This document shows positions 1 through 64,000 of a stretch of 64,000 nucleotides of DNA, in pieces; the stretch's first letter is position 1; every line of letters begins with the position of its first letter. Location: positions 62,001 through 126,000 of the forward strand of contig JACQDV010000002.1 in assembly GCA_016200915.1 (NCBI GenBank), given 5' to 3'. A model generated the notes under the pieces. That model was not told where the DNA came from. It saw only the letters and a list, made by a program, of their open reading frames with translations, and ran no database searches. The position numbers were made by a program, and so were the translations under genes. The DNA comes from Sphingobacteriales bacterium. GTDB lineage: Bacteria > Bacteroidota > Bacteroidia > Chitinophagales > Chitinophagaceae.

Positions 1-42
1 CGTTTTTTCTGCCTAACTTAGCGCCTCATAAAAAAACTGACG

Positions 43-1164
43 ATGAACATAGGCATTGCCTGCTACCCTACTTTCGGCGGAAGTGGTGTGTTAGCAACAG
101 AATTAGGAAAAGCTTTAGCAGAAAAAGGACACAACGTACATTTCATTACTTACCAGCAACCGGTACGGTTAAATGAATTTCACGCCAATATATTTTATCA
201 CGAAGTACAGGTGCCAACTTATCCTTTATTTGATTATCCACCATACGAAACCGCATTGGCCAGTACGATGGTAGATGTGATTATGAATAATAATTTAGAT
301 ATCATTCATGCACATTATGCTATTCCGCATGCATCAGCAGCCTATATGGCTAAACAAATTGTACAGAAGCAGGGAAGAAACGTAACGGTAATCACTACAC
401 TGCACGGAACAGATATTACGTTGGTGGGAAGAGATAAAACCTATGCTCCTGTAGTTACTTTTTCTATTAACCAGAGTGATGTGATCACTGCTGTATCTGA
501 CAATCTTCGCAATGAAACATTCAAATCATTCAAGATTGAAAAAGAAATTGAGGTGATCCACAACTTTGTAGATGTAAAACGTTTTCACAAAAAACCAATT
601 GACGCTTTTAAAAAAGTTATTGCTCCCAATAAAGAAAGAGTGATACTGCATGCTTCCAACTTTCGTAAAATAAAAAGAGTGGATGATGTGGTAAAGATAT
701 TTTACGAGATCAATAAAGTAATTCCTTCCAAATTAATTATGATTGGTGATGGGCCTGAAAGACCAAAGGCAGAAGAGCTTTGCCGTGAATTACATTTATG
801 TGACGAGATTCGCTTTGTTGGTAAACAGGTGGAGATGGAAGATGTGCTGGCGATTGGCGATTTGTTTTTGCTGACCTCGGAATATGAAAGTTTTGGTTTG
901 GCTGCCTTAGAAGCTATGGCGGCTGAAGTACCAGTAGTAAGCACCAACGCCGGAGGCTTACCGGAAATTATTATTGATGGCGATTGTGGTTATATGGGCA
1001 ATGTGGGTGATGTGGCTGATATGAGCCAGAAAGCCATCAGCATTTTAAAAGATGATGAAACGCTTAAAAAATTTAAAGCTGGCGCCATGAAACAGGCTGA
1101 ACGATTTGATATACACAATATCGTTCCGCAATATGAAAAGCTTTATGCCTGTTATGCAAAATGA
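43..1164 (+). CDS. bshA: N-acetyl-alpha-D-glucosaminyl L-malate synthase BshA
   Basis: This GT4-family glycosyltransferase is predicted to join UDP-GlcNAc to L-malate, the first step of bacillithiol synthesis in the cytoplasm. The 373-residue protein has the usual family length. It opens with a Rossmann segment containing the loop GGSGVLATELG (about residues 11-21), which is typical of BshA. The donor-site EX7E motif lies in ESFGLAALEAMA near residue 281. The ATG is only 42 nt from the window edge, so upstream signals cannot be judged. Its stop codon directly abuts the stop codon of the convergent LytM gene. BshB and BshC are not in the window. Assignment to BshA rather than another GT4 enzyme rests on the N-terminal motif and overall resemblance. 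Confidence 0.9.
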   Translation: MNIGIACYPTFGGSGVLATELGKALAEKGHNVHFITYQQPVRLNEFHANIFYHEVQVPTYPLFDYPPYETALASTMVDVIMNNNLDIIHAHYAIPHASAAYMAKQIVQKQGRNVTVITTLHGTDITLVGRDKTYAPVVTFSINQSDVITAVSDNLRNETFKSFKIEKEIEVIHNFVDVKRFHKKPIDAFKKVIAPNKERVILHASNFRKIKRVDDVVKIFYEINKVIPSKLIMIGDGPERPKAEELCRELHLCDEIRFVGKQVEMEDVLAIGDLFLLTSEYESFGLAALEAMAAEVPVVSTNAGGLPEIIIDGDCGYMGNVGDVADMSQKAISILKDDETLKKFKAGAMKQAERFDIHNIVPQYEKLYACYAK

Positions 1165-2499
1165 TTAATGCCTGTCTCTTAACCAGGATTCAGGATTGAG
1201 ATAGCTGGTTTCTTTCATTACCATAAATTCTACCTGGCCTCTTCCATCTTCAGAATCACTATCGCCGGCACGGCCAATTGCCTGCCCTGCTTTTACAATA
1301 GCATTTTTAGCAACAGAAACAGAACCGAGGTTACCATAAGTAGTATAATAGTTACCATGACGGATGATAACACCATAATTACCTTCTACATTAAATACTG
1401 ATGCTACTTCCCCATCAAATATTGCTTTTACATTCGCATTCGTGTTGGTTGAGATGGTGATACCAGAAGAGTTCCAGTGAATTTTTGTTCCTTCAATTAC
1501 ATTATCACCAAAGTGAGCAGTTAAATAACCATTATCCACCGGCCATGGTAAGCGGTTTTGATTTCCTCTAAATTCAGATGCTAATGCATAATCAGCTTCA
1601 CTTAAATTAAAATCAATTGCTTTTTTCTCAACAACCGGTTTGCTTTTGGGTGCACTAGCTTTATTTTCAGATTTAGGAACAACAGCTGTTACCGGATTAG
1701 TTTTTTCTTTTTCTTTTTCCAGTTTAGCTAATCTCTCTCTTTCCAATCTTGCTTTTTCCTGTGCTTCTTTTACTTCTCTTCTAACAATGGCGTCAATCTG
1801 TTTTTTATAATTGGCTAATTGCTTCTTTTTATTAGCTACAACAGCGCCTAATTCTTTTTCCTGGGATTTAAAACGAGATACTATCTGATCTTTCTCCTGT
1901 TTTTCCTGTGCTAATTTCTCTGCTTCTTTGTTCTGATCCTGTAATGATTCACCTTTCTTTTGCTTGTTAGCTTTTAATAGGCCAAGCTTTTCATTTATCT
2001 GGTCTTGCGTCTTTTTAATAGTTTCGGCCTGCTGTGCCCGATAGCTGCGATAAGTTCTTAAATAAGCTATACGACGGATGGCATCATTAAAACTATTAGC
2101 AGAAAAAATAAAATTTAAGAAATCAAAACTGCTGCGGCTTTTGTAAGCATATACAATGCTTTTGGCGTACTCCTGTTTCAATGTATCCAAATCATTCTTT
2201 AAACGATAGACTTCTCTGTTGTTTTTATAAATATCGTCATCAATGACATGAATCTGGTCGTTGATGGTATTGATCACTCTCTGACGGAGAACCAGTTTTT
2301 TATTTGCCAAAGCCTGCGCTGCAATACCTTGTTTTTTATTTTTCTGAATCTCCTTCAGGTTAGCATTAATCTCATCAATTTCTCTTAATGTTTCCTGGCG
2401 TTTACGTTCCAGTTCCTGTTTATCCTGTCCTTTGGGTTGTTGTGCAAAAGATGCCTGTAACAGTAACAGCGAAAAGAAAGTGATGATAATACGTTTCAT
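1165..2499 (-). CDS. EnvC-like coiled-coil protein with degenerate LytM (M23) domain
   Basis: This 444-residue exported protein has a signal peptide (LLLLQASFAQ, cleavage near residue 20). A long charged coiled coil follows (about 25-270), then a Lys/Glu/Pro-rich linker and a C-terminal LytM/M23 fold (about 320-440). The architecture is that of EnvC, which activates cell-wall amidases during septum splitting. The zinc ligands of active M23 enzymes look missing. Where HxxxD is expected the sequence is HWNSSGITI, YGHL is replaced by YGNL, and the HxH motif is replaced by GQVEFMV. I therefore infer a murein hydrolase activator, not a peptidase. It is convergent with bshA with no spacer. A minus-strand DUF4292 lipoprotein gene lies 62 bp upstream and may be co-transcribed. 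Confidence 0.85.
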   Translation of the reverse strand: MKRIIITFFSLLLLQASFAQQPKGQDKQELERKRQETLREIDEINANLKEIQKNKKQGIAAQALANKKLVLRQRVINTINDQIHVIDDDIYKNNREVYRLKNDLDTLKQEYAKSIVYAYKSRSSFDFLNFIFSANSFNDAIRRIAYLRTYRSYRAQQAETIKKTQDQINEKLGLLKANKQKKGESLQDQNKEAEKLAQEKQEKDQIVSRFKSQEKELGAVVANKKKQLANYKKQIDAIVRREVKEAQEKARLERERLAKLEKEKEKTNPVTAVVPKSENKASAPKSKPVVEKKAIDFNLSEADYALASEFRGNQNRLPWPVDNGYLTAHFGDNVIEGTKIHWNSSGITISTNTNANVKAIFDGEVASVFNVEGNYGVIIRHGNYYTTYGNLGSVSVAKNAIVKAGQAIGRAGDSDSEDGRGQVEFMVMKETSYLNPESWLRDRH

Positions 2500-2561
2500 T
2501 GGCTTTAGGTTAAAGGGTTCAATTTTCAGTAACGGAACTATTTTTAAAAAATTATATGTTT

Positions 2562-3386
2562 TTATTTTCTTGTGAATCTTTTAGGAACATTAAATGGGTA
2601 TGTTTGATCCGCCGGGTTGAAATCAAACTGCTTAAATTTCAACTGTATCTCCAGCTTTGACTTTTCTGATATCACAATATTGCGGTAGGTTGAAAAATTA
2701 ACACCGTTTTTGTTTTCATATTCTTCATAAGTAAGATCGCAGGTTCGGTTTCGGGTTGGATCTTCATCATCCAGTTTACTGTGAGTGATAAGATCATCAG
2801 TACTTAATGTAAGTAAATGCTTGAATACTGTTGTAATGCTCAATAAACTAACATTACTGCTGGCGTCTTTGCGGTAAGCAGAGATGCTGTCTGAATTAAA
2901 GAAAACAGGATTACCAACAATCATGTTTTGTAACGTAGCAAAGTCCAATGGAATCTGGCTGATCTCCTGCAAATACGATAACTTTCTCACGGTATAAGTA
3001 TTAGCTAATTTATCCAGTATAAAGATGCTGTCGGGTGTAATTTTCACACGAAAACCTTCAATACCTAATGTGCCGGTTAACGACATCCATATCACTTCAT
3101 CTTTTTTCATTCGGATATTGGCTGTGAAGTCAGGTTGTTTCCCTCTGCTGTTTTGATAATCCACTTTTATTTTGGCTGAAAAAGTTTTAAAGTCAATGCG
3201 GTAAGAATTCATTTTGCCAATAGCATCTTTTACTAAGGCTACCGTATCAATTTTAGGTTCATTGACAATCACTACAACTGAATCGGTTTTAACAGGTGCA
3301 ATTACTTTTTGAATTTTCTTCTGGCTGCGGCAACTGATTAAGAAAGCTGCGGTTATCAATATGTATATTATTTGTTTAATCGTCAT
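2562..3386 (-). CDS. DUF4292-type lipoprotein
   Basis: This 274-residue predicted lipoprotein has a lipobox, FLISC, with the lipidated Cys at about residue 19. A basic/serine stretch follows, then a beta-rich domain resembling the DUF4292 family, which is compared with LolA/LolB-type lipoprotein carriers. Recognisable segments are the MNSYRIDFKTFSAKIKVDYQ region (about 60-80) and the hydrophobic MSLTGTLGIEGFRVKI strand (about 97-112). The protein probably sits in the periplasm, tethered to a membrane. It is upstream of the EnvC-like gene on the same strand, which hints at a shared envelope role. The biochemical function is unknown, and the family call is from memory of the pattern. Confidence 0.75.
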   Translation of the reverse strand: MTIKQIIYILITAAFLISCRSQKKIQKVIAPVKTDSVVVIVNEPKIDTVALVKDAIGKMNSYRIDFKTFSAKIKVDYQNSRGKQPDFTANIRMKKDEVIWMSLTGTLGIEGFRVKITPDSIFILDKLANTYTVRKLSYLQEISQIPLDFATLQNMIVGNPVFFNSDSISAYRKDASSNVSLLSITTVFKHLLTLSTDDLITHSKLDDEDPTRNRTCDLTYEEYENKNGVNFSTYRNIVISEKSKLEIQLKFKQFDFNPADQTYPFNVPKRFTRK

Positions 3387-3413
3387 TTTTTTTGTTATAA
3401 TAATTGACTTCGT

Positions 3414-3540
3414 CGTTTAATGGTTTAATAGTTTAATGGTTGTTGCGCATGGTCTATTGTCTATCGCCTGTTGCCGGTTGTCTATTGCCTATTGTCCATT
3501 GTCCATTATCTCCTGCCAATTGCTCATTGCCTATTGTTTT
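3414..3540. repeat. Octamer then heptamer degenerate tandem repeats
   Basis: This spacer downstream of dut and upstream of the DUF4292 gene holds two word arrays. At 3414-3445 there are about three copies of the octamer gtttaatg. At 3455-3540 there are about twelve heptamers such as tctattg, cctattg, tccattg and ccaattg. The heptamers continue through the last codons and stop codon of dut. The period is clear by eye, with many one-base changes. Function is unknown. Confidence 0.75.
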
Positions 3541-3974
3541 CCTGTATGACCAAAGCCACCGGTATTTCTTTCAGTAATATTTATTTCTGTTGCTTCAATC
3601 CAATTCGCTTTTTCTATTTGTTGAATCACCATTTGTGCAATACGATCGCCGGGATGAATAGTTTGTACTTCATTGGACAAATTGATCAGTATTACTTTTA
3701 TTTCGCCCCTGTAATCGGCATCCACTGTGCCGGGAGAATTTAAACAGGTGATGCCTTGTTTTAAAGCCAGCCCACTTCTTGGTCGTATTTGTGCTTCATA
3801 ACCTTCAGGCAATTCAATAAAAATACCTGTTGGAATAAACACTCTTTCTAAAGGTTTTATTTCAACAGGCGATTCAATAAATGCCCTTATATCCATACCG
3901 GATGAACCATTGGTGGCATAAGCCGGCAAAGGATTATTAGATTGATTAATTATTTTGATATTGATTTCAGCCAT
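3531..3974 (-). CDS. dut: dUTP diphosphatase (dUTPase)
   Basis: This trimeric dUTPase hydrolyses dUTP to dUMP and diphosphate, which keeps uracil out of DNA and supplies thymidylate synthesis. The five family motifs are visible: [39 protein letters not shown] and the C-terminal arm [11 protein letters not shown] start the 147-residue protein at MAEINIKI (ATG at 3974). The reading frame is open upstream to 4049, but the extra residues lack dUTPase character. A perfect -7 box at 3979-3986 also ends four bases before this ATG. The final two codons and stop codon overlap a heptamer repeat array. ispF lies upstream on the same strand. Confidence 0.95.
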
Positions 3975-3978
3975 CGGG

Positions 3979-3986
3979 CAAAAATA
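3979..3986 (-). promoter_or_regulatory. -7 box TATTTTTG for dut, leaderless spacing
   Basis: On the minus strand TATTTTTG is followed by four bases and then the dut ATG. This matches the Bacteroidota -7 consensus TAnnTTTG. Transcription should start at or very near the A of the ATG. No good -33 TTG is present at the usual distance. Confidence 0.6.
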
Positions 3987-4035
3987 ATTACTGTTTTTTA
4001 AGAAGACGATTATGAAGATAAAATGGATACAATGG

Positions 4036-4524
4036 TTAATCTCCCTCAATCTTTTTTAACAATACGGTAGCATACGCCATCAGTCCCTCTTCTCTGCCTA
4101 CAAATCCCAATTTCTCTGTAGTAGTTGCTTTAATAGAGATATCAATCAAATCAATACTCAGCACTTCGGCAATGGTTTGCCGCATTTGTTCTGCATAAGG
4201 TTTTATTTTAGGCATCTGCAGGCAAAGTGTTGTATCAATATTGATGATACGGTATCCCTCTGCTGCAATCAGTTCTTGTGTTCGTCTTAATAATATTTTA
4301 CTGTCAATATTTTTAAAGTCGGCGCTGGTATCCGGAAAATGAGTACCAATATCACCGAGGCTTAATGCACCAAGCATTGCATCGCATATGGCATGTAATA
4401 ATACATCTGCATCACTATGACCTAATGCACCTTTATGATGAGGTATTTTAACACCACCCAACCACAATTCCCTTCCTTCAATCATTTGATGAAAATCAAC
4501 GCCTGAGCCAATCCGGTATGACAT
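4036..4524 (-). CDS. ispF: 2-C-methyl-D-erythritol 2,4-cyclodiphosphate synthase
   Basis: IspF converts CDP-methylerythritol 2-phosphate to the cyclic 2,4-diphosphate with release of CMP, in the non-mevalonate isoprenoid pathway. The 162-residue length is typical. The N-terminal GSGVDFHQM (about residues 6-14) supplies the metal-binding Asp and His. The signature [19 protein letters not shown] lies near residue 35, and the [11 protein letters not shown] segment near the C-terminus matches the substrate-binding region. dut follows 61 bp downstream on the same strand, and a terminator separates ispF from porV. No other isoprenoid gene is in the window. Confidence 0.96.
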
Positions 4525-4542
4525 ACAAACTTTATTAAACTA

Positions 4543-4574
4543 AAAAGGCGAAGGTAATAAACCTCCGCCTTTTA
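4543..4574 (-). terminator. Terminator between porV and ispF
   Basis: An inverted repeat (aaaaggcg-a-agg pairing with cct-c-cgcctttt, loop of about 7 nt) lies 17 nt after the porV stop codon. On the minus strand it is followed by a T run, as in an intrinsic terminator. The arms are A/T-flanked on both sides, so it could work in both directions. Confidence 0.7.
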
Positions 4575-4590
4575 TATTGAGTAAGTTGAA

Positions 4591-5751
4591 TTAGTTATCA
4601 GTTGTGGTGGTTGTTTCACCTTCGCCTTTACCAATATTATCCAGGTCAAATATCAGGCTGAAACGAAGTGTATTACTTAACGGGTTACGGTTAACCCCAT
4701 TACCGGAAGGAACGAGGTAAGAAAGGTTTAACCCAAACACATTATACTTTAAACCGGCACCAACGGTAAAATATTTACGGTTACCTTTTGTTTTATCCTC
4801 GTAAAAGTAACCGGCACGTAAAGTAAACTGATCATTATAAGTATATTCAGCACCTAATGAGAAAGTGATCTCTTTAAGATCCTCACCATCGCCCAAAGAA
4901 GAGATCCAGCTGGAGGCAACACTTTTAGTACGATAAGCCTGGATGCCTGCAGCCGAAGTATCGTTAGGGGTAGGTACTAATAATTTATTCAGATCAAGTG
5001 CAAATGTTATCTTATTGATATCGTCGATCTTTTTAGTGTAAGCAGTACCTACACCAAGATTGGCCGGTATATAATCTTTTGTTTGTGCATCACTTGAGTA
5101 AGAAATTTTTGAACCGAGATTTGTTGCCGCAGCACCAAAGCTCCAACCACTTCCTGCTTCACTTATACCGTTATAGTAAAAACTTAAGTCACCGGCAACT
5201 GCATTACCGGGTTTGTATGATGAACCGGAGATAGTAGCACTTCCTACCAGGTTAGAGTGAATATATCTTAATGCCACACCCAAACCTGTTTTGTCGGAAA
5301 GCTTACGGGAATAACCGGCATCAAAAGCAAATTCTCTTGGGTTACCATCAAACAGCGTTTGACCTGAAAAATCGGTGAAGGTGATCTTACCCAAACTGAA
5401 ATATCTTAATGAAGCAGAAATAGCCTGCTGGTCATCTAATTTATGAAAACCTGAAACAGACCCCAGGAATACATCGTTTACCTGGAGATCTCTTAACCAT
5501 GGAGTATAGGTAATAGAAGCTGCATTATTATTTTGTGCAAAAGGAATTTTAGCAAGGTTCCAGAAGATTGAACTGGCATCAGCTTCGGTAGCCAATCCTG
5601 CATCTCCCATACCACCAGAACGGGCATCGGGAGATATTCTTAAAAAAGGAACTGCAGTGGTAACTACATTAATTCTTTGAGCATTTAATAAGGAAGCTGA
5701 CAATACGCAAATAAATCCTGTGGCAATTAGTTTGATGGTCTTACGTTTCAT
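4591..5751 (-). CDS. porV: T9SS outer-membrane protein PorV (LptO)
   Basis: PorV is a FadL-like outer-membrane barrel that shuttles T9SS cargo from the translocon to the attachment complex containing PorU. The 386-residue protein has a signal peptide (ending near SLLNA, about residue 24). The conserved start of the mature protein, PFLRISPDARSGGMGDAGLA, is a strong PorV hallmark. Alternating aromatic/hydrophobic strands run to the C-terminus. It lies directly downstream of porU on the same strand with a 52-bp gap, the order seen in many Bacteroidota. A -7 box at 5773-5780 gives it its own promoter with a short leader. The C-terminus ends in acidic and threonine residues. Confidence 0.93.
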   Translation of the reverse strand: MKRKTIKLIATGFICVLSASLLNAQRINVVTTAVPFLRISPDARSGGMGDAGLATEADASSIFWNLAKIPFAQNNNAASITYTPWLRDLQVNDVFLGSVSGFHKLDDQQAISASLRYFSLGKITFTDFSGQTLFDGNPREFAFDAGYSRKLSDKTGLGVALRYIHSNLVGSATISGSSYKPGNAVAGDLSFYYNGISEAGSGWSFGAAATNLGSKISYSSDAQTKDYIPANLGVGTAYTKKIDDINKITFALDLNKLLVPTPNDTSAAGIQAYRTKSVASSWISSLGDGEDLKEITFSLGAEYTYNDQFTLRAGYFYEDKTKGNRKYFTVGAGLKYNVFGLNLSYLVPSGNGVNRNPLSNTLRFSLIFDLDNIGKGEGETTTTTDN

Positions 5752-5772
5752 TTATTCTTAATATTTCGGTTG

Positions 5773-5780
5773 CAAAAATA
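5773..5780 (-). promoter_or_regulatory. -7 box TATTTTTG for porV
   Basis: TATTTTTG on the minus strand lies 21 nt before the porV ATG, in the short porU-porV gap. It fits the TAnnTTTG consensus and predicts a leader of about 17 nt. No clear -33 element is visible. Confidence 0.5.
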
Positions 5781-5803
5781 GGTGTAAAGAAAATCCGGAT
5801 AAA

Positions 5804-8800
5804 TTAAAGCAGTACTAGTTTTTCTAATTTACGGGCTTTTTTCCCGTCGGGTGTTGTTACTTCAATGCTATAAAAATATACGCCCCTGCCTGTTTTATCG
5901 CCAAAATCATCCTTACCATCCCATTCAATTTCAGTAGAACGGTTTCCGGTAGTATTTATTGTTTGATGGATGGATTTAACCACCTTGCCGGTAATGGTCA
6001 TTATGCGGATGTTTACCTGCAGGTTTTCACCGGGCCGGTTATGCTCAAACCAAAACTGTGTATGAGTGGTAAACGGATTAGGATAATTCAGCACATGTGT
6101 TATTTCCAAATCCCCGGATTTTACCACTCTGAATGTTAAGAGGTAAGTAGTAGAATTATTGGCTACATCCCATGCTTTGATGGTTAAAGTATGCACCCCC
6201 TCTTCTAACTGTGGCAGTTGAAAACGAATTGTTCCTTTTTGATAACTGTCAACCTCAGCCTCGTAAAAATCGTTGAGGTTATAAAATGTATTAGTGTTAT
6301 TATCAATCGTTGCAATAATATCATGCCCTATACCGGTGCCAACGGTATTAATACCGCTGGAATCACTCAGTTTTACAATCAGAATTGGATTAGCATTAGT
6401 GATACTGCCATTCACAAATTTCTCATCATTTAAATAAGCTTTTATTATTGGGCCGTCTTTATCCTCAACAGAATTATTTCCTGCACCGCCAATGATAATA
6501 CTGTTATTAAATCCTGCCGCATCTGTTAAAGTATTATCAGCATAATAACTGATCTTTCCCCTGCCAAACTGGTAATTAATATCCTTGGGAACGATAAATG
6601 TAAAACTGAATTTCCCATTGGCAGCTTTAGCCTTTCCTTTGTACAAAACATTTGTTTGCTGATTAAAACTCGTTACCGGACTTTGTGCATCATTACCCAA
6701 TGTATTTATCACCTGGCTTTTATCGAAGATGGTAGCATAAACAGTACCATTAAAATCTGCCATTAAAACACCTGATGCATCTGTTACCCGGCCTTTGACA
6801 ACATATTTATTCAGGGCTTTTAAAGTGTCTGCTCCATTAACATTATCGTTTATAGAAACAGTATTGACATTTAAGTTGGGGAAACCAAGTGTTAATGACG
6901 GATCACCCAGCAGTGTAAATTTTCTGTTATTAATTACGTCTGAAAATGTTGAATAAGTATAATTTTTACCTGCCTGCACAGCTTCACCTAGGCTGCGGTA
7001 TTTTCCATTGGGCTTTTTTTGTAAGGCAAGGTTGAAGTAATTATTGTTCATGATGCGGTTGCTGAAAGCAAATACCACTCTTGTGGTGGTCATTAAACCA
7101 ATGGCTCCGTTTTTTTCCCGCAGTAAAATATCTTCACCAATAGAGTTGATAAAAGGATTATCATAAGGTGCAAAATCGCAAGTGGCTGTAATGAATAAAG
7201 GAAGTTTATTTGGGTTAATCCAGGTCTTCACCATATCAGGATCAAGAATGGCTTCTTCAGCTAAACGGGTGGGGCCACCATGGCCACTATAATTCCATAT
7301 TAATGTGCCGGAGAAGATTTTGTTATTGATAGCAGCATTTACATCCGGATAACGGCTGCCGCCACTGCCACTTTGTTGTTTATAGGCATCTAAATAAATT
7401 TTTTGTTCATTGCCTAATGGATAAACAGATGATACCGTAGCGGACATTGTTTCAGCATCGTTTAAATGCAGATTAGCATCTTCATCATCCGCTACAAAAG
7501 TGAGATCGTTGCGCCATGGGCCTAAACTTTCTTTTTGTGTATAGGCAATGATCTTATCCACTACATTTTTTGCATCCGTAACATTTTTTGCAGGAATTCT
7601 TCCAATGCCAATATCCAATAAATTAGCAGCTGCACTGCTGTTGATGTTATCGTTATCATTCAGCATCCCAAAAAAATCATCTGAAGTATAGGTTCCCAAT
7701 GGATCCAGCGAACTTGGACTTTCATAACAGGGAACGAGGTTGGTATTGTTTTTTAGATGCCCAACATAATCATAAGATGCATCGCCAAAAAGCAATAAAT
7801 ATTTGGGCATCCTGGCCGAGTCTCCTGCTGCTTTATCGTAATACATCTTTACAAAGTCCCTTATCGCAGTTGGATCTTGCGAGCCAGATGAAAATTCATT
7901 ATAAACCTGGTCGGTGGTAACCACTACTGTTTTTAATCCTTCCTGCTGAAAATGATGTGCCGCCAATCGTTGTGCTTCGCCAACTAAAATATTATGTGTA
8001 ATGATCAGCATATCTGCATAAGATGAATTATGCAAATCCTGTTTATCAATTTTTCCAACCGCTGATGGTGTTAAAAAATTAGCAGCATTAAAAGCAACAT
8101 ATTCTTTTAACGAAGAGCTGGAGTTGATAAACTTATATTCACTGCTACTTAAACTTCCCTGCATTTTAACCGCACTCAATGGATTGGTAACATCCCATAC
8201 TTCGGTAGTTGAACCAGCATTTTGAATTTTAAATTCAGCAACATTACCAGAACCGACACTACTCCAGGCACGGAACAAAACCTGGTCAACGCCATTTAAT
8301 GATAAATTTCTTATTCCAAAAATTTCAAACCAGTTTAACCAGGCCTGTGCATTTATGCTGGTGGGTGCATAATTAAAATTGATGGTTAGTTGTGATTGCG
8401 AAGCGTTGAAATTGGTGGTTTGCTGACTGGGAATTGCCACTGCATCATATTGCCCCGAACCAACCGGTGCAATAAAATGTTGCTGGGTAAGCACATTATT
8501 AACGGTTACATCCATGCGGGAAGATGCACCGGCACTACGGGCTGCTACATTACTTATTATTTGTAAAGGCTGGCTGACATCAAGATTGGGAAAGTTTGTA
8601 TTAAAGCCAAGCGATAATGGTTTGCCCGGTATATTACCAAACTCTTCACCATACCATTCTCTTCCTGAACTGAGGAAATTTATCGTATCTGTCTCATAAA
8701 AATACCGGTCATTAAAGCCGGTTACTGTAAAATTGGCTATGCCTGAAAAATTGTTTGGAGTTATTCTTTTGCCCGTACCTCCAATTGAAATGAAGAAATA

Positions 8801-9229
8801 CGATTGTGTTGAATAAAGATTCTTGCGATGAGAAAATTTCTTATTGGCTGCATCTGTTATCCACTCATCAGGCCCTTTGGCATAAAAAAGAAAATAATCG
8901 TTTGCGTTAAAAACACCATCACCTCCATCAAAAACTTCTATGGGATTTTCTATAAGATCATCTGCCCGGGCCGCAGCATTATCCTCAGGCAGCATTTGTC
9001 CGCCATTTCCAAATAAACGAATAGCACTACTATTGATAGAAGCTGTATTAACACCAAGGGAATTTAAGAAGGCAACGTCCACTTTATAAATACCGGCCTT
9101 TTTTACTCCAATTTTGAACCATGTACCTGATGCCAGCACTGAGTTGGCTGAATAGGTTCGTTGAGCAGACGCATTTTCCCACATCAGCAGCAGTAAAATC
9201 ACTAAAAAACCGGTAAGCCGTTTGCACAT
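5804..9229 (-). CDS. porU: T9SS C-terminal signal peptidase PorU (gingipain-like C25)
   Basis: PorU is the surface sortase-like peptidase that removes the C-terminal domain of T9SS cargo and transfers the cargo to a lipid anchor. The 1,141-residue protein has a signal peptide and an N-terminal beta region. The C25 peptidase domain spans about 390-760. Its catalytic dyad is visible as His650 in YSGHGG and Cys684 in TATCDF. The C-terminus has a sorting-domain-like beta sandwich starting at LNYPNPF (about 1050) and ending GRGVYFYSIEV...KLVLL, as in other PorU proteins. porV follows directly. The start codon sits five bases after a perfect -7 box, so the mRNA may be leaderless. gldJ is divergent upstream. 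Confidence 0.93.
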   Translation of the reverse strand: MCKRLTGFLVILLLLMWENASAQRTYSANSVLASGTWFKIGVKKAGIYKVDVAFLNSLGVNTASINSSAIRLFGNGGQMLPEDNAAARADDLIENPIEVFDGGDGVFNANDYFLFYAKGPDEWITDAANKKFSHRKNLYSTQSYFFISIGGTGKRITPNNFSGIANFTVTGFNDRYFYETDTINFLSSGREWYGEEFGNIPGKPLSLGFNTNFPNLDVSQPLQIISNVAARSAGASSRMDVTVNNVLTQQHFIAPVGSGQYDAVAIPSQQTTNFNASQSQLTINFNYAPTSINAQAWLNWFEIFGIRNLSLNGVDQVLFRAWSSVGSGNVAEFKIQNAGSTTEVWDVTNPLSAVKMQGSLSSSEYKFINSSSSLKEYVAFNAANFLTPSAVGKIDKQDLHNSSYADMLIITHNILVGEAQRLAAHHFQQEGLKTVVVTTDQVYNEFSSGSQDPTAIRDFVKMYYDKAAGDSARMPKYLLLFGDASYDYVGHLKNNTNLVPCYESPSSLDPLGTYTSDDFFGMLNDNDNINSSAAANLLDIGIGRIPAKNVTDAKNVVDKIIAYTQKESLGPWRNDLTFVADDEDANLHLNDAETMSATVSSVYPLGNEQKIYLDAYKQQSGSGGSRYPDVNAAINNKIFSGTLIWNYSGHGGPTRLAEEAILDPDMVKTWINPNKLPLFITATCDFAPYDNPFINSIGEDILLREKNGAIGLMTTTRVVFAFSNRIMNNNYFNLALQKKPNGKYRSLGEAVQAGKNYTYSTFSDVINNRKFTLLGDPSLTLGFPNLNVNTVSINDNVNGADTLKALNKYVVKGRVTDASGVLMADFNGTVYATIFDKSQVINTLGNDAQSPVTSFNQQTNVLYKGKAKAANGKFSFTFIVPKDINYQFGRGKISYYADNTLTDAAGFNNSIIIGGAGNNSVEDKDGPIIKAYLNDEKFVNGSITNANPILIVKLSDSSGINTVGTGIGHDIIATIDNNTNTFYNLNDFYEAEVDSYQKGTIRFQLPQLEEGVHTLTIKAWDVANNSTTYLLTFRVVKSGDLEITHVLNYPNPFTTHTQFWFEHNRPGENLQVNIRIMTITGKVVKSIHQTINTTGNRSTEIEWDGKDDFGDKTGRGVYFYSIEVTTPDGKKARKLEKLVLL

Positions 9230-9233
9230 AGCT

Positions 9234-9241
9234 CAAATATA
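9234..9241 (-). promoter_or_regulatory. -7 box TATATTTG for porU, leaderless spacing
   Basis: The minus strand reads TATATTTG, then four bases, then the porU ATG. The match to TAnnTTTG is perfect and the spacing predicts transcription starting at the start codon. The -33 region has no obvious TTG. Confidence 0.6.
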
Positions 9242-9337
9242 GCAATCCAGCCTGTTAATAACTCTGGCGCTGCCGTTTAATTATCAGGAATTTAATAGCT
9301 ATATTCGCCAACTGAAAAAATGATTTTTTCAGGCCGT

Positions 9338-9385
9338 TTTAGTACAATATATCTGAAAAATTATCGTTTAACCTGTTTAGTACAA
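9338..9385 (+). promoter_or_regulatory. Duplicated tttagtacaa motif upstream of gldJ
   Basis: The 10-mer tttagtacaa occurs twice (9338-9347 and 9376-9385), 38 bp apart, in the porU-gldJ divergent spacer. The second copy ends 10 nt before the gldJ ATG. It could be a regulator site or part of paired promoters; neither copy fits the TAnnTTTG box. Confidence 0.3.
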
Positions 9386-9395
9386 ACATAGAACC

Positions 9396-10955
9396 ATGCA
9401 AAAAGTAACGAGCATTAAAAATCTTTGTATCCTATTTGCTGCCGTGGCCCTCATCAGTTCTTGTAAAAAGAACGGAGGCTTATTCAGCAAAAAACCTGAA
9501 AAATCATCCAACACAGGCTGGACCTATAACGACCCTAAAGGAAGTGGGTTCAGGGTTTCCAAAGAAAAAGAACAAAAAGCAGGCCCCGGGCTTGTATTCG
9601 TACAGGGTGGCACCTTCACTATGGGCGCCACAGATGAAGATGTTATGCGTGACTGGAATAATATTCCACGCCGGGTAACCCTTCCTTCATTTTATATGGA
9701 TGAAACTGAAGTAGCCAACGTTCACTATCGTGAATATCTGTATTGGTTAAACAGGGTTTTCCAGGGAGACTCTAATATTATTAACAAAGCACTACCTGAT
9801 ACACTTTGCTGGAGAGATGAATTAGCATTTAATGAACCTTATGTTGAATACTATTTCCGTCACCCATCTTATAATGATTACCCGGTGGTTGGTGTAACCT
9901 GGCAGCAGGCCCACGATTATGCACTGTGGAGATCAGACAGGGTAAATGAAAATATTTTGTTTCAAAAAGGTATTATTAATCAAAAAGCTGAACTGCAAAA
10001 GCAAATGCAGGGTAGCGGACAGGAGAACTTTAATTCTAAGGCATATTTATTAGGTGTTTACCAGGCCACTCCGGGTAAGAATCTGAAAAATTATAAAGAC
10101 CCCATCACTAAACAAACTCCTACCAGCATCACCTTTGAAGATGGACTGATGTTGCCGGAGTACCGTTTACCAAACGAAGCCGAGTGGGAATATGCCGCTT
10201 ATGGTTATATCTTCCAAAACCCTCAACCCCGTAAAAAAGAAAGCAAACGTGGTGAGGAATTACAGGCAAACCGTTCCATCTATCCATGGTTAAATAAATG
10301 GAATGGTGTTCGTGAAGACAGACATGGTGGATGGCATGGTCAAATGCTGGCTAACTTTAAAAGAGGTAGCGGTGATAACATGGGTGTTGCAGGTGGGTTG
10401 AACGACCGTGCTTCTATTACAGCTCCGGTAAAATCATTCTTTCCAAATGGATTTGGTTTGTATAATATGGCTGGTAATGTTAGTGAGTGGACGGCTGATG
10501 TATTCAGACCATTATCAAACCTTGATGTTAGTGACTTTAACCCATACCGTGGTAATAAATGGACTAAAATTGATATGAGTTCTGGTCAACCTGAGGTTGA
10601 CAGCATGGGTCGTATTAAAACTGTTGACCTTACTGATGCAGAAGCCAGCAAGAGAAGAAACTACCAGAGAGGTGATGTAAAGAACTTTATGGATGGTGAT
10701 AGCTCTTCACAGGTTACTTATGGTTATGGCCAAACTACTTTGATCAACGATAAATCAAGAGTATATAAAGGTGGTAGCTGGAACGACAGGGCTTACTGGT
10801 TAAGTCCGGGTACACGTCGCTTCCTTAATGAAGACCAGGCAAGTTCACAAATCGGTTTCCGCTGTGCTATGATACGTGTAGGTAGCCAGGAAGGTAATGG
10901 AATGAAGACTGGTAACATCTGGTCCCGTCGTAAACAAAACTCCCGTAAACGCTAA
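9396..10955 (+). CDS. gldJ: Gliding motility lipoprotein GldJ
   Basis: GldJ is an outer-membrane-associated lipoprotein of the FGE/sulfatase-modifying-factor fold that is needed for gliding and T9SS function. The 519-residue protein has a lipobox LISSC (Cys about residue 23). The family entry segment FVQGGTFTMGATDEDV lies at about 69-84. Later signatures are LPNEAEWEYAAYG, GLYNMAGNVSEWTADV and VYKGGSWNDRAYW, and the C-terminus ends in basic residues. Such proteins usually lack formylglycine-generating activity. Downstream murF is separated by a strong terminator, the same neighbour seen beside gldJ in other Bacteroidota. A GldK assignment is less likely given the length and context. Confidence 0.9.
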   Translation: MQKVTSIKNLCILFAAVALISSCKKNGGLFSKKPEKSSNTGWTYNDPKGSGFRVSKEKEQKAGPGLVFVQGGTFTMGATDEDVMRDWNNIPRRVTLPSFYMDETEVANVHYREYLYWLNRVFQGDSNIINKALPDTLCWRDELAFNEPYVEYYFRHPSYNDYPVVGVTWQQAHDYALWRSDRVNENILFQKGIINQKAELQKQMQGSGQENFNSKAYLLGVYQATPGKNLKNYKDPITKQTPTSITFEDGLMLPEYRLPNEAEWEYAAYGYIFQNPQPRKKESKRGEELQANRSIYPWLNKWNGVREDRHGGWHGQMLANFKRGSGDNMGVAGGLNDRASITAPVKSFFPNGFGLYNMAGNVSEWTADVFRPLSNLDVSDFNPYRGNKWTKIDMSSGQPEVDSMGRIKTVDLTDAEASKRRNYQRGDVKNFMDGDSSSQVTYGYGQTTLINDKSRVYKGGSWNDRAYWLSPGTRRFLNEDQASSQIGFRCAMIRVGSQEGNGMKTGNIWSRRKQNSRKR

Positions 10956-10983
10956 TAATTTTTGCTCGTTATAAGTTACATTT

Positions 10984-11018
10984 TCCTCCCCAACAAGTTG
11001 GGGAGGATTTTTTTTTTT
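10984..11018 (+). terminator. Strong intrinsic terminator after gldJ
   Basis: A perfect 11-bp stem (tcctccccaac / gttggggagga) with a two-base loop is followed by eleven T residues. It lies 28 nt after the gldJ stop codon and just before murF, so murF must have its own promoter. GATATTTG at 11019-11026, one base off the -7 consensus, lies four bases before the murF ATG. Confidence 0.9.
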
Positions 11019-11030
11019 GATATTTGCCAT

Positions 11031-12308
11031 ATGACGATTGAACAACTCTATTCTATCTATTTAAAATATCCTTTTTTACAAACAGACACAAGAAAACTGA
11101 AAGCAGGTGATTTGTTCTTTGCATTGAAGGGTGAAAACTTTAATGGAAATCTTTTTGCCAAACAGGCATTGGAAAAAGGAGCAGCTTACGCAGTGGTGGA
11201 TGAAAATGTTGATGAAGCAAATGAAAGAATAATTAAAACGGATGATGTATTAACCACTTTGCAGCGATTAGCAAAATATCACCGTAAGCAATTTAATATT
11301 CCATTCTTAGCCATAACCGGGAGTAATGGAAAAACAACTACTAAAGAACTGATACATGCAGTGCTGTCGTTACATTATAAAACATATACAACAGAAGGAA
11401 ATCTAAACAATCATATCGGTGTGCCCCTTACGCTTTTAAAAATTAAAAGTGATGCTCAAATGGCAGTAATTGAAATGGGTGCCAATCACCAGAAAGAGAT
11501 AGCTTCTTACTGTACTTATGCGTTGCCCAATTATGGTTTAATTAATAACTGTGGCAAAGCTCACTTAGAAGGTTTTGGCGGTGTTGAAGGAGTTAGAAAA
11601 GGCAAAGGTGAATTGTATGACCATATAAGAAATAATGGAGGAAGTATTTTCATTAACAACGATTATGATTATTTGAAAGAGATGAGTAAAGGAATTGATA
11701 GTAAAATTTCTTATGGTACTGCTGATGCTGAAACAACCGGTCACCTGCTGGAGTCGGAACCCTTTTTAAAAGTTATAATTACAAGCGATGAGTCTATTGG
11801 TACAATACAAACTCAGTTAGTAGGAGATTATAATTTGCCAAACGTTTTGGCAGCAGTGGCTGCAGGAAAATATTTTAAAGTACCAGCTGATAAAATTAGG
11901 TCGGCAATTGAAAATTATATACCATCCAATAGCCGCTCACAATTAATTGAAAAGGGCAGTAATAAAATTATTTTAGACGCTTATAATGCCAATCCCAGCA
12001 GCATGAAAGCAGCTATTGAAAACTTTGCCAAAATACATGCTGATAAAAAAATACTGCTGCTCGGTGGCATGGCTGAATTAGGTGAAGAAAGCATGGCAGA
12101 ACATATGCTGCTGATTAATTTAATATCTAAATATAAATGGTCCGATGTTGTTCTGGTAGGCGGCGATTTTGGCAAAGTGCCGCATCAGTATCATTACTTT
12201 CCAAATGTATCGGCTGCTAAAGAATGGTACACAAATGCAGGATTAAAAAACACTTATATGTTAGTAAAAGGTTCCAGGAGTTTTAAGATGGAACAACTCG
12301 TCGATTGA
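11031..12308 (+). CDS. murF: UDP-N-acetylmuramoyl-tripeptide--D-alanyl-D-alanine ligase MurF
   Basis: MurF adds D-Ala-D-Ala to the UDP-MurNAc tripeptide, using ATP, in the cytoplasm. I start the 425-residue protein at MTIEQLYS (ATG 11031). An upstream in-frame start would place the gldJ terminator inside the gene. The ATP-binding loop ITGSNGKTTTKEL lies near residue 105, the GNLNNHIGVPLTLL segment follows, and the MurF signature DAYNANPSSMKAAI is near residue 320. Length and motifs fit a full, active enzyme. A second MurF-like domain occurs in the MurF-Alr fusion at 21092-23572. There the DAYNANP signature is altered, so this gene is the better candidate for the main ligase. Confidence 0.96.
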   Translation: MTIEQLYSIYLKYPFLQTDTRKLKAGDLFFALKGENFNGNLFAKQALEKGAAYAVVDENVDEANERIIKTDDVLTTLQRLAKYHRKQFNIPFLAITGSNGKTTTKELIHAVLSLHYKTYTTEGNLNNHIGVPLTLLKIKSDAQMAVIEMGANHQKEIASYCTYALPNYGLINNCGKAHLEGFGGVEGVRKGKGELYDHIRNNGGSIFINNDYDYLKEMSKGIDSKISYGTADAETTGHLLESEPFLKVIITSDESIGTIQTQLVGDYNLPNVLAAVAAGKYFKVPADKIRSAIENYIPSNSRSQLIEKGSNKIILDAYNANPSSMKAAIENFAKIHADKKILLLGGMAELGEESMAEHMLLINLISKYKWSDVVLVGGDFGKVPHQYHYFPNVSAAKEWYTNAGLKNTYMLVKGSRSFKMEQLVD

Positions 12309-12375
12309 TAGAAATACTTCATCGAATTGAACAGCATTTTGGTCTAAAATTCCTGCTGTTACGGAAATTACGGTC

Positions 12376-12383
12376 TACTTTTG
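12376..12383 (+). promoter_or_regulatory. -7 box TACTTTTG upstream of a T9SS cargo gene
   Basis: TACTTTTG fits TAnnTTTG and predicts transcription from about 12388, leaving a leader of about 23 nt before the ATG at 12411. No convincing -33 TTG is seen. Confidence 0.45.
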
Positions 12384-12410
12384 TATCGTAATAATACGAA
12401 AGTATCTACC

Positions 12411-13409
12411 ATGAAAAAAGCACTAGTTACCGTTGCCCTTTTAATACAAACCATGGCCGTTTTTGCCGCTACCACCACCATTAAGCAGACTAATGTGAAC
12501 TGGAACAGCACTTCTTCCTGGAACCAGGGAAGATTGCCTCAAACCGGGGACACTGTTATTGTTCCAACAGGCCAGGCAGTTATTTTAAGTAATGCTGTTT
12601 ACTCCAATAAACCTAAATTATACATAAAAGTTAGTGGTACCATCAGCTTTCAACCATCAGGAAAACTTGACCTGGGTAACAATTCTGTTGTAGAGGTAAC
12701 TACCGGTGGATCAATTATAACCAGTGGAACTGGCTCTGAAAGAATTTATATAGGAGGTGTACTTAAATACAAAGGCCAGGCAGATGGAACAATCACTGGT
12801 TTTGCACTTGCTAATTCTTCCTCAGGCAGTAGCGGATCAGGCGCAGGATCTGGATTTATTACCCAAATACTCGATATTATTTTAAAAGATTTTAATGCAG
12901 TGCGTAAAAATAATTCTGTCAATATTACCTGGTCAACTCTTAGCGAAACCGAAACAGATTATTTCGAAATTCAAAGTAGTACAGACAGAAATGATTGGAG
13001 TACAATCAATAAAATAAATGCCGGTAATTATTCAACTGGTAATTATTATTCAATTAATGATTCAAGGGTTCTTAGTACCAATACTTATTATCGTTTAAAA
13101 ATGGTAAACAAAACAGGTTCGATTACTTACTCTGAAATTTCTTTGATTCGTTATAATGGCATCATTTCTAAAATGAGTGTTTATCCTAACCCAGCTACCG
13201 ATTATATATACATAACTCTTAATCAAAATGCAAATAATGGAACAATAAGGTTATCCAGCTTTGAGGGCAAAACAGTTATCAATAAAAATATCAGCAATTC
13301 ATCCGGCATAGTGAAATTAGAAACACAAAATCTGCCTAAAGGGATTTATGTTGTTGAGGTTAAGGATGCTAATAATAATATTGAGACCAATAAAGTAATT
13401 ATAAACTAA
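12411..13409 (+). CDS. T9SS-secreted protein with sorting domain
   Basis: This 332-residue exported protein starts at MKKALVTVALL (ATG 12411), because the signal peptide begins there; cleavage is after AVFA. Residues about 20-130 resemble the beta-helical 'W-x-SW-x-G-x-P-x-x-GD-x-V-x-I' start of cell-surface proteins. A Ser/Gly linker (about 140-152) and a fibronectin-like region follow (about 165-250, with NITWSTLSETETDYFEIQS). The C-terminal type A sorting domain begins at VYPNPATDYIYI (about 260) and ends KGIYVVEV...NKVIIN. It should be exported by the T9SS, with PorU (also in this window) removing the tail. The ligand or function is unknown. A hairpin-rich repeat element follows the gene. 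Confidence 0.88.
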   Translation: MKKALVTVALLIQTMAVFAATTTIKQTNVNWNSTSSWNQGRLPQTGDTVIVPTGQAVILSNAVYSNKPKLYIKVSGTISFQPSGKLDLGNNSVVEVTTGGSIITSGTGSERIYIGGVLKYKGQADGTITGFALANSSSGSSGSGAGSGFITQILDIILKDFNAVRKNNSVNITWSTLSETETDYFEIQSSTDRNDWSTINKINAGNYSTGNYYSINDSRVLSTNTYYRLKMVNKTGSITYSEISLIRYNGIISKMSVYPNPATDYIYITLNQNANNGTIRLSSFEGKTVINKNISNSSGIVKLETQNLPKGIYVVEVKDANNNIETNKVIIN

Positions 13410-13437
13410 ACGTAGCATTTAAAAAGCAGATTATATT

Positions 13438-13552
13438 AAAGAGGCTGTCCCAAAAGTCGGAGACGGCCTCTTTTTATTCGGTAAGGTGATGGAGAAAGTT
13501 TTCTTTTAAGCGATTTTCAAAGCCTTCATTTTACTTTTGGGACAGCCTCTTT
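13438..13552. mobile_element. 115-bp MITE-like element with 20-bp terminal inverted repeats
   Basis: Perfect 20-bp inverted ends (aaagaggctgtcccaaaagt at 13438-13457 and its complement at 13533-13552) enclose about 75 bp with no ORF. The ends resemble the 'ggctgtcccaaaa' termini that I associate with transposons of the IS1182/IS5 type; this family link is from memory. The left end also folds with an internal ggagacggcctc followed by ttttt (13441-13475), so it may act as a terminator for the T9SS cargo gene. No target-site duplication is certain because both flanks are A/T runs. Confidence 0.6.
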
Positions 13553-13592
13553 TTTTCAAAGTCTGTTTTATTAAATATTCAACAGCATATAG

Positions 13593-13994
13593 TTATTTTC
13601 TTTCCTGGCAAAGTTCTATCAACACACCATTTGTTCCTTTGGGATGTAAAAAACAAACCAGCTTATTATCTGCACCCATCTTAGGCTTTTCATTCAGCAA
13701 TACAAATCCTTCATGCCGCAAACGCTTCATCTCTGCTTCTATATCTTCCACATCAAAAGCAATATGATGCATGCCCTCTCCTTTCTTTTCAATGAATTTG
13801 GCAATCACGCCGCTTTCATCACTGCTTTCTAATAATTCTATCTTGGATTCCCCCTTTTGAAAGAAAGCCGTATTGACTTTTTCACTCTCTACCGACTCGG
13901 TTTTATAGCAGGTAGTATTCAATATTTTTTCAAAAACCGGGATGGATGCGGCTAAGCTTTTGACAGCCACGCCTATGTGTTCAATTTTACGCAT
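13593..13994 (-). CDS. mce: Methylmalonyl-CoA epimerase
   Basis: This 133-residue vicinal-oxygen-chelate enzyme interconverts the R and S forms of methylmalonyl-CoA, which links propionate metabolism to succinyl-CoA. Motifs seen are KIEHIGVAVKSL at the N-terminus (metal-ligand His about residue 6), GEGMHHIAFDVEDI (about 74-87, HH metal ligand) and GVLIELCQ at the C-terminus (Glu ligand). Together these supply the metal site. The length matches the family. It is divergent from iscS across a 145-bp spacer. No methylmalonyl-CoA mutase subunits are in the window. A general glyoxalase-family alternative is possible but less likely given the HHIAFDV motif. Confidence 0.92.
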   Translation of the reverse strand: MRKIEHIGVAVKSLAASIPVFEKILNTTCYKTESVESEKVNTAFFQKGESKIELLESSDESGVIAKFIEKKGEGMHHIAFDVEDIEAEMKRLRHEGFVLLNEKPKMGADNKLVCFLHPKGTNGVLIELCQERK

Positions 13995-14090
13995 ATACAG
14001 AGAAGTTTTTACTAAACCTTGTTAGTTTACGAAATGAGGAAAAACAAAAGGTTAACCCTTTCACAACCAAAATTATAGAACCATATGAAT

Positions 14091-14098
14091 TATTTTTG
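14091..14098 (+). promoter_or_regulatory. -7 box TATTTTTG for iscS
   Basis: TATTTTTG fits TAnnTTTG and lies 41 nt before the iscS ATG, predicting a leader of about 36 nt. The -33 element is weak. I see no clear binding palindrome for an IscR-type regulator. Confidence 0.5.
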
Positions 14099-14139
14099 TG
14101 TTTATTATCAGGACAATTCCTTTTAAATATCATTAAAAC

Positions 14140-15357
14140 ATGCTCAAACTACCAATTTACCTTGACAATAATGCTACTACTCCCATGGACCCAAGGGTGC
14201 TGGAAGCTATGATTCCCTATTTTACCGAAAAGTTTGGAAATGCCGCCAGCCGTAACCATCCTTTTGGATGGGAAGGCGAGGAAGCTGTTGATTATGCCCG
14301 TGAACAAGTGGCAAAATTAATTGGCGCCGACCCGAAAGAAATTATTTTTACTTCTGGTGCTACTGAAGGTGATAATCTTGCAATCAAAGGTGTGTATGAA
14401 ATGTATGCCAGCAAGGGCAATCATATCATTACTGCTAATACAGAACATAAAGCCGTATTGGATACCTGCAAGCATATTGAAAAATCAGGTGGCGAAGTAA
14501 CTTACCTTGATGTTAAACCTGATGGTTTGATTGACCTTGCAGAATTAGAAGCTGCTATCAAACCAACTACTATCTTAATCGCCATTATGTATGCGAATAA
14601 TGAAGTGGGTGTTATAGAACCTGTAAAAGAAATTAGTGCTATTGCTAAAAAGCATGGTGTGTTATTTTTTACCGATGCTACACAGGCTGTAGGAAAAATT
14701 CCTGTGGATGTGAACAAAGATGGTATTGATATAATGGCTTTCAGCGGACATAAAATGTATGGACCAAAAGGTGTGGGTGCTTTATATGTTCGTCGTAAAA
14801 ATCCAAGAGTAAAAGTTACCGCACAAATGGATGGCGGCGGTCATGAAAGAGGTATGCGAAGTGGTACATTAAATGTTCCCGGTATTGTGGGTTTTGGTAA
14901 AGCCTGTGAATTGTGTATGCTGGATATGGAAGCTGATACCAAACGCATTTCTACATTAAGAGATAAATTAGAAAATGCATTATTGAAGTTAGAAGAAGCT
15001 TATGTAAATGGAAGCAAAGAACATCGCTTACCACATGTAAGCAATATTTCTTTCAAATATGTAGAAGGTGAAGGATTGATGATGGGCTTTAATAAAAACA
15101 TTGCAGTAAGTTCAGGTTCTGCCTGTACTTCTGCTTCATTAGAACCTTCCTATGTGTTAAAAGCATTAGGGCTAGGTGATGATCTGGCACACAGTTCACT
15201 GCGTTTTGGGTTAGGACGTTTTACTACTGAAGACCAGATTGATTACACGATAGAACAAGTGAGTAAGACTGTACTAAAGCTTCGTGAAATGAGTCCGCTG
15301 TGGGAAATGTATAAAGAAGGTATTGATTTGAACACCATTGAGTGGGCACATCACTAA
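14140..15357 (+). CDS. iscS: Cysteine desulfurase IscS
   Basis: IscS is a PLP enzyme that takes sulfur from L-cysteine as a persulfide and passes it to IscU for Fe-S cluster assembly. The 405-residue protein starts [18 protein letters not shown], the classic NifS/IscS opening. The PLP lysine is in [11 protein letters not shown] (about residue 205). The catalytic Cys is in [17 protein letters not shown] (about 328), whose loop form is that of the IscS/NifS class, not SufS. iscU and an A-type carrier gene follow, supporting the Isc assignment. A repeat-filled 112-bp spacer separates it from iscU. Confidence 0.95.
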
Positions 15358-15361
15358 CACA

Positions 15362-15467
15362 AATGTCCTAATTAGCCAATGTGCTAATATGCTAATTAGT
15401 AAGTTTATTATATTTTAGATATGTCCAATTAGCACATTGGCATATTTTCACATTATCAAATTAAAAT
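15362..15467. repeat. 9-nt-period inverted repeat pair between iscS and iscU
   Basis: The left arm (about 15367-15400, built on words such as attagccaa, tgtgctaat, atgctaatt) is roughly the reverse complement of the right arm (about 15423-15465, with aattagcac, attggcata). The same word family occurs at 33346-33391 and 41317-41397. The element ends right at the iscU start region and could fold as a long imperfect hairpin in the operon mRNA. Confidence 0.7.
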
Positions 15468-15469
15468 TT

Positions 15470-15889
15470 ATGGCATATTCAGAAAAAGTAATTGACCACT
15501 ATCAAAATCCTAAAAACGTAGGTACGCTTGATAAAAGCAAACAAAATGTAGGTACTGGCTTAGTAGGTGCTCCTGAATGTGGTGACGTTATGCGTCTTCA
15601 AATTGAGGTGGATGATGCTACCGGTCTTATTAAAGATGCCAAATTTAAAACATTTGGCTGTGGCAGTGCTATAGCTTCTTCTTCTTTAGCTACAGAATGG
15701 TTAAAGGGTAAAACAGTTGATGAAGCACTGAAGATTGATAACATGGACATAGTTGAAGAGTTGGCTCTTCCTCCTGTAAAAATTCACTGTTCTGTACTGG
15801 CAGAAGATGCGATTAAAGCAGCTATCAATGATTACCGTGTTAAAAATGGAATGGAAGCGTTGAAATTAGATGAAAAAGTAGTTCACTAA
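15470..15889 (+). CDS. iscU: Fe-S cluster scaffold IscU
   Basis: IscU is the scaffold on which IscS-derived sulfur and iron form a [2Fe-2S] cluster before transfer to apo-proteins. I start the 139-residue protein at MAYSEKVIDHYQNPKNVGT (ATG 15470); in-frame codons upstream lie within the repeat. The three cluster cysteines are seen in GAPECGDVM (about residue 38), KFKTFGCGSAIASSS (about 63) and IHCSVLAEDA (about 106). The LPPVKIHCS segment matches the HscA-recognition motif LPPVK. It lies between iscS and the A-type carrier gene. Confidence 0.95.
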   Translation: MAYSEKVIDHYQNPKNVGTLDKSKQNVGTGLVGAPECGDVMRLQIEVDDATGLIKDAKFKTFGCGSAIASSSLATEWLKGKTVDEALKIDNMDIVEELALPPVKIHCSVLAEDAIKAAINDYRVKNGMEALKLDEKVVH

Positions 15890-15903
15890 ACTGGAGCAAT
15901 GCA

Positions 15904-16260
15904 ATGAGTGCAGTGGCAATGGACAATGCAATTTATGTTAGCGATAAGGCTAAAGAAAAAGTGACAAAGCTGATGACTGATGCCGGTATCGGCAGTGATC
16001 CTTCTTATTTTTTGAGGGTATCAGTTGTTGGCGGAGGATGCTCGGGTCTTAGTTATAAACTGGACTTTGATAACGAAGCTAAACCCATGGACCAGGTTTT
16101 TGAGGATAATGGTGTAAAAGTAGTAACAGATTTAAAAAGTTTTTTATATCTCGTAAATACTACACTTGATTTTAGTGATGGATTGAACGGCAAAGGTTTT
16201 TATTTTACCAACCCTAATGCCAGTCGTACCTGTGGTTGTGGGGAGAGTTTTTCAGTATAA
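15904..16260 (+). CDS. A-type Fe-S cluster carrier (IscA/HesB family)
   Basis: This 118-residue A-type carrier is predicted to receive and deliver Fe-S clusters. The three conserved cysteines are present: one in VGGGCSGLSYKLDF (about residue 42) and two in the C-terminal TCGCGESF. It starts 14 nt after iscU and ends the isc group. The annotation as IscA rather than ErpA or SufA cannot be settled from sequence alone, so no symbol is given; position in the operon favours IscA. The next gene, an outer-membrane barrel, begins 50 nt downstream and may be transcribed by read-through. Confidence 0.92.
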   Translation: MSAVAMDNAIYVSDKAKEKVTKLMTDAGIGSDPSYFLRVSVVGGGCSGLSYKLDFDNEAKPMDQVFEDNGVKVVTDLKSFLYLVNTTLDFSDGLNGKGFYFTNPNASRTCGCGESFSV

Positions 16261-16310
16261 AAATTTTTAGAAATAAGTCATAACTTACAAGTAAACGTAA
16301 GCGACTTATC

Positions 16311-17117
16311 ATGATATTAAAATATATTATAAACCTTAGCCTTTTAATACTTTCAGCAATCCCTGTTTATTCTCAAAAAGAAAAGAAATATGCTGATATA
16401 ACATCTCCAAAATTTTACTGGGGCGTTACTGTTACACCATCCTTATATTCAAAAGCGCATATTTATGATAATGCCGGTGAATATCAGGCTGGATTTACCC
16501 GCCGTGCAGGAGGAGAGATATTGATCAATTATTATTACAATGCAACGCCAGACCTGGCAATAGTTTTTAGCGCAGGAGGAGGATCGCTTGCTCAACAGTT
16601 CCGTTATTTAGTTTCAAAAGAAACATTTAATTCTGCTACTGGAATGAATGTATTAGTAGCTCTTACTGGTCCACTTAATACAGCTACCTTTTATATAAAA
16701 ACACAGGGAGAGGTGCAATATAAATTTGCCAAAATGCAAAATAAAAATTGGTTCGGAACGGCAGGGTTGGCACTATTGTACTCCTTAGAAAGCACTAGTG
16801 AATACAGCGAGGCTATACTTACCAGTTCTAGTTCATCAAATGCAATAGAGTATGTAAGTATTATTCAGGATAATAATAATAATAATCGTAAACCCTGGAT
16901 AAACTTTCATATTGGTATTGGCTATGAATGGAAATTAAATTCTATAAACTTTTTACAGGCAGGCTTAAAATTTAATTATTCCCCCATAAAATTTGTATCA
17001 GGCACATATCAGTTTGATATAGGAAATCTTCCAGAAGTAAAAAAAAATTATGCAGTGTCCGGTTCATATTTGGGTATTAATGTATCTTATTTTTTTTCTA
17101 TGCCAGCAAAAAGGTGA
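16311..17117 (+). CDS. Predicted outer-membrane beta-barrel protein
   Basis: This 268-residue protein has a signal peptide (LLILSAIPVYSQ, cleavage near residue 21). The rest alternates aromatic and polar residues in strands, e.g. KFYWGVTVTPSLY and INFHIGIGYEWKL. It ends with strand-like LGINVSYFFS. This is the pattern of small PorT/OmpW-like barrels in Bacteroidota. I do not recognise a specific function. It follows the isc genes, and a clear terminator lies 22 nt downstream. A short Asn-rich run (DNNNNNRK, about residue 187) is probably an external loop. Confidence 0.7.
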   Translation: MILKYIINLSLLILSAIPVYSQKEKKYADITSPKFYWGVTVTPSLYSKAHIYDNAGEYQAGFTRRAGGEILINYYYNATPDLAIVFSAGGGSLAQQFRYLVSKETFNSATGMNVLVALTGPLNTATFYIKTQGEVQYKFAKMQNKNWFGTAGLALLYSLESTSEYSEAILTSSSSSNAIEYVSIIQDNNNNNRKPWINFHIGIGYEWKLNSINFLQAGLKFNYSPIKFVSGTYQFDIGNLPEVKKNYAVSGSYLGINVSYFFSMPAKR

Positions 17118-17139
17118 TATAACCCTGACCAAAATAATA

Positions 17140-17160
17140 AACCCCGCTTTTGGCGGGGTT
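17140..17160 (+). terminator. Intrinsic terminator after the barrel gene
   Basis: An 8-bp stem aaccccgc / gcggggtt with a 5-nt loop is followed by atttgttg. It lies shortly after the stop codon at 17117 and before the converging T9SS remnant, so it could also end transcription coming from the right. Confidence 0.75.
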
Positions 17161-17191
17161 ATTTGTTGCAGTTGGTTTTGGGTACAGCTAA

Positions 17192-17376
17192 TTATTGTTT
17201 AATGAACTTCTGAGTCACTACTCCATCCGCAGTTTTGGTCCGAAAGTAGTATGTACCCTTGCTCAAAAATTCCACATTTAGTTTGGTAAGCGGCCCGCCT
17301 GGTACAAAAGACTTATAACACGGCCGTTAAATGAGACAAGCTCAATTATTGAAACGCTGCGCAAAGCAAAAATTTT
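17192..17376 (-). pseudogene. Frameshifted remnant of a T9SS sorting domain
   Basis: The minus strand encodes a typical sorting-domain tail, in two frames. The segment SVSIIELVSFNGRVI is followed, after a one-base shift near 17310-17318, by KSFVPGGPLTKLNVEFL, then SKGTYYFRTKTADG, VVTQKFIKQ and a stop codon at 17192. Both parts match the conserved 'G-x-Y-x-x-x' and C-terminal K motifs of type A sorting domains. An in-frame stop at about 17377 closes the open stretch, and no signal peptide or cargo part remains between here and gldF. I infer a decayed or deleted T9SS cargo gene. The 17118-17552 gap holds nothing else except the terminator and the gldF promoter. Confidence 0.8.
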
Positions 17377-17539
17377 TTAAGTAAAAGCTCCTAACCAGTA
17401 TATCATTGGCAATTTTCACTAACAGTTGGAAGCAAATGTAAACATCCCCCGTTTACGCATTGAGCCTTATAAGATTTGATAATGGATAAGTCAATTATTT
17501 TAACTGAATATATTTTTTCAGGCATCCCTTTCACTTGGC

Positions 17540-17547
17540 TAAATTTG
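17540..17547 (+). promoter_or_regulatory. -7 box TAAATTTG for gldF, leaderless spacing
   Basis: TAAATTTG matches TAnnTTTG and ends five bases before the ATG at 17553. It lies downstream of the alternative TTG start at 17535, so it also argues for the ATG as the true start. Confidence 0.55.
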
Positions 17548-17552
17548 CTCCT

Positions 17553-18281
17553 ATGTGGTCAGTCTGTAAAAAAGAACTAAGGCAATTTTTCAGCAGCTTA
17601 ACCGGCTATATTGCCATCATTATTTTTCTCCTGCTCAACGGGTTATTCCTGTTTGTTTTCAACAAGTCAGGCATTTTTGAAGAAGGTTATGCCAGCATGG
17701 ACAAGTTCTTTGAGCTGGCTCCCTGGATTCTGTTACTCCTTGTTCCAGCTGTAACCATGCGTTTACTGGCAGATGAATTTAAATCGGGCACCATCGAATT
17801 ATTAAAAACCCGGCCTCTCAGCTCCTGGCAAATTTTAACCGGAAAATTTTGGGCGGCATTTATTGTAATCATCATTGCTCTTTTACCAACAGTTGTTTAC
17901 ATATTTTCCTTAAAAGCACTGGCTGCGGGCGGCACTACTTTAGATGCTGGTGGTATTGCCGGTTCTTATATCGGTCTTATTTTTTTGTGTGCTGCTTTTA
18001 CGGCAGTAGGACTTTGCTGCAGCAGCTTAACCAATAATGCAGTGGTTGCTTTTTTATTGAGTGCATTTGTTTGCTTCGTTCTTTATTTTGGATTCAGTTC
18101 ACTCAGTCAGTTACCGCAATTAAAATCAGGTGCTGATTATTATATTGAAAAGATCGGTATCGATTTTCATTATCGCAGTGTTTCCCGTGGCGTGATTGAC
18201 AGCAGGGACCTGATATATTTTATAACTGTTGTGATGCTGTTCTTAATTCTCACACAAAAAAGATTAGCTAAAAAAATATAA
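17553..18281 (+). CDS. gldF: Gliding motility ABC transporter permease GldF
   Basis: GldF is the inner-membrane permease of the GldA-GldF-GldG ABC transporter required for gliding in some Bacteroidota. The 242-residue ABC-2-type permease has about six membrane segments. The conserved cytoplasmic stretch MRLLADEFKSGTIELLKTRP lies after the second helix (about residues 69-88) and is typical of this family. I start at MWSVCKKELRQFF (ATG 17553), supported by a -7 box five bases upstream. gldG follows after 13 bp. The ATPase gene gldA is not in the window. Confidence 0.92.
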   Translation: MWSVCKKELRQFFSSLTGYIAIIIFLLLNGLFLFVFNKSGIFEEGYASMDKFFELAPWILLLLVPAVTMRLLADEFKSGTIELLKTRPLSSWQILTGKFWAAFIVIIIALLPTVVYIFSLKALAAGGTTLDAGGIAGSYIGLIFLCAAFTAVGLCCSSLTNNAVVAFLLSAFVCFVLYFGFSSLSQLPQLKSGADYYIEKIGIDFHYRSVSRGVIDSRDLIYFITVVMLFLILTQKRLAKKI

Positions 18282-18294
18282 CCCGCCATCGTCC

Positions 18295-20043
18295 ATGAAA
18301 AAATCATTTAGCAGTTTACTCAATTCATCATTTGGCTGGTTAGTTTTAATAGCATTGCTGGTGCTGGTAAATATTACTGCCACCTTTTTTAAATTTCGCA
18401 TTGATCTTACAGAAGAAAAACGTTTTTCACTTTCTACCCCAACTAAAAAATTATTAAAGCATATTGATAGCACCATCACTGTTGATGTGTTACTGGAAGG
18501 TGAATTACCAGCAGACTTTCGCAAGCTGCAGGTTAGTACAAAAGATTTATTAAACGAGATGAAAGAATATGCCGGTAAAAAGTTGGAGTATAATTTCATT
18601 AATTCTGAAACAATAGAAAAAGATTCGGCTTACCAGTTGATGCTGGCATCTTTTGATCTTATACCCACTGCAAGAGAATCTCAAACAAAAAAAGGTGAAG
18701 AGAAAGTAATGCTCTATCCTTTTGCAGTAGTAAACCGTGGTGATAAAAAAATCGGTATTGATCTGCTGAAGGGAAAGATCGTATATGATGTTGATCCTAT
18801 TAATGGTACAAGACAGATTAATGAAGCCAAATCCATTAACGCTGCAGAAAGTTTATTAGAATTTAAAATTGCTGATGCTATTGATAAAATTCAGCAACAA
18901 AACAAACCTGTTATTGGATATTTAATGGGAAATGGAGAACCTCCGATAGGTCCACCAAATGGAATAGAAACTTATGATTTGGTGAAAACGCTTGAAGCCA
19001 ATTATAGATTATTTACATTAGATATAAATACTCACCCTGTTATACCATTAGAGTTTAAAGCATTACTAATTGTACGACCCACTCAAAAGTTTGAAGACTC
19101 TACTAAACAAAAGATTGATCAATACATCATGCAGGGAGGAAAAGTATTGTGGAGTTTGGATAATCTTGATGCAAATAAAGACAGTTTAGCAAGATTAGCT
19201 AATACAGTAGCATTTGATATGGGTATTAATCTTGATGATCAGCTATTTAAATATGGCGTTCGTATTAACCGTGATTTGGTACAGGATATGCAATGCGATA
19301 TGGTTCCTATTGTAATTGGACAAACGGGCGGACAAGCACAAATTCAACCAATACCTTTTAACTATTATCCATTATTGACTCCATCCAACAATAACGCTAT
19401 TACACGTAACATGGAACCTGTACTGGGTCAATATGTAAATTCTATTGACACGGTAAAAGCAGAAGGCATCAAGAAAACTGTATTATTATCTTCATCAGAA
19501 AATTCAAAGTTTGTAAGTACACCCGCCATTATCAGTTTAAATGAGTTGAAAACAATTGAAGAGCCGAAACTCTACAATAAAAAATTCTTACCGGTTGCTT
19601 ATTTATTAGAAGGAAAATTTAATTCCACCTTTGCGCATCGTACATCACAGGAAACCATCAACCAGTTTGAACAATGGTATAAAACTCCATTTAAAACGCA
19701 ATGTGATGAGCCTACTAAAATGATTGTAATAAGTGACGGAGATATTTTTTTGAATAAATATTCGCAATCCCAGCAACAGGAACCACCACCGATGGGATTA
19801 AGCAATACGCAGCAACAATTGTATGCTAACCGTACTTTTTTATTAAATGCCCTGGAGTACTTAGTTAACCCGTCAGGAATTATTGAAACAAGAAATAAAG
19901 ACATAACACTTCGTCTGCTCAACAAAACAAAAGTGGAAGAAGAAAAGACTAAGTGGCAGATTATTAATATTGCTGTTCCTGTTTTATTAGTAATTGCTGC
20001 CGGTTTTATTTTTCAGCAGATACGCAAGAAAAAGTACAGTTAA
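18295..20043 (+). CDS. gldG: Gliding motility-associated ABC transporter protein GldG
   Basis: GldG is the substrate-binding or auxiliary subunit that works with GldF. The 582-residue protein has an N-terminal membrane anchor (about 15-35) and the conserved start FRIDLTEEKRFSLSTPTKKL (about 38-57). A large periplasmic part belongs to the ABC-type auxiliary-transport family, and a second helix (about 552-570) precedes a short basic tail. The paired helices and the position directly behind gldF are characteristic. terC follows after 9 bp and may share the transcript. Confidence 0.92.
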   Translation: MKKSFSSLLNSSFGWLVLIALLVLVNITATFFKFRIDLTEEKRFSLSTPTKKLLKHIDSTITVDVLLEGELPADFRKLQVSTKDLLNEMKEYAGKKLEYNFINSETIEKDSAYQLMLASFDLIPTARESQTKKGEEKVMLYPFAVVNRGDKKIGIDLLKGKIVYDVDPINGTRQINEAKSINAAESLLEFKIADAIDKIQQQNKPVIGYLMGNGEPPIGPPNGIETYDLVKTLEANYRLFTLDINTHPVIPLEFKALLIVRPTQKFEDSTKQKIDQYIMQGGKVLWSLDNLDANKDSLARLANTVAFDMGINLDDQLFKYGVRINRDLVQDMQCDMVPIVIGQTGGQAQIQPIPFNYYPLLTPSNNNAITRNMEPVLGQYVNSIDTVKAEGIKKTVLLSSSENSKFVSTPAIISLNELKTIEEPKLYNKKFLPVAYLLEGKFNSTFAHRTSQETINQFEQWYKTPFKTQCDEPTKMIVISDGDIFLNKYSQSQQQEPPPMGLSNTQQQLYANRTFLLNALEYLVNPSGIIETRNKDITLRLLNKTKVEEEKTKWQIINIAVPVLLVIAAGFIFQQIRKKKYS

Positions 20044-20052
20044 TCAAATAAC

Positions 20053-21045
20053 ATGAATCCACAGCAATGGACATATATCACTTTTGGTGCAGTGCTCATC
20101 TTAGCCATCACTTTTGATTTAGGCTTGCTGAGCAAAAAAGGAACGGCTATTTCTATAAAGCAGGCATTAAGGCAAACACTTTTCTGGGTTGTATTAGCAC
20201 TTTCCTTTTTTGGATTCATGTGGTTTGAATATGGACATGAACATGCATTTGCATACCTCAGTGCTTACTTAATGGAATGGAGTCTCAGCATCGATAATAT
20301 TTTTGTCTTTATTCTCATCTTCAATTTCTTTGGTGTAAAAGAAAAATTTACAGGAAGAGTTTTACTCATCGGCATTTTAATGGCCATTGTATTCCGCATC
20401 ATCTTTATTACTGTTGGTGTGGAGCTGGTAAAACATTTTGAGTGGCTGCTTTATATATTCGGGGCTTTCCTTGTTTACACTGGTTATCATTTGTTTTTTG
20501 TAGAGCAGGAAGAGGAGTTTAATCCAAGAGATAACAAAGTTTATAAATTTCTGCAACGCATCTTCCCTATTACACATGATGATGGTGATGGCAAATACAC
20601 GATCATTCAAAACGGAAAAAAATACTATACCACCATTTTTGTAGTGGTAATCATTTTAGCTACTACCGATATTGTTTTTGCTGTTGATTCTATTCCAGCC
20701 GTATTTGGAATTTCAAAAGACCGGCTGGTGATCTATACTTCCAACATTTTTGCGGTGCTGGGCTTACGTTCTCTATACTTTATGCTGCGTGGTGCTGTAA
20801 GTAAATTTGATTTTCTGCAACAGGGCATTGCTATTGTTTTAGTATTTATCGGTTTCAAGATGATAGCCGAAGGCATCCCCTTCTTTATGGAATTATTTGG
20901 AGCCAGCAAAGAAAAAGCAGGAGCTTACCAACTGCATGTGCCTACCTGGCTGTCGCTGATGGTAATTGTTACCTGTATTGGCGGTTCTATTTTATATTCT
21001 TTGTATCATAAAAAGAAACATTTGCCGCCTGATATAAAAGAATAA
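20053..21045 (+). CDS. TerC-family integral membrane protein
   Basis: This 330-residue TerC/Alx-type protein has about nine membrane segments. The family's acidic intramembrane motifs are present: EWSLSIDNIFVFILIF (about 75-90) and TDIVFAVDSIPAVFG (about 205-220). These Asp residues are implicated in metal (often manganese) transport in relatives; tellurium resistance is the historic name. It begins 9 bp after gldG, which suggests co-transcription, but a link to gliding is not shown. A soluble insert HDDGDGKYTIIQNGKKYY (about 176-193) lies between the two halves. The substrate is uncertain. Confidence 0.9.
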   Translation: MNPQQWTYITFGAVLILAITFDLGLLSKKGTAISIKQALRQTLFWVVLALSFFGFMWFEYGHEHAFAYLSAYLMEWSLSIDNIFVFILIFNFFGVKEKFTGRVLLIGILMAIVFRIIFITVGVELVKHFEWLLYIFGAFLVYTGYHLFFVEQEEEFNPRDNKVYKFLQRIFPITHDDGDGKYTIIQNGKKYYTTIFVVVIILATTDIVFAVDSIPAVFGISKDRLVIYTSNIFAVLGLRSLYFMLRGAVSKFDFLQQGIAIVLVFIGFKMIAEGIPFFMELFGASKEKAGAYQLHVPTWLSLMVIVTCIGGSILYSLYHKKKHLPPDIKE

Positions 21046-21091
21046 AAGTTTTATTTGCCGGTGAATTGTAATTTTATTCTTTCTTTATTGC

Positions 21092-23572
21092 ATGCCACAA
21101 TATACCATCTCCTCACTATGTGAAATTGTAAACGGCCGTTTTATTAAACAGTCAGCTAATGCTGTAATTGAACACCTGCAAATTGACAGCCGGAAAATAA
21201 CTCATCCAGCAGCATCATTGTTCTTTGCCATTATAACACCGCACAGAAACGGGCATCAGTATATCGAAGAAGTTTATAAGAAAGGAGTAAGAAATTTTAT
21301 TATAAGTAAGCAATTAAACTGCACCAATTTCCCGGAAGCAAACTTCATTGTAGTAAATGATACACTGAAAGCATTACAACAATTAGCTACCTATCACCGT
21401 AAACAATTTTCTATTCCTGTTATTGGTATTACCGGCAGCAATGGAAAAACAATTGTAAAAGAGTGGCTCAATCAACTGCTGGAAGATCGTTTCAATATTG
21501 TAAGAAGTCCTAAAAGTTATAACTCACAAATTGGTGTACCGCTTTCTGTATGGCAGATACACCAAGCTCATGAGCTTGCCATCTTTGAAGCCGGTATTTC
21601 TCAAGCCGGAGAAATGCAGCAACTGGCTGATATTATTCAACCAACCATCGGCATCTTTACCAATATTGGTGAAGCTCACCAGGAAGGATTTAAAAATATA
21701 GATGAAAAAGCAAAAGAGAAAGCTATTCTCTTTCAGCATACACAACAATTAGTTTATTGCAGCGATTATACTGCTATCAGCAAACCAGTGTCTCTGTATA
21801 ATGCAAAAAAGTTTGACTGGAGTAAAAATCAAAAAGCATGGCTTATTATAAACCAAATTGAGAAATACAATTATGAAACAAGCATCAAAGCAAAATATAA
21901 TGATCAGCCAATAAGCATTATCATTCCATTTACAGATGATGCTTCTATTGAAAATGCCATTCATTGCTGGTGTGTGTTGTTGCTGCTCAACATCAGCCAG
22001 CAGGAAATACAAGGCAAGATGAAACTGTTGCGGCCTATTGGCATGCGGCTGGAAATGAAAAAAGGCATCAACAACTGCACCATCATCAATGACAGCTATA
22101 GTGCAGACCTCAGTTCCTTACAAATTGCCTTGAATTTTTTATCACAACAAAAACAACATACCAAGCGAACGGTTATACTTACTGATTTTTTGCAAAGCGG
22201 TAAAACAGATAAAGAATTATACAGCAGCATTGCTTACGAACTGCACCGCAATAATATCAGCCGCATTATTGGTATTGGTGAAAAAATAAAGCAACTATCC
22301 GGTTATTTTACTTTAAAAGAAAAAGAGAGAACAATCACTTCTTTTTACCCAACGGTTAATGATTTTCTAAAAAATTTTGATTCCAATCATTTTGCCGGAG
22401 AACTGATCTTAATTAAAGGCGCCCGTGCCTTTGAACTGGAGCGCATCAGTCGTTTACTGGAGCAAAAAACACATCAGACTGTTTTAGAAATTAATTTGAA
22501 TGCTGTAGCACATAACCTGAAAGAATTCAGAAAACAGTTAAAACCATCTACCAAAATTATGGCGATGGTTAAAGCTTTTTCTTATGGCAGTGGTAGTTAT
22601 GAAATAGCAAGTTTATTACAGTTTCATAAAGTAGATTACTTAGCCGTTGCTTATGCTGATGAAGGTGTTGAATTAAGAAAAGCTGGCATTACCTTACCCA
22701 TCATGGTAATGACTGCTGAAGAAGAAACATATCCTGCCTTAGCGGAGTATGATTTAGAACCAGAGATATATTCATTCAACATACTGCAATCATTTGCCGC
22801 CTTCCTACACAAAGAAGGACTACAATCATATCCTGTGCACATAAAATTAGATACCGGTATGCACCGGCTTGGCTTTATGCCGGAGGAAATTCCTGAATTA
22901 TGTGAGCAGCTGAAGCATAAATCTTATTTCAAAGTCCAATCCATATTCAGTCATTTGGCAGCAAGTGAAGATGCTGCATTGGATGATTTTACATTACAGC
23001 AATATCATTTGTTCAGTAATTCAGTAAAACTTATTGAAGAAAATTTAGGTTATTCTTTCATCAAACATATCGATAACTCTGCCGGTATTCTTCGTCACCC
23101 GCAACTGCAGATGGATATGGTGCGGTTAGGAATTGGTTTATATGGTATCAACAGCAGTAACTCTCCGTTATTACAGTTACAGGAAGTTTCCTCTTTAAAA
23201 ACAACTATTGCCCAAATAAAAAAGATCAAAGCAAATGAAACTGTTGGTTATGGCAGAAAAGGAAAAGTTGACAAGGATTCTGTTATTGCCACTGTTCGTA
23301 TTGGATATGCAGATGGCTACAGCCGGAAACTGGGTAATGGTGTTGGCAAAATGCTGGTGAATGGTATAGCTGTTCCGGTAATTGGTAATGTGTGCATGGA
23401 TATGACCATGCTTAATATAACAGGTATTAATAATGTAAATGAAGGAGACGATGTGATAGTTTTCGGACAAGAACTTTCTATAAATGAAGTAGCCAAAGCC
23501 GCCCAAACAATTCCATACGAGATAATGACAGGAATAAGTCAAAGGGTAAAAAGAATCTATTTTGAGGAGTGA
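21092..23572 (+). CDS. Bifunctional MurF-like ligase / alanine racemase
   Basis: This 826-residue fusion, common in Bacteroidota, joins a MurF-like domain (about 1-455) to a PLP-dependent alanine racemase (about 462-826). The racemase makes D-Ala for the cell wall. Its PLP lysine is Lys494 in MAMVKAFSYGSG, and the VGYGRKG Tyr and NVCMDMTM motifs are present. The MurF part keeps the ATP loop GITGSNGKTIVKEW, but the usual DAYNANP signature reads INDSYSADLSSL. Because a complete standalone MurF exists at 11031-12308, the ligase half may be altered or regulatory. The gene follows terC by 46 bp. A heptamer repeat and lspA lie downstream. Confidence 0.93.
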   Translation: MPQYTISSLCEIVNGRFIKQSANAVIEHLQIDSRKITHPAASLFFAIITPHRNGHQYIEEVYKKGVRNFIISKQLNCTNFPEANFIVVNDTLKALQQLATYHRKQFSIPVIGITGSNGKTIVKEWLNQLLEDRFNIVRSPKSYNSQIGVPLSVWQIHQAHELAIFEAGISQAGEMQQLADIIQPTIGIFTNIGEAHQEGFKNIDEKAKEKAILFQHTQQLVYCSDYTAISKPVSLYNAKKFDWSKNQKAWLIINQIEKYNYETSIKAKYNDQPISIIIPFTDDASIENAIHCWCVLLLLNISQQEIQGKMKLLRPIGMRLEMKKGINNCTIINDSYSADLSSLQIALNFLSQQKQHTKRTVILTDFLQSGKTDKELYSSIAYELHRNNISRIIGIGEKIKQLSGYFTLKEKERTITSFYPTVNDFLKNFDSNHFAGELILIKGARAFELERISRLLEQKTHQTVLEINLNAVAHNLKEFRKQLKPSTKIMAMVKAFSYGSGSYEIASLLQFHKVDYLAVAYADEGVELRKAGITLPIMVMTAEEETYPALAEYDLEPEIYSFNILQSFAAFLHKEGLQSYPVHIKLDTGMHRLGFMPEEIPELCEQLKHKSYFKVQSIFSHLAASEDAALDDFTLQQYHLFSNSVKLIEENLGYSFIKHIDNSAGILRHPQLQMDMVRLGIGLYGINSSNSPLLQLQEVSSLKTTIAQIKKIKANETVGYGRKGKVDKDSVIATVRIGYADGYSRKLGNGVGKMLVNGIAVPVIGNVCMDMTMLNITGINNVNEGDDVIVFGQELSINEVAKAAQTIPYEIMTGISQRVKRIYFEE

Positions 23573-23591
23573 TTTACTCAAATAAATTAAC

Positions 23592-23627
23592 ATTCTGTCA
23601 ACTGCCAACTGCTAACTGTCAACTCAT
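23592..23627. repeat. Heptamer repeat (tcaactg type)
   Basis: Four tandem heptamers (tcaactg, ccaactg, ctaactg, tcaactc) lie just upstream of the lspA promoter. They share the pattern YCAAYTG with the arrays at 3455-3540 and 61209-61252. Confidence 0.65.
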
Positions 23628-23637
23628 TCTCTTCCCC

Positions 23638-23645
23638 TATCTTTG
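23638..23645 (+). promoter_or_regulatory. -7 box TATCTTTG for lspA
   Basis: TATCTTTG fits TAnnTTTG and lies 20 nt before the GTG start codon. The expected -33 position falls in the heptamer repeat and has no TTG. Confidence 0.5.
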
Positions 23646-23665
23646 CCAATCAAAAAATAAAAAGA

Positions 23666-24367
23666 GTGAAGCTTAAGCATCTTATTATTCTTATTGCCCT
23701 CATTGTAATTGCAGACCAATCATTAAAGATCTGGGTCAAGACAACATTTACATACGGAGATCCTAAAAATGTTTTTGGGTCATGGTTTCAGTTAGATTTT
23801 ATTGAAAATGAAGGCATGGCTTATGGGTGGAAGTTTGGTGGTGCCTGGTGTAAGCTGGCTTTAACCGTTTTTCGGTTAGGCGCAGTAATTTTTGGTACCT
23901 GGTATTTAGGAAGAATTGTAAAGAAAGGATATCATAAAGGTTTTATTATTTGTGCCGGTTTGATTTATGCCGGTGCGTTGGGTAATTTAATTGACAGTTT
24001 ATTTTACGGGATGATATTTGACAAAGGAATGTATATAGAGCCTGGCACTTTTCGTCAAATAGGATATGATGGACTCGCACAATTTTCATCAAAAGGATAT
24101 TCCAGTTTTTTGCATGGCAATGTAGTGGACATGCTGTACTTCCCCATTATCGAAAACAAAAAGATGCCTGATTGGGTCCCTTTTTGGGGTGGCGAACGTT
24201 TTACTTTCTTCTCCGCTATTTTTAATATTGCCGATGCTTCTATTTCTATTGGTGTAATTACTTTACTATTGTTCCAGAAGAAATTATTTAAACATCATTA
24301 TGAGCCGGAGCCTGACCCAGCTATTGAAACAAATATCACAGTAACCGACGAAACACAGGTATCATAA
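23666..24367 (+). CDS. lspA: Lipoprotein signal peptidase LspA
   Basis: LspA is the inner-membrane aspartyl peptidase that cleaves lipoprotein signal peptides after lipidation. The 233-residue protein is longer than the usual 160-170, through a loop around GMIFDKGMYIEPGTFRQIGY (about 112-131) and a charged tail; longer forms are usual in this phylum. Family motifs are DQSLKIWVKT, IENEGMAYGWKFGG, GNLIDSLFYG (first catalytic Asp), HGNVVDMLYFP and IFNIADASISIG (second Asp). It starts at GTG 23666 (MKLKHLII), with a -7 box just upstream. Its many substrates would include the GldJ and OmpA-type lipoproteins found here. Confidence 0.95.
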   Translation: MKLKHLIILIALIVIADQSLKIWVKTTFTYGDPKNVFGSWFQLDFIENEGMAYGWKFGGAWCKLALTVFRLGAVIFGTWYLGRIVKKGYHKGFIICAGLIYAGALGNLIDSLFYGMIFDKGMYIEPGTFRQIGYDGLAQFSSKGYSSFLHGNVVDMLYFPIIENKKMPDWVPFWGGERFTFFSAIFNIADASISIGVITLLLFQKKLFKHHYEPEPDPAIETNITVTDETQVS

Positions 24368-24376
24368 AAATTATTC

Positions 24377-24428
24377 TGCGATAAACGGAAATTTAAAACC
24401 ACTTTAATGCGAGGTGAAGTTTATCGCA
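24377..24428. terminator. Inverted repeat between convergent lspA and T9SS gene
   Basis: A perfect 10-bp inverted repeat (tgcgataaac at 24377-24386 and gtttatcgca at 24419-24428) fills the gap between the two stop codons. The loop is long and the T run short, so it is a plausible but unproven bidirectional terminator. Confidence 0.4.
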
Positions 24429-26687
24429 TTATAACTTAATGATGGATTTATTGATCACCGTCCCTTCAAAACGGATACGCAAAAAATAATTACCGCTCAC
24501 CTTTGCAGGGAAAGGATTCAACTGCAGCGCATTTAATCCCCTTTTAATATTTTTTGTTTGTGAAGAAATTGTTGAACCAAATAAATTCAATATATCAATT
24601 TCAATCATGCCCGGTTTATTAGATATTAACTGCATATCCAATTCATTTCTTACCGGGTTGGTATAAGAAATAAGCCCGATTTTATCAGCTTTGGTTCGTA
24701 ACAAAATTATTTCGCTGTATTTATGAAGTCTGCCCCCCGTGGTCGATGCTTTAATACGGTAATACGCTAAATTATTTACAGGTGTGATATCTTTAAATGA
24801 ATAAGAATATAGCTCTCCCGGGATAAATGAACCGGCCATCACTGTACCAATTTCATTAAAATGCAAACCATCTGTACTTTTTTCAACAGCAAAATATCCA
24901 TCGTCAATTTTAATGTCCGTTTTCCAGCCCAGCATTGAATGATTATTGCTGAGGACAGCTTCAAAATTTCTTAACTCAATATTTAAAACGCTGCATTTTG
25001 AAATAACCAGCCTGGTAGCGCCGGATGACACAACTGCACAGTTAGCATTATTTAAATTGGCAGCTGTAGTTGCAGCTTTAACCCTTATCAAACAATTGCT
25101 GTCAGCATAAACCGGAATAAATTTATATAAAGACCGTCCCACAGAATCAGTACCCACCTTAGCTGTAAAACTGATAGTATCATTTTTAATGATGTTCCAG
25201 CTTACTCCATTGTTACAGCTTTTTTCCCAGCGTACATATTTGTAGTTGGTAAAATAAGTTCTTACTGAATCGATGAATGTTACGTTGGTGGCAGTATCGC
25301 ATCCCACATAAGAGTTAGGCGGGTTTAATAACTGCACCGGGTTACAGGTTGCTACTTTAATATCATCAATAGCCCAGTCGTTACCACCACCTCCCGGTGC
25401 ATTATTTCTAATTGAAATAGTAAAAGAAGATTGAGCTGCTCCGGTAATTAGTGTATATCCTTTTTGTATCCAGGTGCCATTGTACGGCATATTACCAGTA
25501 GTATAATAATCTATACCATCAATTTGAAAAGTAAGATTGGGCCGCACACCCGATGAATCATTTCCTGCCCCGGGAATAAATCCTGCAGAGCCTGCGCCCA
25601 CGCCGGTTGAATCGCACCGGCAGCGGCGGCATACATTCCTGAACCATGCAGAAAACTCATAATAAGTATTAGGACATAAATTAGAAATAGTTTGTGTAAA
25701 GGCTGTATTGGGCTGATAGCTTGCATTAACTATTAATGCATATCCACCCGTTGAATTAACCGTATCCGTTGGCGGATTACCCAGAAAAGGATTAGTTGCA
25801 CCCGTATGATCTCCTATTATATCCCAGACACTAAATACACGATTAGCATTAGGATAAGGAAGTGCAGCATTAGTGGTATAAACAGCACTTGTATTATTGG
25901 ATACACCATAATAGTTATCGTTAGGTGTGTTTGTTGTAAATGTTTTATAAGTATAAGGTAAGGGCACCAGGGCTGAAGATCCCCTGTCTTTAGGTTTCCC
26001 TGAACCAAATGTGCCATTACTTTCAGATACCAATACGTTGGCTCCAATACTGTTAGAACATAATGAAAGGTTTTGAGAGAGTTTTAATGTGTAGGCCGAA
26101 AAATTAGAAGAGGCTGCTACCCCCGCAGCATCGTTATACCGAAAGTTACCTGCGTTTATAAAAATAGAAGTACCGTAAGGCAAGGGGGAATTAATTTTAA
26201 CCTGGTATGCAATTACACGAATACAGGTAGTTTTATAAAAAGAAGGCCGCATATTATTTACCAATGTTCCCGCATTGGTTATAGTATTACCCTGCGCTGC
26301 TTCGCTGCAGGCGCCGGCTGTGTTTCCAATATTAACTCTTATAAAATTTCCGTTTACATTACCTGAATCAAGGTCATTCGCATCGGTGTAAGTAAAATAA
26401 GTAAAGCCCTCGTTGGTAATTGTTTTTAATGAGCTGGCAATGTACGTGCAGTTAACCGGAAGTGTATCGTTGTAGCGGAGCCTTGTTACCGTACCTGCAC
26501 TTAACGCAATAGTGGCTCTTATCTCAAGAATATCTCCTGCTTCAAAAGTACCACCATTGGGTTTTGAAACATTTATATAACTTTTTCCAAATTGAGCTGT
26601 TTGAGAAAAAATTTCCACAGCAAACCACGTATTGGTCACAATGGAGATAATTAATAAAACTGTTACATAACGTAAAGTTTTTTTCAT
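24429..26687 (-). CDS. Large T9SS-secreted surface protein
   Basis: This 752-residue exported protein starts at MKKTLRYVTVLL (ATG 26687); codons further upstream do not form a signal peptide. The mature part contains repeated beta domains. One middle domain (about 270-470) carries NLCPNTYYEFSAWFRNVC and WAIDDIKVATC, which resembles galactose-binding or MAM-like folds found in Bacteroidota adhesins. A fibronectin-like region (about 600-670) precedes the C-terminal sorting domain, which starts near ISYTNPVRNELDM and ends SGNYFLRIRFEGTVINKSII. It should be a T9SS substrate. The exact ligand is unknown. It is convergent with lspA and preceded by a 690-bp region with little coding signal. Confidence 0.85.
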   Translation of the reverse strand: MKKTLRYVTVLLIISIVTNTWFAVEIFSQTAQFGKSYINVSKPNGGTFEAGDILEIRATIALSAGTVTRLRYNDTLPVNCTYIASSLKTITNEGFTYFTYTDANDLDSGNVNGNFIRVNIGNTAGACSEAAQGNTITNAGTLVNNMRPSFYKTTCIRVIAYQVKINSPLPYGTSIFINAGNFRYNDAAGVAASSNFSAYTLKLSQNLSLCSNSIGANVLVSESNGTFGSGKPKDRGSSALVPLPYTYKTFTTNTPNDNYYGVSNNTSAVYTTNAALPYPNANRVFSVWDIIGDHTGATNPFLGNPPTDTVNSTGGYALIVNASYQPNTAFTQTISNLCPNTYYEFSAWFRNVCRRCRCDSTGVGAGSAGFIPGAGNDSSGVRPNLTFQIDGIDYYTTGNMPYNGTWIQKGYTLITGAAQSSFTISIRNNAPGGGGNDWAIDDIKVATCNPVQLLNPPNSYVGCDTATNVTFIDSVRTYFTNYKYVRWEKSCNNGVSWNIIKNDTISFTAKVGTDSVGRSLYKFIPVYADSNCLIRVKAATTAANLNNANCAVVSSGATRLVISKCSVLNIELRNFEAVLSNNHSMLGWKTDIKIDDGYFAVEKSTDGLHFNEIGTVMAGSFIPGELYSYSFKDITPVNNLAYYRIKASTTGGRLHKYSEIILLRTKADKIGLISYTNPVRNELDMQLISNKPGMIEIDILNLFGSTISSQTKNIKRGLNALQLNPFPAKVSGNYFLRIRFEGTVINKSIIKL

Positions 26688-26747
26688 AGGGGCAGATTTA
26701 ATTTTAGAAACCGGATTAATATCTGAAATACTTTTATAAAGGTACAA

Positions 26748-27442
26748 CTCATTTAAAATTCCGCCCCCTTATTACTACCTGTTTAGGTGAATATATATAC
26801 TACGAAAAAATACTTTTTAAAAGGATATTTTACAGGTAGAAAAACGACACCGCTTTTATTCAAAAAAATATTTACAGTAATTAGCGCATCTTTCTTCGTC
26901 TTAGCAGAAGCTTGTAAAGATTTTAGAAGAAAACCGATGCAGGTAAGCCCTTAAATGAAAGTTTGCTTCCTGGCAACTGTTTTTATCGTGAATTTACTTC
27001 GTAATAATGCGCACTGCAGGCAGTTTAATTCCAGTTTCAGTTTTTTTTAACTGCCCCCTGCAAGAAAAAATTTACCGAACCGTTAATAAGGTGCAGGTCG
27101 CATCAATGATATTGAAAGGCCCTTAGCGTAACCTGTACCATTTTTTTAACACATATCCAAACCCTAAATGAAAAGACCAATAATTCCACCTGCGTTATTA
27201 ACGATAGCCATTAGCTCACCGCTAACAATTATTGCTACAAAGAGTAGTGCAACGTTTATTAAAGAAAATGATACAAGAGGGTGGTCCTTTACTAAAATAC
27301 TTTCAATAAATACTAAAACAAGTGAAGTAAAATACAAATATAGCAACCCATTGCCACAAAATGATCCAGACTGGTTTGCTAATTATGAATAAGTTTTTTA
27401 CCCATCTTTCACATAACAAAAGGGTTTGTGTGTATATCAGCA
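26748..27442. other. Long spacer, mostly without recognisable genes
   Basis: About 690 bp separate the T9SS surface-protein gene from queA. I see a G/C hairpin near 27011-27065 (ctgcaggcagtt against aactgccccctgcaag, with bulges) and one short ORF at 27168-27392, listed separately. Its reverse strand (27164-27346) is also open and very hydrophobic, but it lacks an ATG. No repeat words of the kinds seen elsewhere and no protein remnant are obvious. Confidence 0.5.
27168..27392 (+). CDS. Possible small hypothetical protein
   Basis: This ATG-started ORF of 74 residues has a hydrophobic N-terminal part (PPALLTIAISSPLTIIAT, about 7-24) that could be a signal or membrane segment. A hydrophilic tail ends DPDWFANYE. 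No ribosome-binding site or -7 box is evident and I do not recognise the family. It overlaps an open frame on the other strand, and it stands alone in a long spacer beside queA. It may be a small exported protein or chance. Confidence 0.25.
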   Translation: MKRPIIPPALLTIAISSPLTIIATKSSATFIKENDTRGWSFTKILSINTKTSEVKYKYSNPLPQNDPDWFANYE

Positions 27443-28675
27443 TCATTTATTATTTACCCATAATAAACTTCCATCACCATAACTTAAAAAGCGAAAATCA
27501 TTTTGTAATGCATAGTCATATACTTTCTTCCAGTCATCACCCACCAAGGCAGCTACTAAAAGTAATAAAGTAGAATTAGGTTGATGAAAATTAGTGATGA
27601 TGGCATCAGCAATTTGGGGAACATAGCCCGGTGCAACCAATAATTGTGTAGGAATAATAATGTTATCCATTTTTCTTTCATCCATCCAGCCGATTAATGA
27701 TTGCAGAGATTGTTGTGTATTGATTGTTTTATCAGCCAGCTCATACACATCCCATTGTTTTATTTCCATTTTCTTTATACTTATGGCTGAATCATAAAAC
27801 GCCTTCACTCCCATCCAGTACAATGATTCTATGGTTCGAAAAGAAGTAGTACCAACAGGTATAATATTTTTTGAATGAGCATGCAGAATGTGTTCAATCG
27901 TTTCTTTCTTCACATCAATCCATTCACTGTGCATTTCATGGCCTTCCATCGTTTTACTCTTTACCGGCTTAAACGTTCCGGCCCCTACATGGAGTGTAAT
28001 AAAGTGCCGGCGAATGTTTTTATTACTGAGTGATTGAATTACTGCATCAGTAAAATGCAAACCAGCTGTTGGCGCAGCTACTGATCCTTCATTTTTTGCA
28101 TAGATGGTTTGATATCGTTCTATATCAGTTTGCTCAGCCTGCCGGTTAAGATAGGGTGGTAAAGGAATTAAACCGGTCGCATGTAATACTTCCACAAAAC
28201 TTACATCAGCCGGTTTCCACGAAAGTTCAATAACAAATATATCCGTTAGCTGTTCAACTTTTTTAGCATACAAAGAGATCGTTTCATGGTTATACTTAAT
28301 TTGTTTTTCCAGTAAACCCGATTTCCATTTGGAGGCACCTCCTACCAAACATTTCCATTTAGCTTTTTCTTTTTGCATCATGGCATGTGTTATATCTACT
28401 CCACCCCATGGTTCCAGGCAAAATATTTCTATTACGCCACCTGTTGGTTTTTGAAACAGCAATCTTGCTTCCACCACTTTGGTGTTATTAAAAATTACTA
28501 ATGAATCAGCAGGAATATGATCAGCAATGTTTTTATAAATAGCCTCCTTTATCAGACCTTCTTTATACACCAATAATTTTGATTCATCTCTTTGTGGTAA
28601 AGGATATTCAGCTATCCGCTCATCAGGTAACTCGTAAGTAAAATCTTTTATAGCCAGCTCTCTGGGATGTATCAT
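27443..28675 (-). CDS. queA: tRNA preQ1(34) S-adenosylmethionine ribosyltransferase-isomerase QueA
   Basis: QueA transfers the ribosyl part of SAM to preQ1 at the tRNA wobble position, giving epoxyqueuosine. The 410-residue protein is somewhat longer than many homologues (about 340-360). It opens with DFTYELPDERIAEYPLPQRD, the family hallmark (about 11-30), and contains VAAPTAGLHFTDAVIQ (about 194-209), THVGAGTF-like TLHVGAGTFKPVKS, and TNFHQPNSTLLLLVAAL near the C-terminus. Other queuosine genes are not in the window. It is the last gene of a minus-strand group; the small DUF6132 gene lies 52 bp upstream. Confidence 0.95.
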   Translation of the reverse strand: MIHPRELAIKDFTYELPDERIAEYPLPQRDESKLLVYKEGLIKEAIYKNIADHIPADSLVIFNNTKVVEARLLFQKPTGGVIEIFCLEPWGGVDITHAMMQKEKAKWKCLVGGASKWKSGLLEKQIKYNHETISLYAKKVEQLTDIFVIELSWKPADVSFVEVLHATGLIPLPPYLNRQAEQTDIERYQTIYAKNEGSVAAPTAGLHFTDAVIQSLSNKNIRRHFITLHVGAGTFKPVKSKTMEGHEMHSEWIDVKKETIEHILHAHSKNIIPVGTTSFRTIESLYWMGVKAFYDSAISIKKMEIKQWDVYELADKTINTQQSLQSLIGWMDERKMDNIIIPTQLLVAPGYVPQIADAIITNFHQPNSTLLLLVAALVGDDWKKVYDYALQNDFRFLSYGDGSLLWVNNK

Positions 28676-28727
28676 GCTGCGAATGTCGGGGATAATGAGG
28701 AATTAAAAATACAGCACCAAAACACTG

Positions 28728-28916
28728 CTATTTCTTTTCAGGAAGGATAGCCATACCCAGCAGTAAACCAAGTAAAGCACCATAACCGGTACTTCTCCAT
28801 GGATGACTCCATATCATACAACCATTATTACAGCCAATTTTATTGTAATAAATATAACCGGCAACTGCACCGATAATGGTTAGGATAGAAACAACAATGA
28901 TCTTGTTTTTAAACAT
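28728..28916 (-). CDS. Small membrane protein, DUF6132-like
   Basis: This 62-residue protein has two membrane helices: about 7-24, and about 44-58 with GYGALLGLLLGMAI. They flank a short loop with two cysteines, IGCNNGCMIWSHPWRS. The cysteine pair and the downstream 'GALLG' helix match the DUF6132 family of small Bacteroidota proteins, which often sit near rhodanese or thioredoxin genes. Here the upstream neighbour is a metallo-beta-lactamase/rhodanese gene, so a sulfur or redox link is possible. It is preceded by a perfect -7 box ending four bases before the ATG. Function unknown. Confidence 0.8.
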   Translation of the reverse strand: MFKNKIIVVSILTIIGAVAGYIYYNKIGCNNGCMIWSHPWRSTGYGALLGLLLGMAILPEKK

Positions 28917-28920
28917 ACTG

Positions 28921-28928
28921 CAAATATA
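28921..28928 (-). promoter_or_regulatory. -7 box TATATTTG for the DUF6132 gene, leaderless spacing
   Basis: The minus strand reads TATATTTG-cagt-ATG. The box is a perfect TAnnTTTG match and the spacing predicts a leaderless mRNA. Confidence 0.6.
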
Positions 28929-28978
28929 AAAAGAAAACTGCCGGTAATAAAACAGCTGCCTTCATTGAGTGGTACTTA

Positions 28979-30394
28979 CTATAGCATTGTAACCGGCTCT
29001 TTATATTCCGTTAACGGAAACAGGCCGGAAGCTTTTAATCCTTTAAAACCCGGTTTAATATTTATCAGTTTATGAAACCCTCTTGATTTGAGAATTGAAA
29101 TAAAGATCACACTGCGGTAACCACTCTGGCAATGGATATAATAAGTTTCATCGGGATCAAGTTTATACATATTGTCATTGATATAATCCAAGCAAAAATT
29201 TTCTACACCAACAACATGCTCACTATCGTATTCGCTTTCTTTTCTTACATCCAATATTTTTATAGATGGATCTTTTCGTTGCAGTTCAGCCAGTTCGTCC
29301 GGTGAAATACTTTGAATACTGTCAAAAGGCAATCCTTCTTGTTGCCAGTTTTCAAAGCCTCCATCTAAATAACCAATACAATTATCATAACCCACTCTGG
29401 ATAAACGGGTGATGGCCTCTTCTTCTTTGCCAGGTTCTGCAATTAATAAAATTGTTTGTTTCAAATCTGGAATTAATGCACCAACCCAGGGAGCAAAACT
29501 TCCACCCAAACCAATATTGATTGCATTAGGAATATATCCTTTTACAAACTCATGCGGGTTTCTTGTATCTAATAACAAAGCTTCTGTTTCTTCAGCAGCA
29601 GCTTCAAAAGCTTTGGCATTTAATGGTTGCAAGCCACGGTTCAATACTTCCGTAAAACTTTCATAACCTAATTTATTCAATCGCACATTTTCAGGGAAGT
29701 ATTGTGGAGGAGCGGTTAAACCAGTGAGCACTTCTTTAATGAATTCATCTCTTGTCATATTACTGCGCAAAGCATAATTGAATTGTTTTTGATGACCTAA
29801 TGTATCTGCTGTTTCATTACTTATCTTTTTACCACAGGCAGAGCCGGCACCATGACCCGGATAAACAATAATATCATCTGGCAAATTCATTACTTTATTA
29901 CGAAGTGAATCGAATAAATAACCAGCCAATACCTCCTGTGTTATTTCTCCCCGTTGTGCTAAATCGGGACGGCCAACATCACCAATAAACAAAGTGTCTC
30001 CTGAGAAAATAGCTGCCATTTTACCATTCTCATCTTTCAATAAATAGCAAGCTGATTCCATTGTATGCCCCGGTGTATGCAAAATCTTAAACGTTACTTT
30101 CCCTACTTTAAATTCTTCGTTATCTTCCGCTACATGGGCTAAAAAGCGGGGCTGAGCAGTTGGACCATACACAATAGTAGCACCTGTTGCTTTTGCAAGA
30201 TCAAGATGACCACTTACAAAGTCAGCATGGAAATGGGTTTCAAATACAAATTTGATTTGAGCACCATTACGCTCAGCTCTTTGCAGGTAAGGTTTTATTT
30301 CCCTCAGCGGATCAATGATCGCCGCTTCGTTTTCGCTTTGGATGTAATAGGCACCGTGTGCAAGACAACCGGTATAAATTTGCTCCACCTTCAT
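28979..30394 (-). CDS. Metallo-beta-lactamase fold hydrolase with two rhodanese domains
   Basis: This 471-residue protein resembles the persulfide dioxygenase (ETHE1-like)/rhodanese fusions. I start at MKVEQIYTGCLAHGAYYIQ (ATG 30394). The metal site is shown by THFHADFVSGHLDLA (about 52-66), the HTPGHT segment, FSGDTLFIGDVGRPDL and VYPGHGAGSACG. Two rhodanese domains follow. The first (about 260-350, LLLDTRNPHEF...) has lost its catalytic Cys. The second (about 365-465) keeps it in IHCQSGYRS. It probably oxidises or moves sulfane sulfur in the cytoplasm. The small DUF6132 gene lies 62 bp downstream. The substrate (glutathione or bacillithiol persulfide) is not shown; bshA in this window makes bacillithiol plausible. 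Confidence 0.88.
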   Translation of the reverse strand: MKVEQIYTGCLAHGAYYIQSENEAAIIDPLREIKPYLQRAERNGAQIKFVFETHFHADFVSGHLDLAKATGATIVYGPTAQPRFLAHVAEDNEEFKVGKVTFKILHTPGHTMESACYLLKDENGKMAAIFSGDTLFIGDVGRPDLAQRGEITQEVLAGYLFDSLRNKVMNLPDDIIVYPGHGAGSACGKKISNETADTLGHQKQFNYALRSNMTRDEFIKEVLTGLTAPPQYFPENVRLNKLGYESFTEVLNRGLQPLNAKAFEAAAEETEALLLDTRNPHEFVKGYIPNAINIGLGGSFAPWVGALIPDLKQTILLIAEPGKEEEAITRLSRVGYDNCIGYLDGGFENWQQEGLPFDSIQSISPDELAELQRKDPSIKILDVRKESEYDSEHVVGVENFCLDYINDNMYKLDPDETYYIHCQSGYRSVIFISILKSRGFHKLINIKPGFKGLKASGLFPLTEYKEPVTML

Positions 30395-30482
30395 AGTAAA
30401 GTATTTTATGGCGCAAAAATGCCGGGAATTTAAGAGTTGGCCTATGACTTTAGTCACGCAGCAGGATGAGGGAAGTAGTCTG

Positions 30483-30541
30483 TTTGTAGTTTGTGGTTAT
30501 GGTCATAATCAACTACAAACCATAAACCACAAACTACAAAC
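30483..30541. repeat. Heptamer inverted repeat downstream of fabI
   Basis: The left arm gtttgtagtttgtggttatg (starting about 30483) is nearly the reverse complement of the right arm ccataaaccacaaactacaa (30519-30538). The right arm reads as heptamers ccataaa, ccacaaa, ctacaaa. On the minus strand a hairpin here would lie 3' of fabI. The same words occur in the fabI leader and at the end of metX. Confidence 0.7.
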
Positions 30542-30546
30542 AAATT

Positions 30547-31362
30547 TTATTTTTCCATTTGCTCAATCACGGCCTGTGTTACACCGGTGAAGGAGAAACC
30601 TCCATCGTGGAAGAGGTTTTGCATAGTAACAAATTTTGTAAGGTCGCTGAATAACGTGATACAATAGTTGGCACAATCATCTGCACTAGCATTACCTAAC
30701 GGGCTCATCTTTTCAGCATATGAAATAAAACCATCAAATCCTTTAACACCACTGCCTGCTGTTGTTTTGGTTGGAGATTGTGAAATAGTATTGATTCGAA
30801 CTTTATTACGAACACCATAATGATAACCAAAACTCCTGGTAACACTTTCCAATAAGGCTTTTGCATCCGCCATTTCATTATAATCAGGAAACACTCTTTG
30901 TGCTGCGATATAAGTTAATGCCACCACACTTCCCCAATCACTGATAGCATCCATATCCCATGCAGTGCGTAACACACGGTGTAAACTCATGGCAGATATG
31001 TCAAGTGTTTTTTGGTTCCACAAATAATCCATCTCTGTATAATGTTTGCCCTTACGAACATTTAAACTCATACCAATGGAATGCAGTACAAAATCAACCT
31101 TACCGCCAAAATGTTCCATAGCTTTGGTAAAAAGATTTTTCAGATCATCCATGCTGGTAACATCGGCCGGTATTACCGGGGCATTGCCGCAAGTTTCAGC
31201 CAGCTTATTGATTTCTCCCATACGCAATGCAACGGGAGCGTTGGTTAATACTAACTGTGCACCTTCATCATAAGCTTTTAAAGCCGTACGCCAGGCTATT
31301 GATTTTTCGTCCAATGCACCAAAGATGATTCCTTTCTTTCCTTTGAGTAAGTTATTTCCCAT
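30547..31362 (-). CDS. fabI: Enoyl-[acyl-carrier-protein] reductase (NADH) FabI
   Basis: FabI carries out the last reduction of each fatty-acid elongation cycle. The 271-residue short-chain dehydrogenase-type protein opens with GKKGIIFGALDEKSIAW (nucleotide-binding loop, about 8-24). The catalytic Tyr and Lys are in PDYNEMADAKALLES (Y-x6-K, about residues 157-164), with the expected SIGMSL and GSGVKGF segments. It is the triclosan-target type, not FabV or FabL, judging by the Y-x6-K spacing and length. Related heptamer repeats lie on both sides: one in the 5' leader, one after the stop codon. A -7 box is present upstream. Confidence 0.95.
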   Translation of the reverse strand: MGNNLLKGKKGIIFGALDEKSIAWRTALKAYDEGAQLVLTNAPVALRMGEINKLAETCGNAPVIPADVTSMDDLKNLFTKAMEHFGGKVDFVLHSIGMSLNVRKGKHYTEMDYLWNQKTLDISAMSLHRVLRTAWDMDAISDWGSVVALTYIAAQRVFPDYNEMADAKALLESVTRSFGYHYGVRNKVRINTISQSPTKTTAGSGVKGFDGFISYAEKMSPLGNASADDCANYCITLFSDLTKFVTMQNLFHDGGFSFTGVTQAVIEQMEK

Positions 31363-31367
31363 AATTA

Positions 31368-31402
31368 CAGTTTGTGGTTTATGGTTTTTAGTTTGTTGTT
31401 TT
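31368..31402. repeat. Heptamer repeat in the fabI leader
   Basis: On the minus strand the words aacaaac, taaaaac, cataaac and cacaaac follow in tandem between the -7 box and the fabI ATG. They match the family seen at 30519-30541 and 62283-62318. The repeat would be transcribed as part of the 5' untranslated region. Confidence 0.65.
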
Positions 31403-31405
31403 GGG

Positions 31406-31413
31406 CAAAAATA
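31406..31413 (-). promoter_or_regulatory. -7 box TATTTTTG for fabI
   Basis: TATTTTTG on the minus strand predicts transcription from about 31401 and a leader of about 38 nt that consists of the heptamer repeat. No -33 TTG is clear. Confidence 0.5.
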
Positions 31414-31425
31414 GTGGTTCTTTTT

Positions 31426-31632
31426 TTAATGCTTTAGTTGTAATAATTTGAAGAAAATAAATAGTGTAATAGTGACATAAGCAAGAGCAGATGGTAGCAT
31501 TACAACCAGGTATAAAAGGAAGGTTTTAAAACTTTTCCGTGGGTTTATTTTCCTCTTCAGATACAGGTCAAAATAATAAAAAGGGATGCTGATGATTACC
31601 ACAGGCGTAAGTAATGTAATAATATTATTCAT
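31426..31632 (-). CDS. Small two-helix membrane protein
   Basis: This 68-residue protein has two predicted helices (about 4-24 and 38-64) separated by a basic loop KRKINPRKSFKT. The ATG at 31632 is preceded by gcagga on the minus strand, an acceptable ribosome-binding site. It lies between fabI and recN on the same strand, and short octamer repeats occur just upstream. I do not recognise the family; the hydrophobic profile and clean spacing support a real gene of unknown function. Confidence 0.6.
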   Translation of the reverse strand: MNNIITLLTPVVIISIPFYYFDLYLKRKINPRKSFKTFLLYLVVMLPSALAYVTITLFIFFKLLQLKH

Positions 31633-31644
31633 TCCTGCATCAAA

Positions 31645-31672
31645 ATTTTCAAATCTTCAAATCTTGAAATTT
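31645..31672. repeat. Octamer repeat (ttcaaatc) between recN and a small gene
   Basis: About three tandem octamers, ttcaaatc, ttcaaatc and ttgaaatt, fill the spacer right up to the recN stop codon. The same words occur at 38306-38340. Confidence 0.55.
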
Positions 31673-31673
31673 T

Positions 31674-33329
31674 TTATCCCTCCACCATTTCTTTGGCAAT
31701 CTTCATGGATGCATCACTTACCTGCTCACCGCTCAGCATTTTGGCAATGGCTTCTACCCTTTCCTTTTCATTCAATCGGCGAACATGTGTCTTTATCTTA
31801 CCCAAACTTTCTTTCTTATAAACAAAATAATGCGCATCTGCTTTAGCAGCAATTTGTGGTTGATGGGTGATGGAAATAACCTGGTGTTTCTTTGCCAGTC
31901 CCTTCATAATAATTCCGACTTGTCTTGCTGCTTCGCCACTGATGCCCGTATCAATCTCATCAAATATTAGTGTGGGCATAGAGACAGATTGAGCCACCAG
32001 TGATTTAATAGACAACATCAAACGGCTTAATTCACCACCGCTGGCTACTTTACTTACTGGTTCAAAACGGTTGCTTTTGTTGGCATCAAACAAAAATTCA
32101 ATCGCATCAGCACCCGATAAATTCAACACCACTGGTTTTATCTGCACTTTTAATCTTGCATTGGGCATGCCTACCTGCAACAGCAGTTTGTTTACTTTAT
32201 CTTCTAATGGTTTTATTTGTTTGGTTCGTTGCTCAGTTAGTTTGGATGCAGTGCTTGTTGCTTCTTTTAATAATTGTTCGGTTTCTTTTGCTTTTTTGCT
32301 GATTGATTCTTCGATATTCAATACTTGTTGCAGCTTGTTTTCCAAATCAGCTTGTATAGCTAATAATTCATTGGTTGTTTTCACGCCGTGCTTCTTCAGC
32401 AATTTATAACCAGCAGAAATACGTTCATTTACTTCTTCAATTCGTTTAGCATCATAATTAACCGAATCATTAATGCGTTCCAGCTCGGATGCTATATCGC
32501 TTAATTCTATTTGAGAGGATTGTAATCGCTGCACTAACTCAGGGAACCTGTTATGCAGCTCAGTAAATGCATTCAATTGATTTACCAGTAATTTTAATTG
32601 CTGAATGATGGGCTGATCTCCTTCACTTAAATTATAAGTGGCAGCTGACAAAGCATTCTTAATATCTTCTGAGCTGTTGAGTAATTTTAATTCAGTTTCT
32701 AAATCTTCCAGTTCATTTTCTTTCAACGAAACTTCTTCCAGCTCACTGAATAAAAATTTATAATAATCTAACTCTTTGTTGGCAGTGCTTTGTTTAGCCG
32801 TTAATTCTTCCCATTCTTTTTTAATAGCCTGGTATTTTTTATAAACAGATTGGTATTGCAGTAATAAATTTTCATTGCCAGCTAATGCATCCAGTACTTC
32901 CCGCTGAAAATCGTTTTCAGTTAATTCGAGTGTATCAAATTGCTGATGCAAATCAACCAGTAAAGAAGATAGTTGCTGCAATTGAGAAAGATTTACCGGT
33001 GTATCGTTGATGAAGGCTCTTGATTTTCCATTAGCGGCTATTTCCCTGCGAACCATCAACTCTTCCGTTTCGTCCAAGTCATTTGCTTTTAAAAATGATT
33101 TCACTTCCTTCTTCTCAGCAGTACCAAAGCTTCCTTCAATTACACATTTCTTTTCTTTGTCAGATAAAACAGAAGTGTCAGCCCGGTTGCCGAGTATCAA
33201 ACCCAATGCGCCCATTAATATAGATTTACCTGCACCTGTTTCTCCGGTAATAATATTGAGCTGAGAAGAGAAATCAATCGTCAGCTCATCAATTATCGCA
33301 TAATTCTGTATGTGAAGATTCTTCAACAT
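31674..33329 (-). CDS. recN: DNA repair protein RecN
   Basis: RecN is an SMC-like ATPase that acts at double-strand breaks. The 551-residue length is typical. The Walker A loop GETGAGKSILMGALGLILG lies at about 29-47. A long coiled coil runs from about 155 to 375. The C-terminal ATPase half has ASGGELSRLMLSIK (signature motif, about 428-441), LIFDEIDTGISGEAA (Walker B) and SITHQPQIAAKADAHY. It starts MLKNLHIQNYAIIDEL, as in other RecN proteins. The spacer towards the TPR gene contains a 28-bp perfect palindrome. No SOS-type box is recognisable. Confidence 0.95.
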   Translation of the reverse strand: MLKNLHIQNYAIIDELTIDFSSQLNIITGETGAGKSILMGALGLILGNRADTSVLSDKEKKCVIEGSFGTAEKKEVKSFLKANDLDETEELMVRREIAANGKSRAFINDTPVNLSQLQQLSSLLVDLHQQFDTLELTENDFQREVLDALAGNENLLLQYQSVYKKYQAIKKEWEELTAKQSTANKELDYYKFLFSELEEVSLKENELEDLETELKLLNSSEDIKNALSAATYNLSEGDQPIIQQLKLLVNQLNAFTELHNRFPELVQRLQSSQIELSDIASELERINDSVNYDAKRIEEVNERISAGYKLLKKHGVKTTNELLAIQADLENKLQQVLNIEESISKKAKETEQLLKEATSTASKLTEQRTKQIKPLEDKVNKLLLQVGMPNARLKVQIKPVVLNLSGADAIEFLFDANKSNRFEPVSKVASGGELSRLMLSIKSLVAQSVSMPTLIFDEIDTGISGEAARQVGIIMKGLAKKHQVISITHQPQIAAKADAHYFVYKKESLGKIKTHVRRLNEKERVEAIAKMLSGEQVSDASMKIAKEMVEG

Positions 33330-33345
33330 GAAATGCTAAGATATA

Positions 33346-33391
33346 TAATTAGCCAATGTGAAAATATCGCAATTGCGCAATTGCGATATTA
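33346..33391. repeat. 9-nt-word repeat with a perfect 28-bp palindrome
   Basis: The words aattagcca and atgtgaaaa (same family as between iscS-iscU and grpE-dnaJ) run into a perfect palindrome at 33363-33390, two 14-nt arms starting aatatcgcaattgc with no loop. It lies between the TPR gene stop codon and the recN ATG. It could act as a terminator-like cruciform or a protein site. Confidence 0.7.
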
Positions 33392-33401
33392 AGAAATTAA
33401 G

Positions 33402-34892
33402 TCATTCATTTTTACACCTTGCAATGCCGGCTTTGGCTTTTTGGTCTAATGAGTTTTTATAATCATGGTCATCCATATCAAGGCAACGCTGGTACCATTT
33501 GATAGCTTCTGCTTTATCGCCTTTTTCCTCGTAAATAAACCCTGATTGAATAGCAGCCCTGGCAGCAAAATATTGTTTTAATTGCTCTCCATTGTTGATG
33601 GTATAAACATAAGCCTGAATTGCCTCGGCTGTTCTTCCCATATCATCATAAATTCTTGCCAGCCGGTAGCTGAATTCAACTTTTTCTTCCAAAACAGTAA
33701 AGTCGTTGGCGGATTTACCATTTAACATTGCTAATGCTTCGCTATTGTAACCTCCATCATTCAGCAGTCTTGCTTTTAATAAAAGAATGAATGGCCACTT
33801 ACCGGTTTTAGCTTCTTTCTGTGCCTGTTTATCTGCTTCACTATCGGTGTTTCCATTTGCTATTACCAGCTTACAATACTTCTCTGCTTCCGTCATATTT
33901 CCTTTGAGGTAATAATACCAGCTTAACTTTTGCAAAGCATCTTTCACATAAAATTTTCCTTTAAAATTATCAATAAAGCGTTGCAGGTAAATATTAGCAT
34001 CAGTCTCCAAATGATTTAGTTTGGCATATCCCATTTCCAAATCCCATATGGAAATTTTTAAGTATTCGTTGGAAGGATTTCGCTGCTGAATAATTTGTTT
34101 GGCATAAGCCGATTGTTTATCGTTGATAGCAAGGTTAGCAGTCATGTAAGCATAAAGATGATTGTTCACCACATCCAGCTGCTGTTGTTTGATGTATTGC
34201 AATACTTCTTCTTTATCGTTGAGCAAATGAAACTTCAGATAAGCATAATAAAAAACTGCTTCTTCTTTAAACACTGGCATCCATGCATCATTTGAATTTA
34301 AAAATCCTTCCAGCAATCCCATACCATCTTTAATACTTCCTTTCATTCCCAATAAATTGCTCAGCCATTTATATCCATCCGGAATAGTACCGGCTACTGT
34401 TTGCATGGCGCCATATAACATATTGTTGGGTTGAAAGGAAGGAAATTTTTCTTTATTGGCTTTCACCTGTAAATAGGAACGGCGAAACTGCCAGCCGGCA
34501 TCCCAGCGATAGCCAAATTTTACTTTCACCGCTGCCCATTGAAAATTGATAATTGCTTTAGTGTATTTATAAAATGGGGAATTAGCCGGACCTTCATCCA
34601 TCTTATCTAATCTGTCAGAAAGATTTTTAATTCTTGCTTTATATTCTGCCGGGTCTTCATTAAAAAACAATTCAAAGAAGTCAATATAGTTTTCAATAAA
34701 GTATGGAATAAGATTATCCGGGTTTGATTTCTTTTCTGCATTCAATATTTCCTGCCCGGCATTTAGTTTCAGTTTTACTATTTCTTTATAAGCCCGTAAA
34801 CAGTTGGTATTAAAATCAAATTTCTTTTCTGCCTGTACTGATACAGAAAGAAAAATCAGCAATGCAAAAATGAAGAAGAAGTATTTATTCAC
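33402..34892 (-). CDS. Exported tetratricopeptide-repeat protein
   Basis: This 496-residue protein has a signal peptide (FALLIFLSVSVQA, cleavage near residue 21) and a mainly helical body. TPR-like helical pairs are clear in the C-terminal half, for example YYLKGNMTEAEKYCKLVIA (about 335-353), RIYDDMGRTAEAIQAYVYTI and GFIYEEKGDKAEAIKWYQRC. The start codon is GTG at 34892, the only one that gives the full signal peptide. It probably acts in the periplasm or on the outer membrane as a scaffold. The function is unknown, and neither neighbour (recN, zinc-ribbon protein) suggests one. Confidence 0.75.
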   Translation of the reverse strand: MNKYFFFIFALLIFLSVSVQAEKKFDFNTNCLRAYKEIVKLKLNAGQEILNAEKKSNPDNLIPYFIENYIDFFELFFNEDPAEYKARIKNLSDRLDKMDEGPANSPFYKYTKAIINFQWAAVKVKFGYRWDAGWQFRRSYLQVKANKEKFPSFQPNNMLYGAMQTVAGTIPDGYKWLSNLLGMKGSIKDGMGLLEGFLNSNDAWMPVFKEEAVFYYAYLKFHLLNDKEEVLQYIKQQQLDVVNNHLYAYMTANLAINDKQSAYAKQIIQQRNPSNEYLKISIWDLEMGYAKLNHLETDANIYLQRFIDNFKGKFYVKDALQKLSWYYYLKGNMTEAEKYCKLVIANGNTDSEADKQAQKEAKTGKWPFILLLKARLLNDGGYNSEALAMLNGKSANDFTVLEEKVEFSYRLARIYDDMGRTAEAIQAYVYTINNGEQLKQYFAARAAIQSGFIYEEKGDKAEAIKWYQRCLDMDDHDYKNSLDQKAKAGIARCKNE

Positions 34893-34980
34893 GGAACGTA
34901 AAAATCAATCAAAACATTAAATCATCCAAAAGAAAAAGGCACCGTTACTACGATGCCTTTAAATATTATGAATTGTAAAA

Positions 34981-35736
34981 TTATTTTACCTCAATTGAAT
35001 CATGCAAATCGCTATCTACTAAAATACGACCACAGTTTTCGCAAACGATAATTTTCTTGCGTTGCTTAATTTCACTCTGGCGTTGAGGAGGAATAGAGTT
35101 GTAGCAACCACCACAAGCATCACGAACGATAGGAACAACAGCTAAACCATTTCGGTAATTTTTACGTATACGGTCGAAGCTAATAAGTAAGCGGTCTTCC
35201 ACAGCTTGTCTTGCTTCATTATCTAATTTTTCATAGTGCTTTTCTTCCTTATTAGTTTCACCGATAATTTTTTCCAGCTCACCTTTTTTATGATTCAGGT
35301 TACCTTCTTTACCAGCAATGGCTTTTTTAGCAGATTCTAAATGCTTGGTTTTTTCAGCTATTTCTTCAGTTGCATCTTTGATATGCTTTTCCGAAAGTTT
35401 TACTTCCAGCGTTTGCATTTCAATTTCTTTGTTAATGGCTTCAAACTCACGACTGTTTTTTACATTGTCGCTTTGCTTTTCATATTTCTTAATCAAAGCT
35501 TCCGCTTCCTTCATCGCATCTTTTTTACTGCTGATGAATTCCTGAATACCGTTCAGTTCTTCTTCAATCCTTGTTCTACGTGCATGCAAACCCTGAATTT
35601 CATCTTCCAGGTCGCTTACTTCCATTGGAAGTTCACCACGCAGAATTTGGATTTCATCCAGCTTGCTTTCTATTTTTTGTACAGTAATGAGGGAAACTAA
35701 TTTTTCTTCTACTGAGAATTCTTTTACATGTGCCAT
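34981..35736 (-). CDS. Coiled-coil protein with C-terminal zinc ribbon
   Basis: This 251-residue protein consists of a long coiled coil (about 12-190) followed by a C4 zinc ribbon, with CGGCYNSIPPQ (about 207-217) and VCENCGRILV near the end. This is the CT398-like/zf-RING_7 type found across bacteria, sometimes linked to flagellar or secretion functions, with no agreed biochemical role. I start at MAHVKEFSVEEKL (ATG 35736), because upstream in-frame codons lie inside the nif3 gene. The ATG begins one base after the nif3 stop codon, which indicates an operon with translational coupling. Confidence 0.88.
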   Translation of the reverse strand: MAHVKEFSVEEKLVSLITVQKIESKLDEIQILRGELPMEVSDLEDEIQGLHARRTRIEEELNGIQEFISSKKDAMKEAEALIKKYEKQSDNVKNSREFEAINKEIEMQTLEVKLSEKHIKDATEEIAEKTKHLESAKKAIAGKEGNLNHKKGELEKIIGETNKEEKHYEKLDNEARQAVEDRLLISFDRIRKNYRNGLAVVPIVRDACGGCYNSIPPQRQSEIKQRKKIIVCENCGRILVDSDLHDSIEVK

Positions 35737-35737
35737 A

Positions 35738-36835
35738 TCAGGTAAAATATTGAACCGGGTTTGTTTGTATCTCCGATTTAAGGACGGCAAAGGTAGGGAA
35801 TTTTTTCACCAAAAGTTCAGCCAGAAAGTCTATTGTGTATTGTTCGCTTTCAAAATGTCCGATGTCAGCAATAACCATCCGCCCATTGGCATCAAAAAAC
35901 TCGTGATACTTCACATCGGCTGTAATGTAAAAATCTGCCCCGGCATTTAAAGCCCTGGAAATCAGGAAGCTACCGGCACCCCCGCAAACTGCCACCTTTT
36001 GCACTGGCTTACGAGTTAATGGTGTATGACGTATAACCGAAAGTCCGAAATCAGATTTGATTTTAGTGAGAAAAGTCTGCTCATCCATTTTTTCAGGCAA
36101 ATGACCAATCATACCTGAACCCACTTTTTGAAAGAAATTATCCAGTGCCACCACATCATAGGCCACCTCTTCATATGGATGGGCTTTTATTATGGCTGAA
36201 ATAATTTTATTTTCTAACCATGCTGGAAAAATACCTTCAATCCTCACCTCTTTTTCATAATGGCGGCTGCCAACTTCTCCAACAAAAGGATCAGCTCCTT
36301 CATTTGCTTTAAAAGTTCCGGTTCCTTCCACACCAAAACTGCATTCGCTGTAATTACCAATGTTACCGGCACCTGCATTAAAAATGGCATCTCTTACCTT
36401 TTCAACTTGTTCAATCGGAACAAACACAAATAATTTCTTTAGCAGGTTTTCTTTTGGAGAAAGTATAGAAGTATTAATTAACCCCAGCTTATCGGCAATC
36501 ACTTTATTTACTCCATGGGATACATTATCCAGGTTGGTATGTATAGCATAAATAGCGATACCATTTTTAATAGCTGTAATCACCGCTCTCTCTACATAAT
36601 TCTTACCATTAATCTTTTTCAATCCACCAAAAATGATGGGATGATGTGCTACAATGAGATTACATTTTCTTTCAATAGCTTCGTTAACTACTTCTTCGGT
36701 TGCATCGAGTGTACACAATACACCGGTGCATTCCCATTGAGGCATCCCGGTTAATAGTCCTGCATTATCATATGATTCCTGCAATGATAATGGTGCTGTT
36801 GCTTCAAGTTCCTGTATGATTTGTGCAATCTTCAT
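35738..36835 (-). CDS. Nif3-like dinuclear metal centre protein
   Basis: This 365-residue NIF3/YqfO-type protein has the long form, with an inserted PII/CutA-like domain (about 130-230, KLFVFVPIEQVEKVRDAIF). The metal-binding residues are visible in LIVAHHPIIFGGLKKI (about 59-74), YAIHTNLDNV (about 97) and VADIGHFESEQYTID near the C-terminus. NIF3 proteins are implicated as GTP cyclohydrolase I type 2-like or hydrolase enzymes; the actual substrate here is unknown. It precedes the zinc-ribbon gene with a one-base gap, an arrangement common in Bacteroidota. Confidence 0.9.
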   Translation of the reverse strand: MKIAQIIQELEATAPLSLQESYDNAGLLTGMPQWECTGVLCTLDATEEVVNEAIERKCNLIVAHHPIIFGGLKKINGKNYVERAVITAIKNGIAIYAIHTNLDNVSHGVNKVIADKLGLINTSILSPKENLLKKLFVFVPIEQVEKVRDAIFNAGAGNIGNYSECSFGVEGTGTFKANEGADPFVGEVGSRHYEKEVRIEGIFPAWLENKIISAIIKAHPYEEVAYDVVALDNFFQKVGSGMIGHLPEKMDEQTFLTKIKSDFGLSVIRHTPLTRKPVQKVAVCGGAGSFLISRALNAGADFYITADVKYHEFFDANGRMVIADIGHFESEQYTIDFLAELLVKKFPTFAVLKSEIQTNPVQYFT

Positions 36836-37378
36836 ATTAATAAAAATATTAAGTTTTATTCAAAAATCAGTAATAGCCCTTCAGCAAAAAAGTAGTATTA
36901 CGAATGACGCCGGTTATTAGTACCCGATTTTAAAACTTAATGGTGCAATGTATTTGATTTTTATAAAAACCATTTTACTTTAGTCTTCCATTATCCAAAT
37001 AAGAAAACCAAAGCCTGTGATAAAATTTTACGCTGCTCAACATACTCCGGTTAATTGCACACACCAACCGGTAATTTCATTAAAACATATTGCTAAGAAT
37101 TTACCCATTGAAAACTACTTCGATGAGTTGAAGCTAACTAACATGTTCTGCCGTCAACTCTTAGAAGATGGGCAAAAAACAACCCTTTACTGCGGTTGAG
37201 CCCGTTTTTAATTGTACCCTGAAAACGCTTCGACGGTAGCTTACCCAGAAACCCTAAGAAGCAAAAACCTCCCGTCTTAACGAGAGGTTTATTTTTTTAT
37301 ATCCATTGATTGATTATTTAAATTGCTTTGAACAAATTACTGCAATTGATGTTATCATTGTTTTGAAAATAAACACAA
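36836..37378. other. Long spacer with possible small RNA or peptide
   Basis: A 540-bp gap separates divergent nif3 and the peroxiredoxin gene. It ends with a clear terminator (37265-37299) that has no recognised gene in front of it. The only open frame is a GTG-started 60-codon stretch (37017-37199) with ordinary composition. The region may encode a small RNA of up to about 300 nt or a short peptide. I could not match it by eye to tmRNA, RNase P RNA or SRP RNA. Confidence 0.4.
37265..37299 (+). terminator. Intrinsic terminator without an assigned gene
   Basis: Stem aaacctc / gaggttt, with two further inner pairs and a small loop, is followed by seven T residues after one A. It lies 80 nt before the peroxiredoxin ATG on the plus strand. 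Confidence 0.7.
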
Positions 37379-37849
37379 ATGAAAATTGAAGTTGGGCAAC
37401 CTGCACCTGATTTTACTTTATACAACAGCGAAAAAGAAAAAGTTACGTTAAGTGATTTAAAAGGGAAAAACGTTTTACTTCTTTTCTTTCCCCAGGCATT
37501 TACCAGTACCTGTACCAAAGAGCTTTGCAGCATAAGAGATGATATTTCCAGGTACGCTAATGCTAATGCACAGGTGCTGGGCATATCGGTTGATTCAGTA
37601 TATACATTAGCTAAATACAAAGCTGAACAACATTATAATTTTCCCTTATTAAGTGATTTTAATAAGACTACATCAGATGCCTATGGTTCCATATACCAAC
37701 ACTGGAATTTTGATATGAAAGGTGTCTCTAAACGCTCCGCTTTTATAATTGATAAAGCAGGGATTGTACGTTACGCAGAAGTACTCGAAAAAGCAGGGGA
37801 TGTTCCGAATTTTGAAGTCATCAATACATTGCTGGCTGAGCTTAACTAA
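37379..37849 (+). CDS. Peroxiredoxin (AhpC/TSA, Bcp-like)
   Basis: This 156-residue thiol peroxidase is predicted to reduce hydrogen peroxide and alkyl hydroperoxides in the cytoplasm. The peroxidatic Cys lies in the FFPQAFTSTCTKELCSIRDD segment. A second Cys five residues later is the resolving position of the Bcp/PrxQ type; AhpE-like 1-Cys members are the alternative. The opening VGQPAPDFTLYNSEKEKVTL and the later SAFIIDKAGIVRY match the family. A terminator follows, then a short T9SS gene. Electron donor unknown. Confidence 0.92.
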   Translation: MKIEVGQPAPDFTLYNSEKEKVTLSDLKGKNVLLLFFPQAFTSTCTKELCSIRDDISRYANANAQVLGISVDSVYTLAKYKAEQHYNFPLLSDFNKTTSDAYGSIYQHWNFDMKGVSKRSAFIIDKAGIVRYAEVLEKAGDVPNFEVINTLLAELN

Positions 37850-37872
37850 TTGGAAATAAATGTTAAAAAGAA

Positions 37873-37903
37873 AACGGGTACATACCTCGTACCGTTCTTT
37901 TTC
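37873..37903 (+). terminator. Intrinsic terminator after the peroxiredoxin gene
   Basis: The arms aacgggtac and gtaccgtt pair with one bulged G around a 7-nt loop. A pyrimidine run ctttttc follows. It lies about 25 nt after the stop codon. Confidence 0.65.
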
Positions 37904-37923
37904 GTTGCCGCCGGCAAAATATA

Positions 37924-37955
37924 TTTGCATTCCCACTCATATTATGCTATTTTTG
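37924..37955 (+). promoter_or_regulatory. Promoter TTTG-N20-TATTTTTG, leaderless spacing
   Basis: TTTG at 37924-37927 and TATTTTTG at 37948-37955 fit the Bacteroidota -33/-7 pattern, including the spacing. The ATG of the small T9SS gene follows five bases later, so the mRNA is probably leaderless. This also fixes the start codon at 37961. Confidence 0.7.
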
Positions 37956-37960
37956 TTTTG

Positions 37961-38302
37961 ATGCGAAAATTGTTACTTATACTTCCTTTATTGTTCATCC
38001 TTTCCCCCGGAGTTTCTGCTCAAACGAGGAGCGGAAGCTTAGGTGATGCTACAGTAAAAATGGTGAAGTATTACCCCAACCCGGCAGTAACAGTTATCAA
38101 CTTTGAGTTTCAGAAGAATTACGAAAAATCCTACAGTTTCCAGATTTATAATTTTGTGGGAAAGAAAGTTTACGAACTCCAGAATGTAAACCAAAAGAAC
38201 ACCATCAACCTTGACCAGTTTAGCCGTGGTGTTTATATCTACCAGCTCCGTGACCAGTCCGGCAAAATCTTAGAAGCCGGAAAATTCCAGGTGGTTAAAT
38301 AG
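37961..38302 (+). CDS. Minimal T9SS cargo: signal peptide plus sorting domain
   Basis: This 113-residue protein starts at MRKLLLILPLLFILSPGVSA (ATG 37961). The upstream frame is open but runs through the promoter and the peroxiredoxin terminator. After signal-peptide cleavage (before QTRSGS) only about 15 residues precede the sorting domain, which begins at VKYYPNPAVTVINFEF (about residue 36). The domain continues through YNFVGKKVYEL and SRGVYIYQLRDQSGKILEAG. Removal of the tail by PorU would leave a very short peptide. It could be a free sorting-domain protein, a secreted peptide or a truncated cargo. The C-terminal half is complete and not frameshifted. Confidence 0.85.
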   Translation: MRKLLLILPLLFILSPGVSAQTRSGSLGDATVKMVKYYPNPAVTVINFEFQKNYEKSYSFQIYNFVGKKVYELQNVNQKNTINLDQFSRGVYIYQLRDQSGKILEAGKFQVVK

Positions 38303-38420
38303 AGTTTCAGATTTCAAGATTTCTCCTTTCAAGATTTGAAGATTTCACTATTGCTTTTGCTTAATGACTTTATTATTTAAAAAGAAGTTCGAACAATCAA
38401 ACCATTTAACAATTCATCAA
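38303..38420. repeat. Octamer repeats between convergent genes
   Basis: At 38306-38340 there are octamers such as ttcaagat and tgaagatt, partly as inverted copies. At 38393-38440 there are words such as aacaatca, aaccattt, aacaattc and atcaatca, which continue over the stop codon of the methyltransferase gene. The region separates the small T9SS gene from rlmI on the opposite strand. Confidence 0.55.
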
Positions 38421-39593
38421 TCATTCAACCTGTACAATCAAAAACTTTAAATAATTCGTATTCTCCCATCCTCTGATTATTGGGTGATCTGATGCTTGTG
38501 CCTGGAAGGTTACTTGTCTTAGTTTCCGTCTTGCATCTTTAGCAGCCATATCAATGATATTTAAAAACATTTCAGGTTGTACTAAGTTGGTACAGGAAGA
38601 AGTTACTAAAAAACCACCCGGCTTTACCAGCTTCATACCACGCAAGTTGATTTCTTTATAACCAGTGATAGCTTTTTCAATGGTTGCCCTTGTTTTGGTG
38701 AATGATGGTGGGTCAAGCATTACCACATCATATTTTCGTCCGTCTTTCACCCATGTTTTTAATACATCAAAAGCATTTACGCATTGAAATTGGCAGATAT
38801 CCTGCAAACTATTCAACTCAGCATTTTTTCTCGCCATTGAGCAGGCGTTTTCAGAAATATCCAAGCCCAAAACGGATTTAGCTCCATAATGAGCTGCATG
38901 AATTTCGAATGTGCCAGTATAACAAAAAGCACCTAATACATCTGCTCCTTTTACAATATGCTGTATGGCACGGCGGTTATCCTGCTGGTCTAAGAAATAA
39001 CCAGTTTTTTGTCCATTCTCTACATCAACAAAAAATTTGATTCCATTCTCATTGATAGTAATTTCTGTTGGAAACGGATCGCTTAAAAAACCTTTGTGCT
39101 GCTGCAATCCTTCCAGCTCTCTTACCGGAACATCATTGCGTTCATAAATTCCTTTGGGCTTAAAGATTTTATTGATAGCAGCAACAATCGCCGGTTTCCA
39201 TTTATCAATACCCAATGCTAATGTTTGTATAACAAAATAGTCGTTGAACTTATCTATAATAAGTTGTGGCATATAATCGGCTTCACCAAATATTAACCGG
39301 CAATTTTCCACATAACCCAATTGCTGACGGTATTGCCATGCTTTGAGTAAACGGTTATAAAAGAAATCATCATTCACCGTTTCGTTTTTATCTCTCGTCA
39401 ACAACCGAACTACTATTTGTGATTGCGGATTAACATATCCTTTGCCTACAAACTTATCGTCATGAGTAAACACGTCAACTATATCACCAGCCTGCGCTTT
39501 TTCATCTATCAAATTCACTTCGTTACCAAATATCCAGGGATGACCATTTAATACTCTTGGTGAAATCTTTCTCTTTAATACAACTTTTAACAT
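38421..39593 (-). CDS. rlmI: Class I rRNA large-subunit methyltransferase, RlmI-like
   Basis: This 390-residue SAM-dependent methyltransferase resembles RlmI (23S rRNA m5C1962). It has an N-terminal PUA domain (about 1-75; LKRKISPRVLNGHPWIFGNE at 5-24), a middle EEHEE-like region, and a Rossmann domain with GADVLGAFCYTGTFEIHAA (SAM loop, about 214-232). The catalytic-type motif is LDPPSFTKTRATIEKA, followed by SSCTNLVQPEMFL containing the second Cys. The length fits. Its ATG stands four bases after a perfect -7 box on the minus strand. The exact rRNA position is inferred from the family. Confidence 0.9.
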   Translation of the reverse strand: MLKVVLKRKISPRVLNGHPWIFGNEVNLIDEKAQAGDIVDVFTHDDKFVGKGYVNPQSQIVVRLLTRDKNETVNDDFFYNRLLKAWQYRQQLGYVENCRLIFGEADYMPQLIIDKFNDYFVIQTLALGIDKWKPAIVAAINKIFKPKGIYERNDVPVRELEGLQQHKGFLSDPFPTEITINENGIKFFVDVENGQKTGYFLDQQDNRRAIQHIVKGADVLGAFCYTGTFEIHAAHYGAKSVLGLDISENACSMARKNAELNSLQDICQFQCVNAFDVLKTWVKDGRKYDVVMLDPPSFTKTRATIEKAITGYKEINLRGMKLVKPGGFLVTSSCTNLVQPEMFLNIIDMAAKDARRKLRQVTFQAQASDHPIIRGWENTNYLKFLIVQVE

Positions 39594-39597
39594 GGCG

Positions 39598-39605
39598 CAA
39601 AAATA
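39598..39605 (-). promoter_or_regulatory. -7 box TATTTTTG for rlmI, leaderless spacing
   Basis: The minus strand reads TATTTTTG-cgcc-ATG. The box and spacing match those of dut, porU and the DUF6132 gene. No -33 TTG lies at 19-20 nt. Confidence 0.6.
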
Positions 39606-39702
39606 CAGTTCTGCGCTTCAATGCCTCTAACAAATTTTTAAGAATCACTGGCACGGAATTTCAATTACTATCTGCAATTATTAATAACTAAAATCATCAG
39701 CC

Positions 39703-40368
39703 ATGAAGAAATTTTTACTCAGTTTTATTATTGTATCTGCATCAGCTTATTCATCAAGCGCACAGGTTTCGTTTGGTGTACAGGCCGGCAGTAATGTATC
39801 TACTTTAAAAGGAGATGCTATTAAATCGCTCAACAACATGTTTGACATTACCAATGGAATGGTTGACCAAACTTCTAAGTTTGGTTTTACCGGAAGAACT
39901 TATGTTTCTATTCCTGTTGACAAAAATTTTGGAGTAGAAACAGGTTTAAGCTACCAGCAAAAAGGATATAAAATAACAGGAGATTTTAATTCAAGTTTTT
40001 TAAAGTTATTAAATGCCAAAGCTGATTTGATTAATCCCAGTCAATACATTGGCCTGGATGCTTTGGCTAAAGTAACTCCTACCGAAGGCTTGAGTATTAA
40101 AGCTGGCCCGCAGGTGAGTTACCTGGTAAAAAACAATTTGAAAATCCGCAGCAGTGTGCTTGGTTTTAATTTATTAAACCAGGATGTCAACCTTACCAGC
40201 AACACCAATGAATGGGATTTTGGATTAACCGGCGGAATTGGATATAAATTTAAAAATGGTATAAGCCTGAATGGTTATTACAGTCATGGTTTATCACCTA
40301 TTGATAAAAACTCCAATATTAAAGCCTATAACCGTAGCGGTGGTGTTACGGTGGGTTTTGAATTTTAA
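39703..40368 (+). CDS. PorT-family outer-membrane beta-barrel protein
   Basis: This 221-residue protein has a signal peptide (IIVSASAYSSSAQ, cleavage near residue 20) and an eight-strand-type barrel pattern. It opens VSFGVQAGSNVSTLKG and contains FGVETGLSYQQKGYKI (about 68-83). The C-terminus ends with GGVTVGFEF, an aromatic-ended last strand as needed for outer-membrane insertion. It belongs to the general 'outer membrane protein beta-barrel' family often named PorT-like; this does not mean T9SS function. A terminator follows. Confidence 0.82.
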   Translation: MKKFLLSFIIVSASAYSSSAQVSFGVQAGSNVSTLKGDAIKSLNNMFDITNGMVDQTSKFGFTGRTYVSIPVDKNFGVETGLSYQQKGYKITGDFNSSFLKLLNAKADLINPSQYIGLDALAKVTPTEGLSIKAGPQVSYLVKNNLKIRSSVLGFNLLNQDVNLTSNTNEWDFGLTGGIGYKFKNGISLNGYYSHGLSPIDKNSNIKAYNRSGGVTVGFEF

Positions 40369-40394
40369 TAAACTTAGTGTTTGCGCATAATGTG

Positions 40395-40426
40395 GGGTGG
40401 AGCGGAGGCTCTGCCCTTTTTGTTTT
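40395..40426 (+). terminator. Intrinsic terminator after the barrel gene
   Basis: A 9-bp stem (gggtggagc / gctctgccc, two G-T pairs) with loop ggag is followed by tttttgtttt. It lies 26 nt after the stop codon. Confidence 0.75.
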
Positions 40427-40435
40427 GAGTACACG

Positions 40436-40494
40436 AATTGGACTAATTACACGAAGAAAATATTGCTCACAGATTACACGGATTGTCACAGATG
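40436..40494. repeat. 9-nt-word repeat of the cacagatta type
   Basis: The words acagattac, acggattgt and cacagatgg follow each other, preceded by acgaattgg and actaattac. The array lies in the 359-bp gap before grpE. That gap otherwise contains the terminator and the grpE promoter, with no gene visible. Confidence 0.5.
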
Positions 40495-40619
40495 GATCAA
40501 TAGAATTACCAAACCATGAAGTGAGTGACACAAGGGACGATGCACAGGGTTGAGAAAGCTGGTTTCATAATCATCTCTTCACCCCTCAAAACAGCGTCAA
40601 TTTGGCTGCAAAATAGCTA

Positions 40620-40649
40620 TTGGCAAATGCTTTGCCCATAGTACCTTTG
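40620..40649 (+). promoter_or_regulatory. Promoter TTG-N19-TACCTTTG for grpE
   Basis: TTG at 40620-40622 and TACCTTTG at 40642-40649, separated by 19 nt, match the Bacteroidota consensus exactly. Transcription is predicted from about 40655, with a leader of about 70 nt. I saw no CIRCE-type inverted repeat. Confidence 0.7.
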
Positions 40650-40727
40650 CGCCTCCTTTTGGGTGAAAAACGAAATATTTTCAGTTTATGGCCCAATGGT
40701 ATGAAGGTTTGACACAATACAACAACT

Positions 40728-41315
40728 ATGAGTGAGAAAAAACATAATCCTGCGGAAGAAACAAACGGCCAGGCGGCTACCGGGCAGCCAACAGTAGATA
40801 TGGGTATTAATGCCGATGAAAACATGGCCGGAACCACGCATTTGAATGATGCTGTGGCTACCGAAGATGAACTGGAAAAATTACAAGCCCAGCTGGCTGA
40901 GCAAAAAGATAAATACATCCGCCTGATGGCTGAGTTTGATAATTTTAAACGCCGTAATGCTAAGGAAAGAGTAGAGCTGATTCAAACAGCCGGTAAAGAT
41001 GTAATTACTTCTTTGCTGGATGTGCTGGATGATTGCGACCGGGCAGAGAAAGTGATGCAGACCAGTGAAGATATAGTAGTGATCAAAGAAGGCATTCAGT
41101 TAGTCTTTAATAAACTCCGCAGCAATATGCAATCAAAAGGTTTGAAAGCGATGGAAAGCATTAACCAGGATTTTGATGTGGAGAAACATGAAGCCATTAC
41201 GCAAATTCCTGCACCAACAGAAGCATTAAAAGGTAAAGTGCTGGATGAAATTCAAAAAGGTTATTACCTCAACGATAAATTAATTCGTTTTGCAAAAGTG
41301 GTGGTAGGAAATTAA
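40728..41315 (+). CDS. grpE: Nucleotide exchange factor GrpE
   Basis: GrpE releases ADP from the chaperone DnaK. The 195-residue protein has an acidic N-terminal part, a coiled coil (about 45-85) containing KDKYIRLMAEFDNFKRRNAK, and the beta-wing domain, with LDVLDDCDRAEKVM (about 97-110) and the C-terminal KGYYLNDKLIRFAKVVVG. All are family signatures. dnaJ follows after an 82-bp spacer made of inverted 9-nt words. dnaK is not in the window. Confidence 0.95.
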   Translation: MSEKKHNPAEETNGQAATGQPTVDMGINADENMAGTTHLNDAVATEDELEKLQAQLAEQKDKYIRLMAEFDNFKRRNAKERVELIQTAGKDVITSLLDVLDDCDRAEKVMQTSEDIVVIKEGIQLVFNKLRSNMQSKGLKAMESINQDFDVEKHEAITQIPAPTEALKGKVLDEIQKGYYLNDKLIRFAKVVVGN

Positions 41316-41316
41316 T

Positions 41317-41397
41317 TAGATAATTAGCCAATTTGCTAATGTGCCAATGACTTAAATTATTAATTGGCTAATTGGCAAATTATCACATTAGCACATT
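41317..41397. repeat. 9-nt-period inverted repeat pair between grpE and dnaJ
   Basis: The left arm (aattagcca, atttgctaa, tgtgccaat) and right arm (aattggcta, attggcaaa, ttatcacat, tagcacatt) are approximately reverse complements. The right arm runs to the base before the dnaJ ATG, so no ordinary ribosome-binding site is left. The same family occurs at 15362-15467 and 33346-33391. Confidence 0.72.
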
Positions 41398-42564
41398 ATG
41401 AAAAGAGATTATTACGAAGTATTAGGCGTGAGCAAAACCGCTACTGCCGATGAGATTAAAAAAGCTTATCGCAAAGTAGCTATGCAGTATCACCCCGACC
41501 GTAACCCGGGAAATAAAGAAGCAGAAGAAAAATTTAAAGAAGCTGCTGAAGCATACGAGGTATTGAGTGATGCTGATAAGAAAGCACAGTACGACCGTTT
41601 TGGACATGCAGGCATGAGTGGCAATGGTCGTGGTGGATTTAGTGGCGGTGGTGGAATGAATATGGATGATATCTTCAGCCAGTTTGGAGATATTTTTGGC
41701 GATGATGTGTTTGGAAGTTTTTTTGGCGGTGGCGGACAAAGAAGTCGTGGAGGTGGCGGCAGAACAAGGGGTATCCGTGGCAGCAATCTCCGTATCAAAT
41801 TAAAAATGACGTATGAAGAGATTGCGAAAGGTGCTTCTAAAACAGTTAAAGTAAAAAAACATGTTCCCTGTACTACTTGCGGTGGCAGCGGGGCAAAAGA
41901 TAAAAACTCCATTCAAACCTGTACTACCTGTGGTGGACAAGGCCAGGTAAGAAGAGTGAGCAATACTTTTTTGGGACAGATGCAAACAGTAACCACCTGT
42001 CCTACCTGTAATGGCGAAGGAACTACTATTGCCAACAAGTGTACCCATTGTAAAGGTGAAGGAAGAATTTATGGTGAAGAAACTGTGACGATTGATATCC
42101 CGGCCGGTGTACAGGAAGGCATGCAGTTGAGTGTGAGTGGCAGAGGCAATGCTGGTGAACGGGGCGGACCTGCCGGTGACTTAATTGTGCTGATTGAAGA
42201 AGAACCACATCCGCAATTACAACGGGATGGATTGAACGTGGTATTTGATTTACATATTTCCATTCCGCAAGCTGTGTTTGGAGCAGAGATACAGGTGCCG
42301 ACCATTGATGGTAAAGCAAAAATTAAAATTCCTGCCGGTACACAAAGCGGAAAGATATTCCGGTTGAAAGGGAAAGGTTTCCCCTCTGTAAATAGTTATG
42401 AAAAAGGTGATGAACTTATTCATGTAAATGTGTGGACACCACAACATCTTACAGCAGAAGAAAAGCAAATGATGGAAAAACTTTCTCATGCTCCCAACTT
42501 CCAGCCAAATCCCGGCAAAGGCGATAAAAGCTTTTTTGAGAAGATGAAAGAGATGTTCAGTTAA
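41398..42564 (+). CDS. dnaJ: Chaperone protein DnaJ
   Basis: DnaJ stimulates DnaK and presents unfolded clients. The 388-residue type I protein has the J domain (1-70) with the HPD motif in [17 protein letters not shown] Gly-rich region (about 76-125) follows. Four CxxCxGxG zinc motifs are present ([32 protein letters not shown], about 158-220), and a C-terminal client-binding domain carries [20 protein letters not shown]. It forms an operon with grpE. Its start codon abuts an AT-rich inverted repeat, which may affect translation. Confidence 0.97.
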
Positions 42565-42602
42565 ACCCCCTAACCCCCTGAAGGGGGAATCAAAATATGA
42601 AT

Positions 42603-42637
42603 AAAAAAGTCTTGCAGTTATAGCAAGACTTTTTTTA
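42603..42637 (+). terminator. Strong intrinsic terminator after dnaJ
   Basis: A 13-bp perfect stem (aaaaaagtcttgc / gcaagactttttt) with a 7-nt loop ends in a T run. It lies 38 nt after the dnaJ stop codon and is symmetric enough to work in both directions. Confidence 0.88.
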
Positions 42638-42736
42638 TTGAGCATATTCTATTATATAAACTATCAACTTATTCAAGAATTTTATAAAGAGAAAAATCAA
42701 ATACCAAAAAAATTACTCCCCTTTAGGGGCTGGGGG

Positions 42737-42744
42737 TATATTTG
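42737..42744 (+). promoter_or_regulatory. -7 box TATATTTG upstream of a membrane-protein gene
   Basis: TATATTTG matches TAnnTTTG and predicts a leader of about 50 nt before the ATG at 42799. The box directly follows the GC-rich repeat arm; no -33 TTG is seen. Confidence 0.45.
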
Positions 42745-42798
42745 TAAGGATAAGCTATTCAACCGATAGCATTTGCTCAAAACTATTTGCTTAAAGAA

Positions 42799-43200
42799 AT
42801 GAATAATTCAGAAAACGTTTATTCCATTCCTGTCCGGTTTCGTAAGATGGAAAACCTGCATATTGTATTCTGGCTGTTAAAAGACATTAGCTGGTGCATG
42901 GTGTGGCGACCACTTGGCGTTGCCATGGTGTTTCCCACTTTAATTATTTCCATCATGATTGCGTGGAGAACAAGGCAAATGGTTTCTGAATTAACCCATA
43001 ACCTCGCCATCACCTTCTGGATTAGTGCCAACTCGTTGTGGATGTTCAGCGAATATTTTCACTTTGATGAAAAAGTAATTCTGTTCGGCTTAACCGGCAA
43101 ACACAGTGCTATGATTCCTTTTTGCCTCGGAGCACTTATGCTTCTTTATTATTACGCCTGGTGGAAACCGAGACATAAGCATGAGTTAGAAACGATGTAG
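42799..43200 (+). CDS. Predicted four-helix membrane protein
   Basis: This 133-residue protein starts at MNNSENVYSIPVRF (ATG 42799); the in-frame TTG four codons earlier is less likely. It has about three or four membrane segments, including RPLGVAMVFPTLIISIMIAW (about 41-60), LAITFWISANSLWMF and MIPFCLGALMLLYYYAWW, with a basic C-terminus (KPRHKHELETM). I do not recognise a family. It is convergent with the alpha-2-macroglobulin gene, with two bases between stop codons, and stands alone after the dnaJ terminator. Function unknown. Confidence 0.6.
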   Translation: MNNSENVYSIPVRFRKMENLHIVFWLLKDISWCMVWRPLGVAMVFPTLIISIMIAWRTRQMVSELTHNLAITFWISANSLWMFSEYFHFDEKVILFGLTGKHSAMIPFCLGALMLLYYYAWWKPRHKHELETM

Positions 43201-43202
43201 TA

Positions 43203-46200
43203 CTACTTTCCTATTGCTACTTTTTTCATTTCATTCCTGCCATAAAAAGTTGGGAAATACATGAGCTCTGCTTTTGCTGGATTCAGGTGAAACTTACCTG
43301 TATATCTCGGTTCCAGTTCAATGGTAAACCGGTGTACCCCTGCGTACATCTTCTCTACAAAAATTACCGTTTTGTTTTTCAGGTATTCTTTATGATTGCT
43401 CCAATAATCCTGTTTCTTTTCGGCGTAAGTACATCCTGCCGGTATGGGAATTTCTATTTGTACATATTCAGCATCTTTCAACGCATTCACTTCAACCTGC
43501 ATTTGAATTTTCTCACCTGCTTTTAATAAATTCATCTGCCTCCCATTTTTTTCAAACCACGAGCGAATAATAAAATTATTTGTTACGGGTTCCGGATTTG
43601 GATTAAATACTTTTTGATAAGCAGTAAAGTAAACCATTCCTCCACCCGTTTTATCAATCTGCAAATTCTTAACTGAAGGAGTTTTAATCGTGAATGGAAA
43701 ATCTTTTATTGTACAATTAGTATCACCTGTAATTCTTAATGATGCCGGAACTGTTATATTACTTACCGTAAATCGTGGCAAAATAGTTGAAACAATAGAT
43801 GCTGCTTCAACTGTATTTGTCCATCGGCCATACTTTCGCTTCTCCATGAAGTATTGAATAATATGATTTAATTCTTCTGAATAATTGCCATCTTTTTCCA
43901 GCACTTTATAGGCTTCCACAGTAGTGGCGGTAGCATTGCGATTCCACCACCAACCTTCTTCCCCAAAGTATAAACTACCTAACATGGTTTCATGTTTTTG
44001 TTTCAGCAATTTCTTCAGTTCAGCATTACAATCCATTTTCTGTTGTTGCTTAATACTTACATACTGCCATTGCTGGTGAACACTCAACGAGTCAAATGGA
44101 ATAGCTGTTAAGTAAGTTTCAAAATTCATAAAATGGTTTGCCTCACTCAGTGTCAGTAATGTATTGAGCAAATCATCTCTTTTTAAATCAGGTAATTGAT
44201 TTTGCAGATAAAGTAATGCATTGCGAATATTACTTTCCAGTTCAACATCTCCCCGCATAGTTAAAAGTGTTTTTACAATATAATTGGTGATTGAAAGATT
44301 GGTCTTGCCGTTTTCCCACCAGGGCCAGCCACCTTCATACAACTGTGCCTTTTGAATTTTATCTTTTAACCTGGTGATCTCTTTATCATCTTTAAATTTT
44401 TGATTCAGAAATAACTGAATCTTTTTCACCATCACTAATCCTTTTAGTTTAGAAGTGGTTTGCTCCATACAGTAATACGGATAATTTTTCAGCAAATCAA
44501 GTTCGCTTAGTAAAACATCCAATGTATTATTTTGTGCATGCAGTGTAACTGTACTGCTGCCGGGTTGTGCTTTAAATGCAACAACCGTATCACCGTTTAA
44601 CACCCAAAAATTTCCAATGGTTTCTCCGGTTCCTTTCTTAACAACCGGTATCTTCCTCAATTCACCATCAGCATAACCATTGACAGAACGAATGGAATAT
44701 TGTGCTGATAAAGTATCCATATCAACGGCAACAACCATCAACTCACTTGTATCAGCGCTATTCGTTTTAATTGCCGATTCTTTTTCGAAGACTGTTTTGT
44801 TATTAATACTAAAATGTTCTTTAACAGAGTTATCCTCCGCAGCATAATTTGTTTTCTTACCAATAAACAGTACGCTATCACCTTCTACTAAAAATTGCGG
44901 GGCAGAAAGCTGGGCCAACAGCGGTTTAAATGATTTTATGTTCACCGAAGTTTTAGCAATTCGTCTCTTTTTATCCATGCCTATTACAAAAGTTTGCCAA
45001 CTGGTAATATTATCTGGATAAGTAACTGCGAATTTTGCTTCCCCTTTTTTGTTGGTGATTAAGTTAGGTTGCCAGAATGCATAATCCCTGAACTTTTCCC
45101 GAAGAGATGACCCTGTTATAAAATCTTTAGTGTTTATTATTATTACACCGTCTGCGGCCCTGGCTCCATATAAGCTTACTGCTGCTGCACCTTTTAATAT
45201 GGAAAAATACATACCGTTGGTATCTAACCCGGCAGGCAGATCATCCATAGGAACGCCATTTACTACATATAATGGTTGTGATCCGAATCCAGCGGAAGAA
45301 ATTCCCCGCACTGTAATTTTTGTATTTGCACCCGGGGAATAAGCACCCGTTACAGAAACTCCGAAAACCTTACCAGATAAAACACTGGTAATATTGTTAG
45401 CGCTGATTGTTACCATAGATCCCGTTAAATCTTTTCGCTTAGCAGTTCCATATCCTACTACCACTACTTCATCCAAATGTGCTTCAGAAACTTTTAAACC
45501 AGCTACAATACTTTCCGTTTCAAAAGCATTTAATTTAATCCTTATTTCTTTTGATACATATCCAACTGCACTGATCACTAATGTATAGTTACCTGCATTT
45601 ATGCCTTTTAACTCAAAATCTCCATTTGTATTTGAAGATGTACGTGTTTTGTACCCCTTTATCATAACTACTGCACCAATAACAGGCGATTTACCTTTTT
45701 CATCAATTATCCTGCCCTTTACAGATGCATTGCCAGACATCACCCGCACTTCAGGTATCGAGTTAATACTCTCTATCATGTTTTTTTCTTTCGTTTCTAC
45801 TTTTTCCTGTGGAGCTGGTGCTTTTAAATAATCATCTAATTCAGCATTGTAAAAAGTAAAATCTCCTTTGTTTATTTTTAAGCATGTAGAAGAATCAGGT
45901 TTCATTACGATTTCCTTTAATTGCATCACATAATTTTTATTAGTGATGAGTACCAATTCATATTTACCCGGTTCTAATGATGAGAATTGAAAGGAACCAT
46001 CCATACGCACTGCCTTTTTCCATGGATTATTTTTAGGAAATAGTATAATATAATGCCAGGCTGAATCTTTAAAGAGATTCAGTACCAGCTTTCCATATCC
46101 TTGTTTTGTGTCATAATAATTGAATCCATAATTACCGTAAAAAGCCGGTATAATTTCTTTTTTGTATTGAATAAGAGGAGGTGCAGCAATCGTATCTCCT

Positions 46201-48980
46201 AAATTCCAGACCTCATTCTTAACAATTGGTAATTTAATTTCTTTTGCATCAGGGGAGAACAGACGGCTCTTTTCCAAACGAACCATACTTGGTTTGATCC
46301 TGTATTCGTAACCCGGTTCAAAATCAAACTTAAAATCAAAAGCACCCGGCTTAAAATACTGGAGTTGGGCATTGCGGGTAAACGGGCCCACAACATGCTT
46401 TCTGTTTGAACCCAGGTAAAACAATTTTTCATCCTGCCATATATAGCCATTATTTGTTCGGTAATCATTCTCCAGTTGCCAAAGACTGCTTTCTAATTCG
46501 TTTCGTTCAGAATCTGTCCAATAAGCAGGCATAACATAAGAAACACTATGAGGTGGCAGGTTCTTTATATCAATAAAAATATCATGCTTGTAATTAGGCT
46601 GCAGGTAAATGCTGTCTATTTGAATGTATCTGTCTCTTAGCCGGAAGGCTACTTGTGTATATCCCGGGTAAACCGGAAAACTGTAAACAGATTTATCAGT
46701 TGTTCCATTATAATATGCCAGTTGCCTGTTAATATAAAGCAGGTGTATTTCCTGCGGCACACCACTATCAACTGCAAACACAGATAATTGCGGCGCATAA
46801 TCATTGATATAATTTTTTACGATTTCCATGCCATTAACAGGAAAAAGCAGCTGATAGTAGCGCATTGTGTCCAATCCGAATTTATTAATCCACTGCTTAT
46901 GTCTGCCTAACAAAAATGATTTTTTGGATACCGCTATTCCCATTTCAAAATTGTCTCTAACAATTCTTCGTGGAGATTTAAACCGGTGAAGAAATGGGGG
47001 TTCTGGCATATTAATATCTTTTGCAAACTGGCTGTTATAGCTCACTGCTGTAAGATTCATTCCTGCCAATGGCCTGTTTTTATAATCAACAGCTTTAACA
47101 GTAATAGTATCTTTCATCCCGGGAAAAACAGTAGTGGTTCCGTTGATTTGTAATGAAGCTACTTTATCCATCAATACTATATTTTCAGCCCCTTTTTTTT
47201 CCTCTCCTGCCCATATATATTGCCATTCAACCTTGTAAGATTTTCCTTTGGGCAGTTTGCGTTTCCATACAATCACTGCATCATTTCCGGAAGACTTATC
47301 AATAATTTTATTACCATAAAAAACAGTGAAGTGAACCGGAACTTTATTAGGATTATACAATACAAATCCACTGGTATCCTGCTGCTGCAATCTTGTAAAA
47401 CTGAGCCGGTAATCAGTTTTTAATTCATAGTAGTTGTTACATATACTTTTACCTTTTTCATCGTCCACATCAAAATCGTAATCTTCTGTATAGGCATCTA
47501 ATTTTTGCGCATAGGGATAATTAACAGGAATAAATTTATCAGTATAACTTTTCATTAAAGTACCCTTTGCATTTTCCTGCTTCCCATTTTTTAAATACAC
47601 GGCAAATATTGAATCCGCTGTTTGCTTTACATCTATCACATTTGATTCCGGTTCATAGGAAACAGAAATAGTTTTTTCCTGCACTTCATTATTGCTGTTT
47701 AAAAAGGTGGCGATCGCTTTTATTTCCATTGATGCCGGAGGCAGAACGGTTGCAGGAATTTCAAACTTTGTATCCGCATCTATGGCAAGAAGTTTTTCAG
47801 CTGTCCAGATAGTGTCGGGCACATACAAAGTATCCTTATACCATTTGGAAATTTTACCGGCAAGCAACTGCAATTTTATTTTCCCGTCCATTAAAGAAAG
47901 CCCGTTGGCATCTTTAGCATTAGCAAAAAATGTTAAAGTATCCGTTAAATAATAATTTTCTTTTTGAGAACGGATTTCATAAGTGCTTACTTCATCCAGC
48001 AAATAATCTTTCATTCTAAAGCTCTTCCATAAAACTTTTTTATTCTTCTTATTACGAAACTCAAGATTATAAGACATATCGCTTTTTAAAGAATCTCCCA
48101 ATACAAAATCATAAACAAAAGCACCCGGACTTATTGGTTGTATAAAGGCTAATTTTTTATTGACGTATTCACCATATGCATCGTAATTAAGATACAGGCT
48201 TAACGGCTTTTTATATTGACGCAGGTGTTTATTAAATAAATAACCTTTTAATCGTAATGTATCTCCGGGTTTGTAAAGGGGTTTATTAAACAATACATAT
48301 CCCCGTTGTGGCGTATAACGCCGTCTTCTTTTAAACCATTCACTTGCCGGAGATTCAATCATTTTCTTAATAGTATAATATGGCCAGGTAATTACCTGGC
48401 CTGTTTTAGTAGCACGAAACTTTTGCCAGCGTCGTTTAGGCACACTGGTATATACATCATCTTTAGCATTAAGCGTCGCCAGTAAAGTATCACCTGTTAC
48501 ACCTGCTTTTACCAATGCATCCTCCGGAAACTTTTTTTCAACCTGCCATGTTTTTGCTTTTGAATCATACAAAATCTTTTTTCCATTTACCCAAACTGTG
48601 GCATTATCAAAATAATTACCGGCAACATCTCTTACTTCCAACTGAACTTTGTGCTGGTTATTAACCGGCATTACCAGTAAATTGGTTTGGCAGTAATAGT
48701 CAACTTGCAGCTCATTATCCTTTACAGAAAAAATGAGATAATTACCAACCGGCAATTCATCATAATCAAGGCTGTCTTTTCTAACAACTGCAAATGGTAC
48801 TTCATCCAGGTAATGATCGGGATTGGAAGTATTTTTCTTAATGTATTTTTCAGCAGTATCTGCCGGAATTTTATAAATGAATACCTGCCAGCTTTGTTTG
48901 CGGATGTTTTTTAAATCAGTTTGTCCATAAGTGTGGGCAGCAAGAAAAAGGATAATAAGCAGGAGTAAAAATTTCCTCAT
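43203..48980 (-). CDS. Alpha-2-macroglobulin family protein with embedded SusC-type plug
   Basis: This 1,925-residue exported protein has a signal peptide (about 1-19). It has the MG2-type start KPLYKPGDTLRLKGY (about 230) and the A2M core FWQPNLITNKKGEAKF (about 1300). The thioester motif C-M-E-Q is at Cys1504 within YYCMEQTTS, with helical thioester-domain sequence around it. Such proteins trap proteases in other bacteria. Unusually, residues about 1080-1290 are a SusC-like cassette. A carboxypeptidase-regulatory domain (VKGRIIDEKGKSPVIGAVVM, then GNYTLVISAVGYVSKEI) is followed by a TonB plug (VVVGYGTAKRKDLTGSM, ITVRGISSAGFGSQPLYVVN, SLYGARAADGVIIINTK). No beta-barrel follows. The frame is continuous throughout. 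The cassette lies where A2M proteins carry the region before MG7, close to the bait position. Confidence 0.88.
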   Translation of the reverse strand: MRKFLLLLIILFLAAHTYGQTDLKNIRKQSWQVFIYKIPADTAEKYIKKNTSNPDHYLDEVPFAVVRKDSLDYDELPVGNYLIFSVKDNELQVDYYCQTNLLVMPVNNQHKVQLEVRDVAGNYFDNATVWVNGKKILYDSKAKTWQVEKKFPEDALVKAGVTGDTLLATLNAKDDVYTSVPKRRWQKFRATKTGQVITWPYYTIKKMIESPASEWFKRRRRYTPQRGYVLFNKPLYKPGDTLRLKGYLFNKHLRQYKKPLSLYLNYDAYGEYVNKKLAFIQPISPGAFVYDFVLGDSLKSDMSYNLEFRNKKNKKVLWKSFRMKDYLLDEVSTYEIRSQKENYYLTDTLTFFANAKDANGLSLMDGKIKLQLLAGKISKWYKDTLYVPDTIWTAEKLLAIDADTKFEIPATVLPPASMEIKAIATFLNSNNEVQEKTISVSYEPESNVIDVKQTADSIFAVYLKNGKQENAKGTLMKSYTDKFIPVNYPYAQKLDAYTEDYDFDVDDEKGKSICNNYYELKTDYRLSFTRLQQQDTSGFVLYNPNKVPVHFTVFYGNKIIDKSSGNDAVIVWKRKLPKGKSYKVEWQYIWAGEEKKGAENIVLMDKVASLQINGTTTVFPGMKDTITVKAVDYKNRPLAGMNLTAVSYNSQFAKDINMPEPPFLHRFKSPRRIVRDNFEMGIAVSKKSFLLGRHKQWINKFGLDTMRYYQLLFPVNGMEIVKNYINDYAPQLSVFAVDSGVPQEIHLLYINRQLAYYNGTTDKSVYSFPVYPGYTQVAFRLRDRYIQIDSIYLQPNYKHDIFIDIKNLPPHSVSYVMPAYWTDSERNELESSLWQLENDYRTNNGYIWQDEKLFYLGSNRKHVVGPFTRNAQLQYFKPGAFDFKFDFEPGYEYRIKPSMVRLEKSRLFSPDAKEIKLPIVKNEVWNLGDTIAAPPLIQYKKEIIPAFYGNYGFNYYDTKQGYGKLVLNLFKDSAWHYIILFPKNNPWKKAVRMDGSFQFSSLEPGKYELVLITNKNYVMQLKEIVMKPDSSTCLKINKGDFTFYNAELDDYLKAPAPQEKVETKEKNMIESINSIPEVRVMSGNASVKGRIIDEKGKSPVIGAVVMIKGYKTRTSSNTNGDFELKGINAGNYTLVISAVGYVSKEIRIKLNAFETESIVAGLKVSEAHLDEVVVVGYGTAKRKDLTGSMVTISANNITSVLSGKVFGVSVTGAYSPGANTKITVRGISSAGFGSQPLYVVNGVPMDDLPAGLDTNGMYFSILKGAAAVSLYGARAADGVIIINTKDFITGSSLREKFRDYAFWQPNLITNKKGEAKFAVTYPDNITSWQTFVIGMDKKRRIAKTSVNIKSFKPLLAQLSAPQFLVEGDSVLFIGKKTNYAAEDNSVKEHFSINNKTVFEKESAIKTNSADTSELMVVAVDMDTLSAQYSIRSVNGYADGELRKIPVVKKGTGETIGNFWVLNGDTVVAFKAQPGSSTVTLHAQNNTLDVLLSELDLLKNYPYYCMEQTTSKLKGLVMVKKIQLFLNQKFKDDKEITRLKDKIQKAQLYEGGWPWWENGKTNLSITNYIVKTLLTMRGDVELESNIRNALLYLQNQLPDLKRDDLLNTLLTLSEANHFMNFETYLTAIPFDSLSVHQQWQYVSIKQQQKMDCNAELKKLLKQKHETMLGSLYFGEEGWWWNRNATATTVEAYKVLEKDGNYSEELNHIIQYFMEKRKYGRWTNTVEAASIVSTILPRFTVSNITVPASLRITGDTNCTIKDFPFTIKTPSVKNLQIDKTGGGMVYFTAYQKVFNPNPEPVTNNFIIRSWFEKNGRQMNLLKAGEKIQMQVEVNALKDAEYVQIEIPIPAGCTYAEKKQDYWSNHKEYLKNKTVIFVEKMYAGVHRFTIELEPRYTGKFHLNPAKAELMYFPTFYGRNEMKKVAIGK

Positions 48981-49067
48981 AAGTTTTGGTAATTATAACG
49001 GGAGGATGCCATAAAACCGGTGATTACACAAGGTATAATCAATTTTCTGAAAAAAGCCCTCAAACAT

Positions 49068-49075
49068 TATCTTTG
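49068..49075 (+). promoter_or_regulatory. -7 box TATCTTTG for aspS
   Basis: TATCTTTG fits TAnnTTTG and predicts transcription from about 49081, leaving a 100-nt leader that is mostly inverted repeat. Only a weak TTCTG is found at the -33 distance. Confidence 0.5.
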
Positions 49076-49083
49076 CGGCTCGT

Positions 49084-49172
49084 TAAAACCGTTTAAAAGT
49101 TTAATGGTTTAATGGTTGTTTAAAACTTATAACATCCATACTTAACCTTAAACCTTTAAACCCTTAAACTTT
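49084..49172. repeat. Octamer inverted repeat in the aspS leader
   Basis: The left arm (gtttaaaa, gtttaatg, gtttaatg, gttgttta) and the right arm (taacctta, aaccttta, aaccctta, aactttaa) are approximate reverse complements, about 35 nt each. The octamer is the one seen at 3414-3445. A long A/T hairpin would form in the 5' untranslated region, ending about 10 nt before the ATG. Confidence 0.7.
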
Positions 49173-49181
49173 AAGACCTCT

Positions 49182-51008
49182 ATGTACAGAACTCACACCT
49201 GTGGCGAATTAAGACTGGCTGATGTAAACAAAGAAGTAACCCTTGCCGGATGGGTACAAACTGTTCGTAAGTTTGGCAGTATCACTTTTGTTGACCTGCG
49301 TGACCGCTATGGCATTACTCAATTATTATTCAATGAAAATTTGAATGCTCAACTGGATGAAAATCCTTTGGGTCGTGAGTTTGTATTACAGGCCAAAGGA
49401 AAAGTAAATGAACGCAGCAGTAAGAATGCAAATATTCCTACCGGTGAAATTGAAATACTGGTGAGTGAATTCTCTGTTTTGAATAAAGCCGTTACTCCAC
49501 CTTTCACTATACAGGATGATACAGATGGCGGTGATGATTTGAGAATGAAATATCGTTTCCTTGATTTACGCCGTAATACAGTAAAGAAAAATTTAGAACT
49601 GCGTTACTCGGTAAACCGAAGTGCCAGAAACTACCTGCATGAAAACAATTTCATGGATATTGAAACACCTTTCTTAATTAAATCAACTCCGGAAGGTGCG
49701 AGGGATTTTGTGGTTCCATCAAGAATGAATGCGGGACAGTTTTATGCATTACCACAATCACCGCAAACATTCAAACAATTACTGATGGTAAGTGGTTATG
49801 ATCGCTATTATCAAATTGTAAAATGTTTTCGTGATGAAGATTTGAGAGCTGACCGTCAACCAGAGTTTACACAGATTGACTGCGAAATGAGTTTTGTACA
49901 GCAGGAAGATATCCTCAACATGTTTGAAGGTTTGATAAAAAGAATTTTTAAAGATGTAAAAGGCATTGACTATACAGAAACAGTGGAACGTATGAGCTGG
50001 GAAGACGCAATGTGGCAATATGGAAATGATAAACCAGATATTCGTTTTGGAATGAAGCTTTGCAATCTTAAGTTTCCTGCACACACATTCCCAACAAAAG
50101 AAAGTATTTCATCGTTGATTGATGGTGCCAATTTCCAGGTATTTGATGGTGCTGAAACAGTAATAGCTATTGCCGTTCCCGGATGCAGTGAATACACAAG
50201 AAAACAAACGGATGAATTAACTGAGTGGGTGAAACGTCCGCAGATTGGAATGAAAGGTTTGGTATTTATTAAGTGTAACGCAGACGGAACTTATAAAAGC
50301 AGTGCAGATAAATTTTACAGCGAAGAAAAATTAAAAGCCATTGCAGAGGCAGCTGATGCTAAAGCAGGCGATTTAATATTGATTTTAGCCGGTGCAGAAG
50401 AAAGAACCCGTAAAGCCACTAGTGATTTACGGATGTATATGGGTGATAAATTAGGTTTGCGTAAAGCAGATGATTTTAAATTATTGTGGGTACTCGACTT
50501 CCCATTGTTTGAATATGCTGAAGAAGAAAACAGGTGGGTAGCCCGTCACCATCCGTTCACGTCACCTAAGCCAGACCATATTGAAGTGATGATTAATAAC
50601 AATCCTGTTATTGAAAATGCAGCTGAATATTTAAAACATCCTTATGCCAATATTAAAGCCAATGCTTATGATATGGTGCTGAATGGTAATGAAATTGGTG
50701 GTGGCTCCATCCGTATTTTCCAGAGAGAGTTACAGGAAAAAATGTTTGAGGCTTTGGGAATGGATGCAACAGAACAACAGCACAAGTTTGGTTTCTTATT
50801 AGGTGCATTTGAATATGGTGCTCCGCCACATGGAGGACTTGCTTTTGGTTTCGACCGTTTGTGTGCTATCCTTGGTGGCAGCGAAAGCATCCGTGATTTT
50901 ATCGCCTTCCCTAAAAATAACAGCGGAAGAGATGTGATGCTGGATGCGCCAAGTACCATTGATGATAAGCAATTAGTTGAACTGAGTATTAAACTGGATG
51001 TGAAATAA
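49182..51008 (+). CDS. aspS: Aspartyl-tRNA synthetase
   Basis: AspRS charges tRNA-Asp in the cytoplasm. The 608-residue bacterial-type protein has an N-terminal OB fold ([20 protein letters not shown] onward). The class II core contains [13 protein letters not shown] (about 193-205) and motif 2 in [18 protein letters not shown]. The bacterial GAD insertion spans about 290-420. Motif 3 is in [17 protein letters not shown] near the C-terminus. The last 37 codons (50898-51008) are repeated downstream at 51545-51658 with mostly synonymous changes, flanking a toxin-antitoxin pair. The gene itself is intact. Confidence 0.97.
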
Positions 51009-51041
51009 AATTTTTGTAATTTTAATTACTAAACTGAAACC

Positions 51042-51188
51042 ATGCAATACAAGAAAGCAAAGAGCAGTATTAAAAAAAAGAGAGGCAAGGCATCGGCTGA
51101 TAAAAAGGTTGCCGCTTTTTTTGGAAAACTTCCGAATATTGAAGACGGATTAACTTATCAAAAGAAGGTGCGAAGTGAGTGGAAATAA
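51042..51188 (+). CDS. Small antitoxin of a VapC-type pair
   Basis: This 48-residue protein was found by reading the sequence upstream of the PIN-domain gene. The N-terminal half is very basic (KKAKSSIKKKRGKASADKK). The C-terminal half, FFGKLPNIEDGLTYQKKVR, resembles the toxin-binding tail of antitoxins with 'GLxxQ..lR.EW' endings. It overlaps the toxin start by 14 nt, typical of co-translated toxin-antitoxin pairs. It lacks a visible AbrB or ribbon-helix-helix DNA-binding domain and is shorter than usual VapB proteins. An in-frame stop 12 nt before the ATG excludes a longer form. Assigned from context and tail. Confidence 0.65.
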   Translation: MQYKKAKSSIKKKRGKASADKKVAAFFGKLPNIEDGLTYQKKVRSEWK

Positions 51189-51543
51189 ATATTTGCTTGA
51201 TACTAACATAATTGTTTATGCTTTGAAAGGCCTGGCTGACGTCAGGCCTTACTTTGATTCAAAACCTTTTATTTCTGTTGTTACGGAAATTGAAGTGCTT
51301 GGCGTTAAAGATTTAAGTGACAGGGAAATTAAAATCAGGGAAACAGCTATTGAATTCTGCAGTACCGTTGCCATCAACACCAAAATTAAACTCAGGGCAA
51401 TTGAATTAAAACGCACAGTAAAGATGGCGATTCCTGATGCAATTATTGCAGCTACTGCTATTGAAGAGGAACTGACGCTTGTTACTGCTGATAAAGGGTT
51501 CAAAAGGATAAATGAGTTAAGTCTTGAATTGCTGGAATGGTAG
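51175..51543 (+). CDS. vapC: PIN-domain ribonuclease toxin (VapC family)
   Basis: This 122-residue PIN-domain toxin is predicted to cleave RNA, often tRNA, when its antitoxin is degraded. The acidic metal-binding residues are visible: Asp in [11 protein letters not shown] (about residue 9), Glu in VVTEIEVLG (about 38-40), Asp in [10 protein letters not shown] (about 89) and Asp in [11 protein letters not shown] (about 107). Translation starts at GTG 51175 inside the antitoxin gene. The stop codon is followed after one base by a second copy of the aspS 3' end, so the pair looks like an insertion at the end of aspS. Confidence 0.9.
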
Positions 51544-51544
51544 C

Positions 51545-51658
51545 TTTATATCTTTCCCAAAAAATAACAGCGGAAGAGATGTGATGTTGGATGCACCGGG
51601 TACCATTGATGATAAGCAATTGGTTGAATTAAGTATTAAGTTGGATGTGAAAGAATAA
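51545..51658 (+). pseudogene. Second copy of the aspS 3' end (38 codons)
   Basis: This stretch encodes [20 protein letters not shown], then [17 protein letters not shown] and a stop codon. It is nearly the same as the end of AspRS but carries 13 base changes over 36 compared codons by my count. Nine of eleven changed codons are synonymous, and there is one extra codon before the stop. It has no start codon and follows the VapC stop after one base. It is either the original aspS end displaced by an insertion that brought its own, or a diverged duplicate. Confidence 0.88.
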
Positions 51659-51663
51659 ATAAC

Positions 51664-52176
51664 ATGAATCGAATAACTATTTATAAAGTCTTTACGTTTA
51701 TTTTAATTCCGTTTGCAACAATCTTCGGTTTACTGGCAATATTAATGCTATTGGTTGCTTTAGCAAATCCGGTTTTATTATTGCCTTTATTTATGATGGT
51801 AGGATTCACTATTTATACCGGTTGCAGCAGTATATTTCTTTTTAAAGGCATAATCAATAACCAGGCACTTAAGCCTTCTTTAAAAGACTGGACAAAAGTG
51901 AACGGCTATGTTTCATCAGCGATGGGAGTAATGACACTCATTAACACCATCACTTTAATGAATACCAGCAAAGCCGAATTAAGAAAATATGCCAAACAAA
52001 TGCTGGCGATGCAAACCACCAAGCCAGCAGGTTTTGATGCGGACTCATTTATTAAGATGATGTCAGCCATGTCGTGGGGATTACTGGCATTTGCAATCAT
52101 ACTGATCATTCATCTTTTATATACCTTTACTTTCCTCAAAAAATATCAGCATCTTTTTGGTAACCCTCAGCAATAG
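51664..52176 (+). CDS. Predicted four-helix membrane protein
   Basis: This 170-residue protein has about four membrane segments: two N-terminal (about 8-32 and 36-62), one near 85-95, and one near the end (SWGLLAFAIILIIHLLYTFT, about 136-155). A soluble stretch with MNTSKAELRKYAKQMLAMQ (about 98-116) lies before the last helix. I do not recognise a family. The ATG lies five bases after the stop codon of the aspS remnant. Before the toxin-antitoxin insertion the gene may have been co-transcribed with aspS. rarA follows 21 bp downstream. Confidence 0.65.
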   Translation: MNRITIYKVFTFILIPFATIFGLLAILMLLVALANPVLLLPLFMMVGFTIYTGCSSIFLFKGIINNQALKPSLKDWTKVNGYVSSAMGVMTLINTITLMNTSKAELRKYAKQMLAMQTTKPAGFDADSFIKMMSAMSWGLLAFAIILIIHLLYTFTFLKKYQHLFGNPQQ

Positions 52177-52197
52177 TTTTATTTAGTAATTTGAGGA

Positions 52198-53487
52198 GTG
52201 AATTCATCCACCCCATTAGCAGAACGGTTAAGACCAACTTCTCTCGAAGAGTTGGCAGGTCAGCAACACCTTACCGGCAAAGGAAGTGTGCTGCGTACTG
52301 CTATTGAACATGGCAAAGTTCCCTCCATGATTTTATGGGGACCTCCCGGCACCGGCAAAACAACCATTGCCAACATCATTGCACATACATTAAAAGTTCC
52401 TTTCTATACACTGAGTGCTATCTCTTCGGGAGTAAAAGAAGTAAGAGAAGTTATTGAAGAATCAAAGACGAAGGAAAAAGCCATCTTATTCATTGATGAA
52501 ATTCATCGCTTCAATAAAGGTCAGCAGGATGCTTTATTAGGCGCTGTTGAAAAAGGAATTGTTACGCTGATTGGTGCAACTACTGAGAATCCATCTTTTG
52601 AAGTCAACTCAGCGTTGCTCAGTCGTTGCCAGGTTTATGTTTTAAAACCATTAGGAGAAAAAGAATTAGTGGAGTTATTGAACCACGCCATTGCTACTGA
52701 TGAATTTCTCAAAACAAAAAAGATTGAATTAAAAGAAACTGCGGCACTCATTAATATTTCCGGTGGTGATGCCAGGAAATTATTGAATTTATTAGAGTTG
52801 GTATGTGAAGCCGCACCGTCTGAATCCGGCGTTGAGCCGGAGTCTGGCGGTTTAATGATAACCGATGATTTAGTAATGAGCATTGCTCAAAAGAAAATAG
52901 CACTCTATGATAAAAAAGGCGAACAGCATTATGATATCATCTCAGCCTTTATCAAATCCATTCGTGGAAGCGATCCTAATGCAGCCGTGTATTGGTTAGC
53001 CAGGATGATTGACGGAGGTGAAGATGTAAAGTTCATTGCCCGCAGATTAGTGATATTAGCAAGCGAAGACATCGGTAACGCTAATCCCACTGGTATTGTA
53101 ATGGCCAATGCCAGCTTCGAAGCAGTTAATAAAATTGGTTATCCGGAATCAAGTTTGATATTATCACAATGCGCCATCTATTTAGCTTCTTCTCCAAAAA
53201 GTAATTCTGCTACCGTTGCTATTGGTGAAGCATTTAATGCTGTTAAACAATTAGGCGATTTACCTGTACCGTTACATATCCGCAATGCACCAACAAGACT
53301 GATGAAGGAGATGGATTACGGGCAAGGTTATAAATATTCTCACATGGGTGAAGGAAATTTTATGGAGCAGGAATATCTTCCCAAAGAATTATCGGGCAAA
53401 AAAATGTACGATCCGGGAAAAAATGCAAGAGAAGAAGAGTTACGTAAATTTTTAAAAGAACGCTGGAAAGACAAATACAATTATTGA
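52198..53487 (+). CDS. rarA: Replication-associated recombination protein A (RarA/MgsA)
   Basis: RarA is an AAA+ ATPase of the clamp-loader type that acts at stalled replication forks. The 429-residue protein starts at GTG 52198, right behind gagga. Its opening, PLAERLRPTSLEELAGQQHL (about 5-24), is a family hallmark. Walker A GPPGTGKTT is at about 49-57, Walker B LFIDEIHRFNKGQQDALLGA near 98, and sensor 1 TENPSFEVNSALLSR near 128. The C-terminal tetramerisation part contains RGSDPNAAVYWLARMI and GYKYSHMGEGNF. The GNAT gene begins one base after the stop codon. Confidence 0.95.
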   Translation: MNSSTPLAERLRPTSLEELAGQQHLTGKGSVLRTAIEHGKVPSMILWGPPGTGKTTIANIIAHTLKVPFYTLSAISSGVKEVREVIEESKTKEKAILFIDEIHRFNKGQQDALLGAVEKGIVTLIGATTENPSFEVNSALLSRCQVYVLKPLGEKELVELLNHAIATDEFLKTKKIELKETAALINISGGDARKLLNLLELVCEAAPSESGVEPESGGLMITDDLVMSIAQKKIALYDKKGEQHYDIISAFIKSIRGSDPNAAVYWLARMIDGGEDVKFIARRLVILASEDIGNANPTGIVMANASFEAVNKIGYPESSLILSQCAIYLASSPKSNSATVAIGEAFNAVKQLGDLPVPLHIRNAPTRLMKEMDYGQGYKYSHMGEGNFMEQEYLPKELSGKKMYDPGKNAREEELRKFLKERWKDKYNY

Positions 53488-53488
53488 A

Positions 53489-53932
53489 ATGACAAATTGG
53501 GTTTTAAAAAAGTTTGACGAGTTAACACCACATGAATTATATGCTATTCTTCAGTTAAGAAATGAAGTTTTTGTAGTGGAACAGAACTGTGTATTCCAGG
53601 ATGCAGATGATAAAGATCAGCATTGCTGGCATTACATGGGCTGGAGAGATAATTATCTGGCTGCTTATATCCGTATTGTTCCTCCCGGTGTTGCTTATGA
53701 ATATCCATCTATCGGCCGGGTGGTGAGCTCACCAAAAGCCAGGGGCTCAGGTATTGGCAGAGAATTGATGGCAAATGGAATTACTGTTACACATCAGCTT
53801 TTTGGTGAAGGCCCAATTAAAATTGGCGCCCAGTTATATCTCAAAAAATTTTATGAATTATTGGGCTTTGAACAAGTGGGTGAAATCTATGATGAGGATG
53901 GGATTGATCACATTTATATGATCCGCCCGTAG
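53489..53932 (+). CDS. GNAT acetyltransferase, ElaA family
   Basis: This 147-residue GNAT-fold protein resembles ElaA. It opens with FDELTPHELYAILQLRNEVF (about 8-27) and VEQNCVFQDADDKDQHCWHY. The acetyl-CoA loop is in GRVVSSPKARGSGIGRELM (about 76-94). The C-terminal part AQLYLKKFYELLGFEQVGE fits the family too. The substrate is not known. It follows rarA with a one-base gap and is probably the last gene of that transcript. Confidence 0.9.
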   Translation: MTNWVLKKFDELTPHELYAILQLRNEVFVVEQNCVFQDADDKDQHCWHYMGWRDNYLAAYIRIVPPGVAYEYPSIGRVVSSPKARGSGIGRELMANGITVTHQLFGEGPIKIGAQLYLKKFYELLGFEQVGEIYDEDGIDHIYMIRP

Positions 53933-53952
53933 GTCATATCATTATTTTTACT

Positions 53953-53977
53953 AACTTAATACGGGAAATACGCAATA
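53953..53977 (+). repeat. Imperfect 25-bp direct repeat flanking the barrel gene
   Basis: The sequence starting aacttaatacgggaaatacg is echoed at 55126-55151 as aacttagtacggcaaagtat and onward, with a few changes and one indel. The two copies bracket the gene at 54131-55123. It may be chance or a common 3' or 5' element. Confidence 0.35.
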
Positions 53978-54130
53978 TAGCCCGTGTTTCTTCGTTTTCA
54001 GTAAGTTAGAAACCAAAAAAGCTGCCTGATGAAGGGAATTTAGATTCTAAAAATTTGGATTGCAGACAAATGTTTTCTAATATTGAGTTCACAATATCCA
54101 GTAAATAAAGAAAAACTAAAATCCAGTAGT

Positions 54131-55123
54131 ATGAGAAATAGTGGCTCACACTTTCTTACTAAGCTAACCTCTGCCCTTTTCCTCACGTTTATACTCGTTT
54201 CTTCAAACGTATATTCTCAAGCAGATTTATCATTTGGAAAACTTCGTTTCGAAGCTGGAATAGATGTTGGCCCTTCTGTATTCCTGGGTGATCTGGGTGG
54301 TCACCGTGGTAAAGGAACATATTTCTTAAAAGATTACAATTTCCCTGTTACTAAACTGATGAAAGGTTTGTATTTATCAGTTTACCCTGCCGAGTGGATT
54401 GGTTTTCGTGTTGCCGGAGGTATAACGCAATTAACTGGTGATGATGCATACATTAATACAAATGGTCATTGGGAATTAACCCGCAAAGTAAGAGACATAC
54501 AGTTTCGCAGTAACCTGCAGGAAGTATATGGCGCAATGGAGTTATATCCTAATGTATTATCCAATATGAAGTATGATTATGTACCGAGGTTAAGATATTA
54601 TGGTGTGATTGGATTAGGCTGGTTTCATTTCAATCCGCAAGGGCCCTACGTTAATCCCAGTACAGGTAAAACTGAATGGATTGATCTAAAACCATTGCGG
54701 CTGGAAGGAGAAGGTGTAATTCCCGGAAGAAAAGAGTACAATCTTTCAGGATTAATGATTCCTATGGGTCTTGGTATCAAGTATGATGTATCTGACAGAT
54801 GGGTTATTGGGGTTGAAGTATTACACCGGAAAACGTTTACCGATTATATTGATGATGTAAGTATCCGTTATGCTGATATTAACCAAATATCCCCTTACCT
54901 CACTCCTCAACAAATAACTTACGCAAAATATTTCCTCGGCCAGGGGTTAACTAACTTACAGGTTCGTTCGCCTTACGGAGCAGGAAGAAGAAGAGGTAAT
55001 CCGAAACGTAATGATGCATATTTTGCTTATACATTCAGATTAGCTTATAAATTTGGCAACCTGTATAACTCAGTATTCCAGAGTAGCCTGAAACAAGTAA
55101 GGTGTCCGGCATATCGTTTCTGA
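54131..55123 (+). CDS. Outer-membrane protein, DUF6089-like barrel
   Basis: This 330-residue protein has a signal peptide. I start at MRNSGSHFLTKLTSALF (ATG 54131), with cleavage after VYSQ. The mature part begins FGKLRFEAGIDVGPSVFLGD, the 'G.GG..Y.GDL' opening of DUF6089-like outer-membrane proteins in Bacteroidota. Later strands include YYGVIGLGWFHFNP (about 155), GLGIKYDVSDRWVIGVEVLH (about 215) and the C-terminal AYFAYTFRLAYKFGNLYNS. The function is unknown. It stands alone between the rarA group and a minus-strand hypothetical gene. Confidence 0.78.
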   Translation: MRNSGSHFLTKLTSALFLTFILVSSNVYSQADLSFGKLRFEAGIDVGPSVFLGDLGGHRGKGTYFLKDYNFPVTKLMKGLYLSVYPAEWIGFRVAGGITQLTGDDAYINTNGHWELTRKVRDIQFRSNLQEVYGAMELYPNVLSNMKYDYVPRLRYYGVIGLGWFHFNPQGPYVNPSTGKTEWIDLKPLRLEGEGVIPGRKEYNLSGLMIPMGLGIKYDVSDRWVIGVEVLHRKTFTDYIDDVSIRYADINQISPYLTPQQITYAKYFLGQGLTNLQVRSPYGAGRRRGNPKRNDAYFAYTFRLAYKFGNLYNSVFQSSLKQVRCPAYRF

Positions 55124-55243
55124 TGAACTTAGTACGGCAAAGTATGCAATAAAAGAACAAATGGTTTATTGCTGCATCCAGGTCACTGTGAAAAACCAAA
55201 ACAGCAACCGCATTCAGTTTTTATTTTACCATTCTTTGCCTTT

Positions 55244-55771
55244 TTATGCTTCTCCAAAATAATCTTCAGGATTAAATGGTTCATCATCCGGTGGAAAATC
55301 GGCAGGGTTGTTAAACAGGTGCCAGTCATCCGGCAAGTCATTGGTTTTATCAAAACAACTTACCCATTTTATAAATATTTCTTTAAAGGCTTCTATTTCT
55401 TTTTTTAATACTTCTGTATATTTTTCCTCTACTCCATGTATTTCTTTGCAGGCCCAAAGCTGCGCTTTTAACTGGCAGATATTTACTTTAATGATCACTG
55501 CATTTTCCATTACAATAATGTACACATGATCCACAGCCATAGCTCCTTTTATTTTTGCTGGAATAATAGAAGCATTTTCCATCATTAATCTACCAGTTAC
55601 CTCATTATCATCTTCTGATAACAGATCACAAATGGTTTGCGTAGTATTTAAAATATCAATTGATTTCCTAAACAGTTCTTTTCCATGAATCTTTATGGGT
55701 TTCCATCCTTCATTTTCATTGTCATCATCCCTGAAATCATCAGCATTTAAAAAATTACCGGGATTATCCAT
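55244..55771 (-). CDS. Conserved-looking hypothetical protein
   Basis: This 175-residue soluble protein is acidic at both ends (DDDNENEGW near residue 16; PPDDEPFNPEDYFGEA at the C-terminus). It has a helical and strand middle part containing DHVYIIVMENAVIIKVNICQ (about 80-99) and a Cys in LWACKEIHGVEEKY. No signal peptide or known motif is visible. It ends the minus-strand pair with uvrA, whose stop codon lies 15 bp upstream, so the two are probably co-transcribed. Function unknown; the acidic tails may bind a partner. Confidence 0.65.
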   Translation of the reverse strand: MDNPGNFLNADDFRDDDNENEGWKPIKIHGKELFRKSIDILNTTQTICDLLSEDDNEVTGRLMMENASIIPAKIKGAMAVDHVYIIVMENAVIIKVNICQLKAQLWACKEIHGVEEKYTEVLKKEIEAFKEIFIKWVSCFDKTNDLPDDWHLFNNPADFPPDDEPFNPEDYFGEA

Positions 55772-55786
55772 ATAATATGTTTAAGA

Positions 55787-58678
55787 TTATTTTAATTCTT
55801 CTTTCAGGTAAATGCCAGTGTAACTATTTTTTTCTTTTACCAGTTCTTCCGGTGCTCCTTCAAATAAAATCTGCCCGCCACCATCACCACCTTCGGGACC
55901 CAAATCAATAATATGATCCGCTACTTTTATTACATCAAGATTGTGTTCAATTACTAAAACGGTGTTACCTCTTTCTACTAATTTATTCAATACATCCAGC
56001 AAGTGCTGAATATCTTCAAAATGCAAACCGGTTGTTGGCTCATCTAATATGTAAAATGTTTTGCCGGTATCTCTTTTTGATAGTTCGGTAGAAAGTTTCA
56101 CCCGTTGCGCTTCACCACCACTTAGTGTTACGGCTGATTGCCCTAATGTGATATAACCTAAACCAACTTCTTCCAGCACTTTTATTTTGCGCCAGATATA
56201 TGGAACATTCTGGAAAAACTCTACCGCCTCTTCCACCGTCATATCTAACACATCGCTGATAGATTTTCCTTTGTAGCGTATTTCTAATGTTTCCCGGTTA
56301 TAACGTTTGCCATTACATTTTTCGCAATGCACATATACATCGGGCAAAAAATTCATTTCAATTACTCTCATACCACCACCTTCACATACATCGCATCTGC
56401 CGCTTTTTACATTGAAAGAAAAACGGCCGGCATTATAACCACGAATTTTTGCTTCGGGAACTGATGCAAACAATGTTCTGATATCAGTAAAGAAACCACA
56501 GTAGGTTGCCGGGTTACTTCTTGGTGTACGGCCAATGGGGCTTTGATCAATCTCAATCACCTTATCTATATGCTCCAGTCCTTTTACTGATTTATATTCC
56601 ATTGGTTCGCCTTTGGAACCATATGCATGTTTGCTTAAGATTGGATAAAGTGTTTCATTAATCAAAGTAGATTTTCCACTTCCACTTACTCCGGTAACCA
56701 CAATCATTTTTCCCAATGGAAACTTCACACTTACATCTCTCAGGTTATTTCCTTTTGCTCCTTTTATTTCAACAAACTTTCCATTTCCTTTTCTTCTTTC
56801 TTTTGGAACAGCAATATGCCGATGACCATTGAGATAAGAGGAAGTAAGCGTATCTAATTTCAATAAATCTTTTGGCTCACCTGCCGCTACAATTCTTCCG
56901 CCATGATAACCTGCTTTTGGTCCAATGTCAATTAAATGATCTGCATGCATCATAATATCTTTATCATGCTCTACCACCAAAACACTGTTTCCAATATTGC
57001 GCAGATTTTTTAATGCATCAATCAACCGGTGATTATCTCTTTGATGCAAACCAATACTGGGCTCATCTAATATATAAGTGATGCCCTGCAATTGCGAACC
57101 GATTTGAGTAGCTAAACGAATACGTTGCGATTCACCGCCACTTAATGATTTACTTGGTCTGTTTAAAGTAAGATAAGTCAGACCAACATTCAATAAAAAC
57201 TGAAGCCGCTCTCTTATCTCTTTCAAAATATCTTTGGCAATAATGGTTTGTTTATTATTCAACCTTAATTCAATACCATCAAACCAGGCTGCCAGGTTAT
57301 CAAGGTTCATATTGCTTAAGTCAGCAATATTCCTGTTATCAACTCTAAACCATAAACTTTCTTTTTTCAATCTTGCCCCATTACAGGTATGACAGGTTTT
57401 TAATGTCATAAATTTTTGCACCCACTCTCTTAATACTTCTGTACTATGTGTTGATATAAACCACCTCTTCAGCATCGGAATAATTCCTTCATAGCTTCCG
57501 GTATATTCCAGTGGTACTGATTCATCATCTGCATCCACTTCCAGCGAAGCACTGATTTCTTTATCGCCGTACAACAATAAATCTAATTGTGCTTTGGGCA
57601 AATCTTTTACCGGTACATCTAATTTTATTTTATTCTTTTTGGCAAAAGCAATTACTTGTTGAAAAACGCTGGCGTTTCTTTCTTCACCCAACGGGGCAAT
57701 ACCACCTTCTTTAACGCTCAGCGATTTATCGGGCAGCACTTCATCCATATCAATGGTATATACATTCCCCAATCCTTTGCAGGTTGGGCAAGCACCATAC
57801 GGAGAGTTAAATGAAAATGCATTGGGTGATGGTTCTTCATAACTAAGCCCGGTATCTTCACACATCAGCAACTTGCTGTATTGAACAGGTTTTGCTTCAT
57901 CATCATTCAGCAACAAAAACATCAAATCTTTTCCCAGTTTTAATGTTTGCTGCACACTCTGACTAATCCTGACTTTAAAATCATCTTCGACTTTCAACCG
58001 GTCAACCACTAATTCTATATCATGAATTTTGTAACGATCCACCTGCATCTTGGGAACAATATCTTTCACTTCACCATCTACCCTTACTTTTAAAAATCCT
58101 TTCTTCCGCATATCTTCAAACAACTCCCGGTAATGTCCTTTTCTTCCACGAACCAATGGTGCTAATAAAGTAATTCGCTTGCCAGGGAATTTTTTAAAGA
58201 TGTTTTGTACAATTTCTTCTTCACTCCATTTGACCATTTGCTTACCTGTATTGTAACTATATGCTTCTCCAATTCTTGCATACAATAAACGTAAGAAATC
58301 ATATACTTCTGTAACTGTACCTACTGTTGAGCGGGGATTTTTATTGGTTGTTTTTTGTTCAATAGAAATTACAGGTGAAAGTCCGGTTATCTTATCAACA
58401 TCCGGTCGCTCCATATCACCCACAAACTGGCGGGCATAAGCACCGAATGTTTCCATATATCGTCTTTGTCCTTCAGCATAAATAGTATCAAATGCCAGTG
58501 ATGATTTACCACTGCCACTGATACCTGTAATTACCACCAATTTATTTTTGGGAATAGAAATATCAATGTTCTTCAGGTTATGCACCCTTGCACCAAATAC
58601 ATCTATTTGTTCCAGGTTGGTGTTTACTGATTCTTCCAATGCTGTTTTACTCTCTTTTTTAGCTGATGATTTACCCAT
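55787..58678 (-). CDS. uvrA: Excinuclease ABC subunit UvrA
   Basis: UvrA recognises DNA damage in nucleotide excision repair and loads UvrB. I start the 963-residue protein at MGKSSAKKESKTALEES (ATG 58678). The first ATPase has GISGSGKSSLAFDTIYAEGQ (about 47-66) and LSGGESQRIRLATQIGSQL. Zinc motifs are CPTCKGLG, CHTCNGARL and the C-terminal CDVCEGGGM...CEKCNGKRY. The second ATPase has GVSGSGKSTLINETLYP and LSGGEAQRVKLSTELSK, followed by LDEPTTGLHFEDI. The N-terminal extension of about 25 residues is slightly long. UvrB and UvrC are not in the window. Confidence 0.97.
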   Translation of the reverse strand: MGKSSAKKESKTALEESVNTNLEQIDVFGARVHNLKNIDISIPKNKLVVITGISGSGKSSLAFDTIYAEGQRRYMETFGAYARQFVGDMERPDVDKITGLSPVISIEQKTTNKNPRSTVGTVTEVYDFLRLLYARIGEAYSYNTGKQMVKWSEEEIVQNIFKKFPGKRITLLAPLVRGRKGHYRELFEDMRKKGFLKVRVDGEVKDIVPKMQVDRYKIHDIELVVDRLKVEDDFKVRISQSVQQTLKLGKDLMFLLLNDDEAKPVQYSKLLMCEDTGLSYEEPSPNAFSFNSPYGACPTCKGLGNVYTIDMDEVLPDKSLSVKEGGIAPLGEERNASVFQQVIAFAKKNKIKLDVPVKDLPKAQLDLLLYGDKEISASLEVDADDESVPLEYTGSYEGIIPMLKRWFISTHSTEVLREWVQKFMTLKTCHTCNGARLKKESLWFRVDNRNIADLSNMNLDNLAAWFDGIELRLNNKQTIIAKDILKEIRERLQFLLNVGLTYLTLNRPSKSLSGGESQRIRLATQIGSQLQGITYILDEPSIGLHQRDNHRLIDALKNLRNIGNSVLVVEHDKDIMMHADHLIDIGPKAGYHGGRIVAAGEPKDLLKLDTLTSSYLNGHRHIAVPKERRKGNGKFVEIKGAKGNNLRDVSVKFPLGKMIVVTGVSGSGKSTLINETLYPILSKHAYGSKGEPMEYKSVKGLEHIDKVIEIDQSPIGRTPRSNPATYCGFFTDIRTLFASVPEAKIRGYNAGRFSFNVKSGRCDVCEGGGMRVIEMNFLPDVYVHCEKCNGKRYNRETLEIRYKGKSISDVLDMTVEEAVEFFQNVPYIWRKIKVLEEVGLGYITLGQSAVTLSGGEAQRVKLSTELSKRDTGKTFYILDEPTTGLHFEDIQHLLDVLNKLVERGNTVLVIEHNLDVIKVADHIIDLGPEGGDGGGQILFEGAPEELVKEKNSYTGIYLKEELK

Positions 58679-58849
58679 ACAAAAGGACAACGAAGATAAC
58701 AACAAACCACTTATGGTTTTGTTTCATAAAAATGACTGTCCAATATCAGTTTTTTATACCCTGAGTTACAGCATCTTTACATTTAACAATAAAATATATC
58801 CTGCACTGGTATGGTATTTGAAAGTATGCTAATTCTAAAATGAATGTTT

Positions 58850-59533
58850 ATGAAACGGATTAAATTAATGACTTTCACAGTCGCTTTGACAGGTATTATT
58901 ATTTCTTCTTGCCACAACACAAAAAAATCTACAAAAGGAGCAATCATTGGTGGAACAGGTGGCGCTATACTGGGAAGAATTATTGGTAATGCAGCCGGTA
59001 ATAAAACAATGGGTACCATTATAGGTGCTGCAGTGGGCGGAACAGTTGGAGCCATCATTGGCAATAAAATGGATAAACAAGCTGAAGAAATTAAGAAAGA
59101 CGTACCCAATGTTAAAGTGGAACGGGTAGGTGAAGGAATTGTGGTGGAATTCAACAGTAAAATATTATTCGGGTTCGATAAAAGTGATTTAACTGCTGAT
59201 GCTAAGAAGAACCTGGATGATCTGGTGACTATACTCAATAAATATCCTGACACTAATATTGAAATACAGGGTCACACTGATGATAAAGGCACGGAACAAT
59301 ATAACCAGGGTCTTTCTGAAAGAAGAGCTTCCGCCGTGGCTGGTTATTTAAGTGCAAAGAATATCGCCAACAGCAGAGTCTCTACAAAAGGTTATGGTGA
59401 AACTGCTCCTAAATACAGCAATGCTACCGAAGAAGGGCAGGCTCAAAACCGCAGAGTGGAGTTCCTGATTACAGCCAATGAAAAAATGAAAGCTGATGCA
59501 GCGAAAGAAGCTGGTAAAAGCGGATCAAATTAA
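58850..59533 (+). CDS. OmpA-family lipoprotein (YiaD-like)
   Basis: This 227-residue lipoprotein has a lipobox GIIISSC (Cys about 21). A Gly-rich segment with paired glycine-zipper repeats (GAIIGGTGGAILGRIIGNAAG, about 30-50) probably inserts in a membrane. The C-terminal OmpA peptidoglycan-binding domain (about 95-210) shows FGFDKSDLTADAKKNLDDL, NIEIQGHTDDKGTEQYNQGL and NRRVEFLI. The role is envelope anchoring. Start at ATG 58850; an ATG two codons earlier is equally possible. It is divergent from uvrA and lies before the SAM riboswitch region. The two halves of the glycine zipper are near-repeats. Confidence 0.9.
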   Translation: MKRIKLMTFTVALTGIIISSCHNTKKSTKGAIIGGTGGAILGRIIGNAAGNKTMGTIIGAAVGGTVGAIIGNKMDKQAEEIKKDVPNVKVERVGEGIVVEFNSKILFGFDKSDLTADAKKNLDDLVTILNKYPDTNIEIQGHTDDKGTEQYNQGLSERRASAVAGYLSAKNIANSRVSTKGYGETAPKYSNATEEGQAQNRRVEFLITANEKMKADAAKEAGKSGSN

Positions 59534-59584
59534 GCCGAAGATCAAACCAAACAATAGTTAGCAAAATATTTTTCAAGAGATCGA

Positions 59585-59614
59585 TTGGTGATAGAATCTC
59601 TGTGCCTATATTTG
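59585..59614 (+). promoter_or_regulatory. Promoter TTG-N19-TATATTTG for the riboswitch operon
   Basis: TTG at 59585-59587 and TATATTTG at 59607-59614 are separated by exactly 19 nt, a full match to the Bacteroidota consensus. Transcription is predicted from about 59620, 16 nt before the riboswitch. Confidence 0.8.
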
Positions 59615-59635
59615 CAATCCAGTTCTTTTGATATC

Positions 59636-59751
59636 ACTTATTAAGAAAGGCAGAGGGTAATGGCCCGATGAAGCCTTGGCAACCCACACAGTCCACTCAA
59701 CTGTGTGAAGGTGCTAATTCCAACCCGATATAATTATTGGGAGAGATAAGT
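59636..59751 (+). promoter_or_regulatory. SAM-I riboswitch (S-box)
   Basis: The conserved S-box elements appear in order: a P1 stem (acttatt... / ...gataagt), agagggtaatggcccgatga, agccttggcaaccc, a P3-type hairpin (cacacagt / actgtgtg), aaggtgctaattccaacccg, and gggagagataagt. These form the SAM pocket and kink-turn. Binding of SAM should close P1 and let the downstream terminator form. The gtcaga at 59750-59755, overlapping the 3' side of P1, is complementary to tctgac in the left arm of the terminator, giving the expected anti-terminator. It controls metY-metX-hom. Confidence 0.95.
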
Positions 59752-59785
59752 CAGAGTAAGCTAACAAATATTGTTCAACATATTG

Positions 59786-59819
59786 AAAGCCCATCTGACA
59801 CTATCAGATGGGCTTTTTT
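59786..59819 (+). terminator. Riboswitch-controlled intrinsic terminator
   Basis: A perfect 13-bp stem (aaagcccatctga / tcagatgggcttt) with loop cacta ends in six T residues. It lies between the SAM-I aptamer and metY, the classical expression platform for transcription attenuation. Confidence 0.93.
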
Positions 59820-59873
59820 ATTTCTGGTATCAGGTATCAATTGGCTGGATTAAAAATTATGTTTAACAATTAA

Positions 59874-61205
<1,332 letters not shown>

Positions 61206-61208
61206 AAT

Positions 61209-61252
61209 ATCGTCTGTTGTCCATCGTCAATGGTCAATTGTCAATAGTGAAT
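61209..61252. repeat. Heptamer repeat between metY and metX
   Basis: The words tctgttg, tccatcg, tcaatgg, tcaattg and tcaatag follow in tandem, the same YCAAYTG family as at 3455-3540 and 23592-23627. It fills almost the whole spacer, up to 8 nt before the metX ATG. Confidence 0.65.
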
Positions 61253-61259
61253 AATTAAA

Positions 61260-62318
61260 ATGCTAAGAGAATTTAAATATAATCAACCCTTTCAACTGGA
61301 GTCGGGAAGAACACTTCCCGGCTTCCATTTGGCTTATACCACGCATGGTGAACTTAATGCTGAAAAAGATAATGTGGTTTGGATTTTTCATGCGTTAACT
61401 GCCAATAGTGATCCTGCTGAATGGTGGGATGGATTGGTAGGTGAAGGAAAACTGTTTACACCGGAAAAATATTTTATCATTTGTGTAAACATGCCCGGTA
61501 GTTGTTACGGAAGTCTTAGTCCGCTGGAAATTGATGCAACAACTGGTGAACCATATTATCATCAGTTTCCTTTCTTTACTACAAGAGATATGATTAAAAC
61601 TTACCAACACTTACGAAATGAGTTAGGTATTGGTAAAATTTATTTGGGAGTTGGTGGTTCCATGGGCGGACAACAATTATTGGAGTGGGCCATTGAAGAA
61701 CCGGGAGCTTTTGATACTATTCTTCCCATTGCTACTAATGCACAACATTCACCGTGGGGAATTGCCTTTAATGCCTCACAAAGAATGGCTATTGAAGCTG
61801 ATGCTACCTGGAAAGAAAATAATGCCAATGCAGGTATTGAAGGAATGAAAGTGGCAAGAAGTATTGCACTGCTCTCCTATCGTCACTATGAAACCTATGG
61901 TGTTAGTCAATTAGAAACGGATAACAATAAATTCGAAAAATATAAGAGCGAAAGTTATCAGCGTTACCAGGGAGAAAAATTGGCGAAGCGTTTTAATGCA
62001 TTTAGTTATTATACGCTGGGTCTTGGTATGGATTCTCACAATGTGGGAAGAGGAAGAGAATCGATTGAGAAGGCACTAAAAACAATCCGTGCTAAAACAT
62101 TGGTGATTGGAATTTCAAGCGATTTATTATTTCCCGTGGAAGAACAGAAATTTTTAGCTGCCAATATTCCTAATGCTCAATATGAAGAGATACATTCTTT
62201 TTACGGACATGATGGATTCTTATTAGAATATGAAGCAATGACAACTATCATCAGCAATTTTCTTGAAACACATCAGCCAAAATCAACAACAAACTATAAA
62301 CCACAAACAATAAACTAA
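61260..62318 (+). CDS. metX: Homoserine O-acetyltransferase MetX
   Basis: MetX acetylates homoserine using acetyl-CoA, giving the MetY substrate. The 352-residue alpha/beta-hydrolase has the nucleophile Ser in VGGSMGGQQLLEWA (about 126-139). NMPGSCYGSLSP (about 79-90) is family typical, and the catalytic His is in SFYGHDGFLLEYE near the C-terminus. The tail HQPKSTTNYKPQTIN is encoded by a heptamer repeat that also occurs around fabI; the fold ends before it. hom starts three bases after the stop codon, which suggests translational coupling. Confidence 0.94.
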   Translation: MLREFKYNQPFQLESGRTLPGFHLAYTTHGELNAEKDNVVWIFHALTANSDPAEWWDGLVGEGKLFTPEKYFIICVNMPGSCYGSLSPLEIDATTGEPYYHQFPFFTTRDMIKTYQHLRNELGIGKIYLGVGGSMGGQQLLEWAIEEPGAFDTILPIATNAQHSPWGIAFNASQRMAIEADATWKENNANAGIEGMKVARSIALLSYRHYETYGVSQLETDNNKFEKYKSESYQRYQGEKLAKRFNAFSYYTLGLGMDSHNVGRGRESIEKALKTIRAKTLVIGISSDLLFPVEEQKFLAANIPNAQYEEIHSFYGHDGFLLEYEAMTTIISNFLETHQPKSTTNYKPQTIN

Positions 62319-62321
62319 AAA

Positions 62322-63578
62322 ATGTCGTACCATCAGCAATTAACAATAGGATTATTTGGATTTGGCGTAGTAGGCGAAGGTTTATATAAAGTACTGGAGA
62401 AGACACCTTCATTAAAAGCTACTATCAAAAAAGTATGTATCAAAAATCCGGAGAAGAAAAGAAATGCACCAGCCGAATTATTTACTACTGATAAAAATGA
62501 AATTCTTTTTGATGAAGAGATTAATGTGATAGTGGAAGTAATTAACGAATCAGAAGCAGCCTTTGAAATTGTATCTACCGCATTCAAAAATGGAAAAGCC
62601 GTAGTGAGTGCCAGCAAAAAAATGATTGCCGAACATTTACCGGAGATATTGCAACTGCAAAAAGAAACAGGTCTTCCGTTTTTATGTGAAGCTGCTGCTT
62701 GTGCCTCCATTCCCGTTATCCGCAACCTCGAAGAATATTATGATAATGATTTACTTCATGCCATTAAAGGAATTATCAACGGCAGCACCAATTATATTCT
62801 CACCAAAATGTTTGAAGACAAATTAGATTTCAAACAGGCTTTATTACAGGCACAGCAATTAGGTTTTGCTGAAGCTGATCCAACATTAGATATAGATGGA
62901 TGGGATGCCTTAAACAAGTGGTGCATCTTATTAAATCATGCGTATGGTATTGTTGCTTCGCCTGAGCAAATTGTTTTTAATGGGATACAAAGCATTCAGT
63001 TAAGTGATGCACTGGTAGCCAAAGAAAAAAATTATCAAATTAAATTAGTAGCCCAGGCGCAAAAATTACAGAATGGTAAAGTAGCTGCTTTTGTATTGCC
63101 ACAGTTTGTAAAACAGGATGACCATTTAGCTTTTGTAAAAAATGAATATAATGGTGTGGTGATTGAAAGTGGATTTGCTGATAAGCAATTCTTTTATGGT
63201 AAAGGCGCCGGAAGTTTTCCTACAGCCTCTGCGGTACTGAGTGATATTTCTGCTTTGCGTTATGATTATAAGTATGAGTACAAGAAATTATATCATCATG
63301 TACCAGGCGAATTAACAAAAGATTTTTATTTGAAAGTTTATTTGAGTTTTGATGACTGGAAATTTATTCCCCGTGAAAAATTAGAATGGATTGAAGAATG
63401 GCATGCAGAAGATGATCGCAAGTATTTGGTTGGCGTATTACCATTTACAGAATTAAAGAACAGCACCTGGTGGAAAGAGAACAACACCTCCTTAATTGTT
63501 TCACCAGAACCCATCATTGAAGATGTGGAAATAAGAAAACTTAAAAAGAAAAGCCTGGAATTAGCAGGTGTTATATAA
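62322..63578 (+). CDS. hom: Homoserine dehydrogenase
   Basis: This monofunctional enzyme reduces aspartate semialdehyde to homoserine. The 418-residue protein opens with TIGLFGFGVVGEGLYKVLEK (NAD(P) loop, about 8-27). It contains FLCEAAACASIPVIRNLEEY (about 124-143), IKGIINGSTNYILTKMFE (about 149-166, substrate site) and FAEADPTLDIDGWDALNKW (about 181-199). The C-terminal part resembles a short regulatory domain but not a clear ACT motif. It is the third gene of the SAM-regulated operon. In other species homoserine dehydrogenase may be threonine-controlled; here methionine status (SAM) would control supply. Confidence 0.94.
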   Translation: MSYHQQLTIGLFGFGVVGEGLYKVLEKTPSLKATIKKVCIKNPEKKRNAPAELFTTDKNEILFDEEINVIVEVINESEAAFEIVSTAFKNGKAVVSASKKMIAEHLPEILQLQKETGLPFLCEAAACASIPVIRNLEEYYDNDLLHAIKGIINGSTNYILTKMFEDKLDFKQALLQAQQLGFAEADPTLDIDGWDALNKWCILLNHAYGIVASPEQIVFNGIQSIQLSDALVAKEKNYQIKLVAQAQKLQNGKVAAFVLPQFVKQDDHLAFVKNEYNGVVIESGFADKQFFYGKGAGSFPTASAVLSDISALRYDYKYEYKKLYHHVPGELTKDFYLKVYLSFDDWKFIPREKLEWIEEWHAEDDRKYLVGVLPFTELKNSTWWKENNTSLIVSPEPIIEDVEIRKLKKKSLELAGVI

Positions 63579-63584
63579 AACTAC

Positions 63585-63611
63585 AATCCCCCGCCAAACG
63601 GGGGATTTTTA
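63585..63611. terminator. Bidirectional terminator between hom and thrC
   Basis: A perfect 9-bp stem (aatcccccg / cgggggatt) with loop ccaaa is followed by a T run on the plus strand. It fills the space between the two converging stop codons. Confidence 0.85.
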
Positions 63612-64000
63612 TTAGATAGTATGGAGAAATGACTTTAATGAATTGTAATCAACTTCAATGGTTGTTTTAACCGGTTGTTTGTTCATTATACCTTTTACTG
63701 AATCAGGTATTTCAATTGTTTTACCAATCTCCTGTTCCACTACTTCAGGGAATTTAACCGGATGTGCAGTACTTACGATAATTCCCTTTTGCGATGGATG
63801 TTGCTGCTGATAATCTTCCATTGCTTTAAAGGCAACGGCTGAATGCGGGTCGAGCAAATAATGATATTTATCGTAAACAGTTTTGATAGTTTTTCTGGTA
63901 GTAGCATCATCAATGCTGCAGGATTCCAGCATTGCTTTTGTTTCATCTAAATGCTGATGAAACAATTCCATAATACGTACGAAGTTGCTTGGGTTAGCTA
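63612..64000 (-). CDS. thrC: Threonine synthase, C-terminal part (runs off the window)
   Basis: The visible 129 or so residues are the C-terminal end of a threonine synthase, which converts O-phosphohomoserine to threonine with PLP. Recognisable segments are ANPSNFVRIMELF at the window edge, YLLDPHSAVAFKAMEDY (about the middle) and GIIVSTAHPVKFPEVVEQ. The frame stays open to base 64000, so the true start lies outside the window and the internal ATG at 63971 is not the start. Convergent to the met/hom operon, it uses the same homoserine branch. Confidence 0.92.
   Translation of the reverse strand, partial: ANPSNFVRIMELFHQHLDETKAMLESCSIDDATTRKTIKTVYDKYHYLLDPHSAVAFKAMEDYQQQHPSQKGIIVSTAHPVKFPEVVEQEIGKTIEIPDSVKGIMNKQPVKTTIEVDYNSLKSFLHTI

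What the first reader, a model, noticed from the sequence alone, without database searches (positions are those of the whole stretch)
43203..48980. Alpha-2-macroglobulin with a SusC-type regulatory/plug cassette but no barrel
Seen: one continuous 1,925-codon frame has MG2-type sequence, then a carboxypeptidase-regulatory domain plus a TonB-receptor plug (about residues 1080-1290), then the A2M core and a C-M-E-Q thioester motif at Cys1504. Known: plug domains normally sit inside the SusC/RagA barrel, and A2M proteins trap proteases through a bait region and thioester. Inference: the cassette lies just before the A2M core, near the expected bait position. It might be a protease-sensitive bait, a docking module for a SusC/SusD or TonB partner, or a plug that blocks a separate barrel. 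I know of no functional description of this arrangement, though similar database entries may exist.
Basis: partly seen in the sequence, partly recalled or inferred. Interest (0 to 1): 0.75.

Follow-up and report, generated by a model that had tools for sequence, protein, structure and literature searches.

The report
Protease trap with receptor-mimicking bait
A bacterial protein built like our own blood protease traps carries, exactly where its bait should sit, a copy of the inner-facing end of the cell's nutrient-uptake receptors, and many related bacteria keep whole, partial or reshuffled versions of the same receptor sequence there, which suggests the trap lures its targets by imitating the cell's own receptors.

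Summary
The 1,925-aa frame (minus strand) is an exported thioester alpha-2-macroglobulin (MG2, A2M, bMG10, C1504-MEQ). Residues 1086-1289 are a complete SusC/RagA N-terminus (carboxypeptidase-like NTE, TonB box LDEVVVVGYG, plug) without a barrel. It is no chimera: about 25 genera of the family share it. Structure comparison puts the cassette directly before the first strand of MG6-alpha, the slot of the bait region (A2M) and of the anaphylatoxin insert (C3).

The wider survey changes the picture. In two large Bacteroidota A2M clades this slot repeatedly holds SusC N-terminal material, from full cassettes through NTE or TonB box alone to short SusC motifs in rearranged order. At least one motif occurs in 27/33, 27/69 and (one further family) 46/62 slots; they are almost absent elsewhere in the same proteins and absent from 37 outgroup A2Ms, including this genome's ECAM-type paralogue. 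The TonB box is as conserved as in real SusCs.

My reading: a periplasmic protease trap whose fast-evolving bait mimics the periplasmic face of TonB-dependent receptors (decoy). Main rival: TonB docking; a permissive slot full of relics is also possible. I found no published description. Mechanism untested.

The parts
43203..48980 (-). Whole gene: 1,925-aa exported alpha-2-macroglobulin with SusC-type cassette in the bait slot
48921..48980 (-). Signal peptide (residues 1-20), SPase I type, no lipobox
   Evidence: sequence; comparison with other A2Ms
48093..48305 (-). MG2 domain (residues 226-296)
   Evidence: Pfam, E 1.4e-4, below its curated cut-off
45459..45722 (-). Carboxypeptidase-regulatory-like domain = SusC N-terminal extension (residues 1087-1174)
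   Evidence: Pfam PF13715; AF2 pLDDT about 97; Z 14.6 to carboxypeptidase D TTL domain, Z 12.7 to SusC NTE 9hfj
45447..45476 (-). TonB box LDEVVVVGYG (residues 1169-1178)
   Evidence: same motif as the experimentally required VDEVVV of Bt1763 (PMC7782687)
45114..45446 (-). SusC-type plug (residues 1179-1289)
   Evidence: TIGR04056 and PDB SusC/RagA matches; AF2/Foldseek
44841..45080 (-). A2M Pfam domain = first part of MG6-alpha/MG7 (residues 1301-1380); homology to C3/A2M resumes at residue 1295
43764..44525 (-). Thioester (TED) helical domain, about residues 1486-1739
   Evidence: AF2 helices and Z about 20 to C5/C4 thioester domains
44460..44471 (-). Thioester motif C-M-E-Q, Cys1504-Gln1507
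43251..43565 (-). bMG10 C-terminal macroglobulin domain (residues 1806-1910)
49182..51008 (+). Divergent neighbour: class II tRNA synthetase with GAD domain (aspS-like), not part of the system; kept next to the A2M gene in about ten relatives

Best explanation
It is a soluble periplasmic (exported, not lipid-anchored) thioester A2M protease trap. Its bait slot, between MG6-beta and MG6-alpha, is filled with the complete periplasm-facing N-terminus of a SusC/RagA TonB-dependent receptor. Most likely the receptor sequence is the bait: a self-mimicking decoy. A protease (or other toxin) that reaches the periplasm and attacks the plug/TonB-box region of the cell's SusC transporters meets the same sequence here, cuts it, releases the MG6 insert, triggers the A2M conformational change and is bound covalently through the Cys1504 thioester. 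Shown here: domain order, slot position, thioester conservation, repeated presence of SusC-derived sequence in this slot across two A2M clades, fast evolution of the slot in several close pairs, conservation of the TonB box. Inferred: periplasmic location, cleavage, trapping, the decoy role and the identity of the attacker.
For: Slot: model homology to C3, A2M and ECAM resumes exactly after the cassette, at the place following ECAM's disordered bait (HMM mapping). Thioester Cys/Glu/Gln invariant in 34 relatives. SusC material in the slot: any of six SusC motifs in 27/33 A2Ms of this clade and 27/69 of the second clade, 0/37 in the outgroup clade (shuffled slots 1.8, 1.3, 1.1); 46/62 slots in one further family, against 1 hit in 32,120 aa of the same proteins outside the slot. 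Motifs other than the TonB box (LxGKVAGV, IRGxxS, YGxR) are nearly as frequent, often without the box, and in 10 of about 25 multi-motif slots of that family in an order SusC never has: mimicry of the whole plug region explains this, TonB docking alone does not. One bait peptide of 39 aa matches SusC-length ORFs (about 1,000 aa) at 58-66% in its genus. Cassettes interleave with SusC plugs in the tree, with at least 2-3 changes forced by well supported branches. Cassette identity is below that of the core (53 vs 80% to the nearest relative); slot dN/dS is 4-6 times the rest in several close pairs and the slot was exchanged by recombination in two pairs. The genome also holds an ECAM-type lipoprotein A2M whose slot has no SusC motif.
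Against: No protease that targets SusC plugs is known to me here, and any disordered peptide can serve as bait. In this protein the cassette is largely folded, unlike a classical bait, although its TonB box and linker are predicted disordered. The TonB box is the most conserved part of the cassette (3.41 bits per position against 2.06 for the NTE and 2.54 for the plug), which a cleavage bait does not need. In this protein's own sub-clade the cassette has been inherited vertically (eight genera in one supported clade), so turnover is not fast there. The motif patterns were written after seeing part of the data.
Confidence: 0.4

Rival explanations
1. TonB-docking or TonB-gated trap: the NTE-TonB box-plug module is a working TonB-binding unit that anchors the otherwise unanchored A2M to TonB-ExbBD, placing it where imported material arrives or letting TonB pull on the bait slot.
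For: TonB box at least as conserved in A2Ms as in SusCs (3.41 vs 3.29 bits) while NTE and plug are less conserved than in SusCs; box alone persists in slots that have lost NTE and plug; the box is predicted disordered and accessible, as in the Bt1763 NTE; four TonB_C proteins in the genome; none of 39 box-bearing A2Ms looked like a lipoprotein, whereas six box-less ones did.
Against: Many slots carry plug motifs without a TonB box, or with plug motifs reordered, which TonB binding does not explain. TonB binding was not tested.
Confidence: 0.3
2. Permissive slot with relics: the bait slot tolerates insertions, SusC genes are numerous donors, and what is seen is repeated capture followed by decay without a role for the SusC sequence as such.
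For: Slot evolves fast, captures other periplasmic modules too (NTE-like domains alone, and OmpA-type TSP3 linker sequence), and contents vary within one genus.
Against: In-frame short motifs are kept while the sequence between them is not, sometimes in non-SusC order; the TonB box is under stronger conservation than the rest; slot dN/dS stays below 0.35 in all pairs measured.
Confidence: 0.22
3. The plug closes a separate, plug-less SusC barrel or docks into a SusC/SusD complex.
For: Both ends of a plug face the periplasm (established TBDT topology), so a tethered plug could in principle enter a barrel.
Against: All 11 SusCs of this genome that pass the family cut-off have their own plug; no SusC/SusD gene nearby; many relatives have no complete plug.
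Confidence: 0.05
4. Assembly chimera or gene-prediction artefact.
For: None found.
Against: Same architecture in about 25 genera and several families, including single-contig genomes.
Confidence: 0.01

Closest known systems
Bacterial type I A2M, ECAM/YfhM of E. coli and SaA2M of Salmonella
   Same: MG-domain ring, thioester CxEQ, bait slot before MG6-alpha (called MG8 in bacterial numbering), export to the periplasm
   Different: ECAM is an inner-membrane lipoprotein in an operon with pbpC and has a short disordered bait; this protein has no lipobox, no pbpC neighbour, and a roughly 200-residue SusC cassette in the slot
SusC/RagA TonB-dependent receptor N-terminus (e.g. Bt1763)
   Same: NTE (PF13715), TonB box and plug in the same order
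   Different: no beta-barrel, no SusD; the module is inserted inside another protein
Complement C3/C4/C5 anaphylatoxin insertion
   Same: a folded domain inserted between the two halves of MG6, released or exposed on cleavage
   Different: unrelated insert; signalling peptide in C3, receptor mimic here
Integrated decoy domains of plant NLR immune receptors (works-like analogy, own knowledge)
   Same: copies of a cell's own attacked proteins integrated repeatedly at one place of a defence protein
   Different: no shared sequence or mechanism; attack on SusC is not shown

Membership tests
Thioester (type I) alpha-2-macroglobulin | A2M/MG domain architecture with TED | tested here: met
   Pfam A2M, bMG10 above cut-off; Z 23-28 to C3, C4, A2M and ECAM over about 500-615 residues
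Thioester (type I) alpha-2-macroglobulin | Thioester CxEQ | tested here: met
   C1504-M-E-Q; invariant in 34 relatives
Thioester (type I) alpha-2-macroglobulin | Bait segment before MG6-alpha | tested here: met
   position only: insert ends where ECAM 963 and C3 743/764 begin
Thioester (type I) alpha-2-macroglobulin | Protease trapping after bait cleavage | not testable with these tools
   needs purified protein
ECAM-PBP1C subtype | Lipoprotein encoded beside pbpC | tested here: not met
   no lipobox; neighbours are dnaJ, grpE, a tRNA synthetase, a MgsA-type AAA protein and uvrA. Another A2M of this genome (C71) looks like a lipoprotein and has a transpeptidase-domain ORF about 3 kb away
SusC/RagA TonB-dependent transporter | NTE, TonB box, plug | tested here: met
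SusC/RagA TonB-dependent transporter | 22-strand beta-barrel; family score cut-off | tested here: not met
   only positions 2-205 of 981 matched, 168.9 bits against a cut-off of 368.25
Integrated decoy (by analogy) | Repeated integration at one site of sequence resembling a self target | tested here: met
Integrated decoy (by analogy) | The mimicked protein is attacked by the trapped agent | not testable with these tools
   no attacker identified

The most novel reading that the evidence does not exclude
Across Bacteroidota, periplasmic A2M protease traps carry a hypervariable, repeatedly renewed bait made from the cell's own TonB-dependent receptors (and sometimes other outer-membrane proteins): a bacterial integrated-decoy system, possibly also coupled to TonB, that traps agents attacking nutrient receptors from the inside.
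Probability: 0.33. Interest if true: 0.88.

Novelty: new variant of a known kind. Interest (0 to 1): 0.72.

Why it matters
The role of bacterial A2Ms is still debated and their natural target proteases are not known. A bait that copies the periplasmic end of SusC receptors gives a sequence-based clue to what these traps might be tuned to, and it is directly testable (cleavage mapping, TonB binding, swapping the slot). If right, bacteria use the same logic as integrated decoys in plant immunity. If TonB docking is right, it would be, as far as I know, the first non-barrel client of TonB of this kind.

Tried and rejected
Assembly chimera: rejected. Plug for a plug-less SusC barrel: none in the genome. 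Operon with SusC/SusD, TonB or PBP1C: not found; only a tRNA-synthetase neighbour is conserved. One origin of the cassette: A2M and SusC cassettes interleave, but most deep forks are unresolved, so the number of captures is uncertain. Plug fold from the large model was low in confidence with a shallow alignment; the cassette-alone model improved only its C-terminal half; the VIA-align second look listed mostly NTE-like folds, which says nothing against the plug. Literature searches for A2M with TonB, plug or SusC gave nothing relevant; 'SusC' matched 'susceptibility'. dS saturates for more distant pairs, so dN/dS was read only for close pairs. A Pfam scan of the first 500 aa of L264 did not report TSP3, so the OmpA-linker identification rests on the motif by eye.

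Full report
What is there. The frame 43203-48980 lies on the minus strand and encodes 1,925 aa with a signal peptide and no lipobox. Pfam and NCBIfam give MG2, a CarbopepD_reg_2 domain at 1087-1174, the A2M domain from 1301, bMG10 at 1806-1910, and a SusC/RagA N-terminus at 1086-1286 matching positions 2-205 of 981. PDB sequences of SusC/RagA match 1084-1302 with E 3.8e-23. The thioester C-M-E-Q begins at Cys1504; its Cys, Glu and Gln are invariant in 34 relatives. The cassette also has an intact TonB box, LDEVVVVGYG, at 1169-1178; the equivalent VDEVVV of Bt1763 was shown to be needed for transport (PMC7782687).

It is real. In the same family 33 of 197 genomes have a match to the core at E 1e-15. 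Full genes from about 25 genera carry the NTE, TonB box and plug directly before the A2M domain; some have lost most of the plug or carry divergent inserts. Close relatives keep the gene next to a tRNA synthetase gene, which points to long vertical inheritance. No SusC, SusD, TonB or PBP1C gene is nearby.

Where the cassette sits. An AlphaFold model of residues 750-1925 aligns with C3, C4, A2M and ECAM from model residue 546, i.e. protein residue 1295, which corresponds to C3 743/764 and ECAM 963. In ECAM the disordered bait is Arg923-Leu942 (PMC4498604), and an HMM of the segment after the cassette maps to ECAM from about residue 960. So the cassette fills the bait slot, where C3 has its anaphylatoxin insert. 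A separate model of the cassette has a confident NTE (pLDDT 97; Z 12.7 to a SusC NTE), a disordered TonB box and a plug whose C-terminal half is confident.

The slot across the phylum. I collected 139 further A2Ms (31 from the family set, 108 from a phylum search) and compared the sequence upstream of MG6-alpha with the rest of each protein. A strict TonB-box pattern was present in the slot of 37 A2Ms and nowhere in about 139,000 aa outside; shuffled slots gave 0.085 hits per survey. A looser pattern and the plug motif LxGKVAGV behave alike, and both occur in slots without any detectable NTE or plug domain (12 and 7 of 86). A core tree splits the proteins into this clade (33), a second clade marked NETAFF (70) and an outgroup clade (37). 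SusC motifs occur in 27/33, 27/69 and 0/37 slots. The genome's own ECAM-like copy (C71) belongs to the last group and its slot has none; its other copy (C54) keeps only a SusC-like KRKDLTGA segment.

A denser look at one other family (f4) is the most telling. Of 62 slots, 46 hold at least one SusC motif: TonB box 25, LxGKVAGV 23, IRGxxS 15, YGxR 8. Controls: one hit in 32,120 aa of the same proteins, and less than one per 62 shuffled slots. Ten of about 25 multi-motif slots have the motifs in an order that SusCs do not have. Contents differ within one genus. A 39-aa bait peptide matches SusC-length ORFs at 58-66% in its genus. Some slots carry a sequence that looks like an OmpA-type TSP3 linker. 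In two pairs of species the slot has far fewer silent differences than the rest (dS 0.015 vs 0.459 and 0.115 vs 0.462), a sign of local recombination; in other pairs slot dN/dS is 4-6 times higher than the rest yet below 0.35.

Conservation. In full cassettes the TonB box carries 3.41 bits per position in A2Ms and 3.29 in SusCs, while NTE (2.06 vs 2.37) and plug (2.54 vs 2.78) are less conserved in A2Ms. None of 39 box-bearing A2Ms looks like a lipoprotein by a simple pattern; six box-less ones do. The cassette tree mixes A2M and SusC cassettes: nine changes at the fewest, two to three forced by well supported branches. Cassettes therefore moved between SusCs and A2Ms more than once, but this protein's cassette has been inherited within a clade of eight genera.

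Mechanism. Shown: an exported thioester trap with SusC-derived sequence in its bait slot, kept or renewed in two A2M clades. Inferred from A2M biology: cleavage in this slot would trigger the trap. My preferred reading is that the receptor sequence is bait by imitation, because plug motifs without the TonB box, and motifs in new orders, are frequent. The strongest rival is TonB docking, favoured by the conservation of the box. The two can both be true. A third reading, a permissive slot full of relics, is weakened by retained in-frame motifs but not excluded. A plug for another barrel lacks a partner: all 11 SusCs above the cut-off are complete.

Limits. The motif patterns were composed after seeing part of the data, although controls come from the same proteins. 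Sequences are related, so counts are not independent events. The phylum sample was taken from the better-scoring A2M matches. The plug fold is only partly confident. Absence from the held open-access papers does not prove absence from all literature, and similar architectures probably sit unannotated in databases.

Noticed in passing
L148:1324-3069 (-), own genome contig C15: A predicted M56 (BlaR1-like) membrane peptidase carries two tandem C-terminal segments resembling the last part of the SusC plug (VVVDG...VLKGDAAIAIYGEKGNNGVIQVSTK), another non-barrel home for plug sequence.
   Followed up: partly
L264, L267, L269, L294, L295 (A2M bait slots): Bait slots holding a sequence like the TSP3 linker of OmpA proteins (DGDGVADYEDACPTVPGLYQYNGCPKP), suggesting that other outer-membrane proteins are copied too.
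   Followed up: partly
L264/L267 and L265/L268: Bait slot has much lower silent divergence than the rest of the gene, consistent with recent exchange of the slot between species.
   Followed up: partly
L103 (own genome contig C71) and L072 (contig C54): Two further A2Ms in the same genome: an ECAM-like lipoprotein with CTEQ and a transpeptidase-domain ORF about 3 kb away, and a 2,077-aa copy whose slot keeps a SusC-like AKRKDLTGA segment.
   Followed up: partly
L077, about 100 residues before MG6-alpha: A more distant A2M has an NTE-like domain followed by a plug-like fragment of another TonB-receptor type (INIRGGRTDGSQIIIDGV), so the theme may reach beyond SusC.
   Followed up: no
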